From Pseudomonadota bacterium (GTDB lineage Bacteria > Pseudomonadota > Gammaproteobacteria > QQUJ01): a stretch of 64,000 nt of DNA. Positions 1 through 64,000 of the stretch are shown piece after piece; position 1 is the stretch's first letter, and the number at the start of each line of letters is the position of its first letter. The notes under the pieces are model-generated. The model was not told where the DNA came from. It did no database searches and saw only the letters and a program-made list of their open reading frames with translations. The position numbers were made by a program, and so were the translations under genes. The DNA lies in contig QQUJ01000010.1 of assembly GCA_008501635.1 (NCBI GenBank), forward strand, positions 620,001 through 684,000, written 5' to 3'.

Positions 1-1
1 C

Positions 2-310
2 AAGATTCGTGAAGGCTGGCCGATCGGCTGCAAAGTCACGCTGCGCCGCGAGCAGATGTATGAATTTCTCGATCGACTGATCTCGGTCGCTATACCGCGT
101 ATCCGTGATTTTCGCGGCCTCGACGCCAAAGCCTTCGATGGGCGTGGGAACTATACGCTTGGCGTGAAGGAACAAATCATCTTTCCTGAGATCGATTACG
201 ACAAGATTGACGAGCTGCGTGGTCTGGACGTTTGTATAACGACCACTGCTCGGAGTAACGAGGAAGGCCGTGCCCTGCTCGAGGCGTTCCGCTTCCCGTT
301 CAAGAACTGA
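2..310 (+). CDS. rplE: 50S ribosomal protein L5 (3' part)
   Basis: C-terminal 102 residues of L5, the large-subunit protein that contacts 5S rRNA. The frame is open from base 2 and runs off the left edge, so roughly the first 75 residues of a protein usually near 179 are missing. The tail contains the family signature around [20 protein letters not shown] and ends in a [16 protein letters not shown]-type segment. It is followed after 12 bases by rpsN, as in the standard spc operon. The S8 autoregulatory site of the operon would lie at the missing 5' end. Confidence 0.96.
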
Positions 311-322
311 GAGACCGAAATT

Positions 323-628
323 ATGGCAAAAAAATCGATTGTCGCGCGCGAACTCAAGCGTGTCCGCACCGCACAGAAATACGCGGTGAAGCACGCAGAG
401 CTGAAGGCCAGGATCAAGAGTGTGAAGACCAGCGAGGAAGATCTGGCGCTGGCGCTGGAGCAGTTGCAGAAGCTGCCGCGCAACGCCAGTCCCGCACGCC
501 AGGTGCGCCGCTGCCGGCTGACCGGGCGCCCGAGAGGCAGTTACCGCAAATTTGGTTTGGGTCGAAACAAGCTGCGCGAGGCGGCAATGCGCGGCGATAT
601 TCCCGGTCTGGTCAAGGCCAGCTGGTAG
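323..628 (+). CDS. rpsN: 30S ribosomal protein S14
   Basis: 101-residue S14, which binds the 3' domain of 16S rRNA in the small-subunit head. It is the long, zinc-free form: only one Cys is visible (in [11 protein letters not shown]) and there is no paired CxxC ribbon. The conserved [19 protein letters not shown] block and the KASW end are present. It lies between rplE and rpsH in the spc operon. The start is an ATG with a GAGACCGA-like weak ribosome site upstream. Confidence 0.97.
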
Positions 629-651
629 GCAACACGGAGCAGAACAGCACC

Positions 652-1047
652 ATGAGCATGACAGATCCCATTGCAGATTTTCTGACCCGCATCCGTAACG
701 GTCAGGCTGCCGGCAAGGCGGAGATTACGGCACCGGCCTCGAAGGTGAAGACCGCGATCGCCAGCGTACTTCGTGACGAAGGTTATATCGTCGATTTTGC
801 GGAACAGAGCGCCGACGGCAAGCCGACGATCGCTGTGAGCCTGAAGTACTACCAGGGGCGGCCGGTCATCGATCGCATCGATCGCGTCAGCCGTCCCGGA
901 CTGCGCCGTTACACTAGCAAAAACGACCTGCCAAAGGTCGATGATGGTTTGGGTATCGCCATCATCTCCACGCCGAAAGGTGTGATGACCGATCGCGCCG
1001 CGCGCAAGATTGGCGAAGGCGGCGAGATCCTGTGCTACGTATCGTGA
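652..1047 (+). CDS. rpsH: 30S ribosomal protein S8
   Basis: 131-residue S8, a primary 16S rRNA binder and in E. coli the translational repressor of the spc operon. The N-terminal [18 protein letters not shown] and C-terminal GGEILCYVS are diagnostic. It sits between rpsN and rplF with short gaps. The length is normal for the family (about 130). Confidence 0.97.
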
Positions 1048-1060
1048 TAGGTGATAGCAG

Positions 1061-1588
1061 ATGTCCAGAGTAGCTAAGAATCCGATTACCCTTCCCAAAG
1101 GGGTCGAGGTGAAACTCAACGGCTCGGAGCTTGTGGTCAAGGGCTCCAAGGGCGAGCTGCGCCACCAGATTGCCGATGGCATCACGGTGACGAGCGAGGA
1201 CAACACACTCAAGGTTGCGCCCAGTAACGATAGCCAGTGGGCCATGGCCGGCACGACCCGCGCTCTGGTCAGTAACATGGTGACCGGCGTCAGTGAGGGT
1301 TTCGAGAAGAAGCTGCAGTTGGTTGGTGTTGGCTATCGTGCCCAGGCCAAGGGTGCGGTGCTGGATCTGACCTTGGGTTTTTCGCATCCGGTGAACTATT
1401 CGGTACCTAAGGGTATCGCCATTGAGACTCCCAGCCAGACCGAGATCGTGGTCAGGGGTATCGATAAGCAGCAGGTCGGCCAGGTGGCCGCGGATATTCG
1501 TGCCTACCGTCCGCCAGAGCCGTACAAGGGCAAGGGCGTTCGTTATGCGGATGAGCATGTCGTCCGTAAAGAGGCCAAGAAGAAGTAA
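1061..1588 (+). CDS. rplF: 50S ribosomal protein L6
   Basis: 175-residue L6, located near the factor-binding site of the large subunit. Two tandem alpha/beta halves are recognisable, and the C-terminal signature [14 protein letters not shown] with a Lys-rich end is intact. The N-terminus [17 protein letters not shown] is typical. The length matches the family (about 177). It is part of the co-directional spc run. Confidence 0.97.
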
Positions 1589-1605
1589 TTCAAGGGTAAC
1601 GACCA

Positions 1606-1959
1606 ATGGATAAAAATGCAGCTCGTGCGCGCCGCGCCCGTCGCGCCCGCTTCAAGATCCGCGAACTGGGTGGGTATCGCCTCAGCGTGCATCGCACGCC
1701 GCGACACATCTATGCACAGGTAATCGCGCCGAACGGTTCCGAGGTGATCGCCTCGGCATCCACGGTGCAGAAAGATCTGAGCAGTGGCGTCAAGTACACC
1801 GGCAACAGCGACGCGGCGGCAGCGGTAGGAAAGGCAATCGCCGAGCGCGCCAAGGCGAAGGGCATTACGCAGGTCTCCTTTGATCGCTCCGGGTTCAAAT
1901 ACCACGGGCGGGTCAAGGCGCTGGCGGATGCAGCACGTGAAAACGGACTGGAGTTCTAA
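1606..1959 (+). CDS. rplR: 50S ribosomal protein L18
   Basis: 117-residue L18, which binds 5S rRNA together with L5. The basic Arg-rich N-terminus ([14 protein letters not shown]), the [15 protein letters not shown] core and the [20 protein letters not shown] end are all present. Normal family length. It lies between rplF and rpsE. Confidence 0.97.
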
Positions 1960-1969
1960 GGATTAAGTT

Positions 1970-2476
1970 ATGTCGAATGTGAACGCACAGCCAAACAGTG
2001 ATGGGCTACGCGAGAAGCTGGTAACGGTGAATCGTGTCGCCAAAGTGGTCAAAGGCGGCCGGATTTTCGGTTTCTCCGCGCTGACCGTGGTCGGTGACGG
2101 CGAGGGCCGGGTCGGTTTCGGTCAAGGCAAGGCTCGCGAGGTGCCGGTGGCTATCCAGAAGGCGATGGAGAAAGCGCGTAAGGACATGCGCCGGGTCCGC
2201 CTCAATGGCACCACGCTGCAATATCCGGTGATGTCCGATCACGGTGCGGCCAAGGTCTACATGCAGCCTGCTTCGAAGGGTACCGGCATCATAGCCGGCG
2301 GTCCGATGCGCGCGGTGTTCGAAGTGCTGGGAGTCACCGATGTGCTGGCGAAGTGCATCGGTTCGCGCAATCCCATCAACATGGTGCGCGCCACCATCAA
2401 AGGGTTGACCGAGATGACCGATCCCGAGCAGGTGGCGGCGAAACGTGGCAAAACGGTCAAAGAGATCACGGAATAG
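1970..2476 (+). CDS. rpsE: 30S ribosomal protein S5
   Basis: 168-residue S5, involved in decoding fidelity and mRNA unwinding. The double-stranded RNA-binding-like N-domain carries [19 protein letters not shown], followed by the C-terminal domain with [19 protein letters not shown]. The length is typical (about 166). It is followed after only 3 bases by rpmD, so the two are probably translationally coupled. Confidence 0.97.
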
Positions 2477-2479
2477 GTC

Positions 2480-2668
2480 ATGGCAAAGTCGAGCAAACTG
2501 AAAGTGACGCTGGTGCGGAGCAAGCACGGGCGACTGGCTGCCCACAAGGCATGTGTCGCAGGGCTGGGGTTGCGTCGCCTGCACCAGACCGTGGAGGTGC
2601 AGGACACCCCCTGCAATCGCGGCATGATCAACAAGATCGCATACATGCTGAAAGTCGAGGGAGAGTGA
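2480..2668 (+). CDS. rpmD: 50S ribosomal protein L30
   Basis: 62-residue L30, a small large-subunit protein. Visible family features are the [12 protein letters not shown] start and the [16 protein letters not shown] core ending in a [10 protein letters not shown] segment. The length is normal (59-62). Its stop is two bases before the ATG of rplO, which suggests coupling. Confidence 0.96.
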
Positions 2669-2669
2669 G

Positions 2670-3104
2670 ATGCGTCTGAATACTCTCAAACCAGCCGCCG
2701 GTTCCAAGCAGTCCGCCAAACGGGTGGGCCGCGGTATCGGTTGTGGGCTGGGCAAGACCGGCGGGCGTGGCCACAAGGGCCAGAAGGCGCGCGCGGGCGG
2801 TTTTCACAAGGTCGGCTTCGAGGGCGGCCAGATGCCACTGCAGCGTCGCCTGCCCAAAGTAGGCTTTGCCTCGCGCAGGATGCGGTTTGTGGCCGAAGTG
2901 CGCCTGCACGAACTCGCCAAGGTTGAGGCCGAGGCTATCGACTTGTTGGCATTGAAGACTGCCGGCCTCGTCGGGGAGCATGTCAAACACGCCAAGGTGA
3001 TGCTCTCGGGCAAGTTGGAAAAGGCGGTTACGGTAAAAGGGCTTGGTGTGACCAAAGGCGCCAAGGCGGCAATCGAAGCGGCCGGCGGGAAGGTCGAGGA
3101 ATAG
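2670..3104 (+). CDS. rplO: 50S ribosomal protein L15
   Basis: 144-residue L15, an organiser of 23S rRNA in late assembly. The Gly/Lys-rich N-terminal extension ([22 protein letters not shown]) runs along rRNA and is followed by the globular part with the [15 protein letters not shown] motif. The length matches E. coli L15 (144). It directly precedes secY, as usual in bacteria. Confidence 0.97.
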
Positions 3105-3110
3105 TTCTCC

Positions 3111-4466
3111 GTGGCGGTACAGAAGCCGAAACTGACCGGTGGTCTGGGTGACATCGGCAAACTGACCGAGCTCAAGCAGCGACTGCTGTTTGTCTTGGGT
3201 GCGTTTGTGGTGTTTCGTATCGGCACGTTTATACCCGTGCCGGGTGTAGACCCCGTCGTACTGGCCGAACTCTTTGAACAGCAGCGCGGCACGATCGTGG
3301 ATATGTTCAACATGTTCTCCGGCGGTGCGTTGGAGCGGCTGAGTATCTTCGCGTTGGGCGTCATGCCGTATATATCCGCCTCGATCATTATGCAGCTCCT
3401 GACCGTCGTGGTGCCGACCCTGGAACAGCTGAAGAAAGAGGGCGAGGCGGGCCGGCGTAAGATTACGCAGTACACCCGCTACGGAACCGTGGTGCTGGCG
3501 AGCTTCCAGGCGATTGGAGTTTCCATCGCGCTGCAGAGTCAAACAGTGGGATCCGGATCGGTAGTGATCAATCCAGGAGTCGGGTTCGTATTCACCGCGG
3601 CGGTTACCCTGGTGACCGGTACCCTGTTCTTGATGTGGCTGGGTGAGCAGATCACCGAGCGCGGCGTCGGCAACGGCATCTCGCTGATCATCTTCGCGGG
3701 GATCGTCGCAGGGTTACCCTCCGCCGTAGGTGGTACCTTGGAGTTGGGGCGTACCGGCGAGTTGAATATATTGACCATATTGGTGTTGTTTGCCCTGGCA
3801 ATGCTGGTGACCGCTTTCGTGGTATTCGTCGAACGTGGTCAGCGGCGGGTACCGGTAAACTACGCCAAGCGCCAGCAGGGACGGCGGATTTATCAGGGGC
3901 AGACCAGCCACCTGCCGTTGAAACTGAACATGGCGGGTGTGATTCCGCCCATTTTCGCCTCCAGCATCATTCTCTTCCCGGCGACATTGGGGGGGTGGTT
4001 CGGCAGCGCCGAGGGTATGGGTTGGTTGCAGGATATTACCTCTACTCTGTCGCCGGGGCAGCCGCTGTACATCGCTTTTTATTCAGCGGCGATCATATTT
4101 TTCTGCTTCTTCTATACGGCGCTGGTCTTCAACTCCAAGGAGACGGCGGACAATTTGAAGAAGTCCGGCGCGTTGATTCCGGGAATTCGTCCCGGCGAGC
4201 AGACGGGGCGCTACATCGATCAGGTGATGACGCGTCTGACCCTGGCGGGCGCCCTCTATATCACGGCGGTCTGTTTGCTGCCCGAGTTCCTGATCCTTTA
4301 TTGGAACGTACCGTTCTATTTTGGTGGCACCTCGCTGCTCATCATCGTGGTTGTGGTGATGGATTTCATGGCCCAGGTGCAGGCGCATTTGATGTCGCAC
4401 CAGTATGACAGTTTGCTCAAAAAGGCCAATTTGAAGGGCCAGGGCCGCGCTGGCGTGATTCGCTAA
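3111..4466 (+). CDS. secY: Protein translocase subunit SecY
   Basis: 451-residue SecY, the channel of the Sec translocon in the inner membrane. It starts with GTG, six bases after rplO. The protein is strongly hydrophobic with about ten predicted membrane segments. It has the plug/TM2 region around [17 protein letters not shown], the [21 protein letters not shown] segment and the cytoplasmic loop [20 protein letters not shown] that contacts ribosome and SecA. The position at the end of the spc operon is canonical. Confidence 0.98.
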
Positions 4467-4491
4467 CCGGTATTTGTTGGGAGATTAGGTA

Positions 4492-4605
4492 ATGAAGGTT
4501 CGTGCTTCGGTTAAGAAGATCTGCCGCAACTGCAAGATCGTGCGCCGTCGTGGGACGGTGCGGGTGATCTGTAAGGATGCGCGCCACAAGCAGCGGCAGG
4601 GTTAA
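4492..4605 (+). CDS. rpmJ: 50S ribosomal protein L36
   Basis: 37-residue L36, read directly from the sequence (ATG at 4492, TAA at 4603-4605). It starts [19 protein letters not shown] and ends in KQRQG. Four zinc ligands are kept (Cys11, Cys14, Cys27, His32), so this is the zinc-binding (C+) form. It follows secY, as in E. coli, with an AGATTAGGT ribosome-site-like stretch before the ATG. Confidence 0.95.
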
Positions 4606-4690
4606 TACGGTTGATTCAGTCGTCGAATATCGGTAAGCTCGCGGGTTTCGCGCGGCTGACGGCAAGATAGTTTCTCAGGAGAGGGTTTGC

Positions 4691-5047
4691 ATGGCTCGTA
4701 TTGCAGGCATCAATATTCCAGTTCAGAAGCATGCGGTGATCGCACTGACTTCTATCTATGGAATCGGCCGTTCGCGTGCGCACGATATCTGCGTTGCTGC
4801 GGGTATCAAGCCCGAGATGAAGATCAAGGATCTCAGTGAGGCTGAAGTTGAGAAGTTGCGCGGCGAAGTGGCCAAGATCCCTGTCGAAGGCGATCTGCGT
4901 CGTGAAGTTTCCATGAATATCAAGCGGTTGATGGACCTCGGGTGCTACCGTGGGCTGCGTCATCGCCGTGGTTTGCCGCTACGCGGTCAGCGCACGCGCA
5001 CCAACGCGCGTACCCGCAAAGGCCCGCGCAAGCCGATCCGCAAGTAA
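4691..5047 (+). CDS. rpsM: 30S ribosomal protein S13
   Basis: 118-residue S13 of the small-subunit head, first gene of the alpha operon. It opens [20 protein letters not shown] and has the basic tail [20 protein letters not shown] that reaches to the P-site tRNA. An AGGAGAG ribosome site lies just upstream. The 85-base gap after rpmJ (4606-4690) is where E. coli carries the S4-binding alpha-operon pseudoknot; whether this leader folds the same way is not decidable by eye. Confidence 0.97.
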
Positions 5048-5094
5048 GTTAACGCATCCTTCAGCGCTACGAATATCAGAGTAAGGCGATTTAT

Positions 5095-5484
5095 ATGGCA
5101 AAGCCGAGTGTCCGCACCCGTAAAAAGGTCAAAAAGAACGTCGTAGATGGCATCGCGCATGTCCACGCGTCGTTCAATAACACCATTATCACCATCACCG
5201 ATCGCCAGGGTAACGCCCTGTCCTGGGCGTCATCGGGTGGATCCGGTTTCCGCGGCTCGCGCAAGAGCACACCGTTCGCCGCCCAGGTGGCCGCGCAGCG
5301 TGCCGGAGAGGCGGCGCAGGAATTTGGACTGAAAAACGTCGAAGTGCGCGTCAAAGGACCCGGTCCGGGGCGTGAGTCTGCAGTACGTGCACTGAATGCA
5401 ATTGGTGTCAAGGTGACCAATATCACCGACGTCACCCCGATTCCACATAATGGTTGCCGCCCGCCCAAGCGGCGTCGCGTCTGA
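5095..5484 (+). CDS. rpsK: 30S ribosomal protein S11
   Basis: 129-residue S11 of the small-subunit platform. The conserved [19 protein letters not shown] block, the [12 protein letters not shown] segment and the C-terminal [18 protein letters not shown] are intact. Normal family length. It lies between rpsM and rpsD in the alpha operon. Confidence 0.97.
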
Positions 5485-5499
5485 TCCTGGAGTAACAAA

Positions 5500-6126
5500 G
5501 TGGCAAAGTACACTGGATCCAAGTGTCGTTTGTGCCGCCGTGAGGGCGGTAAGTTGTTCCTGAAAGGCGAGAAGTGTTTCACCAGCAAATGCCCGGTGGA
5601 GACCCGTCCGTTTCCTCCCGGCCAGCATGGCCAGCGCCGCACGCGTCTGTCTGACTATGCGTTGCAGCTGCGCGAGAAACAGAAGCTGCGCCGCATCTAC
5701 GGCGTGCTCGAGCGGCAGTTCCACAGTTACTACAAGGAAGCTGCCCGGCGCAAAGGCGATACCGGCGCCAACCTGCTGCAGTTGCTGGAGGCGCGTCTGG
5801 ATACAGTGGTGCATCGCATGGGCTTTGCCGCGTCACGCACCGAAGCACGTCAGCTGGTGCGCCACGATGGCATTTTGGTCAACGAACGGAAGGTCAGTAT
5901 TCCGTCCTACCTCGTGAAACCGAGTGACGTGATCTCCGTACGGGAGAAAGCACATAAACAGGACCGCGTAAAATCGGCACTGGAGCTGGCGGAGCAGCGT
6001 GGGTTCGTGGACTGGATCGAGGTCGACACCAAGAAGATGAGCGGTGTTTTCAAGGCCATACCCGAGCGCAGCGATTTGCCGCCAGAGATCAACGAGCACT
6101 TGGTTGTCGAGTTGTACTCCAAGTAA
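5500..6126 (+). CDS. rpsD: 30S ribosomal protein S4, zinc-binding type
   Basis: 208-residue S4, a primary 16S rRNA binder and in E. coli the repressor of the alpha operon. It starts with GTG after a CTGGAGTAA ribosome site. The N-terminal ribbon keeps four Cys (9, 12, 26, 31), so it is the C+ form, unlike the E. coli protein, which lacks most of these ligands. The S4 RNA-binding domain (about residues 97-160, [18 protein letters not shown]) is intact. It precedes rpoA in the alpha operon. Confidence 0.97.
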
Positions 6127-6161
6127 GGCACTGAAGCCGTTTCGACCCAAGAGGACCGCAG

Positions 6162-7157
6162 ATGGGCTCCGTTACAGAATTTTTAAAGCCACGACTTGTC
6201 GATGTACAGACGATCAGCGAGCGTCGTGCTCGCGTCACCCTGGAACCGATGGAGCGTGGGTTTGGCCACACGTTGGGCAATGCGCTGCGCCGTATCCTGC
6301 TTTCATCGATGCCGGGTTGTGCAGTCACAGATGTTGAAATCGACGGTGTACTCCATGAGTACACCAGCATCGAGGGCGTGCAAGAGGATGTGATCGAAAT
6401 ACTCCTCAACCTGAAGAACCTCGCCATTAAGATGCATGTCCGTGACGAGGCGTATCTGACGCTCAGCAAGAAGGGCCCAGGCGAGGTGACCGCCGGCGAC
6501 ATTCAGTTGGATCACGACGTCGAGATCATCAATCCGGAACTGGTGCTGGCCAACCTGACCAAGGCCGGTGAGCTCAATATGCGGCTCACAGTGCGTCGTG
6601 GCCGTGGCTACGAACCTGCCAATCTGCGTCAACTTGGCGAGGGGGAGGACCGGCAGATCGGCGCGTTGCAGCTCGATGCATCCTTCAGCCCCGCACGCCG
6701 TGTTGCCTACACTGTAGAGGCTGCCCGCGTTGAGCAGCGCACCGACCTCGACAAACTGGTCATCGATCTGGAAACCAATGGCACGATCGATCCCGAAGAG
6801 GCGATTCGTCGCGCAGCCACGATCCTCCAGGATCAGCTCAGCGTCTTCGTCGAACTGCATGGCAAGGAAGAATCGGCGCCCAAGAAGGAAGACCCGCAGA
6901 TCGACCCGGTTCTGCTGCGCCCCGTCGATGATCTGGAGCTGACGGTGCGTTCGGCCAATTGCCTCAAGGCCGAGAACATTTATTACATTGGCGATCTGAT
7001 CCAGCGCACCGAGGTGGAACTGCTGAAGACCCCGAATCTGGGTAAAAAATCGCTGACCGAGATCAAGGATGTGCTCGCCTCGCGTGGTCTGTCGCTCGGA
7101 ATGAAGCTCGAGAATTGGCCGCCGGCTGGGTTGCGGGATGAAGAGAAGGCCTCCTGA
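6162..7157 (+). CDS. rpoA: DNA-directed RNA polymerase subunit alpha
   Basis: 331-residue alpha subunit that scaffolds RNA polymerase assembly. The N-terminal dimerisation domain (about 1-235) contains [21 protein letters not shown] linker follows, then the C-terminal domain (about 250-331) with the helix-hairpin-helix [19 protein letters not shown] that touches UP elements and activators. Length is close to the E. coli protein (329). It is followed by rplQ as usual. Confidence 0.98.
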
Positions 7158-7196
7158 CGGCGCTGCAACACCATTGATGTACTAGGAATCGAACCG

Positions 7197-7592
7197 ATGC
7201 GTCACCGCCAATCTGGTAGAAAACTGAACCGCAACAGCGCTCATCGCAAAGCCATGTTCAAGAACATGGCGGCCTCGCTGCTGCATCACGAAATCATCAA
7301 GACCACGCTGCCCAAAGCCAAGGAGCTGCGCCGCGTTGCCGAGCCGCTGATCACCCTGGCCAAAACCGACAATGTTGCCCGTCGTCGCCAGGCGTTTGCG
7401 CGGCTGCGTGATCGCGATGTGGTAACCAAGCTGTTCAACGAGCTGGGGCCACGCTACCAGGAGCGCCCTGGTGGGTACCTGCGTATTCTGAAATGCGGAT
7501 ACCGCGCTGGCGACAATGCGCCGATGGCGTTGGTCGAGTTGGTTGACCGTCCGCTGGTCGAAGAGGCTGAGGAAGTCGCTGTCCAGGATTAG
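7197..7592 (+). CDS. rplQ: 50S ribosomal protein L17
   Basis: 131-residue L17, located near the exit of the peptide tunnel. The start [20 protein letters not shown] is diagnostic. It has an acidic C-terminal end ([10 protein letters not shown]). It is the last gene of the alpha operon, and a Rho-independent terminator begins about 30 bases after its stop. Confidence 0.97.
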
Positions 7593-7620
7593 TAGGCAGC
7601 CACCGTAACAACAGCGCGCC

Positions 7621-7654
7621 AAAGCCGGGCTCCCAGCCCGGCTTTTGTTTTTTT
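7621..7654 (+). terminator. Intrinsic terminator of the alpha operon
   Basis: An 11-bp GC-rich stem, AAAGCCGGGCT paired with AGCCCGGCTTT around a 3-base CCC loop, is followed by a T-rich run (TTGTTTTTTT). It lies just past rplQ and separates the ribosomal operon from the next gene. The symmetric A/T flanks would let it work in both directions, but no gene reads into it from the right. Confidence 0.9.
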
Positions 7655-7744
7655 ACCAATCCGGTAAGACGTAGTACTCTGGCTCCCCCTGGCCCTGTTC
7701 AATGGGCTACCCGCAACTAAGAGCAAGCCTTTTGGGGGGTGGTC

Positions 7745-8476
7745 ATGATCCTCCTGTTCACCGATTTTGGTCTGGCCGGACCCTACCAAGGCCAAGTAAA
7801 GGCGGTACTGCATCGCGCGGCGCCCAAAGTACCGGTTGTCGATCTGTTTGCCGATGCGCCTGCCACCAATCCGCGCGCTGCCAGCTACCTGCTTGCCGCC
7901 TATGCCCGAGAGTTTGCGCGGGGTAGCGTATTTCTCTGCGTCATCGACCCCGGCGTCGGAAGCGATCGCCGGGCGGTGGTGGCGCGCGCGGATGAGCGAT
8001 GGTATGTGGGGCCTGACAATGGTCTCTTTCATGCCGTGCTGACACAGGCGCAGGCGATCGACGCGTGGGAAATCACCTGGCGTCCCGAGCGGCTCTCCTC
8101 GAGCTTTCACGGGCGTGACTTGTTCGCCCCCGTGGCGGCGGACCTGGCCCGTGGTCACTTCCCGGAGGGGGTCGCGGCGACGAAGCCCGAAACGCTCAAG
8201 CGCGATTGGCCCGATGACCTCGCTGAGGTGATCTACCTCGATCATTTTGGCAATGCGCTTACCGGGCTGCGCGCTGCGCGTGTGGGAGAGGGCACCTGTC
8301 TCGCCATCGATGGAGTGGAACTCGACTGGGCGCGCACCTTCAGTGAAGTCCCGGCCGGCAAGGGGTTTTGGTATGAAAATGCCAATGGCCTGGTCGAGAT
8401 TGCCGTCAACCAGGGCAGTGCCGCGGCGAACTACGGATTGCAGGTCGGCAGCCCGGTGCGGTTGATCGCACCCTGA
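7745..8476 (+). CDS. SAM hydrolase / SAM hydroxide adenosyltransferase (DUF62)
   Basis: About 243 residues of the DUF62 family, related to fluorinase/chlorinase but, in most bacteria, hydrolysing S-adenosylmethionine to adenosine and methionine. The family start ILLFTDFGL, the core VIDPGVGSDRRAV and the SSSFHGRDLFAPVAA segment with conserved Arg, Asp and His are visible. The ATG at 7745 follows a GGGGGGTGG ribosome-site-like run; a GTG six bases upstream is the alternative. No halogenase-type insertion is obvious, so hydrolase activity is the better guess. It is separated from galT by about 100 bases. Confidence 0.88.
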   Translation: MILLFTDFGLAGPYQGQVKAVLHRAAPKVPVVDLFADAPATNPRAASYLLAAYAREFARGSVFLCVIDPGVGSDRRAVVARADERWYVGPDNGLFHAVLTQAQAIDAWEITWRPERLSSSFHGRDLFAPVAADLARGHFPEGVAATKPETLKRDWPDDLAEVIYLDHFGNALTGLRAARVGEGTCLAIDGVELDWARTFSEVPAGKGFWYENANGLVEIAVNQGSAAANYGLQVGSPVRLIAP

Positions 8477-8576
8477 ATCGGCCTACGGCATAAAGGCCAC
8501 CAATGGCCGTATCGAAGCTTTCAAACCTGATCGAGGTACGGGTTGGGTATGCTCGGTCTCCTGAAGGAGGAGATCG

Positions 8577-9671
8577 ATGACAGAATCGAAAACCGAGTCG
8601 GTGCGGGAGATCCGCGTCAATCCCGTCGTCCCGGCCGAGTCGGTATTGATCTCGACGGCACGCGGCACCCGTCCCCGCAAAGCGGAAGAACCGCCTGCCA
8701 GGGATACGCGCGAGCGGGTCGAGAGCTGTCCCTTCTGCCGCGGTAACGAGCACCTCACTCCACCAACCATACTGGCGGTTCCGGACGAGGTGCAGTGGTC
8801 GGTTCGTATCGTGGAGAACCTCTACCCGGTGCTGGCCGAGAGTGCCGCACTTACGCGGGGCATCAATTTTGGCCTGCAGCAGGCTATCGAGGGGTATGGT
8901 CGCCACGAGGTGATCATCGATCACCCGCGGCACGGCATTGCGGTGCACGAGATGGAGACCGAGCATTTAAGCCTGTTGTTTGCCGTCTACCGTGATCGGA
9001 TGCGGGCATTGTATAGCGCCAATCCGCGCCTCAAGTACGTGCTCGTCTTTAAGAACTATGGTCAAGCCGCGGGCGCCAGCATCCCCCACACCCATAGCCA
9101 GATCATCGCTACCCCGGTGGTGCCGCAGAATGTTCACGATGAAGTGGAGAACAGCCGCCTCTATTTCCGCAAGCACCATCACTGCATTTTCTGCGCACTG
9201 ATCGACGAAGCGTTGACCTTCGAAGCGACGATCTACGATCGCGACAGCGGCGAGATCCATCGCCGTATCGATGTCGGGCAGTATGTCATCGAGCGCGGTC
9301 AGCGGTTCGTGGCCATCAAGCCCTTTGCCAGCCGCTACGAGTGGGAGATTCAGGTGCTGCCGCTAAGCCATCAGAGCGACTACACGGCATTGGCGGATGA
9401 CGATCTGGAGGATCTGGCGCGCGTGGTGCGCCGGGCGATGGCGCGACTCGACGCGGTGGTGGGGGGGGTGCAGTACAACTATTTTCTGCACTCGCTGCCC
9501 CACGGTCCCGAATTCCACGATTGCGCGGCCAGCTATCACTGGCATCTGGAGATCTGCCCGCGCACCTCGATACCTACGGGGTTTGAACTCGGTTCCGGAC
9601 TTTTTGTCAGTACGATTGCTCCTGAGGAGGCTGCGCGCCGTCTCCGCGAGGTTGTACTTCAGGATGGATAA
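8577..9671 (+). CDS. galT: GalT / ADP-glucose phosphorylase-family nucleotidyltransferase
   Basis: 364-residue member of the galactose-1-phosphate uridylyltransferase branch of the HIT superfamily. Zinc-ligand-like Cys pairs occur at 51-54 (CPFC) and 203-206 (CIFC). The active-site motif is HTHSQ (His171, His173, Gln175), and the second half ends in SYHWHLEICPR (about 319-329). E. coli GalT has a Gly or Cys where this protein has Ser, whereas plant ADP-glucose phosphorylase reads HSHSQ. ADP-glucose or another nucleotide sugar is therefore a real alternative substrate. A strong GGAGGAG ribosome site precedes the ATG. No other Leloir genes are nearby. Confidence 0.82.
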   Translation: MTESKTESVREIRVNPVVPAESVLISTARGTRPRKAEEPPARDTRERVESCPFCRGNEHLTPPTILAVPDEVQWSVRIVENLYPVLAESAALTRGINFGLQQAIEGYGRHEVIIDHPRHGIAVHEMETEHLSLLFAVYRDRMRALYSANPRLKYVLVFKNYGQAAGASIPHTHSQIIATPVVPQNVHDEVENSRLYFRKHHHCIFCALIDEALTFEATIYDRDSGEIHRRIDVGQYVIERGQRFVAIKPFASRYEWEIQVLPLSHQSDYTALADDDLEDLARVVRRAMARLDAVVGGVQYNYFLHSLPHGPEFHDCAASYHWHLEICPRTSIPTGFELGSGLFVSTIAPEEAARRLREVVLQDG

Positions 9672-9799
9672 TCACCACTGATTTCCAATTCTCCTTCGGG
9701 TCGGCCTGCGAAGTATTTCCCGGCGTGTCTACTTTGGTGGCATACCGCTTATTGTTAAAATCTGCGCTGCAATCCATCGAACAGTTGTGCAATACAACT

Positions 9800-11116
9800 C
9801 TACTTGGAGTTAGCACCTTCGGTTTCAGCGTAGTATCCGACCGCCAATACGACATCCTCGTAACGCATGCAGAGACTGGTCTTGCGTTCAGTAGTCCCCG
9901 TCACTGGGTTGGTGAATAGGTAACTGACTTTCCCGCGTGATTTTTCTTTCACGCTTTCAACGATATCTCTGGCGAAGTAACGCCCCTCTGGATCACGTAG
10001 GTCATACAAATTCTGTCCAACCAAACCGGGGCGGAATGCATGGCAGAGTACAACGGGTTCCATTGTCTGACAGATGACATAGTGGTCACGATCGATAAAT
10101 CCGCCCTCCATATCATTGAATCGTGCGAAAGCGGTCTGCTTGCCATAAGTTTTTATGGCCTGATAGGCGGCGTTGAGCAATTTCTCAGCGTCGTCTGCGC
10201 TTCCTCGGTAAACCACTTTAACCTCGTTCAAGTAAGCGCTGGCCTGCTCGTTTATGGAGTCGGCTCGACTGCGCACACCGGTTGCGGCTTCGCTGACTGA
10301 TTTAACGGAGTTCTGCGCGTTCGTCAGCACTTGCGAGAGTCCGCAACTCACTTCCTGATTGCGCTGGTTGACCTCGACCATGTCCGATACGGTGGTGGCA
10401 AGGGCTCTACGGATTTCAGCGACACGCGTGTCAATCTCTTGTGTTGCCTCTGCGGTGCGCTTGGAAAGTTTTTTTACCTCATCGGCAACCACTGCGAAGC
10501 CACGCCCCGCATCTCCTGCCCTTGCTGCTTCTATGGAAGCGTTGAGGGCGAGAAGATTGGTCTGGTCGGCGATACTGCGAATAACCTCGCCCAGACCAGA
10601 AATCCCCCGGATATGTTCGGAAAGCTCGTTCACCTGGTTTTCCGCCTTTGAGGATCGTTTGCTTACCTCCTCGGCTGCGCGGGATGAATGTCCCACCTGT
10701 TCGACGATGCTGAGCAGTGAGGCACTACCCTCTTGGTTGTTGTTGGTGCCGGTACGGGATGTGGCACGCTCGAGCATGCTGGCAGATTCGCCCAGCTGTT
10801 CAAGCGATTTGCGCACGCTGTCGGAGAATTCGACCGTGATTTTTTCCAAACCCCGGAAAGTGCGGTCTTTACTGGCTTGAAGTGCGAAGAGCTGGGTATG
10901 CAGCGTATCTTTGCCCGCAAGATAATCGAGCAAATCAGCTAATGCGATCGCGAGATGACCCGTCTCCTCGTCGGATTGATTCAGTGATACCTGTACGTCG
11001 ATATGCCCAGCGGCCATAGATCGAACGGCTTGGGTGAACTCGGCAAGGGATTGCTCCGTTTGCGGCGTGATCGGCCCTTTTAAATTATTTTCTAAGCGCG
11101 AGTTAAACCATCCCAT
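9800..11116 (-). CDS. Soluble methyl-accepting chemotaxis protein with C-terminal Cache-like domain
   Basis: 438-residue chemoreceptor with no membrane segment. The N-terminal 90 residues are HAMP-like or linker. The signalling hairpin spans about residues 130-300, with its tip around [20 protein letters not shown] (192-211). Residues about 305-432 resemble a single Cache domain: [20 protein letters not shown], then [21 protein letters not shown] and a VGYYAE end. ATG at 11116 was chosen because a GGGGGGATC ribosome site precedes it; an in-frame ATG 14 codons upstream lacks one. The sensor after the signalling domain, in the cytoplasm, is unusual. No che genes are in the window. Confidence 0.85.
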
Positions 11117-11168
11117 TTTGATCCCCCCAAAAGGTCTGATTAAATCGTAATGTTTCACATTATTATTG

Positions 11169-11330
11169 AGGAACCTCTGATTAGGCCGTGTTCAATGATT
11201 CTGTTGCCCAGGAGCGACGATTTCGGTGTTGGAAAGCTTGGCCATAGCAGGCTATTTCCGGCACTTTCCGCCTTGAACTCGCCGCTTCCGAACGACACTC
11301 CCATCTGGACAGACTTAATCAGAGGTTCCT
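11169..11330. mobile_element. MITE-like element, IS5-type ends
   Basis: A 162-bp non-coding segment bounded by 17-bp terminal inverted repeats that match at 16 positions: AGGAACCTCTGATTAGG on the left, and the right end reading inward on the other strand as AGGAACCTCTGATTAAG. The interior has no open transposase gene. Flanking triplets differ (TGA left, TTA right if the ends begin at GGAACC), so no clean target duplication is claimed. It lies about 50 bases upstream of the chemoreceptor start, probably within its promoter region. The GGAACCTCTGATTAAG ends resemble IS5-family termini; that link is from memory. Confidence 0.7.
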
Positions 11331-11665
11331 TAACTTATATGAACCGGCCAAGGAACTGATTAAACCACTAAGCACTGCGATTGAATACGTTCATTGGATG
11401 TGCTCAATGTAGGTTTTGGGTTCGTCGTGCAGTGAGCAACCCTATTTTGAATGCTGTGCTGGTCGACGGGCGCGCCTCCTGGAATCGAGCTCCGAGTACC
11501 CCGGTGCCGAACAGCAGGCCGCGCGCGCAACGATCAGCTGGGGCACTTCTGCGGCAATGTCCGGTCGGGTCTCGCCGAGGTTGACGAGCTCTTTTGTGAA
11601 GCAGCGGTATCGAGGCATACCGCTCCATGGCAGGGCAGCGGTATCAAAGTCCACGCGATGACGGG
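11331..11665. other. Gene-poor spacer downstream of uvrA
   Basis: About 335 bases without a convincing gene. It contains GAACTGATTAAACC (about 11353-11366), a possible degenerate copy of the MITE end. It also has a perfect 8-bp stem AGCGGTAT/ATACCGCT at 11603-11624 and an 11-bp direct repeat GCAGCGGTATC at 11601 and 11635. Short open frames on both strands (for example a minus frame from a TTG overlapping the uvrA stop, about 75 codons) match nothing I recognise. The hairpin could slow transcription leaving uvrA, but no T-run follows it. Confidence 0.5.
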
Positions 11666-14515
<2,850 letters not shown>

Positions 14516-14622
14516 GGGTGCGGTAGATCATTCGTCCGGTTCGGCCAACCTGCTACTATACGGCCTTTTCGCAAACCCGACCAAAGGCGATCCACTCAGT
14601 GAAACCGGACCCCACTCACACC

Positions 14623-15981
14623 ATGACCCCTAGCGAGCGTCGTGCCGCCGGCTCATTGGCGCTGATCTTCGGTTTTCGCATGGCCGGGCTGTTCATGATC
14701 CTGCCGGTCTTTGCCCTCTACGCCGAACATCTGGAGCAGGTGACCCCGGCCATGGTGGGGTTGGCGATCGGCATCTATGGTTTGACGCAGGCGCTGCTCC
14801 AGATCCCCTTCGGTATGATTTCAGATCGCGTGGGTCGCAAACCGGTGATTTTCGCCGGTCTGCTGCTATTTGCCCTGGGCAGCGTGGTGGCCGCGCTTGC
14901 GGAGACCGTCTATGGCGTGATCGCCGGGCGCGCGCTGCAGGGCTCGGGGGCAATAGCCGGGGCGTTGATGGCGACACTGGCAGACCTCACCCGCGATGAA
15001 CAGCGCACCAAGGCGATGGCCTTCATGGGGATCAGCATCGGCGCCTCATTCGCCTTGGCGATGGTGTTGGGTCCGCTGCTGAACACCTGGGTCGGGGTAC
15101 CGGGGATTTTCTGGTTCACAGCCTTGCTGGCGCTGGCCGGGGTGGTGGTGCTCTTTACCCTGGTGCCGACCCCATCGCGCACGTCCGTGCATCGCGATAC
15201 GGAGCCGGTCTGGGGGCAGTTCGGCAGCGTGCTTCGTGATGGCCAGCTGTTGCGACTCGACTTCGGTATTTTCTCCCTGCATCTGATGCTGACCGCGATC
15301 TTTGTGGTGTTGCCGGTCGCGCTGCGCGACCTCGCCGGACTGCCCGTCGCCCAACACGGCTACCTCTATCTCGCCGTACTCACCCTGTCGGTGGCGCTGA
15401 TGTTGCCGCTGATCATCGTCGCGGAGAAAAAGGGCTTGATGAAGCCGATCTTTATCGGCGCGGTGGCCTTGATCGGGGTCGCCGAACTGGTGCTGTGGCA
15501 ATGGCATGGCACACTGCTCGCCATTGGCCTGGCGTTGTTGATCTTCTTCACGGCGTTCAATGTCCTGGAGGCCTCGTTGCCGTCGCTGATCTCGCGCAAG
15601 GTGCGACCCGACAGCAAAGGGACCGCGATGGGCGTCTACTCCAGCAGCCAGTTTCTGGGTGCCTTCGTCGGCGGCGCGGCCGGCGGTTGGCTGCACGGTC
15701 ACTATGGCATTGACGGCGTGTTTGTTGCCGGAGCGGCGCTGGCGGGCATCTGGTTGGTGGTGGCCCTGGGTATGCAGCCGCCGCGCAAGCTGCGCAATGT
15801 GCTGCTGCATGTCGGGGCGCTGGAGCCCGACCAGGCCCACCTGTTGGCGGGACGTCTCAGCCAGGTAGCCGGTGTCACCGAGGCGGTCGTGGTACGCGAG
15901 GAGGAGGTGGCCTACCTCAAGGTCGACAGCACCTGCTTCGATGAGGCGGCGCTGGAGCAATTCTCGCCCGTCAAGGCGTGA
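14623..15981 (+). CDS. MFS transporter, YajR-like
   Basis: About 452 residues of a major facilitator with 12 predicted membrane segments. The MFS loop-2/3 motif appears as [17 protein letters not shown] soluble C-terminal piece of about 65 residues ([21 protein letters not shown] onward) resembles the ferredoxin-like YAM domain of E. coli YajR. ATG at 14623 is preferred over a GTG 8 codons upstream; neither has a good ribosome site. A uvrA-MFS-ssb order is common in pseudomonads and relatives. Substrate unknown; drug efflux is the generic guess. Confidence 0.85.
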
Positions 15982-16042
15982 TATCATGCCGCGACGCATT
16001 TTCCGCTCAGCGCGTTACGGCAATCGCATTTAGGGGACAAAC

Positions 16043-16483
16043 ATGGCACGAGGGATTAACAAAGTCATTCTGATCGGCAATCTGGGTGCAGACCCGGAGG
16101 TGCGCTACATGCCCAGCGGCGGCGCCGTAGCCAATCTGCGCGTGGCCACCACCGAGAGCTGGAAGGACAAGCAGACCGGCGAGCGCCAGGAGCAGACCGA
16201 GTGGCATCAGGTGGTCTTCTTCGGCAAGCTGGCCGAGATCGCCGGGGAGTACCTGAAGAAAGGCTCGAAGCTCTACGTGGAGGGCCGTCTGCGGACCCGA
16301 AAATGGCAGGACAAGAGTGGCACCGACCGTTACACCACAGAAATCGTCGGCGGTGAGATGCAGATGCTCGACGGCCGCGGCGGCAGCACCGGCTTCGACA
16401 GCGATCGTGACGGTTCTGTCAGTTCGCACGCTGAACCCGCCGCTGGTGGGATCGCCGATTTCGACGACGATATACCTTTCTGA
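16043..16483 (+). CDS. ssb: Single-stranded DNA-binding protein
   Basis: 146-residue SSB. The OB fold (about 1-110) starts [22 protein letters not shown] short Gly/Ser-rich linker leads to the acidic tip DFDDDIPF that recruits replication and repair partners. It is shorter than E. coli SSB (178) because of a reduced linker. An AGGGGACAAAC ribosome site precedes the ATG. It follows the MFS gene on the same strand, opposite to uvrA. Confidence 0.97.
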
Positions 16484-16524
16484 CCACGCGCCGACCCAAG
16501 ACCTAGTGAACCGCTTGGTTAAGG

Positions 16525-16530
16525 TATAAT
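16525..16530 (+). promoter_or_regulatory. Possible -10 element upstream of miaB
   Basis: A perfect TATAAT hexamer lies 30 bases before the miaB ATG in the ssb-miaB gap. No convincing -35 hexamer is found at a 16-18-base spacing, so the promoter call rests on the -10 alone. Confidence 0.35.
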
Positions 16531-16559
16531 CGAGCGGTCTCTTTCTCGACCAAAGCACC

Positions 16560-17903
16560 ATGACCCGCAAGCTGTACATCAAGACCTTCGGTTGCCAGAT
16601 GAACGAATACGACTCGGCCAAAATGGCCGACGTGCTGGCGGCCGAGTGCGGCATCGTGCGCACGGACGATGCGGCGCAGGCCGACGTGCTGCTCATAAAC
16701 ACCTGCTCGATCCGCGAGAAGGCCCATGAAAAGGTCTTTTCGCAGCTCGGTACCTGGCGGGAATGGAAAGAGCAGCGCGCGCATCTGGTGATCGGCGTGG
16801 GTGGGTGCGTGGCCAGCTCTGAGGGTGAGGCCATCCGCGAACGCGCCCCCTACGTGGATCTGGTCTTCGGACCCCAGACCCTGCACCGCCTGCCGCAGAT
16901 GCTGGCCGAGGTGGAGCGTGAACGCCATGCGGTGGTCGATGTCAGTTTCCCCGAGATCGAGAAATTCGACTGCCTGCCCGCGCCCCGTGCCGAAGGCCCC
17001 AACGCCTTTGTCTCGGTGATGGAGGGCTGTAGCCAGTTCTGCACCTATTGTGTGGTTCCCTACACGCGCGGCGGCGAGGTGAGCCGTCCGGTGGCCGATG
17101 TGGTGGCCGAGGTGCTGGCGCTCGCCGACCAGGGTGTCAAAGAGGTCAACCTGCTGGGGCAGAACGTCAACGCCTATCGCGGCGCGGTCGACGGCGGCGA
17201 GGCGGAACTGGCGGAACTCATCTACCAGGTGGCCGCCATCGGGGATATCGAGCGCATTCGCTACACCACCTCCCATCCGGGCTGGGTCAGCGATGCCCTG
17301 ATCGATGCCTACGCTGATATCCCGAAACTGGTCGGGCATCTGCATCTGCCGGTACAGAGCGGGTCGGATCGCATCCTGGCATTGATGAAGCGTGGCTACA
17401 CCGCCCTTGAATACCAGTCCAAGGTGCGCCGCCTGCGCGAGCGTCGCCCCGGAATGACTGTGGCTACCGATTTTATCGTCGGCTTCCCGGGTGAGACCGA
17501 AGCCGATTTCCTGGCCACCCTCGACCTGGTCGAAGCGGTCGGTTTCGATACCTCCTTCAGCTTCATCTACAGTCCGCGCCCCGGCACCCCGGCGGCCGAG
17601 ATGGCCGATGACGTGCCCATGGAGGAGAAGAAACGCCGACTCGCACTGTTGCAGCACCGGCTGCGGCAGAGTGCCGCGCATATCGGCGAGAGCCTGGTGG
17701 GCAGCGTGCAGCGGGTCCTGGTCGAACGCCCCTCGCGCAAGGATCCCAACCAGTTGGCCGGGCGATGCGAGAGCAATCGCGTGGTCAACTTCCCCGGCCA
17801 CCCGCGGTTGATGGGGCATTTCGCTGAGGTGCGCATTACCGAGGCACTGCCCAACTCGCTGCGCGGCGAGTTGGTGACCCCACTTTCGGCGCGCTGCGCT
17901 TGA
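16560..17903 (+). CDS. miaB: tRNA-2-methylthio-N6-dimethylallyladenosine synthase
   Basis: 447-residue radical-SAM methylthiotransferase that adds the 2-methylthio group to i6A37 of tRNAs. The N-terminal UPF0004 domain holds three cluster Cys (about 12, 49, 83: [25 protein letters not shown]). The radical-SAM Cys triad is CSQFCTYC, followed by the PYTRGGE signature, and a C-terminal TRAM domain binds tRNA. Length agrees with E. coli MiaB (474). The stop overlaps the TTG start of the next gene. Confidence 0.97.
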
Positions 17904-18892
17904 ACGACAACGCGGTCGCCCAGGATCTGGAGCTGGAACCCGCAGACAACGGGCGCCTAGCCAATCTCTGTGGTCAGTTCGACGAGCACCTGAGGTTGGT
18001 GGAGCGCCGTCTGGGCGTGGAGATCAGCAATAGCGGCCATCGCTTCCGCATCATCGGCGAGCCCCCTGCGGTTGCGACGACCCAGGATGTGCTGCGCAGC
18101 CTCTACCAGGCAGCACGCGAGGAGACCCTCACCCCGATGCGGGTACATCTCCTGCTCAAGGACTCCGCGGCGCCTCTGCCGGTCGACGACGGTGACGACA
18201 CCCATGCACTGGTGCGCACCAATCGGGTTCTGGTACGCGCCCGCGGCGTCAATCAAAAGCACTACCTGCGTAATCTGGCAACCCACGACATCAACTTCGG
18301 CGTCGGTCCGGCAGGTACCGGCAAGACCTACCTGGCGGTGGCCAGCGCCGTCGATGCCCTGGAGCGTGAGCGGGTACGTCGCGTGGTTCTGGTGCGCCCC
18401 GCGGTGGAAGCGGGTGAGCGGCTGGGTTTCCTGCCCGGTGATCTGGCGCAGAAGGTCGATCCCTACCTGCGCCCACTCTACGATGCCCTCTACGAGATGA
18501 TCGGCTTTGAGAAGGTGGGCAAGCTGCTGGAGCGCAGCGTCATCGAAGTGGCGCCACTGGCCTACATGCGCGGTCGGACGCTCAACGAGTCCTTCGTGAT
18601 CCTCGACGAGGCGCAGAACACGACGGTCGAGCAGATGAAGATGTTCCTGACGCGCATAGGTTTCGGCTCCACCGCGGCCATCACGGGTGATGTCACGCAG
18701 ATCGACCTGCCCGGCAACCGCCAATCAGGGCTGCGCCACGTGATCGAGATCCTGCAAGGGATCGATGGCATCGCCTTCACCTTCTTCAATTCACGCGACG
18801 TGGTGCGCCACCCCTTGGTGCAGGCCATCATCGATGCCTACGAAGAGAGCGAAGCGCCGGGGCCGAAAGATGGTGCGCCGCCCGCCTCGTGA
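17900..18892 (+). CDS. ybeZ: PhoH-like ATPase (YbeZ)
   Basis: 330-residue PhoH-family P-loop ATPase. Walker A is GPAGTGKT (136-143), Walker B is FVILDEAQ (232-239), and a KH-like N-terminal part precedes them. It starts at TTG in a TTGA overlap with the miaB stop, and its own stop overlaps the GTG of ybeY, so translation is likely coupled. In E. coli the homologue lies with ybeY and is linked to rRNA processing and ribosome quality control. Helicase-like activity is likely but not proven here. Confidence 0.95.
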
Positions 18893-19350
18893 ACGCGCCG
18901 CTGAAAGTCGAGGTCCAGTACGCGTGCGACAAGGCCGGGGTTCCGTCCAGCGGGCACTTTCAACGCTGGGCGCGGGAGGTGCTGACAGGGCAGGGGCGCG
19001 GTAGCGGTGAATTGGTGATCCGGTTGGTGGACACTGCCGAGGGGGCGGAGCTCAACAAGACCTATCGCGGCAAATCCGGTCCCACCAATGTGCTCTCCTT
19101 CCCGTTCGAGGCGCCAGCCGGCGTTCCCGTCGACCATTGTGGTGACCTGGTAATCTGCGTCCCGGTCGTTTTGCGCGAGGCTGAGGAGCAGAATAAGCCG
19201 ACCGCAGCCCATTTCGCCCACATGGTGGTACACGGCACCTTGCACCTGCTGGGCCTGGATCATCGTGACGATAGCGAAGCACGGACCATGGAAGCGCTTG
19301 AAATCACGCTGATGGGGCGGCTAGGCTATCCAAATCCGTACGAAAATTGA
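18889..19350 (+). CDS. ybeY: Endoribonuclease YbeY
   Basis: 153-residue YbeY, a metal-dependent single-strand endoribonuclease that matures the 16S 3' end and works in ribosome quality control. The zinc motif HGTLHLLGLDH gives His115, His119 and His125. The NKTYRGKSGPTNVLSFPFE segment is family-typical. GTG start overlaps the phoH stop (GTGA). It is followed by corC, as in E. coli. Confidence 0.96.
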   Translation: MNAPLKVEVQYACDKAGVPSSGHFQRWAREVLTGQGRGSGELVIRLVDTAEGAELNKTYRGKSGPTNVLSFPFEAPAGVPVDHCGDLVICVPVVLREAEEQNKPTAAHFAHMVVHGTLHLLGLDHRDDSEARTMEALEITLMGRLGYPNPYEN

Positions 19351-19357
19351 CCCATTA

Positions 19358-20230
19358 ATGAGCGAAGACCGACCTAGTGGCATCACCCAGCGCCCTTCCT
19401 GGCTGGGAAGACTGAGCCAGGCCATCCTGGGCGAACCCAAGGATCAGAACGAACTCGTCGACCTGCTGCGCGACGCCCAGAGTCGCGACCTGCTGGACCA
19501 CAATGCCCTGGCCATGATGGAAGGGGTAATGCAGGTCTCGGAGATGCGGGTGCGCGACATCATGATTCCCCGCTCGCAGATGGTGGTGGTGGAGCGCGAT
19601 GCCCCGCTCGATACCATCCTTCCGATCATCATCGAGTCTGCACACTCACGTTTTCCGGTGATTGGCGAGAGCCGCGATGAAGTGGCCGGTATTCTGCTTG
19701 CCAAGGATTTGCTCAATTACTGCTTCGAAGACGTGCACCAGGAGTTTCATCTGCGCGATCTGCTGCGCCCCGCCGTTTTTATTCCCGAGAGCAAGCGGCT
19801 CGATGTGCTGTTGCGTGATTTCCGCAGCAGCCGTAACCATCTGGCGGTGGTGGTGGATGAGTACGGCGGGGTGGCAGGGCTCGTGACCATCGAAGATGTG
19901 CTGGAGCAGATCGTCGGTGAGATCGAGGACGAGCACGATACCGAAGAGGACGCCTTTATCCTGACGCATAAAGACGGCAAGTACGCCGTCAAAGCGCTGA
20001 CCCCTATCGAGGATTTTAACGAATTCTTCCACTGCGATTTCGAAGACGAGGAGTTCGACACGGTCGGCGGACTCGTGCTGCAGCACTTCGGTCGCGTTCC
20101 GCGGCGTGGTGAAAGTGTCACCCTGGGTCGTTTTCGCTTCAAAGTCGTGCGCGCCGACAGCCGGCGCCTGCACCTGCTGCATCTGCATATTCTGAGTGAC
20201 GAGGAGCTTGCCCAGGAAACGAGTCAGTGA
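19358..20230 (+). CDS. corC: CorC/YbeX-type CBS-domain protein (magnesium/cobalt efflux)
   Basis: 290-residue CNNM/CorC-family protein without membrane segments. It has a short N-terminal part, two CBS domains (about 70-195, beginning VRDIMIPRSQMVVVERDAPL and including VVVDEYGGVAGLVTIEDVLEQ), and a C-terminal CorC_HlyC domain (about 205-285). The E. coli homologue YbeX/CorC is tied to Mg/Co homeostasis and, by genetics, to ribosome maturation. It starts 7 bases after ybeY and precedes lnt, the E. coli order. Confidence 0.94.
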   Translation: MSEDRPSGITQRPSWLGRLSQAILGEPKDQNELVDLLRDAQSRDLLDHNALAMMEGVMQVSEMRVRDIMIPRSQMVVVERDAPLDTILPIIIESAHSRFPVIGESRDEVAGILLAKDLLNYCFEDVHQEFHLRDLLRPAVFIPESKRLDVLLRDFRSSRNHLAVVVDEYGGVAGLVTIEDVLEQIVGEIEDEHDTEEDAFILTHKDGKYAVKALTPIEDFNEFFHCDFEDEEFDTVGGLVLQHFGRVPRRGESVTLGRFRFKVVRADSRRLHLLHLHILSDEELAQETSQ

Positions 20231-20264
20231 ATACCCCACCATCCTGGTTGCAGATGCGCGCCAC

Positions 20265-21782
20265 GTGACCAGCCGGCAATTCGAGTTTGGGTGGGGTATC
20301 GACCTCCTGGCGTTAATGGCGGGTGCTGTTTTGCCGCTTGCCTTCGCCCCCTTCGGTTTCTATCCCATTGCCCCGCTGAGTATCGCGCTGCTGATGGGTG
20401 CATGGCTCCATGCCGACCCGCGCCGCGCCTTCTGGCGCGGGTGGTTATTCGGTATCGGGCAGTTCGGTGTGGGTGTCTCCTGGATCTACGTCAGTATCGA
20501 ACGGTATGGCAATGCCGCCCTCTTTGTCGCGCCGCTGGTCACGGTGGTTTTTGTTGCCATACTCGCCCTCTACCCGGCCCTGGTGGGGTATCTGGGGCGG
20601 CGCTTGGTGGCGCGTAACAAAGCGCTCTTTGCCCTGCTGGGCGTTCCTGCCCTGTGGGTGTTGGCGGAGTGGCTGCGGGGCTGGGCACTGACTGGCTTTC
20701 CCTGGCTTGACCTCGGGTACAGCCAGATCGATAGCCCGCTGGCGTGTCTTGCGCCCCTGCTGGGCGTGTACGGTGTCAGCGCTGCGGTGGCGTTCAGCGG
20801 CGGTGTGCTGGTGGTGCTGGCGACCGGGCGAAGGCGCCTCAGGGTTTCGGTGCTGGCGATGGGTGTGGCGGTTTGGGTGGGGGCGACGCTGCTCGATGGT
20901 TTGAACTGGGTCGAGGCGCGCGGTGCACCGCTGAGCGTGAGCATCGTCCAGGGCAATATCGAGCAGGCGCGCAAGTGGGAACCGGCCGAGGCGGACAATA
21001 TTCTCGAATCCTACCGCAAGCTCTCCGAAACCGAATGGGGGCGCGATCTCATCGTCTGGCCGGAAACCGCCGTGCCTATGTTTTTGCGTGATGCGGCCGA
21101 TTTCATCGCCGAACTGGCGGTGCGGGTCGAGGAGACCGGTACCGAACTGGTTTTTGGTGTGCCCACCTTGGGCCAGGTGCCGCGGCAGTACTACAACAGC
21201 GTGGCAGTGGTCGGCGACGAGCTGGGTATCTACCGCAAGCGTCACCTGGTGCCGTTCGGTGAATACTTTCCGCTCCGTTCAGCATTGCGCTGGCTCAACT
21301 TTCTGGAAGTCCCCATGGCTGATTTCGCACCGGGGGTCGCAAATCCACCGCCGCTGATGGTCAAGGGCCAACCCGCGGGTATCACCATCTGTTACGAGAT
21401 CGCCTACAGCGATCTGGTACGCAGTAATCTCCCCGCCGCGGCATTTTTGATCACGGTGAGCAACGATGCCTGGTTTGGCGATTCGCTCGCTCCCCACCAG
21501 CATCTGCAGATCGCCCGCATGCGGGCGTTTGAAACGGGGCGTTATCTGTTGCGGGCCACCAATACCGGGATCTCGGCGATCATCGACAACCGTGGCCGCG
21601 TGCAGGGGGTGACACCACAGCATAAAGCCGCCGTCCTGACCGGCGAAATCAAGCCCATGGCGGGCACCACCCCGTTCGTGCGCTGGGGTCTCACACCGGT
21701 TTTGATCGTCATGGCGCTCATGCTGGCGGCGGCTGTTTCGGGTGATCGTCTGAGCCGGCGCTCCCCCTATCCCGAGTTGTAG
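20265..21782 (+). CDS. lnt: Apolipoprotein N-acyltransferase
   Basis: About 505 residues. Lnt adds the third acyl chain to outer-membrane lipoproteins in the inner membrane. Several N-terminal membrane helices are followed by a periplasmic nitrilase-like domain. The catalytic Glu-Lys-Cys triad is seen in WPETAVP, YRKRHLVPFGEY and CYEIAYSD, and a final membrane helix follows. The GTG at 20265 gives a short N-terminus like other Lnt proteins. The frame is open back to a GTG at 20196 that would overlap corC by 35 bases. Neither start has a clear ribosome site. Confidence 0.94.
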   Translation: MTSRQFEFGWGIDLLALMAGAVLPLAFAPFGFYPIAPLSIALLMGAWLHADPRRAFWRGWLFGIGQFGVGVSWIYVSIERYGNAALFVAPLVTVVFVAILALYPALVGYLGRRLVARNKALFALLGVPALWVLAEWLRGWALTGFPWLDLGYSQIDSPLACLAPLLGVYGVSAAVAFSGGVLVVLATGRRRLRVSVLAMGVAVWVGATLLDGLNWVEARGAPLSVSIVQGNIEQARKWEPAEADNILESYRKLSETEWGRDLIVWPETAVPMFLRDAADFIAELAVRVEETGTELVFGVPTLGQVPRQYYNSVAVVGDELGIYRKRHLVPFGEYFPLRSALRWLNFLEVPMADFAPGVANPPPLMVKGQPAGITICYEIAYSDLVRSNLPAAAFLITVSNDAWFGDSLAPHQHLQIARMRAFETGRYLLRATNTGISAIIDNRGRVQGVTPQHKAAVLTGEIKPMAGTTPFVRWGLTPVLIVMALMLAAAVSGDRLSRRSPYPEL

Positions 21783-25127
<3,345 letters not shown>

Positions 25128-25136
25128 ACTCAATCT

Positions 25137-25224
25137 CGCGCAAAGGCGCCAAGGACGCAAAGGGAATACTTTGAGACTGCAAAACAACTGTTTCTTGGCG
25201 GTCTTTGCGCCTTCGCCTCTTGGC
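25137..25224. repeat. CGCAAAGG-type imperfect inverted repeat, copy 1
   Basis: Left arm at 25137-25163 (CGCGCAAAGGCGCCAAGG then ACGCAAAGG) and right arm at about 25194-25224, whose reverse complement reads GCCAAGAGGCGAAGGCGC. The two arms are related but imperfect. It starts 10 bases after the leuS stop and runs into the lptE reading frame. A second copy of the same family is at 56143-56234. Confidence 0.8.
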
Positions 25225-25728
25225 TCACGATTCAAGCTCTATTGCACCGTACCACTGGTCATCGTTCTGGCACTGAGCGGTGGCTGCGGTTTCAAGTTGC
25301 GCGGATCAGTCGAATTGCCCGCGGCATTGCAAACCACCTATATCGCCGGGGAGCAGGTTCCCGGGGATCTGCTGGTTGAGCTGCGCCAGGCCCTGAAGGC
25401 GGCCGGGGTTCGGTTGGTGGGCGCCCCGCAGGCCGGCGCCTCGATCCTCAAGATCCTCGGCGTGCACGATGATCGGCGCGTCCTGTCGGTCAACAGCGTA
25501 ACTGGCAAAGTGCAGGAGTATGAGCTCAACTACACGATACGCTTCGCTTTGACTGACCACGACGGCAAAGAGCGGGTCGCCCCGCAATCAGTAAACCTGG
25601 TGCGCGATTTCCGCTTCAGCGAGACTCAGGTGCTCGGCAAGGGCGAGGAAGAAGCGTTGCTCAAGCGCGAGATGCGCCGTGAGGCGGTCATCCTGTTGTT
25701 GCGCCGACTCCAGGCTCAGGGCAGTTAA
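25171..25728 (+). CDS. lptE: LPS-assembly lipoprotein LptE
   Basis: Up to 185 residues. LptE plugs the LptD barrel that inserts LPS in the outer membrane. A signal peptide (LYCTVPLVIVLALSGGC) ends at a lipobox Cys (residue 39 from this start), followed by CGFKLRGSVELPAALQTTYI, typical of LptE. No ATG exists: possible starts are TTG 25171 and TTG 25195, both inside the inverted repeat. The repeat therefore supplies start and n-region. It lies between leuS and holA as in E. coli. Confidence 0.9.
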   Translation: MRLQNNCFLAVFAPSPLGSRFKLYCTVPLVIVLALSGGCGFKLRGSVELPAALQTTYIAGEQVPGDLLVELRQALKAAGVRLVGAPQAGASILKILGVHDDRRVLSVNSVTGKVQEYELNYTIRFALTDHDGKERVAPQSVNLVRDFRFSETQVLGKGEEEALLKREMRREAVILLLRRLQAQGS

Positions 25729-25738
25729 CCGGGTTGCC

Positions 25739-26797
25739 ATGCGTATCAAAGCCGACCAGCTCCCGCAACAGCTCCGCCAGTCCCTCGGCCCCATCTACCT
25801 GATCGCCGGCGACGAACCGTTGCTGGTTGGCGAGGCCGCCGACGGAGTGCGTGAGCGGGCGCGCGCGGCTGGCCATGTGACTCGCGAGGTGCTCGATGCC
25901 GGCGGGTCGTTCGATTGGGCGAGTCTACGACAGACCGCCGACAGCCTGTCGTTGTTTGCCGAACAGCGTCTGCTGGAACTGCGCCTGCCGGAACCGAAAC
26001 CGGGCGCGGCGGGCGCCAAGGTACTGGAGACCTACGCGGATAACCCGCCGCCGGACACCATCCTCCTGATTGTCACCGGGCGTATGGATAAGGCGACACA
26101 GAACAGCCGCTGGGTCAGCGCGCTGGATCGTGCCGGCGTGGTGGCGACCATCTGGCCCATTTCCCTGCAACAGCTCCCCGATTGGATTGAGCAGCGCATG
26201 CGCCGTCGCGGATTGACAGCAGATAGCGAGGCGATTGCCATGATTGCCGATCGCGTCGAAGGCAACCTGCTCGCGGCCGCGCAGGAGATCGAACGCCTGC
26301 ATCTTCTTCATGGCAGCGGTCGCATCGATACTCAGGCGGTTGCACAGGCGGTTGCCGATAGCGCGCGGTTCGATGTCTACAAACTGGCGGATGCCGCGCT
26401 GCAGGGAGATACGGCACGCTGTTGCCGGGTGTTGCACGGTTTACGCAGCGAAGGTATCGAACCCGTCCTCGTGCTGTGGGCGCTGACCCGTGAGGTGCGG
26501 GCCCTGGCGAGCATGGCGTATGATGTGAGCCAGGGCGGGACACCTGCCCACGCCATGGCGGCACAAAAGGTGTGGGAGAGCCGTAAACGGCTGGTGGGCG
26601 CCGCGCTGCGGCGTGGAGATGTGGGGCATTGGCAGCGGCTCCTGCTGCAGTGCGCGCATATCGATCGAGTGATCAAGGGCGTGGCTGCGGGACGACCCTG
26701 GGATGAGTTGGAGACCCTGGTGGTGGCCATGAGCGGTATCCCGGCCCAGGCAATGGTCGGACTGTTGGCGACTCCCTCATCAAGCAAAGGTAGTTGA
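25739..26797 (+). CDS. holA: DNA polymerase III subunit delta
   Basis: 352-residue delta subunit, which opens the beta clamp within the clamp loader. The start [12 protein letters not shown] and the [20 protein letters not shown] segment near residue 25 are typical of the family. Length is near E. coli HolA (343). The ATG at 25739 lies 10 bases after the lptE stop; the frame is open 20 codons further but would overlap lptE. The protein is a AAA+-fold relative lacking a functional Walker A, as expected for delta. Confidence 0.94.
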
Positions 26798-26807
26798 GCA
26801 GGTAACA

Positions 26808-28064
26808 ATGAATGTCGAGCAGTACATGCAACAGGTCGGTGTAAGGGCGCGTAGCGCAGCGCGTACGATCGCCCGTGCCGAGACCAGGGTCAAAAACGCC
26901 GCGCTGATGGCGATTGCCCTGCGTTTGGAACAGGAACAGCCGCGCCTGATGGCCGAGAATGCCAGGGATCTGGAGGCCGGCAAGGCCAGCGGCTTGGATG
27001 CCGCGTTGCTCGATCGCCTGACGCTGACGGCCGATCGTATTGCCGCCATGGCTGATGGACTGCGTGAAATTGCCACGCTGCCCGATCCGGTAGGCGAAAT
27101 CAGCCATCTCAGCTACCGCCCTTCGGGTATCCAGGTGGGCCGCATGCGCGTACCGCTGGGCGTGATCGGCATCATCTACGAGTCGCGCCCCAACGTCACC
27201 GCCGATGCGGCCGCGCTGTGCCTGAAGGCGGGCAACGCGGCGATACTGCGCGGCGGTTCGGAGGCGCTGCACTCCAACCAGGCGATTGCCGCCTGCCTTC
27301 ACGCGGGGCTCGCGCAGGCGGGACTGCCTGCCGATGTGATCCAGGTGGTCGAAACCACCGATCGCGCTGCGGTCGGTGAGTTGATACGCATGCAGAAGTA
27401 TGTGGACGTTATCGTGCCGCGGGGCGGCAAGGGTTTGATCGAGCGTATCGCCAATGAAGCGCGCGTACCGGTGATCAAACACCTCGATGGCATCTGTCAT
27501 GTCTATATCGACGATCGTGCCGATCCCGCGATGGCGGTGAAGATTGCCGACAATGCCAAGACCCATCGTTACGGTGTGTGCAACGCCATGGAAACCCTGC
27601 TGGTGGCACGCGCCATCGCCGACCGGGTTCTGCCCGAGCTGGCCACCGTCTATGGCGAAAAAGGGGTGGAGTTGCGCGGCTGCGAGGCGACGCGGGCGAT
27701 TCTCCCCGACGTCAGGCCGGCAATCGAAAAAGATTGGGATACCGAGTATCTTGCCCCGGTTTTGGCGATTCGGGTGGTGGAAGATATCGATGCCGCCATG
27801 GCGCATATCGCCAGGCACAGTTCCGGCCACACCGAGAGCATCGTCACCACTGACTATCGGCGCGCCCAGCGCTTTCTGCGCGAAGTCGATTCCAGCTCGG
27901 TGATGGTCAATGCCTCGACCCGCTTTGCCGATGGTTTCGAGTACGGGTTGGGTGCCGAGATCGGCATCAGTACCGACAAGATCCACGCCCGCGGACCGGT
28001 CGGACTGGAGGGGCTGACCTCACAGAAGTACATCGTCCTCGGTGACGGGCAGATACGTGAGTAG
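26808..28064 (+). CDS. proA: Gamma-glutamyl phosphate reductase
   Basis: 418-residue NADPH-dependent enzyme of proline synthesis, an aldehyde dehydrogenase relative. The family blocks [37 protein letters not shown] and the C-terminal [19 protein letters not shown] are present. The catalytic Cys is in [11 protein letters not shown]. The start ATG is 10 bases after holA. proB is not adjacent. A holA-proA-nadD order is known in several gammaproteobacteria. Confidence 0.97.
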
Positions 28065-28166
28065 CGCAACGGCAAGAGAGAAAAGGGCAATGGGTGTGCA
28101 ATGCAGGTGCGGGCAATTGCCCCCGCCACGTCCCTTTCCCCATGGCGCTTCACTTTGACGCATTCC

Positions 28167-28796
28167 ATGCTCGGTATCCTCGGCGGCACCTTCGATCCCA
28201 TCCACTTCGGGCATCTGCGTACCGGACTTGAGGTGCGGGAAGCGTTGTGCCTGGATGAGCTGCGTTTCGTCCCCTGCCGTCAACCGCCGCATCGAGAGCA
28301 GCCCCATGCCAGCTCCGAGCAGCGGGCGGCAATGGTGCGGCTGGCGTTGCAGGGGCAGTTGCAGCTTCGTTGCGATGAGCGCGAACTGCGGCGCGCCGGA
28401 CCCTCGTACACCGTGGATACCCTGATCGAGCTCCGTGCCGAGATGGGGAAACGACCATTGTGCCTGGTGATCGGCGCGGATGCCCTGGCGGGAATCACCG
28501 CGTGGCACGAGTGGCAACGCCTCATCGAGCTGGCTCATCTGGTGGTGATGCACCGCCCCGGGTGGGAAGCTGCGCTACCGGCGGCTGCGTCCACCGAGCT
28601 GGCAGACCGCCAGATCGACGATCAGGCAACGTTGGCGGAACGCCCGGCTGGTTGCATCTGGTATCAGGCGGTCACGCCCTTGGAGATCTCTGCCTCGGCG
28701 ATACGTGCAGCGGTGCAGGCAGGCCGCTCGATCGATTTCCTCCTGCCCGCCCCGGTGGCCAGGTATATCCACGATCATCGACTCTACCTTCACTGA
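28167..28796 (+). CDS. nadD: Nicotinate-nucleotide adenylyltransferase
   Basis: 209-residue NadD, which forms deamido-NAD from nicotinate mononucleotide and ATP. The nucleotidyltransferase motif is GGTFDPIHFGHLR near the N-terminus, and the second motif is ISASAIRAAV near the end. ATG 28167 gives MLGILGGTFDP, matching the family; an upstream in-frame ATG at 28101 adds 22 unlikely residues. It lies between proA and rsfS, as in E. coli nadD-rsfS-rlmH. Confidence 0.96.
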   Translation: MLGILGGTFDPIHFGHLRTGLEVREALCLDELRFVPCRQPPHREQPHASSEQRAAMVRLALQGQLQLRCDERELRRAGPSYTVDTLIELRAEMGKRPLCLVIGADALAGITAWHEWQRLIELAHLVVMHRPGWEAALPAAASTELADRQIDDQATLAERPAGCIWYQAVTPLEISASAIRAAVQAGRSIDFLLPAPVARYIHDHRLYLH

Positions 28797-28819
28797 ATTG
28801 AGAGAAACAGACCCAAGAC

Positions 28820-29170
28820 ATGCAAACAGCAGAACTTCGTGACCTGGTCGTCGACGCCCTCGAGGACCTCAAGGCGGTCGATCTCAAGGTGCTGGATGTG
28901 CACGACCGCACCAGCTTCACCGATACCATGGTGATCGCCAGCGGCAACTCGGACCGTCATGTCAAATCACTTTCCGACAACGTGGTGCAGATGGCCAAAG
29001 CGGCCGGCGAGCAGCCGTTGGGCGTCGAGGGCCAGGATACCGGTGAATGGGTGCTGGTGGATCTGGGAAATGTCATCGTGCATGTGATGCTGCCGCGGGT
29101 GCGCGATTTCTATCAGCTGGAAAAGCTGTGGACGGCGCCGCCTGCCTCTGAACAGGCCGATCCGGGATAA
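28820..29170 (+). CDS. rsfS: Ribosomal silencing factor RsfS
   Basis: 116 residues (YbeB/Iojap family). RsfS binds L14 and blocks subunit joining in starvation. Conserved parts include [20 protein letters not shown], the [14 protein letters not shown] stretch and [20 protein letters not shown]. Normal length (E. coli 105). It is followed 18 bases later by rlmH. Confidence 0.96.
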
Positions 29171-29188
29171 GGTCGAAGTTTCACCGGC

Positions 29189-29659
29189 ATGCGTATTCAC
29201 CTGATCGCCGTCGGCACGCGCATGGATGATTGGGTCAACAGTGCTTACGAAGAGTACGCACGCCGTCTGCCCCCTTCCTGCGCATTACGTCTGATCGAGG
29301 TCCCTGCCGGGAAGGCGACCAAGAACTCTCTCGTCGAACGGCGCATTGCCGCCGAAGGCGAGCGCCAACTGGCGGTGATCCCGGCCAATGCGCATGTCGT
29401 CATTCTGGACGAGCGTGGCCGCGAGTGGGATACGCGACAATGTGCCGGGCGACTGGAGCGGTGGCTGGCCGACGGCCGCGATGTTGCGTTGCTGGTTGGC
29501 GGTGCCGACGGTCTGGCCGCAGCCTGCCGCGAACGCGCCGAAGAGAGCTGGTCGCTGTCGCGGCTGACGCTGCCGCACCCGCTGGTGCGCGTTATTGTTG
29601 CCGAACAGCTCTATCGGGCGTGGAGTCTGCTGAATCATCACCCCTACCATCGCGCGTGA
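29189..29659 (+). CDS. rlmH: 23S rRNA pseudouridine-1915 N3-methyltransferase
   Basis: 156-residue SPOUT methyltransferase (YbeA) acting on helix 69 of 23S rRNA. The knot region carries LLVGGADGL, and the C-terminus SRLTLPHPLVRVIVAEQLYR with NHHPYHRA is diagnostic. Length equals E. coli RlmH (155). It closes the leuS-to-rlmH series; the next gene is maf rather than the mrdA/rodA genes that follow in E. coli. Confidence 0.96.
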   Translation: MRIHLIAVGTRMDDWVNSAYEEYARRLPPSCALRLIEVPAGKATKNSLVERRIAAEGERQLAVIPANAHVVILDERGREWDTRQCAGRLERWLADGRDVALLVGGADGLAAACRERAEESWSLSRLTLPHPLVRVIVAEQLYRAWSLLNHHPYHRA

Positions 29660-29719
29660 GCCCTGCGGAGTTCCCGGGGTGCGACGGCGCGCATTGCCCG
29701 AGCTCTGATCCGGGTTAAC

Positions 29720-30319
29720 ATGGGGGTCATGTCCGCCACCGTGTCGATCTATCTGGCCTCACAATCACCCCGGCGCAGCGAACTGCTGCGCCAGATCGGC
29801 GTACCCCACGAGATTCTGCGGATCGCTGTCGATGAAACTCCATTGTCGCCACATGAACCGGCTGAAGATTACGTCGTGCGCCTGGCCCTGGAGAAGGCCC
29901 GCTCCGGATGGCAACAGGCTGGCAAGGGTGCTACACGCCCGGTGCTCGGCGCGGACACCGCTGTCGTGCTCGGGGATCGCATTCTGGGCAAACCTGCCGA
30001 TAAAGAGGAGGGCCTGGTGATGCTCAGGCTGTTGTCTGCCCGCACGCATCGCGTGCTCACCGGAGTGGCGCTTTGTTGGGATCACGGTGAGCAGGTGAGA
30101 ATCAGCGTAAGCGAAGTGAGTTTTCGCAGTTTGACGAACGAGGAGTGCGCGGCCTATTGGGCCAGCGGCGAACCCCGGGACAAAGCCGGGGCTTATGCGA
30201 TTCAGGGCCGGGCGGCGGTGTTCATCACCAGGATAACAGGCAGCTACAGCGGCATCGTCGGCTTGCCGCTTTATGAAACTAGTGAACTGCTGAGTGCAGC
30301 GGGCGTCTACCTCAAGTAG
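29720..30319 (+). CDS. maf: Maf-family nucleoside-triphosphate pyrophosphatase
   Basis: 199 residues (196 if the ATG at 29729 is used). Maf/YhdE enzymes hydrolyse dTTP, UTP or modified nucleotides to monophosphates. Motifs seen: [12 protein letters not shown] at the N-terminus, [38 protein letters not shown] and the [10 protein letters not shown] segment. The YhdE-type dTTPase branch is the closest match. It lies before rng, as in E. coli yhdE-rng-yhdP. Confidence 0.93.
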
Positions 30320-30429
30320 GTGAATACGCCACCCGTGCGGCGTTGATTCGCTAGAATAGCGCGCACCGCGATAAGAATAACTTACCCCTGCTCGCGAGTT
30401 GCGGGGGCCATCGAGTTCAAGGAATTCGT

Positions 30430-31935
30430 ATGAGTGAAGAGATACTCATCAACGTTACTCCGCGCGAGACGCGGGTCGCGGTCGTTGAAAACGGGGTGCT
30501 CCAGGAGGTCTACATCGAACGCGCTGCCAAGCGCGGTCTGGTGGGCAATATCTATAAGGGCCGCGTATCCCGGGTGTTGCCCGGTATGCAGGCGGCCTTC
30601 GTGGATATCGGTCTGTCGCGCGCTGCGTTTCTGCACGCCTCGGATATCACGACTCCCGAGGAAGCGGACGGTATCGAACGGCACACGGAGAGGTCGTGCA
30701 GGGATGCACTGTCTGCGAACCCAAGGATGGAATCGATTACCGAGATGGTTCGCGACGGTCAGGAGGTGCTGGTGCAGGTGGTCAAGGATCCTCTCGGCAC
30801 CAAGGGCGCACGCCTGACCACGCAAATCTCGATACCGTCACGCTTTCTGGTATTCATGCCGGGGGGCAGCAATATCGGCGTATCGCAAAAAATAGAGGAT
30901 GAAACCGAACGCAATCGGCTGAAGGAGGTTGTCGCGGGTTTCGTGGCGCAAAACGGCAATGGTTCGTTCATTGTACGTACGGCTGCCGAGGGGGCGACCG
31001 CCGCGGACCTGGAGGCCGATATGCACTTTCTGGAAAAGCTGTGGCGCAGCATCAGCGAGCGCGCGCCCTCGATCCCCAGCGGCAACGTGGTTCACGAGGA
31101 CCTGCCGCTGGCGCTGCGCACGCTGCGCGATCTGTTGGGCGTCGACGTGGAGAAGGTGCGCATCGATTCGCGCACCACCTACGAGCAGGTTCAGAAATTT
31201 GTCGAAAAGTATGTGCCCGAGATGCACGAATGCATTGAGTACTATCCGGGCGAGAGACCGATTTTCGATCTCTACGCCATCGAGGATGAAATCCACAGGG
31301 CGTTGGAACGCAAGGTACAACTCAAATCCGGCGGCTATTTGATTATCGATCAAACCGAGGCGATGACGACCATCGACATCAATACCGGCGGTTACGTCGG
31401 GCATCGCAATCTCGAGGAGACGATCTTCAAAACCAACCTGGAGGCGGCACAGGCGATCGCACGTCAACTGCGGCTGCGAAATCTGGGCGGGATCATCATT
31501 ATCGACTTCATCGACATGCAGGAGGAGGATCACAAACTGCAGGTGCTGCAGGCGTTGGAGAAGAGTCTCGCCAAAGATCACGCACGCAGCCACATCAGCG
31601 AGGTGTCAGCGCTGGGGTTGGTGGAGATGACGCGCAAAAGGACCCGCGAGAGTCTCGAGCATGTGCTCTGCGAACCCTGTTCGGCGTGCAGCGGGCGCGG
31701 CTCACTGAAGACCGCCGAAACCGTCTGCTACGAGGTGTTCCGTGAAATTCTGCGTGAGGCACGCCAGTTCGATGCCAAGAAATTCCTGGTGCTGGCCGGC
31801 CAAGAGGTGGTCGATCTGATGTTGGATGAGGAGTCGACCAGCCTCGCCGAACTCGAGGCCTTCATCGGCAAGCCCATCAAGTTTCAGGTCGAATCCTCGT
31901 ATACACAGGAACACTTCGATGTGGTGTTGATGTGA
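30430..31935 (+). CDS. rng: Ribonuclease G
   Basis: 501-residue RNase E/G-family endoribonuclease that matures the 16S 5' end and degrades mRNAs. It has an N-terminal S1-like domain (about 35-130), catalytic Asp residues in TTIDINTGGYVG and GGIIIIDFIDMQEEDH, and the zinc-link Cys pair in CEPCSACSGRGSLKT. There is no long C-terminal scaffold, so it is RNase G rather than RNase E. ATG start matches the family MSEEILINVTPRETRVAVVE. Confidence 0.97.
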   Translation: MSEEILINVTPRETRVAVVENGVLQEVYIERAAKRGLVGNIYKGRVSRVLPGMQAAFVDIGLSRAAFLHASDITTPEEADGIERHTERSCRDALSANPRMESITEMVRDGQEVLVQVVKDPLGTKGARLTTQISIPSRFLVFMPGGSNIGVSQKIEDETERNRLKEVVAGFVAQNGNGSFIVRTAAEGATAADLEADMHFLEKLWRSISERAPSIPSGNVVHEDLPLALRTLRDLLGVDVEKVRIDSRTTYEQVQKFVEKYVPEMHECIEYYPGERPIFDLYAIEDEIHRALERKVQLKSGGYLIIDQTEAMTTIDINTGGYVGHRNLEETIFKTNLEAAQAIARQLRLRNLGGIIIIDFIDMQEEDHKLQVLQALEKSLAKDHARSHISEVSALGLVEMTRKRTRESLEHVLCEPCSACSGRGSLKTAETVCYEVFREILREARQFDAKKFLVLAGQEVVDLMLDEESTSLAELEAFIGKPIKFQVESSYTQEHFDVVLM

Positions 31936-31977
31936 CAGCGCCTGCTTCTCCCCACCACGATTCAGTCTAGGGATGCG

Positions 31978-34900
31978 ATGGCACGGACGGCGAGAGTGCT
32001 GCGTACCCTGTGGCTGACCACCGCCGTCATGGTTGTGGTCACCGCTGTGCTGCTTACCGTGACCCGTCTGTTGCTGCCCCTGGCGGAGAATTTTCGCGAG
32101 GATCTGGCCACCTGGGCCTCGCAGGCGCTGGGCCATCCCGTGGAGGTGGGGCATATCAGCGCGCGCTGGCATCGCTGGGGGCCGGAACTGGCGCTTTTCG
32201 ATGTGCGTTTGAGCGATAGCGTCGACGGACCGGTGTTGTTGCGTTTCGATGAGGTGCACATCGGGGTCGATCTGTTCACCGCTCTGCGCGAACTGCGGCT
32301 TCAGCCTTCGGCCATTCGCGTCATCGGCACCCGCGTCACACTGGAGCGGATGAGCGATGGCAGGGTGCAGTTGCAAGGTTTGGGCATCGGCGAAGGGGGA
32401 GATGGCGGCAACAGGGCGGCCGGGGTTGCGTGGCTGTTCTCACGTCAGCATCTGTTGCTGGAGAAGGCCGATCTGACTCTGATCGATCGGCGTCGCGACC
32501 CGGCGACCCTGGAGCTCAGTGATATCAATCTGGAGCTGCGTAACGCGGGCGATCATCATCAGCTGGCCGGCCGGTTGCAGTTGCCGGAGTCGCTGGGTCA
32601 CCGTCTGACGCTCTCTCTGGATGCCCGCAATCTGGTCGCATCACCGGACGCTTGGGATGCACGGTTGCATGTACGACTCGACGGTGTGCAGATGACCGCG
32701 CTGACTCCGCAGCTCAGAAAAATCGCTCCCGAGTTTGCCGCCGGTACCGGCAACCTCGAGCTGTGGGGCGAACTGCGCCAGGGCCGTATTGAAACACTGC
32801 TCGGGCGTTTGGGAATCGTCGGACTGGTTGCCCAATCCACGACCGAAGCACGCTACCAGATCGATGAATTAAAGGCTGATTTCGTTTGGCGGCGCCGCGA
32901 CGCGGGGTGGGATTTACGGGGCAGCAATGTGGGTGTCGCCCGGGCCGGGAGGCATTGGCCGGTCGGTGGTTTTCAAGTCGGCTATCGAGCGGCACAGGCT
33001 GAAAGCTCTGCTTCGATAACTGCGCAGTGGGACTATCTGCGCATTGAGGATCTCACACCGTTGCTGGGTGCAGCGCCTGCGATACCGGAACGGTGGCGCG
33101 AGCTTATCACGCAACTCGCTCCTTCCGGGGCCGTGACGGCTGCTCAGCTGCAGGCTGAACTTGACGAGCAACCGCGATTCCGCTTTTGGGCGGATTTCGA
33201 TGAGCTCGGTTTCCAACCCTGGAACAAGGTGCCTGGCATTCAGGGGCTGTCAGCACGCGTGATCGCCGATGAGACGAGTGGGCGTGCGCAGATCGAGGCC
33301 AACAACCTGCGTGTCGATGCGCCCCGGCTGTTTCGTACCCCCTTTGGCGCTGAAGTCGTCAATGCGGCGCTGGAGTGGTCGCGCGTGGGTGAGGGGTGGG
33401 GTGTGGCGGTGCGCCGGGCGGCCCTGAGCGATCCCGTGGTCAAGGCGCGTGCGGCAATGGATATCGAGTGGCAACCCGAGGGGGGCACGTTTCTCGATTT
33501 GCGCGCGGCGTTTTTCGATGCCGACGGATCGCACACCTCCACCTATCTGCCTGCCGGCATCATGCCGAAGAACACGGTGGCGTGGCTTGACAGGGGCATC
33601 GTGGCTGGCAGAGTGCCGCGCGGCGATTTGGTTTACCGCGGAGTGGTAAAGCGGTTTCCCTTTGTCGCGCAGGAGGGTCGGTTTCATGTTCGTTTTGATG
33701 CGCAAGGGGCTGTGCTCGATTATCAAGCCGGTTGGCCGCGGATCGAAGGGATCGGTGCCGCCGTAGAGTTTGAAGAGGCGGCGATGCGCATAGATGCACA
33801 CCAGGGCGAAACTCTTGGGGCGAAGATTGTGCAGGCCAGTGCCGAGATTCCCAACCTGAAACGCAATCCTGCGCTCACGGTTGACGGCAAGATTGAATTC
33901 CCCGTGGCCAGCGGGATTCGGTTTTTGCGTGAGTCGCCATTGTCCGAGGGATTTCGCGAACACCTGGCGGGAATCAAGGCCGGGGGCGCGGTGTCGCTCG
34001 ACCTCGGTCTCAACATCCCATTGCGCAAGGGAACCCAGCCCGCGGTCGTCGGGACGGCGGAACTGAAGGGTGCGCGACTGTTATCGGATGCGCTGCCGTC
34101 GGCGGTCGAGGGATTGCGCGGACGGCTGCGTTTTACCGAAGCGCTGCTGACAAGCGATGGGCTGCAGGGGCGGATATTGGGCGGTGAGGCGCAAATCGAG
34201 ATCGCGGCGCCGCTGGGGAAATTCCGTGCTAAACGGCCGGCCGGGACCGTCAAGGCGCGGGGCCGCGCCCAGGGCGCCGAACTGGCGGCTCTGCTCCAGC
34301 ATCCGGCGTTGGGTAAGCGTCTGTCGGGGCAGGCTCGCTGGGAAGCGATCTGGCGACTGCCCCGCAACACGGGCGGCGCAAGTGAATTTGACGTGAACTC
34401 CACTCTCCAGGGCCTGGCAATCGACCTGCCGCAGCCAGCGGGTAAGACCCCATCGGAAGAGAGACCGCTCTCGATCAGCATCGAACTGGCGCCCGGTTCA
34501 CGCACTGATGTGGCAGTGCGTTACAACGATCGAATTGATGCCAGGCTGCGTCTGCTGAACCATGCCAAAGGTTGGGCCCTGGAGCGGGGTGAGGTGCGCC
34601 TCGGCGGTGCGCGGGCGCGTCTACCGGGCGAAGCGGGGCTCACGGTGGCGGGGGATGTCGAGCAGCTGGCCATTGCCGAGTGGCGTGCGGCGCTGGGCGG
34701 CTGGGGTAGGGAGTGGAATCTGAGTGGCGGAGCGTTGCGGCGCATCGTGCTGCGCATTGGCACGCTGCTGGTCGCCAGGCAGCAGATTCGCGATATCCGC
34801 CTGGCCGTGGTGAAGGACAACGACTATTGGGAGGGGTCGGTCAACGGGGCAGGGGCCAAAGGTCATCTGCGGGTGCCGGTTCGCGCCGGCGACAACCCGG

Positions 34901-35820
34901 TATTGCTGCGATTCGATCATCTGCAACTCGCACGCGATCCACTAGCCGCTCCGGAAGAGGACGGCGTGTGGCCCGATCCGCAGCGCACATCTTCCATCGA
35001 TATCACCGTTACGGAGTTGCAGTTGAACGGTGAGGCGCTCGGGAAGCTGGCGCTACGCACGACACGGGTGAAGGGTGGAATGCGCATCGCGCGATTCCTG
35101 GTGCAGGGTGAGAATCTGCAGTTCGATGCATCGGGCGAGTGGATGGGCGATGCGCGCGCCAGTCGCAGTGCGATCAATATGCGTCTGGAGAGTGCCAGTC
35201 TGGGCCGATTGTTGAAGGCTTTGGATTATGCCGAGGGCGTGAAAAACGGGCGTACCATTGCCGAGGCGCAGCTGACCTGGCCGGGCCCGCCGGGAAACCC
35301 CGATATGCAGGGCATGACCGGGCGAATAGCGTTGATCATCAACGGCGGGCGTCTGGTGGACATCGATCCCGGTGCCGGAAGGATCTTTGGGCTGCTCAGC
35401 TTCCAGGCGTTGCCGCGGCGACTGATCTTTGATTTCCGCGACTTTTTCCTCAAAGGTTTCAGCTTCGATGAGATCAAGGGCGATTTCCGTATCAACAGCG
35501 GTGATGCCTACAGCGACAATTTGCGAGTGGAAGGCCCTGCGGCCAGCATCGAGATCATTGGACGCACGGGTCTCGCGCAACGCGATTACGATCAGCTGGT
35601 GACGGTGATACCCAATGTGACCGGTGGGCTGCCGCTGGCCGGGTGGGCGGCAGGCGGTCCCGCAGTGGGGGCGGTGATGCTCTTCTTCCAGAAAATGTTC
35701 GGCAAAAAGATCGACGAGAGTTCCGGCTTCCGATATCGGGTCACCGGAAGTTGGGACGACCCCCAGCTGGAGAAACTCACACCGCCGGGCGCTGCTGATC
35801 AGGCTGATGCGCAACGGTAA
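31978..35820 (+). CDS. yhdP: YhdP-family AsmA-like envelope protein
   Basis: 1280 residues. A single N-terminal membrane anchor (about 10-35, LWLTTAVMVVVTAVLLTVTR) is followed by a very long periplasmic beta-rich body. The DUF3971 part and the C-terminal AsmA-like block with GGRLVDIDPGAGRIFGLLSF and DFRDFFLKGFSFDEIKGDF are characteristic. E. coli YhdP (1266 residues), TamB and YdbH form bridges thought to carry phospholipid to the outer membrane. It follows rng, the E. coli order. Confidence 0.95.
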   Translation: MARTARVLRTLWLTTAVMVVVTAVLLTVTRLLLPLAENFREDLATWASQALGHPVEVGHISARWHRWGPELALFDVRLSDSVDGPVLLRFDEVHIGVDLFTALRELRLQPSAIRVIGTRVTLERMSDGRVQLQGLGIGEGGDGGNRAAGVAWLFSRQHLLLEKADLTLIDRRRDPATLELSDINLELRNAGDHHQLAGRLQLPESLGHRLTLSLDARNLVASPDAWDARLHVRLDGVQMTALTPQLRKIAPEFAAGTGNLELWGELRQGRIETLLGRLGIVGLVAQSTTEARYQIDELKADFVWRRRDAGWDLRGSNVGVARAGRHWPVGGFQVGYRAAQAESSASITAQWDYLRIEDLTPLLGAAPAIPERWRELITQLAPSGAVTAAQLQAELDEQPRFRFWADFDELGFQPWNKVPGIQGLSARVIADETSGRAQIEANNLRVDAPRLFRTPFGAEVVNAALEWSRVGEGWGVAVRRAALSDPVVKARAAMDIEWQPEGGTFLDLRAAFFDADGSHTSTYLPAGIMPKNTVAWLDRGIVAGRVPRGDLVYRGVVKRFPFVAQEGRFHVRFDAQGAVLDYQAGWPRIEGIGAAVEFEEAAMRIDAHQGETLGAKIVQASAEIPNLKRNPALTVDGKIEFPVASGIRFLRESPLSEGFREHLAGIKAGGAVSLDLGLNIPLRKGTQPAVVGTAELKGARLLSDALPSAVEGLRGRLRFTEALLTSDGLQGRILGGEAQIEIAAPLGKFRAKRPAGTVKARGRAQGAELAALLQHPALGKRLSGQARWEAIWRLPRNTGGASEFDVNSTLQGLAIDLPQPAGKTPSEERPLSISIELAPGSRTDVAVRYNDRIDARLRLLNHAKGWALERGEVRLGGARARLPGEAGLTVAGDVEQLAIAEWRAALGGWGREWNLSGGALRRIVLRIGTLLVARQQIRDIRLAVVKDNDYWEGSVNGAGAKGHLRVPVRAGDNPVLLRFDHLQLARDPLAAPEEDGVWPDPQRTSSIDITVTELQLNGEALGKLALRTTRVKGGMRIARFLVQGENLQFDASGEWMGDARASRSAINMRLESASLGRLLKALDYAEGVKNGRTIAEAQLTWPGPPGNPDMQGMTGRIALIINGGRLVDIDPGAGRIFGLLSFQALPRRLIFDFRDFFLKGFSFDEIKGDFRINSGDAYSDNLRVEGPAASIEIIGRTGLAQRDYDQLVTVIPNVTGGLPLAGWAAGGPAVGAVMLFFQKMFGKKIDESSGFRYRVTGSWDDPQLEKLTPPGAADQADAQR

Positions 35821-35866
35821 AGTTGTCGGGCCGCGTGCTGCAATGACGACGGAGGTGGTATTCTCC

Positions 35867-36205
35867 ATGTCGATGAAATCGTGCGTGCTGCTCAGTCTGT
35901 TGCTGTTTTCGACACTGTCATTGGCTGACGGCGGTTATCTGCTGAGTGCCGAGGAGTGGTCGCGCCCGCGCAGCGGAGAGTCGTTGCGCGAACTGCCTGC
36001 GCTGAAGGCGGCAATAGGTGATTACACACGCCAGCCGCGCTCGAACATCATCGTTCGCTACCCGGGCGGTGAGGAGGGGGTGATCTGGGTGCAGGAGCTG
36101 CGCTCCTGGTTGATCGCTCTGGGGGTTCCCTCGCGGCGCATCGTGGTTCTGGCCGGGAGTGGGCAGCATGACGCGTTGGATTTACGGGTGGCGCCTGCGC
36201 AATGA
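35867..36205 (+). CDS. Small exported protein, family not recognised
   Basis: 112 residues with a clear signal peptide (MSMKSCVLLSLLLFSTLSLA, then DGG). The mature part, about 90 residues, includes NIIVRYPGGEEGVIWVQELR and LGVPSRRIVVLAGSG. The spacing of these elements is loosely like an OmpA-type domain end, but this is weak. A GGAGG lies upstream of the ATG at 35867; an ATG two codons later is possible. The stop overlaps the ATG of the amidase gene (ATGA), so the two are coupled. Confidence 0.75.
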   Translation: MSMKSCVLLSLLLFSTLSLADGGYLLSAEEWSRPRSGESLRELPALKAAIGDYTRQPRSNIIVRYPGGEEGVIWVQELRSWLIALGVPSRRIVVLAGSGQHDALDLRVAPAQ

Positions 36206-37041
36206 AGGGATCAAACGTTAATACCATAGCTGCTGTGCAGATGGCGTCGGGACCCAACGTCAACGCCAATCTCCTGGAGGCCGCGCGCCTGATCTCGCAG
36301 GCTGCCGATGCCGGAGCGGGCCTGGTGGTGCTGCCCGAGAACTTCGGGCTCATGGGCCTTGCCGAAACCGACAAGGTGGAATTGCGCGAACCTCCCGGAT
36401 CGGGACCGATGCAGGAGTTCCTCGCCAAACAGGCGGACCGGCACGGCATATGGGTGGTGGGCGGCACGGTGCCCATGCTTTGCGACGATCCGGCCAGGGT
36501 GCGGGCGGCATGCCTGGTGTTTGATGACCGGGGCCGGCAGGTCGCGCGTTACGACAAGATCCATCTCTTCGATGTGCATGTCCTCGACAGCAACGAAAAC
36601 TACACCGAATCCGAAACCATCGAACCCGGCGACCAGCTGGTGGCGATCGACAGCCCTTTCGGTCGCCTGGGACTGACGATCTGCTACGACTTGCGTTTCC
36701 CGGAGCTGTATCGCGCTCTGATGGATCAGGGGGTGGATGTGATGGTGCTTCCCGCCGCCTTTACGGCCATTACCGGTCGGGCTCATTGGGAGTCTTTGGT
36801 GCGGGCACGCGCCATCGAAAATCTCTGTTACGTGGCCGCCGCCGCCCAGGGCGGTTATCATGTCAACGGTCGTGAAACCCATGGTGACAGCATGATCGTC
36901 GACCCCTGGGGTGTGGTTCTGGACCGGCTGCCCCGGGGTTCAGGTGTGGTCGCGGGCGAGGTGGATCTGCAACGTCTTGCCAGTATGCGCAGTCATTTTC
37001 CCAGCCTCGATCACCGCAGGATTCGCTGCGCCCCGATCTGA
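36202..37041 (+). CDS. Nitrilase-family amidase (deaminated glutathione amidase-like)
   Basis: 279-residue carbon-nitrogen hydrolase. The catalytic triad is Glu46 (VVLPENFG), Lys119 (RYDKIHLFDV) and Cys161 (ICYDLRFPELYR). These contexts match the Nit1/NIT branch, which removes deaminated glutathione as metabolite repair. The exact substrate is inference. In many gammaproteobacteria this gene sits between yhdP and tldD; here no tldD follows. The start ATG overlaps the previous stop. Confidence 0.92.
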   Translation: MKGSNVNTIAAVQMASGPNVNANLLEAARLISQAADAGAGLVVLPENFGLMGLAETDKVELREPPGSGPMQEFLAKQADRHGIWVVGGTVPMLCDDPARVRAACLVFDDRGRQVARYDKIHLFDVHVLDSNENYTESETIEPGDQLVAIDSPFGRLGLTICYDLRFPELYRALMDQGVDVMVLPAAFTAITGRAHWESLVRARAIENLCYVAAAAQGGYHVNGRETHGDSMIVDPWGVVLDRLPRGSGVVAGEVDLQRLASMRSHFPSLDHRRIRCAPI

Positions 37042-37065
37042 TTGCGCAGAGCTCGCGCCTCGGGG

Positions 37066-37584
37066 CTACTCGGCTGACGACTCGTCACTATCAAGGTGAT
37101 CGCGCAGATAGCGGAATATCTCGCGTGCCGCGCGCGGCGCCTTTCCGGCCGTCTGCTCTTTGTGTGCGTTGCGCAACAACTGGCGCAAATGCTGGCGGTC
37201 GAGTAGCGGATGATGCACAAAGAGCACCTCGAGCGCGGAGTCGCCTTCGTCGAGCAGGCGGTCGCGCCAGCGCTCGATGCGATGGAGTTGGGCTGTCTGG
37301 GCGGCATCGCGATTGCGCAGTCGATCGAGATCCTGTTGAATCGGTTCGCAGTCGACGCCGCGCATCAGGCGTCCGATGTATTGCAGCTGACGCTTATGGG
37401 CACCACGTTGGGGCAGGCGACGGGCTAGGTCGATGGCCTCGCGCAGATCCTCGGGCAGGGCGATGCGCGCCAGTTCCGAGCTGCTCAACCCAACCAGCTC
37501 TTCACCCAGTTTCTGCACGGCCAGCATCTCGCGCTTGACCTGGGATTTGCTCTTGGGCTCTTCGGTGCGATCGTTTTCGTTCAT
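37066..37584 (-). CDS. darP: Ribosome biogenesis factor DarP/YjgA (DUF615)
   Basis: 172 residues. DarP acts in late 50S assembly. Family features are the KSKSQVKREMLAVQKLGEEL start, SELARIALPEDLREAIDLAR, and RRGAHKRQLQYIGRLMR-like text (here RLPQRGAHKRQLQYIGRLMR). The acidic C-terminal end is typical. It is convergent with the amidase gene, with only 24 bases between the stops. Confidence 0.94.
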   Translation of the reverse strand: MNENDRTEEPKSKSQVKREMLAVQKLGEELVGLSSSELARIALPEDLREAIDLARRLPQRGAHKRQLQYIGRLMRGVDCEPIQQDLDRLRNRDAAQTAQLHRIERWRDRLLDEGDSALEVLFVHHPLLDRQHLRQLLRNAHKEQTAGKAPRAAREIFRYLRDHLDSDESSAE

Positions 37585-37816
37585 GCGGGGAGCGCTGCGA
37601 CAGGGCGTTGGTGGTAGGGAAACGGATCGGGCAAGAGTCTAGCAGGAATCGTCCTCATGCGGCTGTTCCATCCCTGACGCGGAATGCATCCCGCGGATGC
37701 GCGGCATCGCACTCCGCCGTGAGCGGGAACGTGGAGTGGGTTAGAATGGGCGGCGATTTGCGACGGGATCGGGGAGATCCCTTTGTGGCAGTATTCAAGC
37801 GGAAGGAAGCAGTGGC

Positions 37817-39154
37817 ATGAAAGTAACGGTATACGGATGCGGGTATGTGGGCCTGGTCACGGGGGCCTGTCTCGCTCATGTCGGCAATCATGTGTTGTGC
37901 GTGGATGTGATTCCCGAACGTGTCGAAGGATTGCGCAACGGCGTGGTCCCGATACATGAACCCGGGTTGGACAACATCGTACGCGACAGCATCGCCGCTG
38001 GCCGCCTGACTTTTACCACTGATCCCGCCGCGGCCGCCGCCCACAGTACGCTTCAGTTCATCGCGGTGGGCACCCCTCCTGACGAAGACGGATCCGCCGA
38101 CCTGCAATACGTGCTGGCAGTCGCCGCGGGTGTCGCCCGCCACATGGACGGCCATCGTGTGCTGGTGAACAAATCCACGGTACCGGTAGGTACCGCCGAT
38201 CGGGTGCGCGAGACAGTGGCGCGGGTGCTCGGAGAACGCAACGCGGAGTTCGCGTTCGACGTGGTTTCCAATCCGGAATTCTTGAAGGAAGGCGCCGCGA
38301 TCGACGATTTCATGAAACCCGATCGCATCGTGGTAGGCACCGAGAGCGCTGAAAGCAAAAAATTGATGCAGGAACTCTATGCACCGTTCAATCGCAATCA
38401 CGACCGTCTGTTGGTGATGGATGTGCGCTCCGCCGAGCTTACCAAGTACGCCGCGAATGCGATGCTGGCCACCAAGATCAGTTTCATGAACGAACTGGCC
38501 AATATCGCCGAGCATGTCGGTGCCGACGTCGAGCAGGTGCGCATCGGGATTGGTTCCGACCCGCGCATCGGCTACCACTTTATCTATCCGGGTTGCGGTT
38601 ACGGTGGCTCCTGTTTCCCGAAGGATGTCAAGGCGTTGATACGCACCGCCGCGCAGATCGGCTATGCACCGGAATTGCTGGAAGCAGTGGACGATGTCAA
38701 CGACCGACAGAAACAGGTGCTGTTCAGCAAGATCACCCGCGAGTTCGGCGAGAATCTAACCGGGCGCACCTTTGCCCTGTGGGGGCTGGCTTTCAAACCC
38801 AACACCGATGATATGCGCGAGGCCTCGAGTCGCGATTTGATGGAGGCGCTGTGGCGGGCGGGTGCCCGGGTTCAAGCTCACGATCCGGTCGCAATGAAGG
38901 AGGTGGAGCGAATCTACGGCCAACGCGATGACCTGGTGCTGTGCAAGACACCAGAGGATGCCTTGCGCGGGGCCGATGCCCTGGTGATTGCCACCGAGTG
39001 GCTCGCCTTTCGCAGCCCCGATTTCGATTTCATTCGCGAGCAACTCAAGACACCCACGATTTTCGACGGGCGTAATCTCTACGATCCCAAGCGGTTGGCT
39101 GAGCGCGGCTTTCGCTATTACGCCATCGGACGCGGTCTTTCCCTACGCAGCTGA
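37817..39154 (+). CDS. ugd: UDP-glucose 6-dehydrogenase
   Basis: 445-residue NAD-dependent enzyme making UDP-glucuronate. The N-terminal Rossmann motif is [19 protein letters not shown]. The catalytic Cys266 lies in [13 protein letters not shown], and the C-terminal Rossmann-like UDP-binding domain has [18 protein letters not shown]. Longer than the E. coli protein (388) and similar to the 440-residue class. Its stop overlaps the opposing GT2 gene by 12 bases. With the next three genes it suggests uronate or pentose addition to lipids. Confidence 0.96.
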
Positions 39155-40213
39155 ATCGGCACCATTACGGTGCGTGCGGCGGTTTTTCTCCGGTCGCCGC
39201 CACGTCGTCCGCTCATCGGGATCGGCCTGTTCGACGGCATTGCGGATCACATAGGGTCGCGCACCCGAAGACTCGAAATAGGTGCGCGCCATCATCTCAC
39301 CCAGTATTCCGGTGGTCAGCAGTTGTATGGAGACCAGCACCAGCAATACACCTGCCAGCAGCAGCGGCCGGGTACCGATGTCCTCGCCGAGGAAGATTTT
39401 CACCCCGGCAAGGTAAACGAGAACTATGCCGCCCAGGGCGCCAACACCGAGGCCGATGCGACCGAAAAAGTGGCCCGGTCGAGACATGAAACGCATGAAG
39501 AAGTAGACGGTGAGCAGGTCAAGGATTACCCGGTAGACCCGCGATAATCCGTACTTGGACTCGCCGAAGCTGCGGGGGCGATGGTTGACGACCGCCTCCT
39601 TGATCCGCGCCGGGCTGGTGTTGGCCGCGACCCAGGCCGGGATGAAGCGATGCATCTCGCCGTAGAGGCGGATATTGCGGATCACCGCGAGACGGTAGAC
39701 CTTGAGGCTGCATCCATAGTCGTGCAGTTCGACGCCGGTGATGCGCCCGATCAGCCAATTGGCAACCTTGGAAGGGATTTTGCGCAGCCACAGGTTATCT
39801 TTGCGTTTCTGGCGCCAGCCAGTGAGTAGATCCAGATCCTCGGCGAGCAATCGCTCCACCAGTCGCGGGATGTCGGCGGGATCGTTCTGCAGATCGCCGT
39901 CCATGGTGACCACCACCTCGCCGCGCGCCAGATCGATACCCGCCTGCATGGCGGCGGTCTGCCCGAAATTGCGCTGCAGCTCCACGACGCGTACGTGCTC
40001 GCCGAAGCGTTCCTGCATCTCGTGCAAGCGCGCCACCGTGGCATCGCTGCTGCCATCATCCACATAGATCAGTTCCCATGGATGTTGGTAATCAGCCAGC
40101 GCTGCGTGAATCTCTTCGGTGAGCAGCACGGCGTTATCTTGTTCGTTGTACATCGGGACGATCAGCGAGAGACGCTGTTCACTGACCCGATTTGCGGTTT
40201 TCACTGCCGCCAT
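39143..40213 (-). CDS. Polyprenyl-phosphate glycosyltransferase (GT2, ArnC/GtrB-like)
   Basis: 356 residues. A GT-A domain begins [18 protein letters not shown], has the VDDGSSDAT nucleotide site and [10 protein letters not shown] metal site. Two C-terminal membrane segments (about 230-315) anchor it. This is the DPM1/GtrB/ArnC layout, transferring a sugar from a nucleotide sugar to undecaprenyl phosphate. It follows the LPG-synthase-like gene on the minus strand (12 bases apart). The donor sugar cannot be read from sequence. Confidence 0.9.
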
Positions 40214-40225
40214 GATCGCTTCCCG

Positions 40226-41161
40226 TCAAGGTGTTATATCGGAGGTTGAGTTATGTGGTCGGTAGGGCAGCAACCACGTGACCATGCCGCCGCCAAGACT
40301 GGCGGCCAGTAGAAACAGATGTAGATTGACAGCCGCCTCCAGGGTTGCCTTCGGTTCCAAACCCCAGGGCAGCAGCGCAGCCATTATACCCGCTTCGTAG
40401 GTACCCAGCCCCGCCACACCGTGAATAGGCAATACGCTGGTCACTTCACCGCCAATAGCGCCGAGCAATGCGATTGACAGATCCACGTCAATAAAGTGCT
40501 GGAGCACCCAGGCAAAGACACCCAGCTTTACTATCCAGTTGACCAAAGTCCACCACCAAGTCTCGGCAAAGGTACGATTGTCTCTCGGCAGGCCTGACAA
40601 CAGACGCGAGGCCAATCCCGGTAATCGTTGCTGAGTGTGCTGAGAAAGCCACCATTCGATGCGTAGACCCCAGCGAAAGAACAGCCAGGGAAGTGCAATC
40701 CACAAGATGCTGGTACCGATGGTGGCTGTGGGTCCCAGCAGAGGCCAGATTATGGTCGGCAGAGCCAGCAACCCGAGGGTGTGCAGATCCAGAAACCGAA
40801 ACCACAGTAGCGCTGGTATCGAACGGGTCATCTCGACGCTGAAGTAGCGTGACATGAGAATAGGGAAGGACAGTTCACCGCTGCGCATGGGGAGCAGGTT
40901 GTTGAACAGATTGTGTTGCAGCATGAGCCGCCAGCAGAGTAGAAATCCGTCCTCCAGTGCGGGGTGAAAGTACCGGTACAGGCGTACCGCCCGCAACCAG
41001 TAACTGAACAAAATCAAGGTAAGGGCCAGACTAAGTTGGAGCGGTGGCATCGTGTTCCAGGGACGCAATAATCGCAGCCAACCGAGATACCATTCCACGA
41101 ATGCAAGGAAGGCGAGAAACAGCAGAATACCGAGTATCTGTCGGAGGCGCGGAGTGAACAC
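40226..41161 (-). CDS. LPG synthase-type membrane protein (UPF0104), possible lipid flippase
   Basis: 311 residues with about seven to eight membrane segments, of the lysylphosphatidylglycerol synthetase TM-region family (AglD2-like). The family motif LPMRSGELSFPILMSRY is present, as is HGVAGLGTYEAGIMAALL. No aminoacyl-transferase domain follows, so it is not MprF. Relatives next to glycosyltransferases are thought to flip polyprenyl-linked sugars or help such transfer. It starts with GTG and is divergent from the ArnT-like gene. Confidence 0.85.
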   Translation of the reverse strand: MFTPRLRQILGILLFLAFLAFVEWYLGWLRLLRPWNTMPPLQLSLALTLILFSYWLRAVRLYRYFHPALEDGFLLCWRLMLQHNLFNNLLPMRSGELSFPILMSRYFSVEMTRSIPALLWFRFLDLHTLGLLALPTIIWPLLGPTATIGTSILWIALPWLFFRWGLRIEWWLSQHTQQRLPGLASRLLSGLPRDNRTFAETWWWTLVNWIVKLGVFAWVLQHFIDVDLSIALLGAIGGEVTSVLPIHGVAGLGTYEAGIMAALLPWGLEPKATLEAAVNLHLFLLAASLGGGMVTWLLPYRPHNSTSDITP

Positions 41162-41326
41162 AGATGCTGACAGTTCAAATGCGGAATCGGCAGCACTCTA
41201 TCACCCGTGCGCGAAGGAGGCCAGTTCGTGAGGCGAAGCCGCCTTTACACGCCTGAGGGGGTTCAGTAACCTGCCGCTGTTCCGTTGTCACCCACGGTTC
41301 GCCACGCTCGGTCGATTCCGATAATC

Positions 41327-43024
41327 ATGCCTCTGACTGATGATTCAGCGTCACACACCGTAAAACAAACGCGAGCCGGTTACGCGCTGCTGTGCTGCAT
41401 TGGGGCAGCCTTGGTTTGGGCACTCACTTACCTGCCGTGGTTGGGTCTGCTCGACCTGCTGCTCGAAGAACCCCGCCGTGCGCTCATCGCCCGCACCATG
41501 CTGGAGACGGGCGACTATTGGGTGCCGCGACTCGGGGGGGAGATCTACACCGCCAAACCGCCGCTGTTCAACTGGCTGATTGCCCTGACCGCGACCGTCA
41601 CGGGTGAGCTCGATGAGTGGTCGGCGCGATTGCCGGCGGTGATCAGCGTCGCGTTATTGGCGGTGGTGATGGTTTGGGGGGCGCGGCACTGGTTGCGGCC
41701 CTGGTCGCTGGCCTTTCTGGCTGCGGCGTTGATCCTGGCGCCGGAGTTTCTGGTCAAGGGACGGCTGGCCGAGATCGAGACGCTTTTCGCGTTGCTGGTG
41801 GCCGCTTCGTTGTGGAGCTGGTTTCTGCTCTATCGGCGCGGTGCCGCGGGGGTGCGGCTGTGGCTGTTGCCTCTGGTGCTGGTCGCATTGGCTTACCTGG
41901 CCAAGCGCGAACCGGCGCCGGTCTTCTTCTATCTTGCTGTGGCACCGTTTCTGCTCTGGCGGGGCCAGTGGCGCATGCTGCTGCAGCGGGGGCACTTCAT
42001 CGGCATTGGCGTCGCCGCATTACTCGTCGGCGGATGGTTGGTCGGTGTGGCGCTGCAGACCGGCTGGGAAACATTATGGAATACCCTGCAGCGCGAAGTG
42101 CTGGAGCGCGGATTGACCGCGCAGGGCTGGGGCGGGATCGTGCTGCACATCGTGCTCTATCCGCTGGAACTTCTGGCGTCGATGCTGCCGTTCTCGTTGC
42201 TGCTGCCGTTGTTGGCGGCGCCCGCCGTCTGGCGGGGTGCCAGCGAACGGTTCGGAGAGTTGTTCCTTTTTTGCCTCATCGGGGTCGTGGTCAATCTGCC
42301 CGTCTACTGGTTCCGCGGCGACGTGTCGGTGCGCTACTTTCTGCCGATGTTTCCCTTTGTGCTGCTGATGGCGGCGATGGTGTTTGAGGTCTTGTTCCAC
42401 GAGCAGGAAAAGGTGGGTCGTTGGGGCCGGCGCTATCTGCGTGCGATTCACTGGTCCGGTCTGGGAATTGGCGCAGTGCTGGTGCTGGCGCTGCTGGTTT
42501 CGATGGTGCTGCCGTGGGTCGACGCCAAGCGCTCCGCCTTGTTGCCAACGCTGCTGACGCTGGGAATCGTCCTTGCCGGGGCGGGTTCGCTTTGGTGGTT
42601 GTGGCGTTCTGAAAACCTGCGGCCCATGCTCAGGTTACTGGTTCTCTTTTGCGCGATAAACCTGGTGGGAAGGGCGCTCTATTTCAATCTCATTCTGCCG
42701 GACAAGGTGCAGCGTGTTGCCGCGGAACTCAATGCGCCGCTGATTGCCAGTCAGCTTCGCAACACGGTGGGCCCTGAAGACGTGGTGCTGGCCAGCGGGG
42801 TTCCGTGGGCGGTCTGGTACTACAGCACGAGCGGGTTTCTGCAGCCGCTGCCGGGTGAATCTCCACCCGCCCCGGGCAGCTGGCTGCTGATCAATGAACG
42901 GCTCGCCGATCAGGTTGCTGCGCTGGGATTTCCCGCCCAGGAGAGCATCCGATATGTCTACAAAGGCGATGTCCTGCTGCTTGGCCGGATCCCGTTACCT
43001 GTGACCGAGGAACCGCCTCAGTAG
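41327..43024 (+). CDS. ArnT-like glycosyltransferase (GT-C, PMT family)
   Basis: 565 residues with about 12 membrane helices. The first periplasmic loop has LLLEEPRRALIARTMLETGD and YTAKPPLFNWL, matching the acidic and KPP motifs of ArnT and protein O-mannosyltransferases. It would take a sugar from undecaprenyl phosphate and place it on lipid A or another acceptor. ATG 41327 is preferred over a TTG 14 codons upstream. It converges with srkA and overlaps its stop by 7 bases. No arnA/arnB is in the window, so the sugar need not be aminoarabinose. Confidence 0.88.
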   Translation: MPLTDDSASHTVKQTRAGYALLCCIGAALVWALTYLPWLGLLDLLLEEPRRALIARTMLETGDYWVPRLGGEIYTAKPPLFNWLIALTATVTGELDEWSARLPAVISVALLAVVMVWGARHWLRPWSLAFLAAALILAPEFLVKGRLAEIETLFALLVAASLWSWFLLYRRGAAGVRLWLLPLVLVALAYLAKREPAPVFFYLAVAPFLLWRGQWRMLLQRGHFIGIGVAALLVGGWLVGVALQTGWETLWNTLQREVLERGLTAQGWGGIVLHIVLYPLELLASMLPFSLLLPLLAAPAVWRGASERFGELFLFCLIGVVVNLPVYWFRGDVSVRYFLPMFPFVLLMAAMVFEVLFHEQEKVGRWGRRYLRAIHWSGLGIGAVLVLALLVSMVLPWVDAKRSALLPTLLTLGIVLAGAGSLWWLWRSENLRPMLRLLVLFCAINLVGRALYFNLILPDKVQRVAAELNAPLIASQLRNTVGPEDVVLASGVPWAVWYYSTSGFLQPLPGESPPAPGSWLLINERLADQVAALGFPAQESIRYVYKGDVLLLGRIPLPVTEEPPQ

Positions 43025-44010
43025 AGCTCCAGCGGCGGTTCGTCCATCAGTGCCGCCTGTTCCCGGAGCGCGAGGATCTGTTCCTGCCAATAGCGGTTGG
43101 TGTTGAACCAGGGGAAGTGGTGGGGGAAGGCGGGGTCGTCCCAGCGCCGCGCCAGCCATGCCGAGTAGTGCAGCATGCGCAGGGTGCGCAGCGGTTCGAT
43201 CAGATTCAGTTCCCGGGTGGCGAAGGTGTGGAAGGCGTTGTAGCCCTCCAGCAGCCAGTCGAGTTGCAGCGTCATCGATGCCCGATCTCCCTCCAGCAGC
43301 ATCCACAGATCCTGCACGGCCGGCCCCATGCGACAGTCGTCAAAATCCACCAGATGGATCGCCGCATCGCTCCACAGAATGTTGCCGCGATGAAAGTCTC
43401 CATGCAGGCGCAACAGGCGGAGTTTCCCGGCGCGCTCGAAGCCCGCGCGAATGCGCGCCAGCAGATCGTCGTGCAGGGTGCGGTAGGCGGGCTCGAGCTC
43501 GGGCGGAATAAAGCCGTTCTCCAGCAGATAACGACCGCTTTCGTCGCCGAACTCGGCAATGGTCAGCGTGGGGCGGTGTTCGAAACGCCGCGCCGCGCCC
43601 AGCGCGTGCATGCGCCCCAGCAGCCGGCCGATGCGCTGGTACTTCTCCTCGCTGTCGAGCTCGGGCCAATAACCACCGCAGCGCGGATAGACGCTGAAGC
43701 GGAAACGATCGTAGTGGTGCAGTGTTTCGCCCTGGGCGTCGCAAATAGGGGTGACCACGGGCAGCTCGGCTTCTGCCAGAGCCTGCGTGAACCGGTGCTC
43801 TTCACGGATCGCCTCGTCACTCCAGCGCTGCGGACGGTAGAACTTGGCGACTACCGGCGATCCATCTTCGATGCCTACCTGATAGACCCGGTTCTCGTAG
43901 CTGTTCAGGGCCAGAAGCCGCGCGTCGCTGCGCAAACCCAGGCTCTCGACCGCATTGAGCACGGTATCGGGATCCAGGGTGGCGTAGTCGTGAAGATTGG
44001 GATCGGTCAT
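43018..44010 (-). CDS. srkA: Stress response kinase A (YihE/RdoA)
   Basis: 330-residue eukaryotic-like Ser/Thr kinase of the APH/choline-kinase fold. The catalytic loop LHGDFHRGNILW and the metal site LVDFDDC are intact. The start YATLDPDTVLNAVESLGLRSD is typical of SrkA. E. coli SrkA (328 residues) counters stress-induced death through the MazEF and Cpx pathways. In E. coli it precedes dsbA; here it is alone on the minus strand. Confidence 0.94.
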   Translation of the reverse strand: MTDPNLHDYATLDPDTVLNAVESLGLRSDARLLALNSYENRVYQVGIEDGSPVVAKFYRPQRWSDEAIREEHRFTQALAEAELPVVTPICDAQGETLHHYDRFRFSVYPRCGGYWPELDSEEKYQRIGRLLGRMHALGAARRFEHRPTLTIAEFGDESGRYLLENGFIPPELEPAYRTLHDDLLARIRAGFERAGKLRLLRLHGDFHRGNILWSDAAIHLVDFDDCRMGPAVQDLWMLLEGDRASMTLQLDWLLEGYNAFHTFATRELNLIEPLRTLRMLHYSAWLARRWDDPAFPHHFPWFNTNRYWQEQILALREQAALMDEPPLELY

Positions 44011-44069
44011 GGCGCGTACTCTATCACGACCGATTGCCGGCGCTTCGCTCAGCGCCTAAGCTTGCCCAC

Positions 44070-44672
44070 ATGAAACCCTTCTGCGAATCCGCCGATCAGA
44101 ACAAGGCCCCGATCCTGGCGGTGTTGCGTGAGCTGTTGACCGTGCCAGCGACGGTCTTCGAGATCGCGAGCGGCACGGGGCAGCATGCGGTTCACTTCGC
44201 CGGCCAGCTACCTCATATTCAGTGGCAGACGAGCGAACTTCCGGAGAGACTTCCCGGTATCGGTGCCTGGCTGGAGGAGGCGGCGCTGGCCAATACTCCC
44301 GCGCCCATCGCCCTCGACGTCCTGCAGCAACCCTGGCCCGATCTGGTGGTCGATGCCGCCTACAGCGCCAATACGGCGCACATCCTGCACTGGCCGCAGG
44401 TGGAGGCGATGTTTCGAGGCGTGGCCGGGATGCTGCGTAGCGGCGGTCTGTTCTGCCTGTACGGGCCGTTTCGCTACGGCGGCGTGCACATAAGCGAGAG
44501 CAACACCCGCTTCGATGCATCACTCAGGGCGCGGGATCCCGGGATGGGGGTGCGCGACGTGGATGATCTCAATCGCCTGGCGCTGGAATCGGGCCTGGCG
44601 CCCACGGGCGACTACGTCATGCCGGTGAATAACCGTATCCTGGTTTGGCGCCGTACCGCGAGACCTGAATAA
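44070..44672 (+). CDS. SAM-dependent methyltransferase, DUF938
   Basis: 200 residues. The family start KPFCESADQNKAPILAVLRE and the SAM-binding loop FEIASGTGQHAVHFA are clear. Further blocks are AYSANTAHILHWPQVEAMF and LYGPFRYGGVHISESN. The acceptor is unknown. ATG at 44070 fits the family; the frame is open 12 codons upstream. A second, unrelated methyltransferase gene begins 2 bases after its stop. Confidence 0.88.
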   Translation: MKPFCESADQNKAPILAVLRELLTVPATVFEIASGTGQHAVHFAGQLPHIQWQTSELPERLPGIGAWLEEAALANTPAPIALDVLQQPWPDLVVDAAYSANTAHILHWPQVEAMFRGVAGMLRSGGLFCLYGPFRYGGVHISESNTRFDASLRARDPGMGVRDVDDLNRLALESGLAPTGDYVMPVNNRILVWRRTARPE

Positions 44673-44674
44673 CG

Positions 44675-45421
44675 TTGAGTGCCTACAGCGATCACTTTTC
44701 GGATCATGCGGGTGTCTACGCACGATTTCGACCCCGTTACCCACAGGCGCTGTTCGACTATCTTGCCACCCATGTTCGGTGCCACGAGCGGGCGTGGGAT
44801 TGCGGCACCGGCAGCGGGCAGGCTGCGCTGGCCCTGACCCGGCATTTCGCAAGCGTGATCGCCAGCGATCCCAGTACACAGCAGATTGCTAATGCTGAAC
44901 GGCATGCGCGGGTCACTTATCTGGTTGCCGCTGCGGAACGCCCACCACTGGCAGCGGCCAGTTGCGATCTGATTACGGTCGCCCAGGCATTGCATTGGTT
45001 CGACACGCCGCGTTTTTTTGCTGCGGCAAAGAGCATACTGCGCGCCGGCGGAGTGATGGCCGTGTGGTGTTACGAACTGATGAAGATCAAGCCGCAGATC
45101 GATGCGGTGATAGATCACTACTACCAGGCGGTCGTTGGCCCGTACTGGCCGCCGCAGCGCAGACTGGTGGAGGAAGGGTATCGTTCGATCGTGTTTCCTT
45201 TCGAAGAGTGGCCGGTACCATCGATTGCGATGGAGGCTGAACTCGATCTGCCCTCCGTGCTGGGCTACCTCGATTCCTGGTCGGCGGCACAACGCTATCG
45301 CAAGGCACGGGGGGAGGAGCCGCAGGATGTGATTCGCGATACGCTGCTTGAGGCGTGGGGTGATCCCGCGCAGCGGCGCCTGGTACGCTGGCCCGTGTGC
45401 CTGCGTATTGGCGGAAATTGA
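44675..45421 (+). CDS. Class I SAM-dependent methyltransferase (Methyltransf_11)
   Basis: 248 residues. It begins DHFSDHAGVYARFRPRYPQALF, has the SAM motif AWDCGTGSGQAALAL (about 40-55), and the segment ITVAQALHWFDTPRFFAAAK typical of small-molecule methyltransferases of the YcgJ/Tam-like type. TTG at 44675 is the only suitable start, close behind the DUF938 stop. Substrate not identifiable. Confidence 0.85.
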   Translation: MSAYSDHFSDHAGVYARFRPRYPQALFDYLATHVRCHERAWDCGTGSGQAALALTRHFASVIASDPSTQQIANAERHARVTYLVAAAERPPLAAASCDLITVAQALHWFDTPRFFAAAKSILRAGGVMAVWCYELMKIKPQIDAVIDHYYQAVVGPYWPPQRRLVEEGYRSIVFPFEEWPVPSIAMEAELDLPSVLGYLDSWSAAQRYRKARGEEPQDVIRDTLLEAWGDPAQRRLVRWPVCLRIGGN

Positions 45422-45498
45422 GCCGATGCGCTATGTCGGTTGTCTGCCCCAGGGGTGGCTGATAACCTCGTTTCAATGTTCATACTTCCGTTGGCCTC

Positions 45499-46089
45499 AT
45501 GAACTCCCCGCTCCTGCGCCTGCTGCTGGCGCTTGCCGGTCTGGTGGCCGGCGGTTTGCTTGCGGCCGCGGATAACGCGTGGGGCTGGGGTGCCGCGGCG
45601 CTCGGCCTGTGGCTGCTTTGGGAGTACGCACGCGATGGTGGAGTGAGCGCGGCTTTCGCCGCCTTCAAACGCGGCGATCAGGATGCGCTGCGCGGCGCGC
45701 TGCGTCATACACTTTGGCCACGATTGCTGGCGACGCACAAGCGCGCTTATTACCACTGGATGCGGGGCGTGGCGCTGATGGCGACATGCCGCTTTCCCGA
45801 CGCCCGCGAACAACTGCTGCTGGCAGCGGCCGGCGATATCCAGACCGAAAATGACCGCAGCCTGATCCAGTGCCTGTTGGCCGAGGTCTCCTTGCAGTTG
45901 CAGGATTGGCCGGCGACGCAGGAGCACTTGCGATTGGCGCGAAATCTCGAACATCATGAGCGGGTCAATGGCATGATCGATGCGGTCGAACAGCGTCTGC
46001 GTGAGCGTGTGGCCGAAGCGGTTCGGGCCATGACCCCTGCTCCAGTGCCGGAAACGCAGCTCTCCCCGGACGTGGACACAGAGAGATGA
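45499..46089 (+). CDS. Membrane-anchored TPR-like protein
   Basis: 196 residues. Two N-terminal hydrophobic segments (about 5-45, [19 protein letters not shown] and the next) are followed by helical repeats reminiscent of TPRs: YYHWMRGVALMATCRFPDAR and LIQCLLAEVSLQLQDWPATQ. The tail is acidic and Pro-rich. The stop overlaps the ATG of the PilZ gene (ATGA). Function unknown; an assembly or interaction role is only a guess. Confidence 0.75.
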   Translation: MNSPLLRLLLALAGLVAGGLLAAADNAWGWGAAALGLWLLWEYARDGGVSAAFAAFKRGDQDALRGALRHTLWPRLLATHKRAYYHWMRGVALMATCRFPDAREQLLLAAAGDIQTENDRSLIQCLLAEVSLQLQDWPATQEHLRLARNLEHHERVNGMIDAVEQRLRERVAEAVRAMTPAPVPETQLSPDVDTER

Positions 46090-46445
46090 GAAAACGACGC
46101 GAACGCCGCCGGCATCGGCGGTTGATGCAAAAGGAGAGGTTGTTCATCCAGATCATCGAATCCGATCAGGTGCCCGCACTGCGTGGTAAAACCATCTACT
46201 GCTCATCGGTGGATGTTTCCAGCAGTGGTTTACAGATCGAAATCGACCGCGAAGCGCCACCCGGGTGTGTTCTGGATATGTGGGTGGAGATCAAAGGGCG
46301 GCGCGGCCGGTTTTATTTGAGCGGCGAAGTGCGCTGGTGCAGCGCCGATGAGCTGTGCCGCAAGTTCCAAATTGGCATTGAGCTCAAAGAGCGCGATGCG
46401 ACCCAGGAGCAGGATTGGGCAACGCTGTTCTCGGAGATCGACTGA
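46086..46445 (+). CDS. PilZ-domain protein
   Basis: 119 residues forming a single PilZ domain. The c-di-GMP-binding parts are both visible: an Arg-rich RxxxR stretch in RRERRRHRR at residues 3-12 and DVSSSG (DxSxxG) at about 42-47. It is likely to bind c-di-GMP. It overlaps the upstream TPR-like gene by 4 bases and lies 5 bases before the carbonic anhydrase gene. Confidence 0.85.
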   Translation: MRKRRERRRHRRLMQKERLFIQIIESDQVPALRGKTIYCSSVDVSSSGLQIEIDREAPPGCVLDMWVEIKGRRGRFYLSGEVRWCSADELCRKFQIGIELKERDATQEQDWATLFSEID

Positions 46446-46450
46446 AAGAC

Positions 46451-47098
46451 ATGAACGACCTGAGTGATCTTTTCCAGCGGAATCGGGAGTGGGCGGAGCG
46501 AATTACGGCCGAAGATCCCCACTTTTTCGAGGAACTCGCCAAACAGCAATCGCCGCAGTATCTATGGATCGGTTGTTCGGACAGTCGAGTACCGGCCAAT
46601 GAAATCGTGGGAATGCTGCCCGGTGAACTCTTCGTACACCGCAACGTGGCCAACCTGGTGATCCAGACCGATCTCAATTGTCTTTCAGTTGTGCAATACG
46701 CCGTCGAAGTGCTGAAGGTCAAACACATCATTGTCTGCGGACACTACGGTTGCGGCGGTGTTCGTGCCGCCTACGAAAATCCCAAGCTCGGATTGATCGA
46801 CAATTGGTTGCGCACGATCAGGCGGCTCTATCTGAATCATGCGGAGGAGATCGATGGGCTGGACGAAACGGTCCGCATCGATCGGCTCTGCGAACTCAAC
46901 GTGATGCAGCAAGTTGCCAATGTCTGCATTACGACCGTCGTGCAGGATGCCTGGGAGCGGGGGCAGGAGCTAGCGGTGCACGGCGTCATCTACAGCATCA
47001 GCGATGGTGTGTTGCGCGATTTGGCCATGAACGTCTCCCGCCCCGATCAGATACCGGGGTTGGATCGGTTTGTTTTGTCGCAAAGGAGTCGGCGATGA
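46451..47098 (+). CDS. can: Beta-class carbonic anhydrase
   Basis: 215-residue enzyme interconverting CO2 and bicarbonate. Zinc ligands Cys42, Asp44 (CSDSR), His98 and Cys101 (HYGCGG) fall at the same numbers as in E. coli Can (220 residues). The catalytic Asp44-Arg46 dyad is intact. ATG 46451 was chosen from the family start MNDLSDLFQRNREWAERI. The stop overlaps the next small gene (ATGA). Confidence 0.95.
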   Translation: MNDLSDLFQRNREWAERITAEDPHFFEELAKQQSPQYLWIGCSDSRVPANEIVGMLPGELFVHRNVANLVIQTDLNCLSVVQYAVEVLKVKHIIVCGHYGCGGVRAAYENPKLGLIDNWLRTIRRLYLNHAEEIDGLDETVRIDRLCELNVMQQVANVCITTVVQDAWERGQELAVHGVIYSISDGVLRDLAMNVSRPDQIPGLDRFVLSQRSRR

Positions 47099-47289
47099 CA
47101 GAAGCTCTTGCAGAGCGCAGCAAGCGGTTGGCGGAGGCGGTGCGCGAAGCGTGCATCGCTGCGGCACTGGAAGGTTACGAGAACGCGGGTCTAAGTGGCC
47201 TCTGTCACGAGGGGCGCTGGGAGTGCGCGATCAGCGCCATGCGCATCGTCGATCTCGAAGCGGTGTTGGCCGCGTTAGAGGAGTCATGA
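47095..47289 (+). CDS. Conserved-looking 64-residue protein, function unknown
   Basis: 64 residues, mostly alpha-helical and acidic, starting MTEALAERSKRLAEAVREAC. A distinctive centre reads AGLSGLCHEGRWECAISAMR with two Cys. An AAAGGAG ribosome site is well placed, and the gene overlaps both neighbours by 4 bases (ATGA on each side), which argues that it is real. I recall similar unnamed small proteins in other gammaproteobacteria but no function. Confidence 0.7.
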   Translation: MTEALAERSKRLAEAVREACIAAALEGYENAGLSGLCHEGRWECAISAMRIVDLEAVLAALEES

Positions 47290-47654
47290 CGGCAATCGCC
47301 GTCACACGCGCCTACGACCCGCCTGCGGGGGAGAAAGGCTTTCGCGTGCTGGTGGATCGCTTATGGTCACGCGGCCTATCGAAGGCTCGCGCAGCCATCG
47401 ATCTGTGGCGGCGTGCAAGCACGCCGAGTGATGCGCTGCGGCATAGGTACCAACACGATCCGGCCAGGTGGGATGAATTTCGAGCGCGCGATGCGCAGGA
47501 ACTGAGCATGCAGGAGGCCGCGGTGCGTGAACTGCTGCAGCACTGCGCCGCGGGAACGGTGACACTGCTCTATGCATCGCGCGAGCAACAGCTCAACAAT
47601 GCTGTGGCGCTGCGTGAGTATCTGCAGGCGAGGGAGAACGACGTTGTCCGTTGA
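47286..47654 (+). CDS. DUF488 family protein (YeaO-like)
   Basis: 122 residues. The family signature VTRAYDPPAGEKGFRVLVDR and the following LWSRGLSKARAAIDLW are clear, as are RYQHDPARWDEF and TLLYASREQQLNNAVALREY. Function unknown in the whole family. ATG overlaps the stop of the 64-residue gene, and the stop overlaps the TTG of the next gene. Confidence 0.88.
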   Translation: MTAIAVTRAYDPPAGEKGFRVLVDRLWSRGLSKARAAIDLWRRASTPSDALRHRYQHDPARWDEFRARDAQELSMQEAAVRELLQHCAAGTVTLLYASREQQLNNAVALREYLQARENDVVR

Positions 47655-48264
47655 ATCTCGTGCGTGGCGCTACGAAATCGGGCTGCTCTCGCTGACACTG
47701 GTGGCGCTGATGGTGTCGGGAATGAAGCCTTACGACCGGCTCACCTGGTGGTTGGAAGTGGCGCCCGTGCTGCTCGTAATCCCGGTTCTTTGGCTTACCC
47801 GTGAGCGTTTTTCCCTGACCCGCCTGCTCTACACCCTGATCTTCGTTCATGCATTGATCCTGATCCTGGGCGGCCATTACACGTACGCGCGAGTACCGCT
47901 CGGCTTCTGGGTGCAGGATTGGCTGGAGCTGTCGCGTAACAACTACGATCGGCTGGGGCACGTGGCGCAGGGTTTCATTCCCGCCATGGCGGCGCGCGAA
48001 ATTCTGCTGCGTTGCACTCCCCTCGCGGCTGGGAAGATGCTCTTCTTTTTGGTCACTTGTACTGCGTTGGCGATCAGCGCGTTCTACGAGCTTATCGAGT
48101 GGTGGGCCGCCGCGCTGTTGGGTGGCTCGGCCGAGGAATTTCTCGCCCTCCAGGGCGATGTCTGGGATACCCAGTGGGATATGTTTATGGCGCTGTGCGG
48201 CGCCCTCGGGGCGCAATGGCTGCTGGGGCGATGGCATGACCGGCTGCTCGCGCGTGTGGGGTAA
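47644..48264 (+). CDS. YjdF-like membrane protein (DUF2238)
   Basis: 206 residues with about five to six membrane helices. The family motif [20 protein letters not shown] and the [20 protein letters not shown] / [10 protein letters not shown] segments with conserved acidic and His residues are visible. TTG at 47644 with a GAGGGAG ribosome site overlaps the DUF488 gene by 11 bases. Function unknown. Confidence 0.85.
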
Positions 48265-48320
48265 GACGCCAACTCAGGTACAATAGTCGCCGTTTTCGCC
48301 TGGGTTTTTCAAAGTCGACC

Positions 48321-49715
48321 ATGCAACCCGTCATCGCCCTCGTGGGCCGTCCCAATGTCGGCAAATCCACGCTGTTCAACCGACTCACCCGCAGTCGCGA
48401 TGCGCTGGTGGCCGATCAGCCGGGACTGACGCGTGATCGTCAGTACGGTATCGGCCGCATCGGCGAGCGGCGCTTCATCGCGGTCGACACCGGTGGCCTG
48501 AGCGGCGAGGAGGCGGGGATCGATGCGGCCATGGCGGAACAGAGCCGTCAGGCGATCCGCGAGTCCGACGTCACCTTCTTTATCGTTGACGCGCGTGGCG
48601 GACTGACCGCCGGTGATGAACTCATCGCGCAGTTTCTGCGCACCGAGGGCAAGCAGACCTTTTTGGTGGTCAATAAAGTGGACCGCGAGGATGCCGATAT
48701 TCTGAGCGCGGAATTTCACGCCCTCGGTCTCGGTGAGCCGTTTCCCATCTCCGCCAGCCACGGACGCGGCGTCGAGGCGTTGATGGAGCGGGCGCTGACG
48801 CTTTTTCCGGTCGATGATTCCACCGCGGCGGACACCGAATCGGCGCAGGGGATACGGGTGGCGGTGGTGGGCCGACCCAATGTCGGCAAATCGACACTGG
48901 TCAACCGTCTGCTGGGGGAGGAGCGGGTGGTTACCTTTGACCAGCCCGGTACCACACGCGATGCCATCGCCATCCCCTTCGAACGTGACGGTACTCCCTA
49001 TGTGCTGATCGATACCGCCGGCGTGCGACGGCGCGGCAAGGTGGTCGAGGCGGTGGAGAAGTTCAGCGTCATCAAGACGCTGCAGGCGATAGACCAGTCC
49101 AATGTCGTGATCGCAGTGCTCGATGCGCGCGAGGGTGTCACCGATCAGGATGCCTCGCTCCTTGGGTTGATCCTCGAGAGCGGCCGCGCGCTGGTGGTCG
49201 GCATCAATAAGTGGGACAACCTGAGCGGCGAGCAGCGCGATCGCGTGCGTCGCGAGGCTGAACGCAAGCTGGGATTCCTCGAATTTGTCGATACGCACTT
49301 CATCTCCGCGCTGCACGGAACCAGCATCGGCACGCTGTTCCGTTCGGTCAAGCACGCTTATCGCTCGGCCATGCTGGAGATGAAGACTCCCGAGCTGACG
49401 CGCATACTCGAACAGGCGGTCATGCAACATCAGCCACCCATGGTTCACGGGCGTCGAATCAAGCTGCGTTACGCACATCAGGGCGGCAAGAATCCACCGC
49501 GCATCATCATCCACGGCAATCAGACCGAGCAGGTGCCCGAGGTTTATCGGCGTTATCTTGTCAACACCTTTCGCGCTGCATTGCGTATCACCGGTACACC
49601 GCTGGCAGTGGATTTCAAATCCGGTGATAATCCCTTCAAGGGCAAGAAGAACGTATTGACGCCGCGTCAGATCAAACAGCGCAAGCGTATGATGCAGCAC
49701 GTCAAGAAACGATAA
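48321..49715 (+). CDS. der: Ribosome-assembly GTPase Der (EngA)
   Basis: 464 residues. It has tandem G domains with [14 protein letters not shown] (residues 8-21) and [14 protein letters not shown] (about 184-197), and a C-terminal KH-like domain ending in [18 protein letters not shown]. Der is needed for 50S maturation. Length is close to E. coli Der (490). A TACAAT hexamer lies at 48279-48284, about 37 bases before the ATG, without a clear -35. Confidence 0.97.
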
Positions 49716-49760
49716 ACCCACGACTGGCCAGGAAGGCCGATTGATGTGAAAGGAGTCACG

Positions 49761-50240
49761 ATGCCTTTGCTTCCCCTCTGGTTTCTGGTCATACAACTGA
49801 TGCCGTCAGCCTCGGTCGCCGAACCGCTGGTCCAGCGTATCGAGCGCTGCATACCCGATGGGTTCGTGTACCAGTGGCGCGATGCCGCCGGTCGGTTGTA
49901 TATGGGGGATTGTGCACCGAGCGACGCGCAGCAATTAAAACGCGTTCCACGGGCCTCACTTCAGCCTACGCTGATTCAATCACCACCGAAACCGGCCAGT
50001 AACCCACCGACGGTTGTGAGAAAGTCAAAAAGAAATTCGCGCTCCCGCGACGGGAAACTGAGTCCGGAAACCCTGAGGGGACTCAGCGCCAAGTGCCGTT
50101 GGCTCGTCGGGCGCATTGAACATATCAAGGGGCTGGTGAAGCAGCATCGCACCGGCTCTAGGCAACCCAGCATCTGGGAACCGGAACTTGACAAGCGGCG
50201 GGGAGAGTTGCGCAAGGCGCGCTGCGGGGTGAGCGTTTAG
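49761..50240 (+). CDS. Exported DUF4124-like protein
   Basis: 159 residues. A signal peptide MPLLPLWFLVIQLMPSASVA is followed by a short domain with VYQWRDAAGRLYMGDCAPSD, the pattern of DUF4124 (Tyr-W-x-D-x-x-G-x-x-x-x). A Pro/Ser/Lys-rich linker and a basic helical C-terminus with two Cys follow. The AAAGGAG just upstream supports ATG 49761; a GTG 5 codons earlier is in frame. Function unknown, probably periplasmic. Confidence 0.75.
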   Translation: MPLLPLWFLVIQLMPSASVAEPLVQRIERCIPDGFVYQWRDAAGRLYMGDCAPSDAQQLKRVPRASLQPTLIQSPPKPASNPPTVVRKSKRNSRSRDGKLSPETLRGLSAKCRWLVGRIEHIKGLVKQHRTGSRQPSIWEPELDKRRGELRKARCGVSV

Positions 50241-50364
50241 GGGAAGGCGACTACCTGGCTGAACCAGCCGGAGCTGGGCTTGGCAGCTATCGATTCCTGT
50301 AACACATTGAAATATCAATTGGTGTTTACTTTTCTATGCGGCTAATGACGTATAAGTAATAAGG

Positions 50365-50393
50365 TTGACGTAAAGGTTAACAAAGTCTATATT
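50365..50393 (+). promoter_or_regulatory. Sigma70 promoter of the MerR gene with overlapping operator
   Basis: TTGACG (50365-50370), a 17-base spacer and TATATT (50388-50393) form a near-consensus promoter. The expected transcription start falls at about 50399-50401, i.e. on the ATG, so the message may be leaderless; no ribosome site is seen. The -35 and spacer contain the near-palindrome TTGACGTAAAGGTTAA. Further ACGT-centred half-sites occur at 50347-50352 and 50392-50398. This fits autoregulation by the MerR protein (inference). Confidence 0.7.
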
Positions 50394-50400
50394 ACGTCGC

Positions 50401-50811
50401 ATGGAGCCCAGCACCCCTGATTTCTACACCGTAACCGAGCTAGCAGACGAGCTGGGAATTACCCCGCGTACCATTCGCTTCTACGAGACCAAGGCGTTGA
50501 TCAAACCACGGCGCGCGGGCACTACGCGGGTTTATACCCATCGTGAAAGAGCCCGGATGCAGCTGATTCTGCGTGGTAAGCGGCTGGGGTTTTCGCTGGC
50601 GGATATCCGTGAGTATCTGGATCTCTACGATGCCGATCCCCTGCAGGGGAAGCAGCTGCGTTTGCTCACCCAGAAGATCGATCGGCGAATCTCCGAGCTG
50701 GAGCAACAGCGCGAGGATCTGGAAACAGCCCTTCAGGAATTGCAGGAGATCCGCCAGGAGTGTCTCACCACCATCGAGATGCGCGAGCGGACGGAGACAG
50801 TGGAGGGGTGA
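50401..50811 (+). CDS. MerR-family regulator, LiuR-like
   Basis: 136 residues. The N-terminal winged HTH is FYTVTELADELGITPRTIRF and YETKALIKPRRAGTTRVYTH (about 8-48), followed by a coiled-coil dimerisation helix (about 85-130, SELEQQREDLETALQELQE). No Cys metal-binding end is present, unlike metal-sensing MerR proteins. Relatives (LiuR type) control branched-chain amino acid and fatty-acid degradation. It sits 46 bases before the thiolase gene, which supports that role here. Confidence 0.88.
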   Translation: MEPSTPDFYTVTELADELGITPRTIRFYETKALIKPRRAGTTRVYTHRERARMQLILRGKRLGFSLADIREYLDLYDADPLQGKQLRLLTQKIDRRISELEQQREDLETALQELQEIRQECLTTIEMRERTETVEG

Positions 50812-50857
50812 TGCCCTTCGATCGATTGACACCATAAGGAGTTTGCGGAGAGTGGCA

Positions 50858-51994
50858 ATGAAAAACGTTGTGATCGCTGAATATGTACGTTCCCCCTTCA
50901 CCTTTGCCCGCAAGGGTGAACTGGTAAAGGTTCGACCTGACGATCTGGCCGCCCAGGTCATCAAGGGGTTGATTGCCAAAAGCGGCGTGAAGACGGCAGA
51001 TATTGAGGATCTGATTCTCGGCTGCGCTTTTCCCGAAGGCGAGCAGGGACTGAATGTTGCGCGACTGATCGGATTTATCGTCGGCTTGCCACTGTCGGTG
51101 GCGGGTGTCACGGTCAATCGTTTCTGCGGCTCCTCCATGCAGTCGATTCACATGGCAGCCGGCGCTATCCAGATGAATGCTGGCGAGGCTTTCATCTGCG
51201 CCGGGATCGAGTCCATGACCCGGGTGCCGATGATGGGCTTCAATCCTCTGCCCAATCCCGCCCTCTACGAGGCGATGCCCGCCGCCTATATGGGAATGGG
51301 TGAGACGGCAGAAAATGTCGCGAAGAAATACAACCTCTCCCGCACGGAGCAGGATGAGTTTGCTGCTGCCAGTCATCAAAAGGCCGGAGCGGCACGTGCC
51401 GGTGGTCGCCTCAGCGACGAGATCATCGCCATCGATACCGGCAACGGTGTCGTGGATCAGGATGGGTGCATTCGCCCCGAGACCACCCCGGAAGGGCTGG
51501 CCGATCTCAAGCCCGCTTTTGACGAGAAGGGCACGGTGACCGCAGGCACCTCGTCACCATTGACCGATGGTGCCAGCGCCACGCTGGTGTGCAGCGAAGA
51601 GTACGCCAAGGCCAACGGCCTGAAACCGCTGGCGCGTATCAAGAGTATCGCGGTTGCCGGCTGCGCGCCCGAGATCATGGGTATCGGTCCGGTAGTGGCG
51701 ACCCGTAAAGCGCTGGAACGCGCCGGATTGAAGGCAGCCGATCTCGACATCATCGAACTCAACGAGGCCTTCGCCAGCCAGTCCATCGCCTGTATCCGTG
51801 ATCTGGAACTCGATATCGCCAAGATTAATCTCGACGGCGGCGCCATTGCCTTGGGTCATCCCTTGGGCGCCACCGGCGCGCGTATCACGGGCAAGGCGGC
51901 TGCGCTACTAAAACGCGAGGGCAAGCAGTTTGCCCTCGCTACGCAGTGCATCGGCGGCGGCCAGGGTATCGCCACCATCCTCGAAGCCGTTTAA
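50858..51994 (+). CDS. fadA: Acetyl-CoA C-acyltransferase (thiolase)
   Basis: 378 residues. Catalytic Cys90 is in [11 protein letters not shown]; the other active-site motifs are [24 protein letters not shown] and the C-terminal Cys in QCIGGGQG. Thiolase cleaves 3-ketoacyl-CoA to acetyl-CoA and a shortened acyl-CoA. GCGGAGAG gives a ribosome site for ATG 50858. The next gene starts 13 bases later, so the two form the thiolase/multifunctional pair of beta-oxidation. Confidence 0.95.
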
Positions 51995-52007
51995 GGGGAA
52001 CTCGGAC

Positions 52008-54332
52008 ATGGAAATCAACAAGGTTGCCGTCATCGGCGCCGGCGTCATGGGGGCCGGTATTGCGGCTCACGTCGCCAACGCCGGGGTACCGGTGGTACTG
52101 CTCGACATCGTCCCCGAGGGGGCGGATAACCGTAATGTGATCGCTGAGTCCGCGGTGCAGAAGATGCTGAAGACCGAACCGGCGGCGTTCATGCACAAAA
52201 AGAACGCCAAGCTGGTCACCACCGGTAATATCGACGATCACATGGAACTGCTTGCCGACTGCGACTGGATCATCGAAGCGGTCATTGAGCGGCTCGATAT
52301 CAAACAGGCGCTCTACAAGAAGATCGACGCGGTGCGCAAGCCCGATGCATTGGTCTCCTCCAACACCTCCACCATCCCGCTGGACCATCTGGTGGAGGGG
52401 TTATCTGGGCCGTTCGCCGAGAATTTTCTGATTACACACTTCTTTAATCCGCCGCGCTACATGCGCCTGCTGGAGATCGTCCGCGGTGCCAAAACCCGCG
52501 CGGACGCAGTGCCAACGGTGCGTGATTTCTGCGATCGCCGCCTGGGCAAGGGCGTGGTCGACTGCAAGGACACCCCCGGCTTCATCGCCAATCGCATTGG
52601 TATCTATTGGATCCAGACCGCGATTCTCGAAGCGATGCGCATGGGTGTGACAGTGGAAGAGGCCGATGCCGTGCTGAGCAGGCCGGTAGGTATTCCCAAG
52701 ACGGGCGTCTTCGGGCTCTCCGATCTGGTGGGTATCGATCTCATGCCGCACCTGATGACCAGCATGAAATCGACGCTGCCGCCCAGTGATCCCTTTCACA
52801 CGGTTGCCGAGATCCCCAAGCTCATTGAGCGCATGATCGCCGACGGTTACACCGGTCGTAAAGGCAAGGGTGGCTTCTATCGCATCAACAAAGCCGGTGG
52901 CCAGAAGGTCAAGGAAGCGATCGATCTGCAAAGTGGCGAGTATCGGGTCGCGGAAAAGCCACGCCTCGATAGTGTCGATGCGGCCAAAGGTGGCTTGCGC
53001 GCACTGGTCGAACACGCCGACCTGGGTGGTCGATACGCCTGGCAGGTACTCTCCAAGGTGCTGGGTTATGCGGCCGGTCTGGTGCCAGAGATCAACGACG
53101 ATATCCATGCCGTTGACGAGGCGATGCGCCTTGGCTACGCCTGGAAATACGGTCCTTTCGAGTTGATCGATCAACTGGGCGGCGCCTGGTTCGCCGATCG
53201 TCTGCGCACGGATGGTCACGTCGTGCCCGCGATACTCGAGGTGGCGGGCGATAAATCGTTTTATAGAGTCAACAACGGCGTCCTGCAGTACCTCACGTTG
53301 ACCGGTGATTACCGCGATGTGCCGCGTGCCGAAGGTGTTACCTTGCTCGCGGATATCAAGCGTCGCAGCGAGCCGCTGGCGAAGAACGGATCTGCCAGCC
53401 TGTGGGATATCGGCGACGGTGTGGTGTGTCTGGAATTCACCTCCAAGATGAACTCGCTGGATCCGCAGATTCTCGCCATGATCCGTACCGCCATCGAACT
53501 GATTCCCGCCAAAGGCTACAAGGCGTTGGTGATCCACAACGAGGGCAGCAACTTCTCGGTGGGTGCCAATCTCGGCTTGGTGCTCTACGCGGCCAACCTG
53601 GCCATGTGGGCCGAAACGGAAGCTATGGTGAAGGAGGGGCAGGATGCCTACAAGGCGCTCAAGTACGCGCCCTTCCCCGTCGTCGGTGCGCCTACCGGCA
53701 TGGCGTTAGGGGGCGGTTGCGAGATCCTGCTGCATTGCGATGCGGTACAGGCACACGCCGAGACCTACATGGGACTGGTCGAAGTGGGTGTGGGTGTGAT
53801 TCCGGGTTGGGGTGGTTGCAAGGAGATGCTGACCCGCTGGGTGACCAACAAGCGTCGTCCGGGTGGTCCCATGCCGCCGGTCATCAAGGTTTTCGAGACC
53901 ATCAGCGTCGCCAGCGTCGCCAAGAGCGCGGCGGAGGCCAAGGACTACCTGTTTCTGCGCCACGACGACGGTATCACCATGAATCGTGATCGGCTGCTGG
54001 TCGACGCCAAGGCCCGCGCCCTGGCGCTGGCTGCGGACTACACGCCACCGGAGCCGGTCGAGATCAGCCTGCCCGGCCCGACGGCGAAAACCGCTATGGA
54101 GATGGCGGTGGATGGTTTCGTCAAACTGGGCAAGGCAACGCGGCACGATGTGGTGGTTTCTGCAGCGTTGGCCGACTGCCTCAGCGGTGGCGACACCGAT
54201 GTGACCGAATCCCTCACTGAAGATGACCTGTTGGCTCTGGAGCGCAGGCACTTCATGCGCCTGCTCAGGCACCCGGATACGCTGGCGCGCATGGAACACA
54301 TGCTGACCACCGGCAAGCCGCTACGAAACTAA
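52008..54332 (+). CDS. fadN: 3-hydroxyacyl-CoA dehydrogenase / enoyl-CoA hydratase, FadN-type fusion
   Basis: 774 residues. The dehydrogenase comes first: NAD site GAGVMGAGIAAHVANAG at the N-terminus and catalytic His in ITHFFNPPRYMRLLEIV, then the dehydrogenase C-terminal domains. The crotonase domain is last (about 490-700), with both expected Glu in ALGGGCEILLHCD and GLVEVGVGVIPGWGG. This order is that of Bacillus FadN and the reverse of E. coli FadB. It performs the two middle steps of beta-oxidation. It lies between thiolase and acyl-CoA dehydrogenase genes. Confidence 0.94.
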   Translation: MEINKVAVIGAGVMGAGIAAHVANAGVPVVLLDIVPEGADNRNVIAESAVQKMLKTEPAAFMHKKNAKLVTTGNIDDHMELLADCDWIIEAVIERLDIKQALYKKIDAVRKPDALVSSNTSTIPLDHLVEGLSGPFAENFLITHFFNPPRYMRLLEIVRGAKTRADAVPTVRDFCDRRLGKGVVDCKDTPGFIANRIGIYWIQTAILEAMRMGVTVEEADAVLSRPVGIPKTGVFGLSDLVGIDLMPHLMTSMKSTLPPSDPFHTVAEIPKLIERMIADGYTGRKGKGGFYRINKAGGQKVKEAIDLQSGEYRVAEKPRLDSVDAAKGGLRALVEHADLGGRYAWQVLSKVLGYAAGLVPEINDDIHAVDEAMRLGYAWKYGPFELIDQLGGAWFADRLRTDGHVVPAILEVAGDKSFYRVNNGVLQYLTLTGDYRDVPRAEGVTLLADIKRRSEPLAKNGSASLWDIGDGVVCLEFTSKMNSLDPQILAMIRTAIELIPAKGYKALVIHNEGSNFSVGANLGLVLYAANLAMWAETEAMVKEGQDAYKALKYAPFPVVGAPTGMALGGGCEILLHCDAVQAHAETYMGLVEVGVGVIPGWGGCKEMLTRWVTNKRRPGGPMPPVIKVFETISVASVAKSAAEAKDYLFLRHDDGITMNRDRLLVDAKARALALAADYTPPEPVEISLPGPTAKTAMEMAVDGFVKLGKATRHDVVVSAALADCLSGGDTDVTESLTEDDLLALERRHFMRLLRHPDTLARMEHMLTTGKPLRN

Positions 54333-54344
54333 GGATGCTTAACC

Positions 54345-56129
54345 ATGGCCGTATACAACCCACCCTTACGTGATCTGCAGTTCGTTTATCATGAACTGCT
54401 CGACCCGGCGCGCCTGCAGGCGTTGCCCGGTTGCGAGGAGTTTGATGGTGATCTCGTCAATGCCGTGCTGGAAGAGGCCGGCAAGTTGTGTGCCGAGGTG
54501 CTGTTCCCGCTGAATCGCAGCGGCGATGAGGAGGGCTGCCATTTCGAGAATGGCGAGGTGCGCACGCCGGCCGGGTTCAAAGAGGCCTATCAGCAGTTCG
54601 TCGCAGGCGGTTGGACCGCCATTGCCTGTGACACCGAGTACGGTGGCCAGGGTCTGCCCAATACCGTCAACGTGATGGTCGAGGAGATGATCTGTTCCAC
54701 CAATCTCTCATTCGGTATGTATCCCGGTCTCTCGCACGGCGCCTACAACGCCATCAAGGCACACGGCAGCGAGGAACTGAAGAATCTCTATCTGCCCAAA
54801 CTCACCGATGGAACGTGGAGCGGTACCATGTGCCTTACCGAGCCTCAGTGCGGCACCGATCTCGGTCTGGTGCGCACCAAGGCGGTCCCGCAGAGCGATG
54901 GCAGCTACAGGATCACCGGCACCAAGATCTTCATCTCCGCCGGTGAGCATGATCTCACCGAGAACATCGTGCACCTGGTACTGGCGCGCCTTCCCGATGC
55001 GCCAGCCGGGATAAAAGGTATCAGTCTTTTTCTGGTGCCCAAGTTTCTGCCCGACGCCAACGGCGATGTGGGCGGGCGCAACGGGGTGGTGTGCGGTTCC
55101 ATCGAACACAAGATGGGTATCAAGGCCTCATCGACCTGCGTGATGAATTTTGACGATGCGACCGGCTGGCTGTTGGGGCAGCCACACAAAGGCATGCGCG
55201 CCATGTTCACCATGATGAACACCGCGCGGCTCGACGTCGGAATTCAGGGTATCGGCCTCGGTGAAAGCGCTTATCAGGGGGCTGTCGAATATGCGCGCGA
55301 GCGCATCCAGGGCCGTGCCCTGAAGGGGGCGCAGTTTCCGGAGAAAGCGGCCGACCCGCTCTTCGTTCATCCCGACGTGCGGCGCATGCTGCTCACCCAA
55401 CGCGCCTATGTTGAGGGTGCGCGTGCCCTGGCTGGCTGGCTGGCCAGTGAAATTGACGTCTATCAGCGCTCGGAGAACGCTGACGAGGTGCAGGCCGCGG
55501 AAGATCTGGTGGCGCTTCTTATACCCGTGTTGAAGTCCTTTGGCACCGACATGGGCTTCGAGTGCGCCAATCTGGGTGTGCAGGTCTACGGCGGCCACGG
55601 CTACATCCGCGAAAATGGGATGGAACAGTACGTGCGCGATGCGCGTATCACGCAGATTTACGAAGGTACCAACGGTATTCAGGCGCTCGATCTGGTGGGT
55701 CGCAAACTGCCCGCCCATATGGGACGCTATCTGCGCCGTTTCTTCCACCCGGTCGCCGACTACATCGAGGCGCATAAGGATGATGAAGCCCTCGCCGAGT
55801 TCATCGGCCCGTTGGCCAAGGTGTTTGGACGGCTGCAGAAGGCGACCGCCTTCATCGCCGAAAAGGGAATGCGCGATCCCAATGAAGCGGGTGCCGCATC
55901 GGTGGACTATCAGCGGCTGTTTGCACTGACGACGCTGGCTTACCTGTGGACACGCATGGCCGAGATCGCCCTGGCTAAGGTGGACGGCGGCGAAAGTCAG
56001 TTCTATCAGGCCAAGATCGATACCGCACGTTTCTATATGCAGCGCCTCTTGCCGCAGGGCGGCGGACTCTTTGGGGCGATCCTCGCGGGTGGAAAATCGA
56101 TGATGGCCTTTAACGACGAGGCGTTTTGA
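54345..56129 (+). CDS. Acyl-CoA dehydrogenase
   Basis: 594-residue flavoprotein making the first double bond in beta-oxidation. The FAD region has MCLTEPQCGTDLGLVRTKAV and TGTKIFISAGEHDLTENIVH. The catalytic Glu is probably that in QIYEGTNGIQALDL. The C-terminal extension (about 470-594) is the Acyl-CoA_dh_C type found in the 590-600 residue class. Electrons would go to ETF. Its start is 12 bases after the FadN-type gene. Confidence 0.95.
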   Translation: MAVYNPPLRDLQFVYHELLDPARLQALPGCEEFDGDLVNAVLEEAGKLCAEVLFPLNRSGDEEGCHFENGEVRTPAGFKEAYQQFVAGGWTAIACDTEYGGQGLPNTVNVMVEEMICSTNLSFGMYPGLSHGAYNAIKAHGSEELKNLYLPKLTDGTWSGTMCLTEPQCGTDLGLVRTKAVPQSDGSYRITGTKIFISAGEHDLTENIVHLVLARLPDAPAGIKGISLFLVPKFLPDANGDVGGRNGVVCGSIEHKMGIKASSTCVMNFDDATGWLLGQPHKGMRAMFTMMNTARLDVGIQGIGLGESAYQGAVEYARERIQGRALKGAQFPEKAADPLFVHPDVRRMLLTQRAYVEGARALAGWLASEIDVYQRSENADEVQAAEDLVALLIPVLKSFGTDMGFECANLGVQVYGGHGYIRENGMEQYVRDARITQIYEGTNGIQALDLVGRKLPAHMGRYLRRFFHPVADYIEAHKDDEALAEFIGPLAKVFGRLQKATAFIAEKGMRDPNEAGAASVDYQRLFALTTLAYLWTRMAEIALAKVDGGESQFYQAKIDTARFYMQRLLPQGGGLFGAILAGGKSMMAFNDEAF

Positions 56130-56142
56130 ATAGGGATCTTTT

Positions 56143-56234
56143 AACGCCAAGACGCTAAGGCGCAAAGGACGCGAAGGGGAGTGTTGGTGAATGCAGCTTT
56201 TTTGGCAATCTTTGCGTCTTAGCGACTTGGCGTT
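56143..56234. repeat. CGCAAAGG-type inverted repeat, copy 2
   Basis: Left arm 56143-56176 begins AACGCCAAGACGCTAAGG and continues CGCAAAGGACGCG. The right arm, about 56203-56234, read on the minus strand begins AACGCCAAGTCGCTAAGACG. The arms match well with a few mismatches. It lies between the acyl-CoA dehydrogenase and thioesterase genes and shares the CGCAAAGG/CGCCAAG words with the copy at 25137-25224. Confidence 0.85.
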
Positions 56235-56252
56235 AGAAGACTTAGATTCCTA

Positions 56253-56768
56253 ATGAACTTGATCTTTCGGTTTTTACGGGTACTGTTTCGCGCGCTGCTG
56301 AAGCCGCGTATCGGTGTGCTCGATACCTCGGAGGTGAACTTCCGGGTATGGCCGACCGATCTCGATATCAACCGGCATATGACCAACGCGCGTTACCTCA
56401 GCATGATGGATCTGGGACGCACCGATCTGCTGATTCGTGCGGGGATGTTGGGAACCGTGATGCAGGAACGTTGGTTGCCGGTCGTTGGCAACATCAACAT
56501 ACGCTTCCGCCGTTCGTTGGATCCGTTTCAACGCTTCACGATGAAAACACGCCTGTTGTGCTGGGACGAAAAGTGGTTCTACATGGAACAACGTATCGAA
56601 AGCAGCAAGGGTGTTCATTCGGTGGCAACAGTGCGTGGCCTGTTTCGCGGGCGCGGCGGTTCGGTACCGACCGAAAAACTGTTGGAGCGTATGGACTATC
56701 GGCAGGACTCACCCGCGTTTCCGCCCGAGGTGACACAATGGGTCGAGTGTGAGTCAGCAAGCTACTAG
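56253..56768 (+). CDS. Acyl-CoA thioesterase (4HBT, THEM6-like)
   Basis: 171 residues with a hotdog fold. A hydrophobic N-terminal stretch (MNLIFRFLRVLFRALLKPR) precedes VNFRVWPTDLDINRHMTNAR, the 4HBT catalytic-loop region with Asp and Asn/His, and RYLSMMDLGRTDLLIRAG. The family hydrolyses acyl-CoA thioesters; chain-length preference is unknown. It belongs to the beta-oxidation island, separated from the upstream genes by the repeat. Confidence 0.85.
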   Translation: MNLIFRFLRVLFRALLKPRIGVLDTSEVNFRVWPTDLDINRHMTNARYLSMMDLGRTDLLIRAGMLGTVMQERWLPVVGNINIRFRRSLDPFQRFTMKTRLLCWDEKWFYMEQRIESSKGVHSVATVRGLFRGRGGSVPTEKLLERMDYRQDSPAFPPEVTQWVECESASY

Positions 56769-56805
56769 CGCAGCGCAACCCAAGAACAACGAGGAGGAGA
56801 GGGTG

Positions 56806-57603
56806 ATGAGCAAAACCGTACAAACGTCGATTGTCGATGGCGTGGCAACACTGCTGCTGAATCGCCCCGACAGACTGAACGCGCTCGATGCGGAAATGGC
56901 GCGCGAGCTCGCCATTGCGACACGCGCACTCGCCGAAAACCCGGAGGTGCGCTGCGTCGTAGTGACAGGGGCCGGTGATAACTTTCAGGCTGGCGGTGAC
57001 ATCGAGTATTTTCGCGCTGGTTTGCAGGGCAGCGAAGCCACGCGCCGGGAAGAGATCAGGGCGATCATCGACGAAGTCCACACCGCCATTACCCACTTGC
57101 GTACCATGCCGAAGCCGGTGGTCGCGCGAATCCAGGGTGCCGCTGCGGGATTTGGTGTGAGCCTGTTGGCGGCCTGCGATCTGGCCATCGCAGCCGATAG
57201 TGCCAGGTTCACGTTGGCCTATTGTCATATCGGTGCCAGTCCCGACGGCGGAAGTACCTATGCGCTGCCGCGTATGGTGGGCATGAAACGTGCGATGGAG
57301 CTGGCGCTGTTGGGTGAGCGGTTCGATGCGGCCAAAGCCGAGGCGATCGGTTTGATCAACCGCGCGGTACCGGCCGCTCTGCTGGACGCGACCGTGCAGA
57401 AACTGGCGCAGCATTTTGCATCAGGTCCCACTTTTGCGTACGGCAGGACCAAGGCGTTGCTCAACGCCTCGTGGAACAACGATATGGCGACGCAGCTCGA
57501 TGCGGAGATGGAGAGCTTTTCCGAATGTGCATTGAGCAATGATTTTACCGAGGGTGTCATCGCCTTCTGCGACAAACGAAAAGCCGAGTTTACGGGACGG
57601 TAA
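56806..57603 (+). CDS. Enoyl-CoA hydratase/isomerase family protein
   Basis: 265-residue crotonase-fold protein. The first oxyanion-hole region is NFQAGGDIEYF and the second GAAAGFGVSLLAACDL. The two catalytic Glu of classical hydratase are replaced: the helix reads GFGVSLLAACD, and the second site reads CHIGASPDGGS with an Asp. This pattern is closer to PaaG-type isomerases. ATG 56806 has a strong GAGGAGGAG ribosome site; a GTG 19 codons upstream would overlap the thioesterase gene. Confidence 0.87.
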   Translation: MSKTVQTSIVDGVATLLLNRPDRLNALDAEMARELAIATRALAENPEVRCVVVTGAGDNFQAGGDIEYFRAGLQGSEATRREEIRAIIDEVHTAITHLRTMPKPVVARIQGAAAGFGVSLLAACDLAIAADSARFTLAYCHIGASPDGGSTYALPRMVGMKRAMELALLGERFDAAKAEAIGLINRAVPAALLDATVQKLAQHFASGPTFAYGRTKALLNASWNNDMATQLDAEMESFSECALSNDFTEGVIAFCDKRKAEFTGR

Positions 57604-57684
57604 TCACGCCACCACCATTTCGCACAATTCAAACTCCGCGCCGGTGTGTTTCCTAAAAGTGGTGCGGAAACAAGGAGAGGCACA

Positions 57685-58506
57685 ATGGGTTCTTTGCAGG
57701 GTAAAACCATTTTCATTACCGGTGCCACGCGTGGCATAGGCCTGGCGATCGCGCTGCGTGCGGCGCAGGACGGGGCCAACATTGTGATCGCGGCGAAGAC
57801 CACGGAGCCGCATCCCAAACTGCCGGGCACGATCTTTACCGCAGCCGAGGAGATCGAGGCGGCCGGCGGCAAGGCACTCGCCGTACAAACCGATATCCGC
57901 GACGAGGAGCAGATCGCCGCCGCGGTGCAGAAGACGGTTGATCGGTTTGGCGGCATCGATATCCTCGTCAACAACGCCAGCGCCATCAGCCTCACCGGCA
58001 CCCTGGAAACCCCGATGAAGCGCTACGATCTGATGAACCAGGTCAATGCACGCGGCACATTCGCCAGTTCGCAGGCCTGCCTGCCGCATCTGCTCAAGGC
58101 GGAGAATCCGCATATTCTCATGCTGTCGCCGCCGCTCTCCATGAAACCTAAGTGGTTCAAGCACCACACGGCCTACACCATGGCCAAGTACGGTATGAGC
58201 ATGTGCGTGCTGGGTATGTCGGAGGAGTTTCGCAAGCAGGGCGTGGCGGTCAATGCGCTATGGCCGCGCACCGCGATCTACACCGCGGCCATCGCCATGC
58301 TCGGGGATATGGTCAAGCCCGAGAATTGCCGCAAGCCCGAGATTGTGGCTGACGCAGCCTACGCCATCCTGACGCGCAAGAGCCGTGAATGCACGGGTAA
58401 TTTCTTCATTGACGACGAAGTGTTGACTGAAGCAGGCGTCACGGATATCGCATCGTATGCGGTCGATCCCCAGGGGGAGTTATTTCAAGATCTCTTTCTG
58501 GATTGA
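57685..58506 (+). CDS. SDR-family oxidoreductase (HSDL2-like)
   Basis: 273 residues. The NAD(P) motif is TGATRGIG (about 12-19), NNAS is present, and the catalytic pair is YTMAK. The text AAKTTEPHPKLPGTIFTAAE after the Rossmann start and PLSMKPKWFKHHTAYTMAKY are typical of hydroxysteroid dehydrogenase-like protein 2. A sterol-carrier domain, present in eukaryotic HSDL2, is absent. AAGGAGAGG precedes the ATG at 57685. The role in lipid oxidation is inferred from neighbours. Confidence 0.88.
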   Translation: MGSLQGKTIFITGATRGIGLAIALRAAQDGANIVIAAKTTEPHPKLPGTIFTAAEEIEAAGGKALAVQTDIRDEEQIAAAVQKTVDRFGGIDILVNNASAISLTGTLETPMKRYDLMNQVNARGTFASSQACLPHLLKAENPHILMLSPPLSMKPKWFKHHTAYTMAKYGMSMCVLGMSEEFRKQGVAVNALWPRTAIYTAAIAMLGDMVKPENCRKPEIVADAAYAILTRKSRECTGNFFIDDEVLTEAGVTDIASYAVDPQGELFQDLFLD

Positions 58507-58621
58507 TCGGGTGCACGCCTCTGCTTGCCTGTGGATAAAGCGTCGTCGAGGGTTCGATGGTTGGAGCCTGCGATACGGTTCAGCGGCAGCTGATCTCCTG
58601 GAAAGTTGGGAATCCAGCAAT

Positions 58622-58631
58622 TTGGTATGAT
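58622..58631 (+). promoter_or_regulatory. Possible extended -10 promoter of the ETF-QO gene
   Basis: TGG followed by TATGAT (58626-58631) forms an extended -10 element about 50 bases before the ETF-QO start. No good -35 lies at standard spacing. The same 172-base gap also holds a perfect DnaA-box nonamer, TGTGGATAA, at 58530-58538. Confidence 0.4.
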
Positions 58632-58678
58632 CTGCGCTCGGCTGACCGAGATCCAGAATGAAAGCGCGGGGAGGAAGT

Positions 58679-60325
58679 ATGGAACGAGAAGCGATGGAGT
58701 TTGATGTGGTGATTGTCGGGGCGGGTCCTGCGGGCCTGTCGGCAGCGATACGCCTCAAACAACTCAACGCCGAGCTCAATGTCTGCATCCTGGAGAAGGG
58801 TTCCGAAGTGGGTGCCCATATACTCTCCGGCGCGGTGATCGAATCGCGCGCCCTGGATGAGCTCCTCCCTGACTGGAAGGCGCAGGGCGCGCCACTCAAG
58901 ACGACTGTCACAGCCGATCAGGTCTATCTGCTCCGCGGCCCCGAATCGGGTGTCAAGTTCCCCAATGCCTTTGTGCCCAAGACCATGCACAACCACGGCA
59001 ACTACATCATCAGCCTGGGCAATCTCTGCCGCTGGCTGGGCGAGCAGGCCGAGGGTCTGGGCGTGGAGATCTTCCCCGGCTTTGCCGCGGCCGAGATCCT
59101 CTTCAATGACGAGGGCAGCGTCAAAGGGGTGGCGACCGGCGACATGGGTGTCGGCGCCGATGGCGAACCCAAGGAGGGTTATGAACCGGGAATGGAACTG
59201 CACGCCAAGTACACGCTGTTCGCCGAAGGGTGTCGTGGACATCTGGGCAAGCAACTTATGGCGCGTTACCGACTCGACGCCAACGCCACCGCGCAGCACT
59301 ACGGCATCGGGCTCAAGGAGTTGTGGGAAGTCAACGCGGAGAAGCACCGGCCCGGTCTGGTGGTCCATGGCGCCGGTTGGCCACTGAGTGAAAGTGGCAG
59401 CTCCGGCGGCTTCTTCCTCTATCATCTGGAGGACAACCAGGTCGTGGTGGGCCTGATCGCCGACCTCAACTATGCCAACCCGCACCTGAGTCCGTTCGAC
59501 GAATTTCAGCGTCTCAAACATCATCCGGTGATCAGGCAGCACCTTGAGGGTGGCAAGCGCCTCGCTTACGGCGCGCGCGCAATTACCAAAGGCGGTTTTT
59601 ACGCGCTGCCCAAGATGACCTTCCCCGGCGGGTTATTGATCGGTTGCGATGCGGGAACGCTCAATTTTGCCAAGATCAAAGGTACTCACACCGCGATGAA
59701 ATCCGCCATGGTGGCCGCCGAGGTGATAGCGAATGCGGTGCAGGCGGGTGACACGGGCGGCACGGAGTTGACCGCCTACACCGATCAGTTCAAGGCGAGT
59801 TGGGCCTGCGATGAGCTCTACCGCAGCCGTAATTTCGGGCCAGCCTTGCACAAGTGGGGGCCGTATCTGGGCGGCGCTTTCAACTACATCGATCAGAACT
59901 GGTTCGGCGGCAAGCTGCCCTTTACCTTGAAAGATGACGTGGCCGATCACGCGCAACTGAAGCCCGTGGCCGAGTGTGCGACGATCGATTACCCGAAGCC
60001 CGACGGCAAACTCAGTTTCGACAAACTCTCCTCGGTGTTCATCTCCAACACCAATCACGAGGAGGATCAGCCAGTGCACCTGCAGCTCAAGGACGCGTCG
60101 GTGCCGATCACCATCAATCTAGCGCAGTACGATGCGCCCGAGCAGCGCTACTGCCCCGCCGGCGTCTACGAGATCGTGCGCGATGACGACGGCAGCAATC
60201 CGCGCCTGCAGATCAACGCGCAGAACTGTGTGCACTGCAAGACCTGCGATATCAAGGATCCGACGCAGAACATTACCTGGGTATCACCCGAAGGCGGCGG
60301 CGGGCCCAACTACCCCAACATGTAA
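58679..60325 (+). CDS. Electron transfer flavoprotein-ubiquinone oxidoreductase
   Basis: 548 residues. The FAD site is VIVGAGPAGLSAAIRLKQ near the N-terminus. The C-terminal 4Fe-4S ligands are the Cys in RYCPAGVYE and the triple in NCVHCKTCDIKDP. ETF-QO passes electrons from ETF to quinone, linking acyl-CoA dehydrogenase to respiration. ATG 58679 has a GGGGAGGAAG ribosome site; an ATG 7 codons upstream is weaker. Length equals the human and bacterial enzymes (about 550). It closes the beta-oxidation island. Confidence 0.96.
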   Translation: MEREAMEFDVVIVGAGPAGLSAAIRLKQLNAELNVCILEKGSEVGAHILSGAVIESRALDELLPDWKAQGAPLKTTVTADQVYLLRGPESGVKFPNAFVPKTMHNHGNYIISLGNLCRWLGEQAEGLGVEIFPGFAAAEILFNDEGSVKGVATGDMGVGADGEPKEGYEPGMELHAKYTLFAEGCRGHLGKQLMARYRLDANATAQHYGIGLKELWEVNAEKHRPGLVVHGAGWPLSESGSSGGFFLYHLEDNQVVVGLIADLNYANPHLSPFDEFQRLKHHPVIRQHLEGGKRLAYGARAITKGGFYALPKMTFPGGLLIGCDAGTLNFAKIKGTHTAMKSAMVAAEVIANAVQAGDTGGTELTAYTDQFKASWACDELYRSRNFGPALHKWGPYLGGAFNYIDQNWFGGKLPFTLKDDVADHAQLKPVAECATIDYPKPDGKLSFDKLSSVFISNTNHEEDQPVHLQLKDASVPITINLAQYDAPEQRYCPAGVYEIVRDDDGSNPRLQINAQNCVHCKTCDIKDPTQNITWVSPEGGGGPNYPNM

Positions 60326-60455
60326 CGGATCTCATGCCGGTCTGGTCCAATCGAACCCGGTATTCTGGCTGCTATGCTCACACGGTACACGCATATTTTG
60401 CACTGCTGTACTCTGGAGGTGTTGCGGTAAAACAGATGCCGTCAGATACCGTTCC

Positions 60456-61811
60456 TTAATCCTCGCTGCGCTCTTCAATCCGACATCCAAGCCTGCCTTT
60501 GCCTAAGCGCGCGGTGACTCGGTCGCCGATTTCAACCTGGCTCCAGGTGCGAACCACGGTGATATCCCCCGTGGTTTGGACAATGGCGTAACCGCGGTCG
60601 AGTGTTGCCAGCGGACTCACGGCATGCAGTTCCCGTCCCAGGCTTTGCAGGTGCTGGGTCCTATCGGCGAGTATTCTGCGCCAACTGTTGGTCAGGCGTT
60701 GCGCGAGTTGGGTCTGTTGCGCGGCAAGTGCACGGATCCGTTCACTTGGATCGTGACGCTGCAGACGCGCGCTCGCGTGTTGAACAGACGCCTGATGTTC
60801 GCGCAGCGTCGCTCGCCATGCCAAGCGCAATCTTTGCTCTGATTCGTCGAGCCGCTGTGCACGTTCTTGCAGACGACGGCCCGGGTGGGCCTTGTTGAGG
60901 CGGCCATTCAACCAGGTCAGCGTCTGCGTATCATTTGCCAGGTGGACGGCGATCTGCCGGACCAGCCGCTGCTCGAAACGGCCGAGTAGCTCCAGCCACT
61001 CATCGCGATGGGGCGAAACCAGTTCCGCAGCCGCTGTTGGCGTTGGTGCGCGCTGATCGGCCACGAAGTTGGCAATGGTGATATCGACCTCGTGACCCAC
61101 GCCCACGACCACCGGGATCCCGCAAGCGTAGATGGCGCGTGCCACCACCTCATCGTTGAAGGCCATCAGATCTTCGAGCGAGCCGCCGCCGCGTGCGACG
61201 ATCAGTACGTCGCACTCCTGCCGCGCGTCGGCCAGTGCGATGGCGCGGGCGATCTTCTCCGCTGCGCCTGGGCCCTGTACCGGCACCGGGTAGACAATGA
61301 CAGGCAGCGCGGGGAAGCGTCGTGCCAGCGTGGTGAGAATATCGTGTATCGCGGCGCCGGTAGGAGAGGTGATGACGCCCACCCGCTTTGGCAGCGTGGG
61401 CGGCTGCTGCTTGTGGTCACCGTCAAACAGACCCTCGGCCGCGAGCCGCTGCTTCAATTCCTCGAAGGCGCGGCGCAGCGCGCCATCTCCCGCCTCCTCC
61501 AGGTGCTCGACGATGAGCTGATAGTCGCCGCGCGCCTGATAGACGCTGACCCGCGCGCGCACCAGCACCTGCATCCCCTCTTCGGGCTGGAAGCTCAGGC
61601 GATAGCCGCGCCGGCGAAACATAGCACAGCGCACCTGCGCCCCGGCATCCTTGAGAGTGAAGTAGATGTGGCCGGACGAGGGGCGCGCCACGTTGGAGAG
61701 TTCGCCTTCCACCCAGATGGTGCCGAAACCGGATTCGAGCAGAATCCGTGCCTCGGTGTTGAGCTGGCTGACGGTGTAGATCTCGCGATCGGCAGGGGAC
61801 GCAGGGGGCAT
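60456..61811 (-). CDS. xseA: Exodeoxyribonuclease VII large subunit
   Basis: 451 residues from the chosen ATG. The N-terminal OB domain has IYTVSQLNTEARILLESGFG and GELSNVARPSSGHIYFTLKD. The catalytic core contains GVITSPTGAAIHDILTTLARR and DVLIVARGGGSLEDLMAFND, then the coiled-coil arm. ATG 61811 fits the E. coli start; in-frame ATG 61865 and TTG 61886 would add 18-25 residues. It converges with the ETF-QO gene and is divergent from guaB. xseB is not in the window. Confidence 0.96.
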   Translation of the reverse strand: MPPASPADREIYTVSQLNTEARILLESGFGTIWVEGELSNVARPSSGHIYFTLKDAGAQVRCAMFRRRGYRLSFQPEEGMQVLVRARVSVYQARGDYQLIVEHLEEAGDGALRRAFEELKQRLAAEGLFDGDHKQQPPTLPKRVGVITSPTGAAIHDILTTLARRFPALPVIVYPVPVQGPGAAEKIARAIALADARQECDVLIVARGGGSLEDLMAFNDEVVARAIYACGIPVVVGVGHEVDITIANFVADQRAPTPTAAAELVSPHRDEWLELLGRFEQRLVRQIAVHLANDTQTLTWLNGRLNKAHPGRRLQERAQRLDESEQRLRLAWRATLREHQASVQHASARLQRHDPSERIRALAAQQTQLAQRLTNSWRRILADRTQHLQSLGRELHAVSPLATLDRGYAIVQTTGDITVVRTWSQVEIGDRVTARLGKGRLGCRIEERSED

Positions 61812-61922
61812 AAGGGCTATGCTATCAGCACTGCCGCTTCCGGTAGAAACAGCGCCGCCCACCATTACGGCACTTTTATTGTGCAATCAACCTGTTGCGG
61901 GGCCTCAATAACGGGATCTTGA

Positions 61923-63482
<1,560 letters not shown>

Positions 63483-63484
63483 TC

Positions 63485-63550
63485 GTAGGAGCGGCGGAAG
63501 CCGCGACTGGCGCAGCTTGAAAGAAGCATCGCGGCTTCCGCCGCTCCTAC
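63485..63550. repeat. REP-like hairpin between guaB and guaA
   Basis: Arms GTAGGAGCGGCGGAAGCCGC+GA (63485-63506) and its exact complement (63529-63550) are 22 bp each with a 22-base loop. The GTAGGAGCGGC start is like widespread REP/BIME elements known in Pseudomonas and relatives. It begins 2 bases after the guaB stop and ends 17 bases before the guaA start. It could attenuate or stabilise the guaBA message; it lacks a T-run. Confidence 0.9.
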
Positions 63551-63567
63551 CGATTGGGATCACAACG

Positions 63568-64000
63568 TTGAACGCAGAAACCGCTCAGAACATCCACAGT
63601 CAACGCATCCTCGTCCTCGACTTCGGTTCGCAATACACTCAACTCATCGCGCGACGGGTGCGCGAAGCGGGCGTTTACTGCGAAATCCATCCCTGGGATA
63701 CCAGCGACGACGATATTCGCCAGTTCGCACCCAACGGCATCATCCTCTCCGGTGGTCCGGAGTCGGTCACCGCGGGCCGCGCATCGCCGCACGCACCACA
63801 GGCCGTGTTCGACGCCGGTGTGCCGGTGCTCGGCATCTGCTACGGCATGCAGACCATGGCCGAGCAATTGGGTGGCAAGGTGGAGACCTCCAGCCATCAC
63901 GAATACGGCTACGCGCAGGTACGCGCGCGCGGCCACTCACGGCTGCTGAAAGAGATCGAGGATCACACCACACCCGATGGTTACGGTTTGCTGGATGTGT
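63568..64000 (+). CDS. guaA: GMP synthase (5' part)
   Basis: First 144 residues of GuaA; the gene runs off the right edge (full length about 525). The class I glutamine amidotransferase domain shows [29 protein letters not shown] and the nucleophile elbow [12 protein letters not shown] with the catalytic Cys. Start is TTG at 63568; no ATG or GTG is suitably placed before the conserved block. It converts XMP to GMP downstream of guaB. Confidence 0.96.

Follow-up and report, generated by a model that had tools for sequence, protein, structure and literature searches.

A dispersed hairpin repeat at the leuS-lptE junction of a gammaproteobacterial genome probably supplies the start of the LptE precursor

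The window considered in the current analysis is a stretch of 64,000 nucleotides, which encodes on its forward strand leucyl-tRNA synthetase (leuS), the LPS-assembly lipoprotein LptE and, downstream of lptE, the delta subunit of DNA polymerase III (holA, 25739-26797, PF06144). The leuS gene has been assigned by its Pfam matches to 22074-25127, the longest open frame, with the true start further in, and it ends with a TGA at 25125-25127. The lptE gene extends from a candidate start at 25171 to 25728 and its product matches PF04390 with an E-value of 1.2e-15 and a score of 58.7 bits against a cut-off of 23. Its lipobox, LSGGC, is encoded at 25273-25287, with the Cys codon at 25285. The genome carries a single copy of lptE, and lptD is also present and intact. 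An inverted repeat lies between leuS and lptE, and its position bears out the proposal of the initial annotation that it separates the two genes.

The reading frame of lptE is open from 25117, a TAG being situated at 25114. A walk along this frame has identified only two usual start codons (ATG, GTG or TTG) before the Cys codon, namely TTG at 25171 in the loop of the repeat and TTG at 25195 in its right arm; the earlier claim that these are the only starts ahead of the hydrophobic core, with neither ATG nor GTG available, therefore holds. The next usual start in frame, TTG at 25297, is already past the Cys codon, and ATG and GTG are absent from 25224 to 25278 whichever frame is read. The candidate start at 25171-25173 gives a precursor of 185 residues with 38 residues before the Cys, and the alternative at 25195-25197 gives one of 177 residues with 30 before the Cys. 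The corresponding Shine-Dalgarno duplexes are of -5.5 kcal/mol, which is not above chance, and -2.7 kcal/mol. The Shine-Dalgarno-like match AAGGGA upstream of TTG 25171 (25160-25165, spanning the left edge of the loop) is weak, 31% of random sites having one as strong. Both TTG codons are predicted to be unpaired with a probability of only about 0-3% when the whole repeat folds. Owing to this weak Shine-Dalgarno match and the predicted pairing, poor initiation is to be expected at these codons unless ribosomes translating leuS open the hairpin.

The probable full element spans 112 nt (25124-25235), as delimited by arm matches and by enrichment of an outer motif, and is comprised of an outer TTGAA motif, a left arm, a loop, a right arm and an outer TTCAA motif. 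The left arm (25134-25162, forward strand, TCTCGCGCAAAGGCGCCAAGGACGCAAAG) is made up of tandem CGCMAAGR units and has been recognised by the family profile and by its matches in the genome. It is followed by the loop (25163-25193), which is not common to other copies, and by the right arm (25194-25222, reverse strand), also recognised by the family profile, whose reverse complement is CAAGAGGCGAAGGCGCAAAGACCGCCAAG and which holds TTG 25195 within the TTCTTGGCG usual in the family. An ungapped pairing of 25140-25162 with 25194-25216, which are 31 nt apart, shows 78% complementarity. The predicted RNA fold of the repeat stretch has an energy of -35.4 kcal/mol as against -25.7 +/- 3.2 for shuffled sequences (z = -3.0), and none of 200 shuffles folds as well. 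Complementarity and fold confirm that the inverted repeat initially annotated at 25137-25224 is real, chance being ruled out for it as a repeat; its extent is larger, with arm edges at 25134 and 25222 and, including the outer motif, limits near 25124 and 25235. The outer motif is present at both ends (near 25124-25128 and 25231-25235); its left copy includes the TGA of leuS, the left arm starting 6 nt past this codon, and ATTCAA at 25230-25235 fits the outer motif of the family. No match has been obtained in Rfam for 24900-25500 at E <= 1, and no promoter or terminator has been found by consensus within the element.

The imperfect palindrome at the junction is a member of a dispersed hairpin family. 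A search of the genome with 25110-25250 gives 46 matches, mostly to the left arm, and the left arm alone has genome matches down to E = 3e-6, which are independent of the sequences used to train the arm model. The arm profile, TCTCGCGCAAAG-RCGCMAAG-RNCGCMAAG, represents tandem units of about 8 bases. The arms of the lptE copy, both of which are in the training set, score 30.1 bits (left) and 22.7 bits (right) against the family model, and the left arm, one of the 30 model-building sequences, is the second best match. The 30-nt arm model has 117 matches in the genome at E <= 1, and 106 clustered arm matches fall into 59 places, so that the repeat is dispersed with further genomic copies, as had been supposed. 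At 41 of these places, the lptE copy included, the arms form convergent +/- pairs. Loop lengths vary from 9 to 106 nt across the copies, and no loop-to-loop similarity has been detected among the 41 paired copies at E 0.01. The outer motif TTGA[AG] adjoins 28 of 80 arms and 3 of 80 control stretches (Fisher p = 4e-7). The family has a patchy representation in the class, occurring in 17 of 114 sampled gammaproteobacterial genomes, this one included; seven of the 17 carriers have at least 30 arm matches. A search of open-licence papers for the arm sequences has given no relevant paper, which at that coverage is weak evidence of novelty. The CGCMAAGR hairpin family is unnamed in the literature searched, and it settles directly behind stop codons. 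A second copy in the window (56148-56229) is situated between two codirectional genes, 18 nt past a stop codon and 23 nt before an ATG.

A simple gene caller based on codon usage, the calls of which are approximate, has allowed the placement of the copies to be judged at 58 of the 59 places. Codirectional gaps account for 22 + 22 of them, convergent gaps for 8, divergent gaps for 3 and locus ends for 3, and the median distance from stop codon to arm across the family is 26.5 nt. The family loci in six other genomes are mostly intergenic too, less tightly so. The other 5' ends adjoining copies have an ATG, GTG or TTG beyond the element and ahead of the coding body, doubtful ones having been judged by eye. 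Among the copies with a callable downstream gene, lptE is the only exception found, with no start past the element. Elements often contain a TTG in the frame of the adjoining gene, as seen for about 15 of 51 neighbouring 5' ends, since CTTGGCG is part of the right arm; with this composition a fallback start is easily available. Five further loci have been considered as a second case of a start supplied by the repeat. Four of them (L042, L052, L039 and L040) each have a start outside the repeat, and in L180 of genome G081 the frame appears, by eye, to be antisense to a gene on the opposite strand.

The same genome also encodes a separate family of GTAG REPs (GTAGGAGCGGCGGAAGCCGCGA copies), which flanks 10 of 56 CGCMAAGR elements. 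The flanking is two-sided in 4 cases, and the arrangement gives the impression that one repeat type is nested within the other. An inverted pair of GTAG-type REPs (GTAGGAGCGGCGGAAGCCGCGA) is found in the window at 63485-63550. Transposase genes of the Y1_Tnp (RAYT) type occur in this genome, one of them beside GTAG REPs on contig C17, where a Y1-type RAYT-like gene adjoins three GTAG REP copies (L175, G000:C17:285012-285233, and G000:C17:284735-284903). This transposase gene and its GTAG REPs likely constitute a REPtron.

The lptE genes of other bacteria have been compared at 53 distinct loci, all of them distant and none from the same order; the closest is about 50% identical, and neighbours from a contig scan are only about 42-50% identical. 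At 51 of the 53 loci there is an ATG or GTG that precedes the Cys by 13 codons or more without lying far inside leuS, and the nearest ATG or GTG has a median distance of 19 codons from the Cys. The two remaining loci, L071 and L092, have TTG only, which shows that a TTG start alone is nothing unusual. No relative in this distant set shares the N-terminal residues encoded here. From the leuS stop to the lipobox Cys the relatives have a median of 79 nt (IQR 63-114, range 37-410) as against 157 nt here; subtracting the 108 nt of repeat that follow the TGA leaves 49 nt, within the range of the relatives. The leuS-lptE junction is a recurrent site of repeats, since repeats are found in this gap in four other genomes, of the same arm type in L089 and of other kinds in L034, L092 and L099. 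L034, L089 and L099 keep an ATG beyond the gap repeat. What is special in the genome studied here is only the absence of a start past the repeat. In a 3.5 kb locus, L089 (genome G333) has two hairpins whose arms are of the type seen here, one of them in the gap. L092 (genome G205) has a CCCTCTCCC-type repeat in the gap and an lptE with only TTG at the usual distance from the lipobox, and the gaps of L034 and L099 hold other dispersed repeats (CCCGCGAAGGCGGGAATCC type; CACAGAG type).

The repeat family, its position at this junction and the absence of other canonical starts are all observed in the sequence, and the reading they favour, with a probability of roughly 0.68, is that a REP/MITE-like hairpin at the tight leuS-lptE junction has displaced the native start, LptE now beginning at a TTG inside the repeat. 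A hairpin of the scattered family would have come to lie at this junction, its left outer motif bringing or overlaying the leuS stop and its body displacing or removing the native ATG or GTG of lptE. Insertion into the 5' coding end, as first proposed, is one putative route; the element may just as well have come down in the leuS-lptE gap and carried the start away with it. The lptE frame happens to be open through the repeat, and the TTG of the right arm or of the loop (25195 or 25171) would then serve as the start, so that about 14-22 residues of n-region, encoded by the repeat, would precede a hydrophobic core and lipobox that have not changed. During lipoprotein processing the signal peptide, its n-region included, is cleaved off at the Cys. 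The replacement of the start would be tolerable because the n-region is cut off and the mature LptE remains unchanged. The translation of lptE may be reduced or coupled, depending on ribosomes arriving from leuS. A stronger proposal, in which the hairpin is a domesticated repeat controlling the translation of lptE as an essential gene, with leuS ribosomes melting it and the supply of LptE being tied to leuS translation, appears quite unlikely.

The rival explanation that survives best, an unlikely one, is an assembly error or strain variant at the junction, with a normal ATG or GTG just before the hydrophobic core and the repeat as an ordinary spacer. The genome is a draft in 30 contigs, and 51 of 53 relatives have ATG or GTG. 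Such an error would have to change a base, however, since the stretch 25224-25278 is free of ATG and GTG in any frame and a shift by one base exposes none; the ATTCAA at 25230-25235 fits the outer motif of the family and so is not obviously an error. It is somewhat less probable still that the hairpin is merely intergenic and that LptE takes no residues from it, its true start being a non-canonical codon downstream such as CTG 25255. The other family copies with a callable downstream gene, where the start is outside the repeat, and the hiding of both TTG codons by the hairpin agree with such a start, but CTG 25255, ATC 25261 and CTG 25267 all fall within the hydrophobic core, where a start would put no more than 10 residues ahead of the Cys and provide no positively charged n-region, and ATT 25230 is out of frame. 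There is little to commend the view that the change broke expression and that this strain makes little or no LptE, its gene persisting after recent silencing or suppression: the start is weak, the hairpin strong and the distance from the leuS stop 43 nt, as against an overlap or short gap in many relatives, yet the frame is intact over the whole mature protein, the Pfam match is well above the cut-off, and lptE is the sole copy in a genome with an intact lptD. A fusion or frameshift from leuS across the stop region can practically be dismissed. The open stretch of the lptE frame does begin ahead of the leuS TGA, at 25117, but ribosomes would have to switch frame in a span of about 10 nt where no slippery site is evident, and the product would be an exported lipoprotein carrying a tRNA synthetase.

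If LptE does begin inside the repeat, lptE would serve as a clean and checkable example of a dispersed repeat replacing a gene start at little cost, the cost being small because the n-region tolerates many sequences and is removed. The analysis also brings to light a hairpin family that settles right behind stop codons and is present in 17 of the 114 sampled genomes. The interpretation in the initial annotation stands as regards the dispersed repeat, the separation of leuS from lptE and the lack of ATG and GTG. Its description of such events as rarely documented is too strong, as protein segments derived from repeats read in frame and a signal peptide formed in part by a repeat have been reported (Delihas review, PMC2229807), as have stop codons provided by GTAG REPs (PMC3733652).

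The CGCMAAGR family resembles several known repeats. GTAG/CGTC-tagged REPs are short hairpins between codirectional or convergent genes that sometimes give a neighbour its stop codon (PMC3733652). The present family likewise occupies codirectional and convergent gaps near coding ends, but it has longer arms with tandem CGCMAAGR units and is without the GTAG tag. GTAG REPs are hairpins of 20-40 bp with GTAG at one end, and no GTAG is seen at the ends of 25124-25235. The Correia/NEMIS and ERIC MITEs are hairpin repeats of about 100-200 bp beside genes, some with readable frames (PMC2229807). The element at the lptE junction has terminal inverted repeats as MITEs do, whereas the conserved interior expected from a parent transposon is lacking, the loops varying between copies and the 41 compared sharing no similarity at E 0.01. 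Rickettsia palindromic elements are read in frame within conserved genes, the function of which is retained (PMC2229807). These are described as inserts in the protein, whereas in LptE removal of the signal peptide would take the residues away, and the start codon would come from the repeat. The Yersinia YPAL/RU-2 repeat at YPO1552 is small and palindromic and makes up a portion of the signal peptide in a protein predicted to be exported (PMC2229807), a role that the lptE repeat would share. There a hydrophobic repeat ORF of 56 residues builds part of a putative new protein (PMC2229807), whereas the lipoprotein LptE is conserved and would owe just its n-region to the repeat, the core and lipobox being native. 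Repeats supplying gene ends have already been seen in other bacteria, and lptE appears to add an instance.
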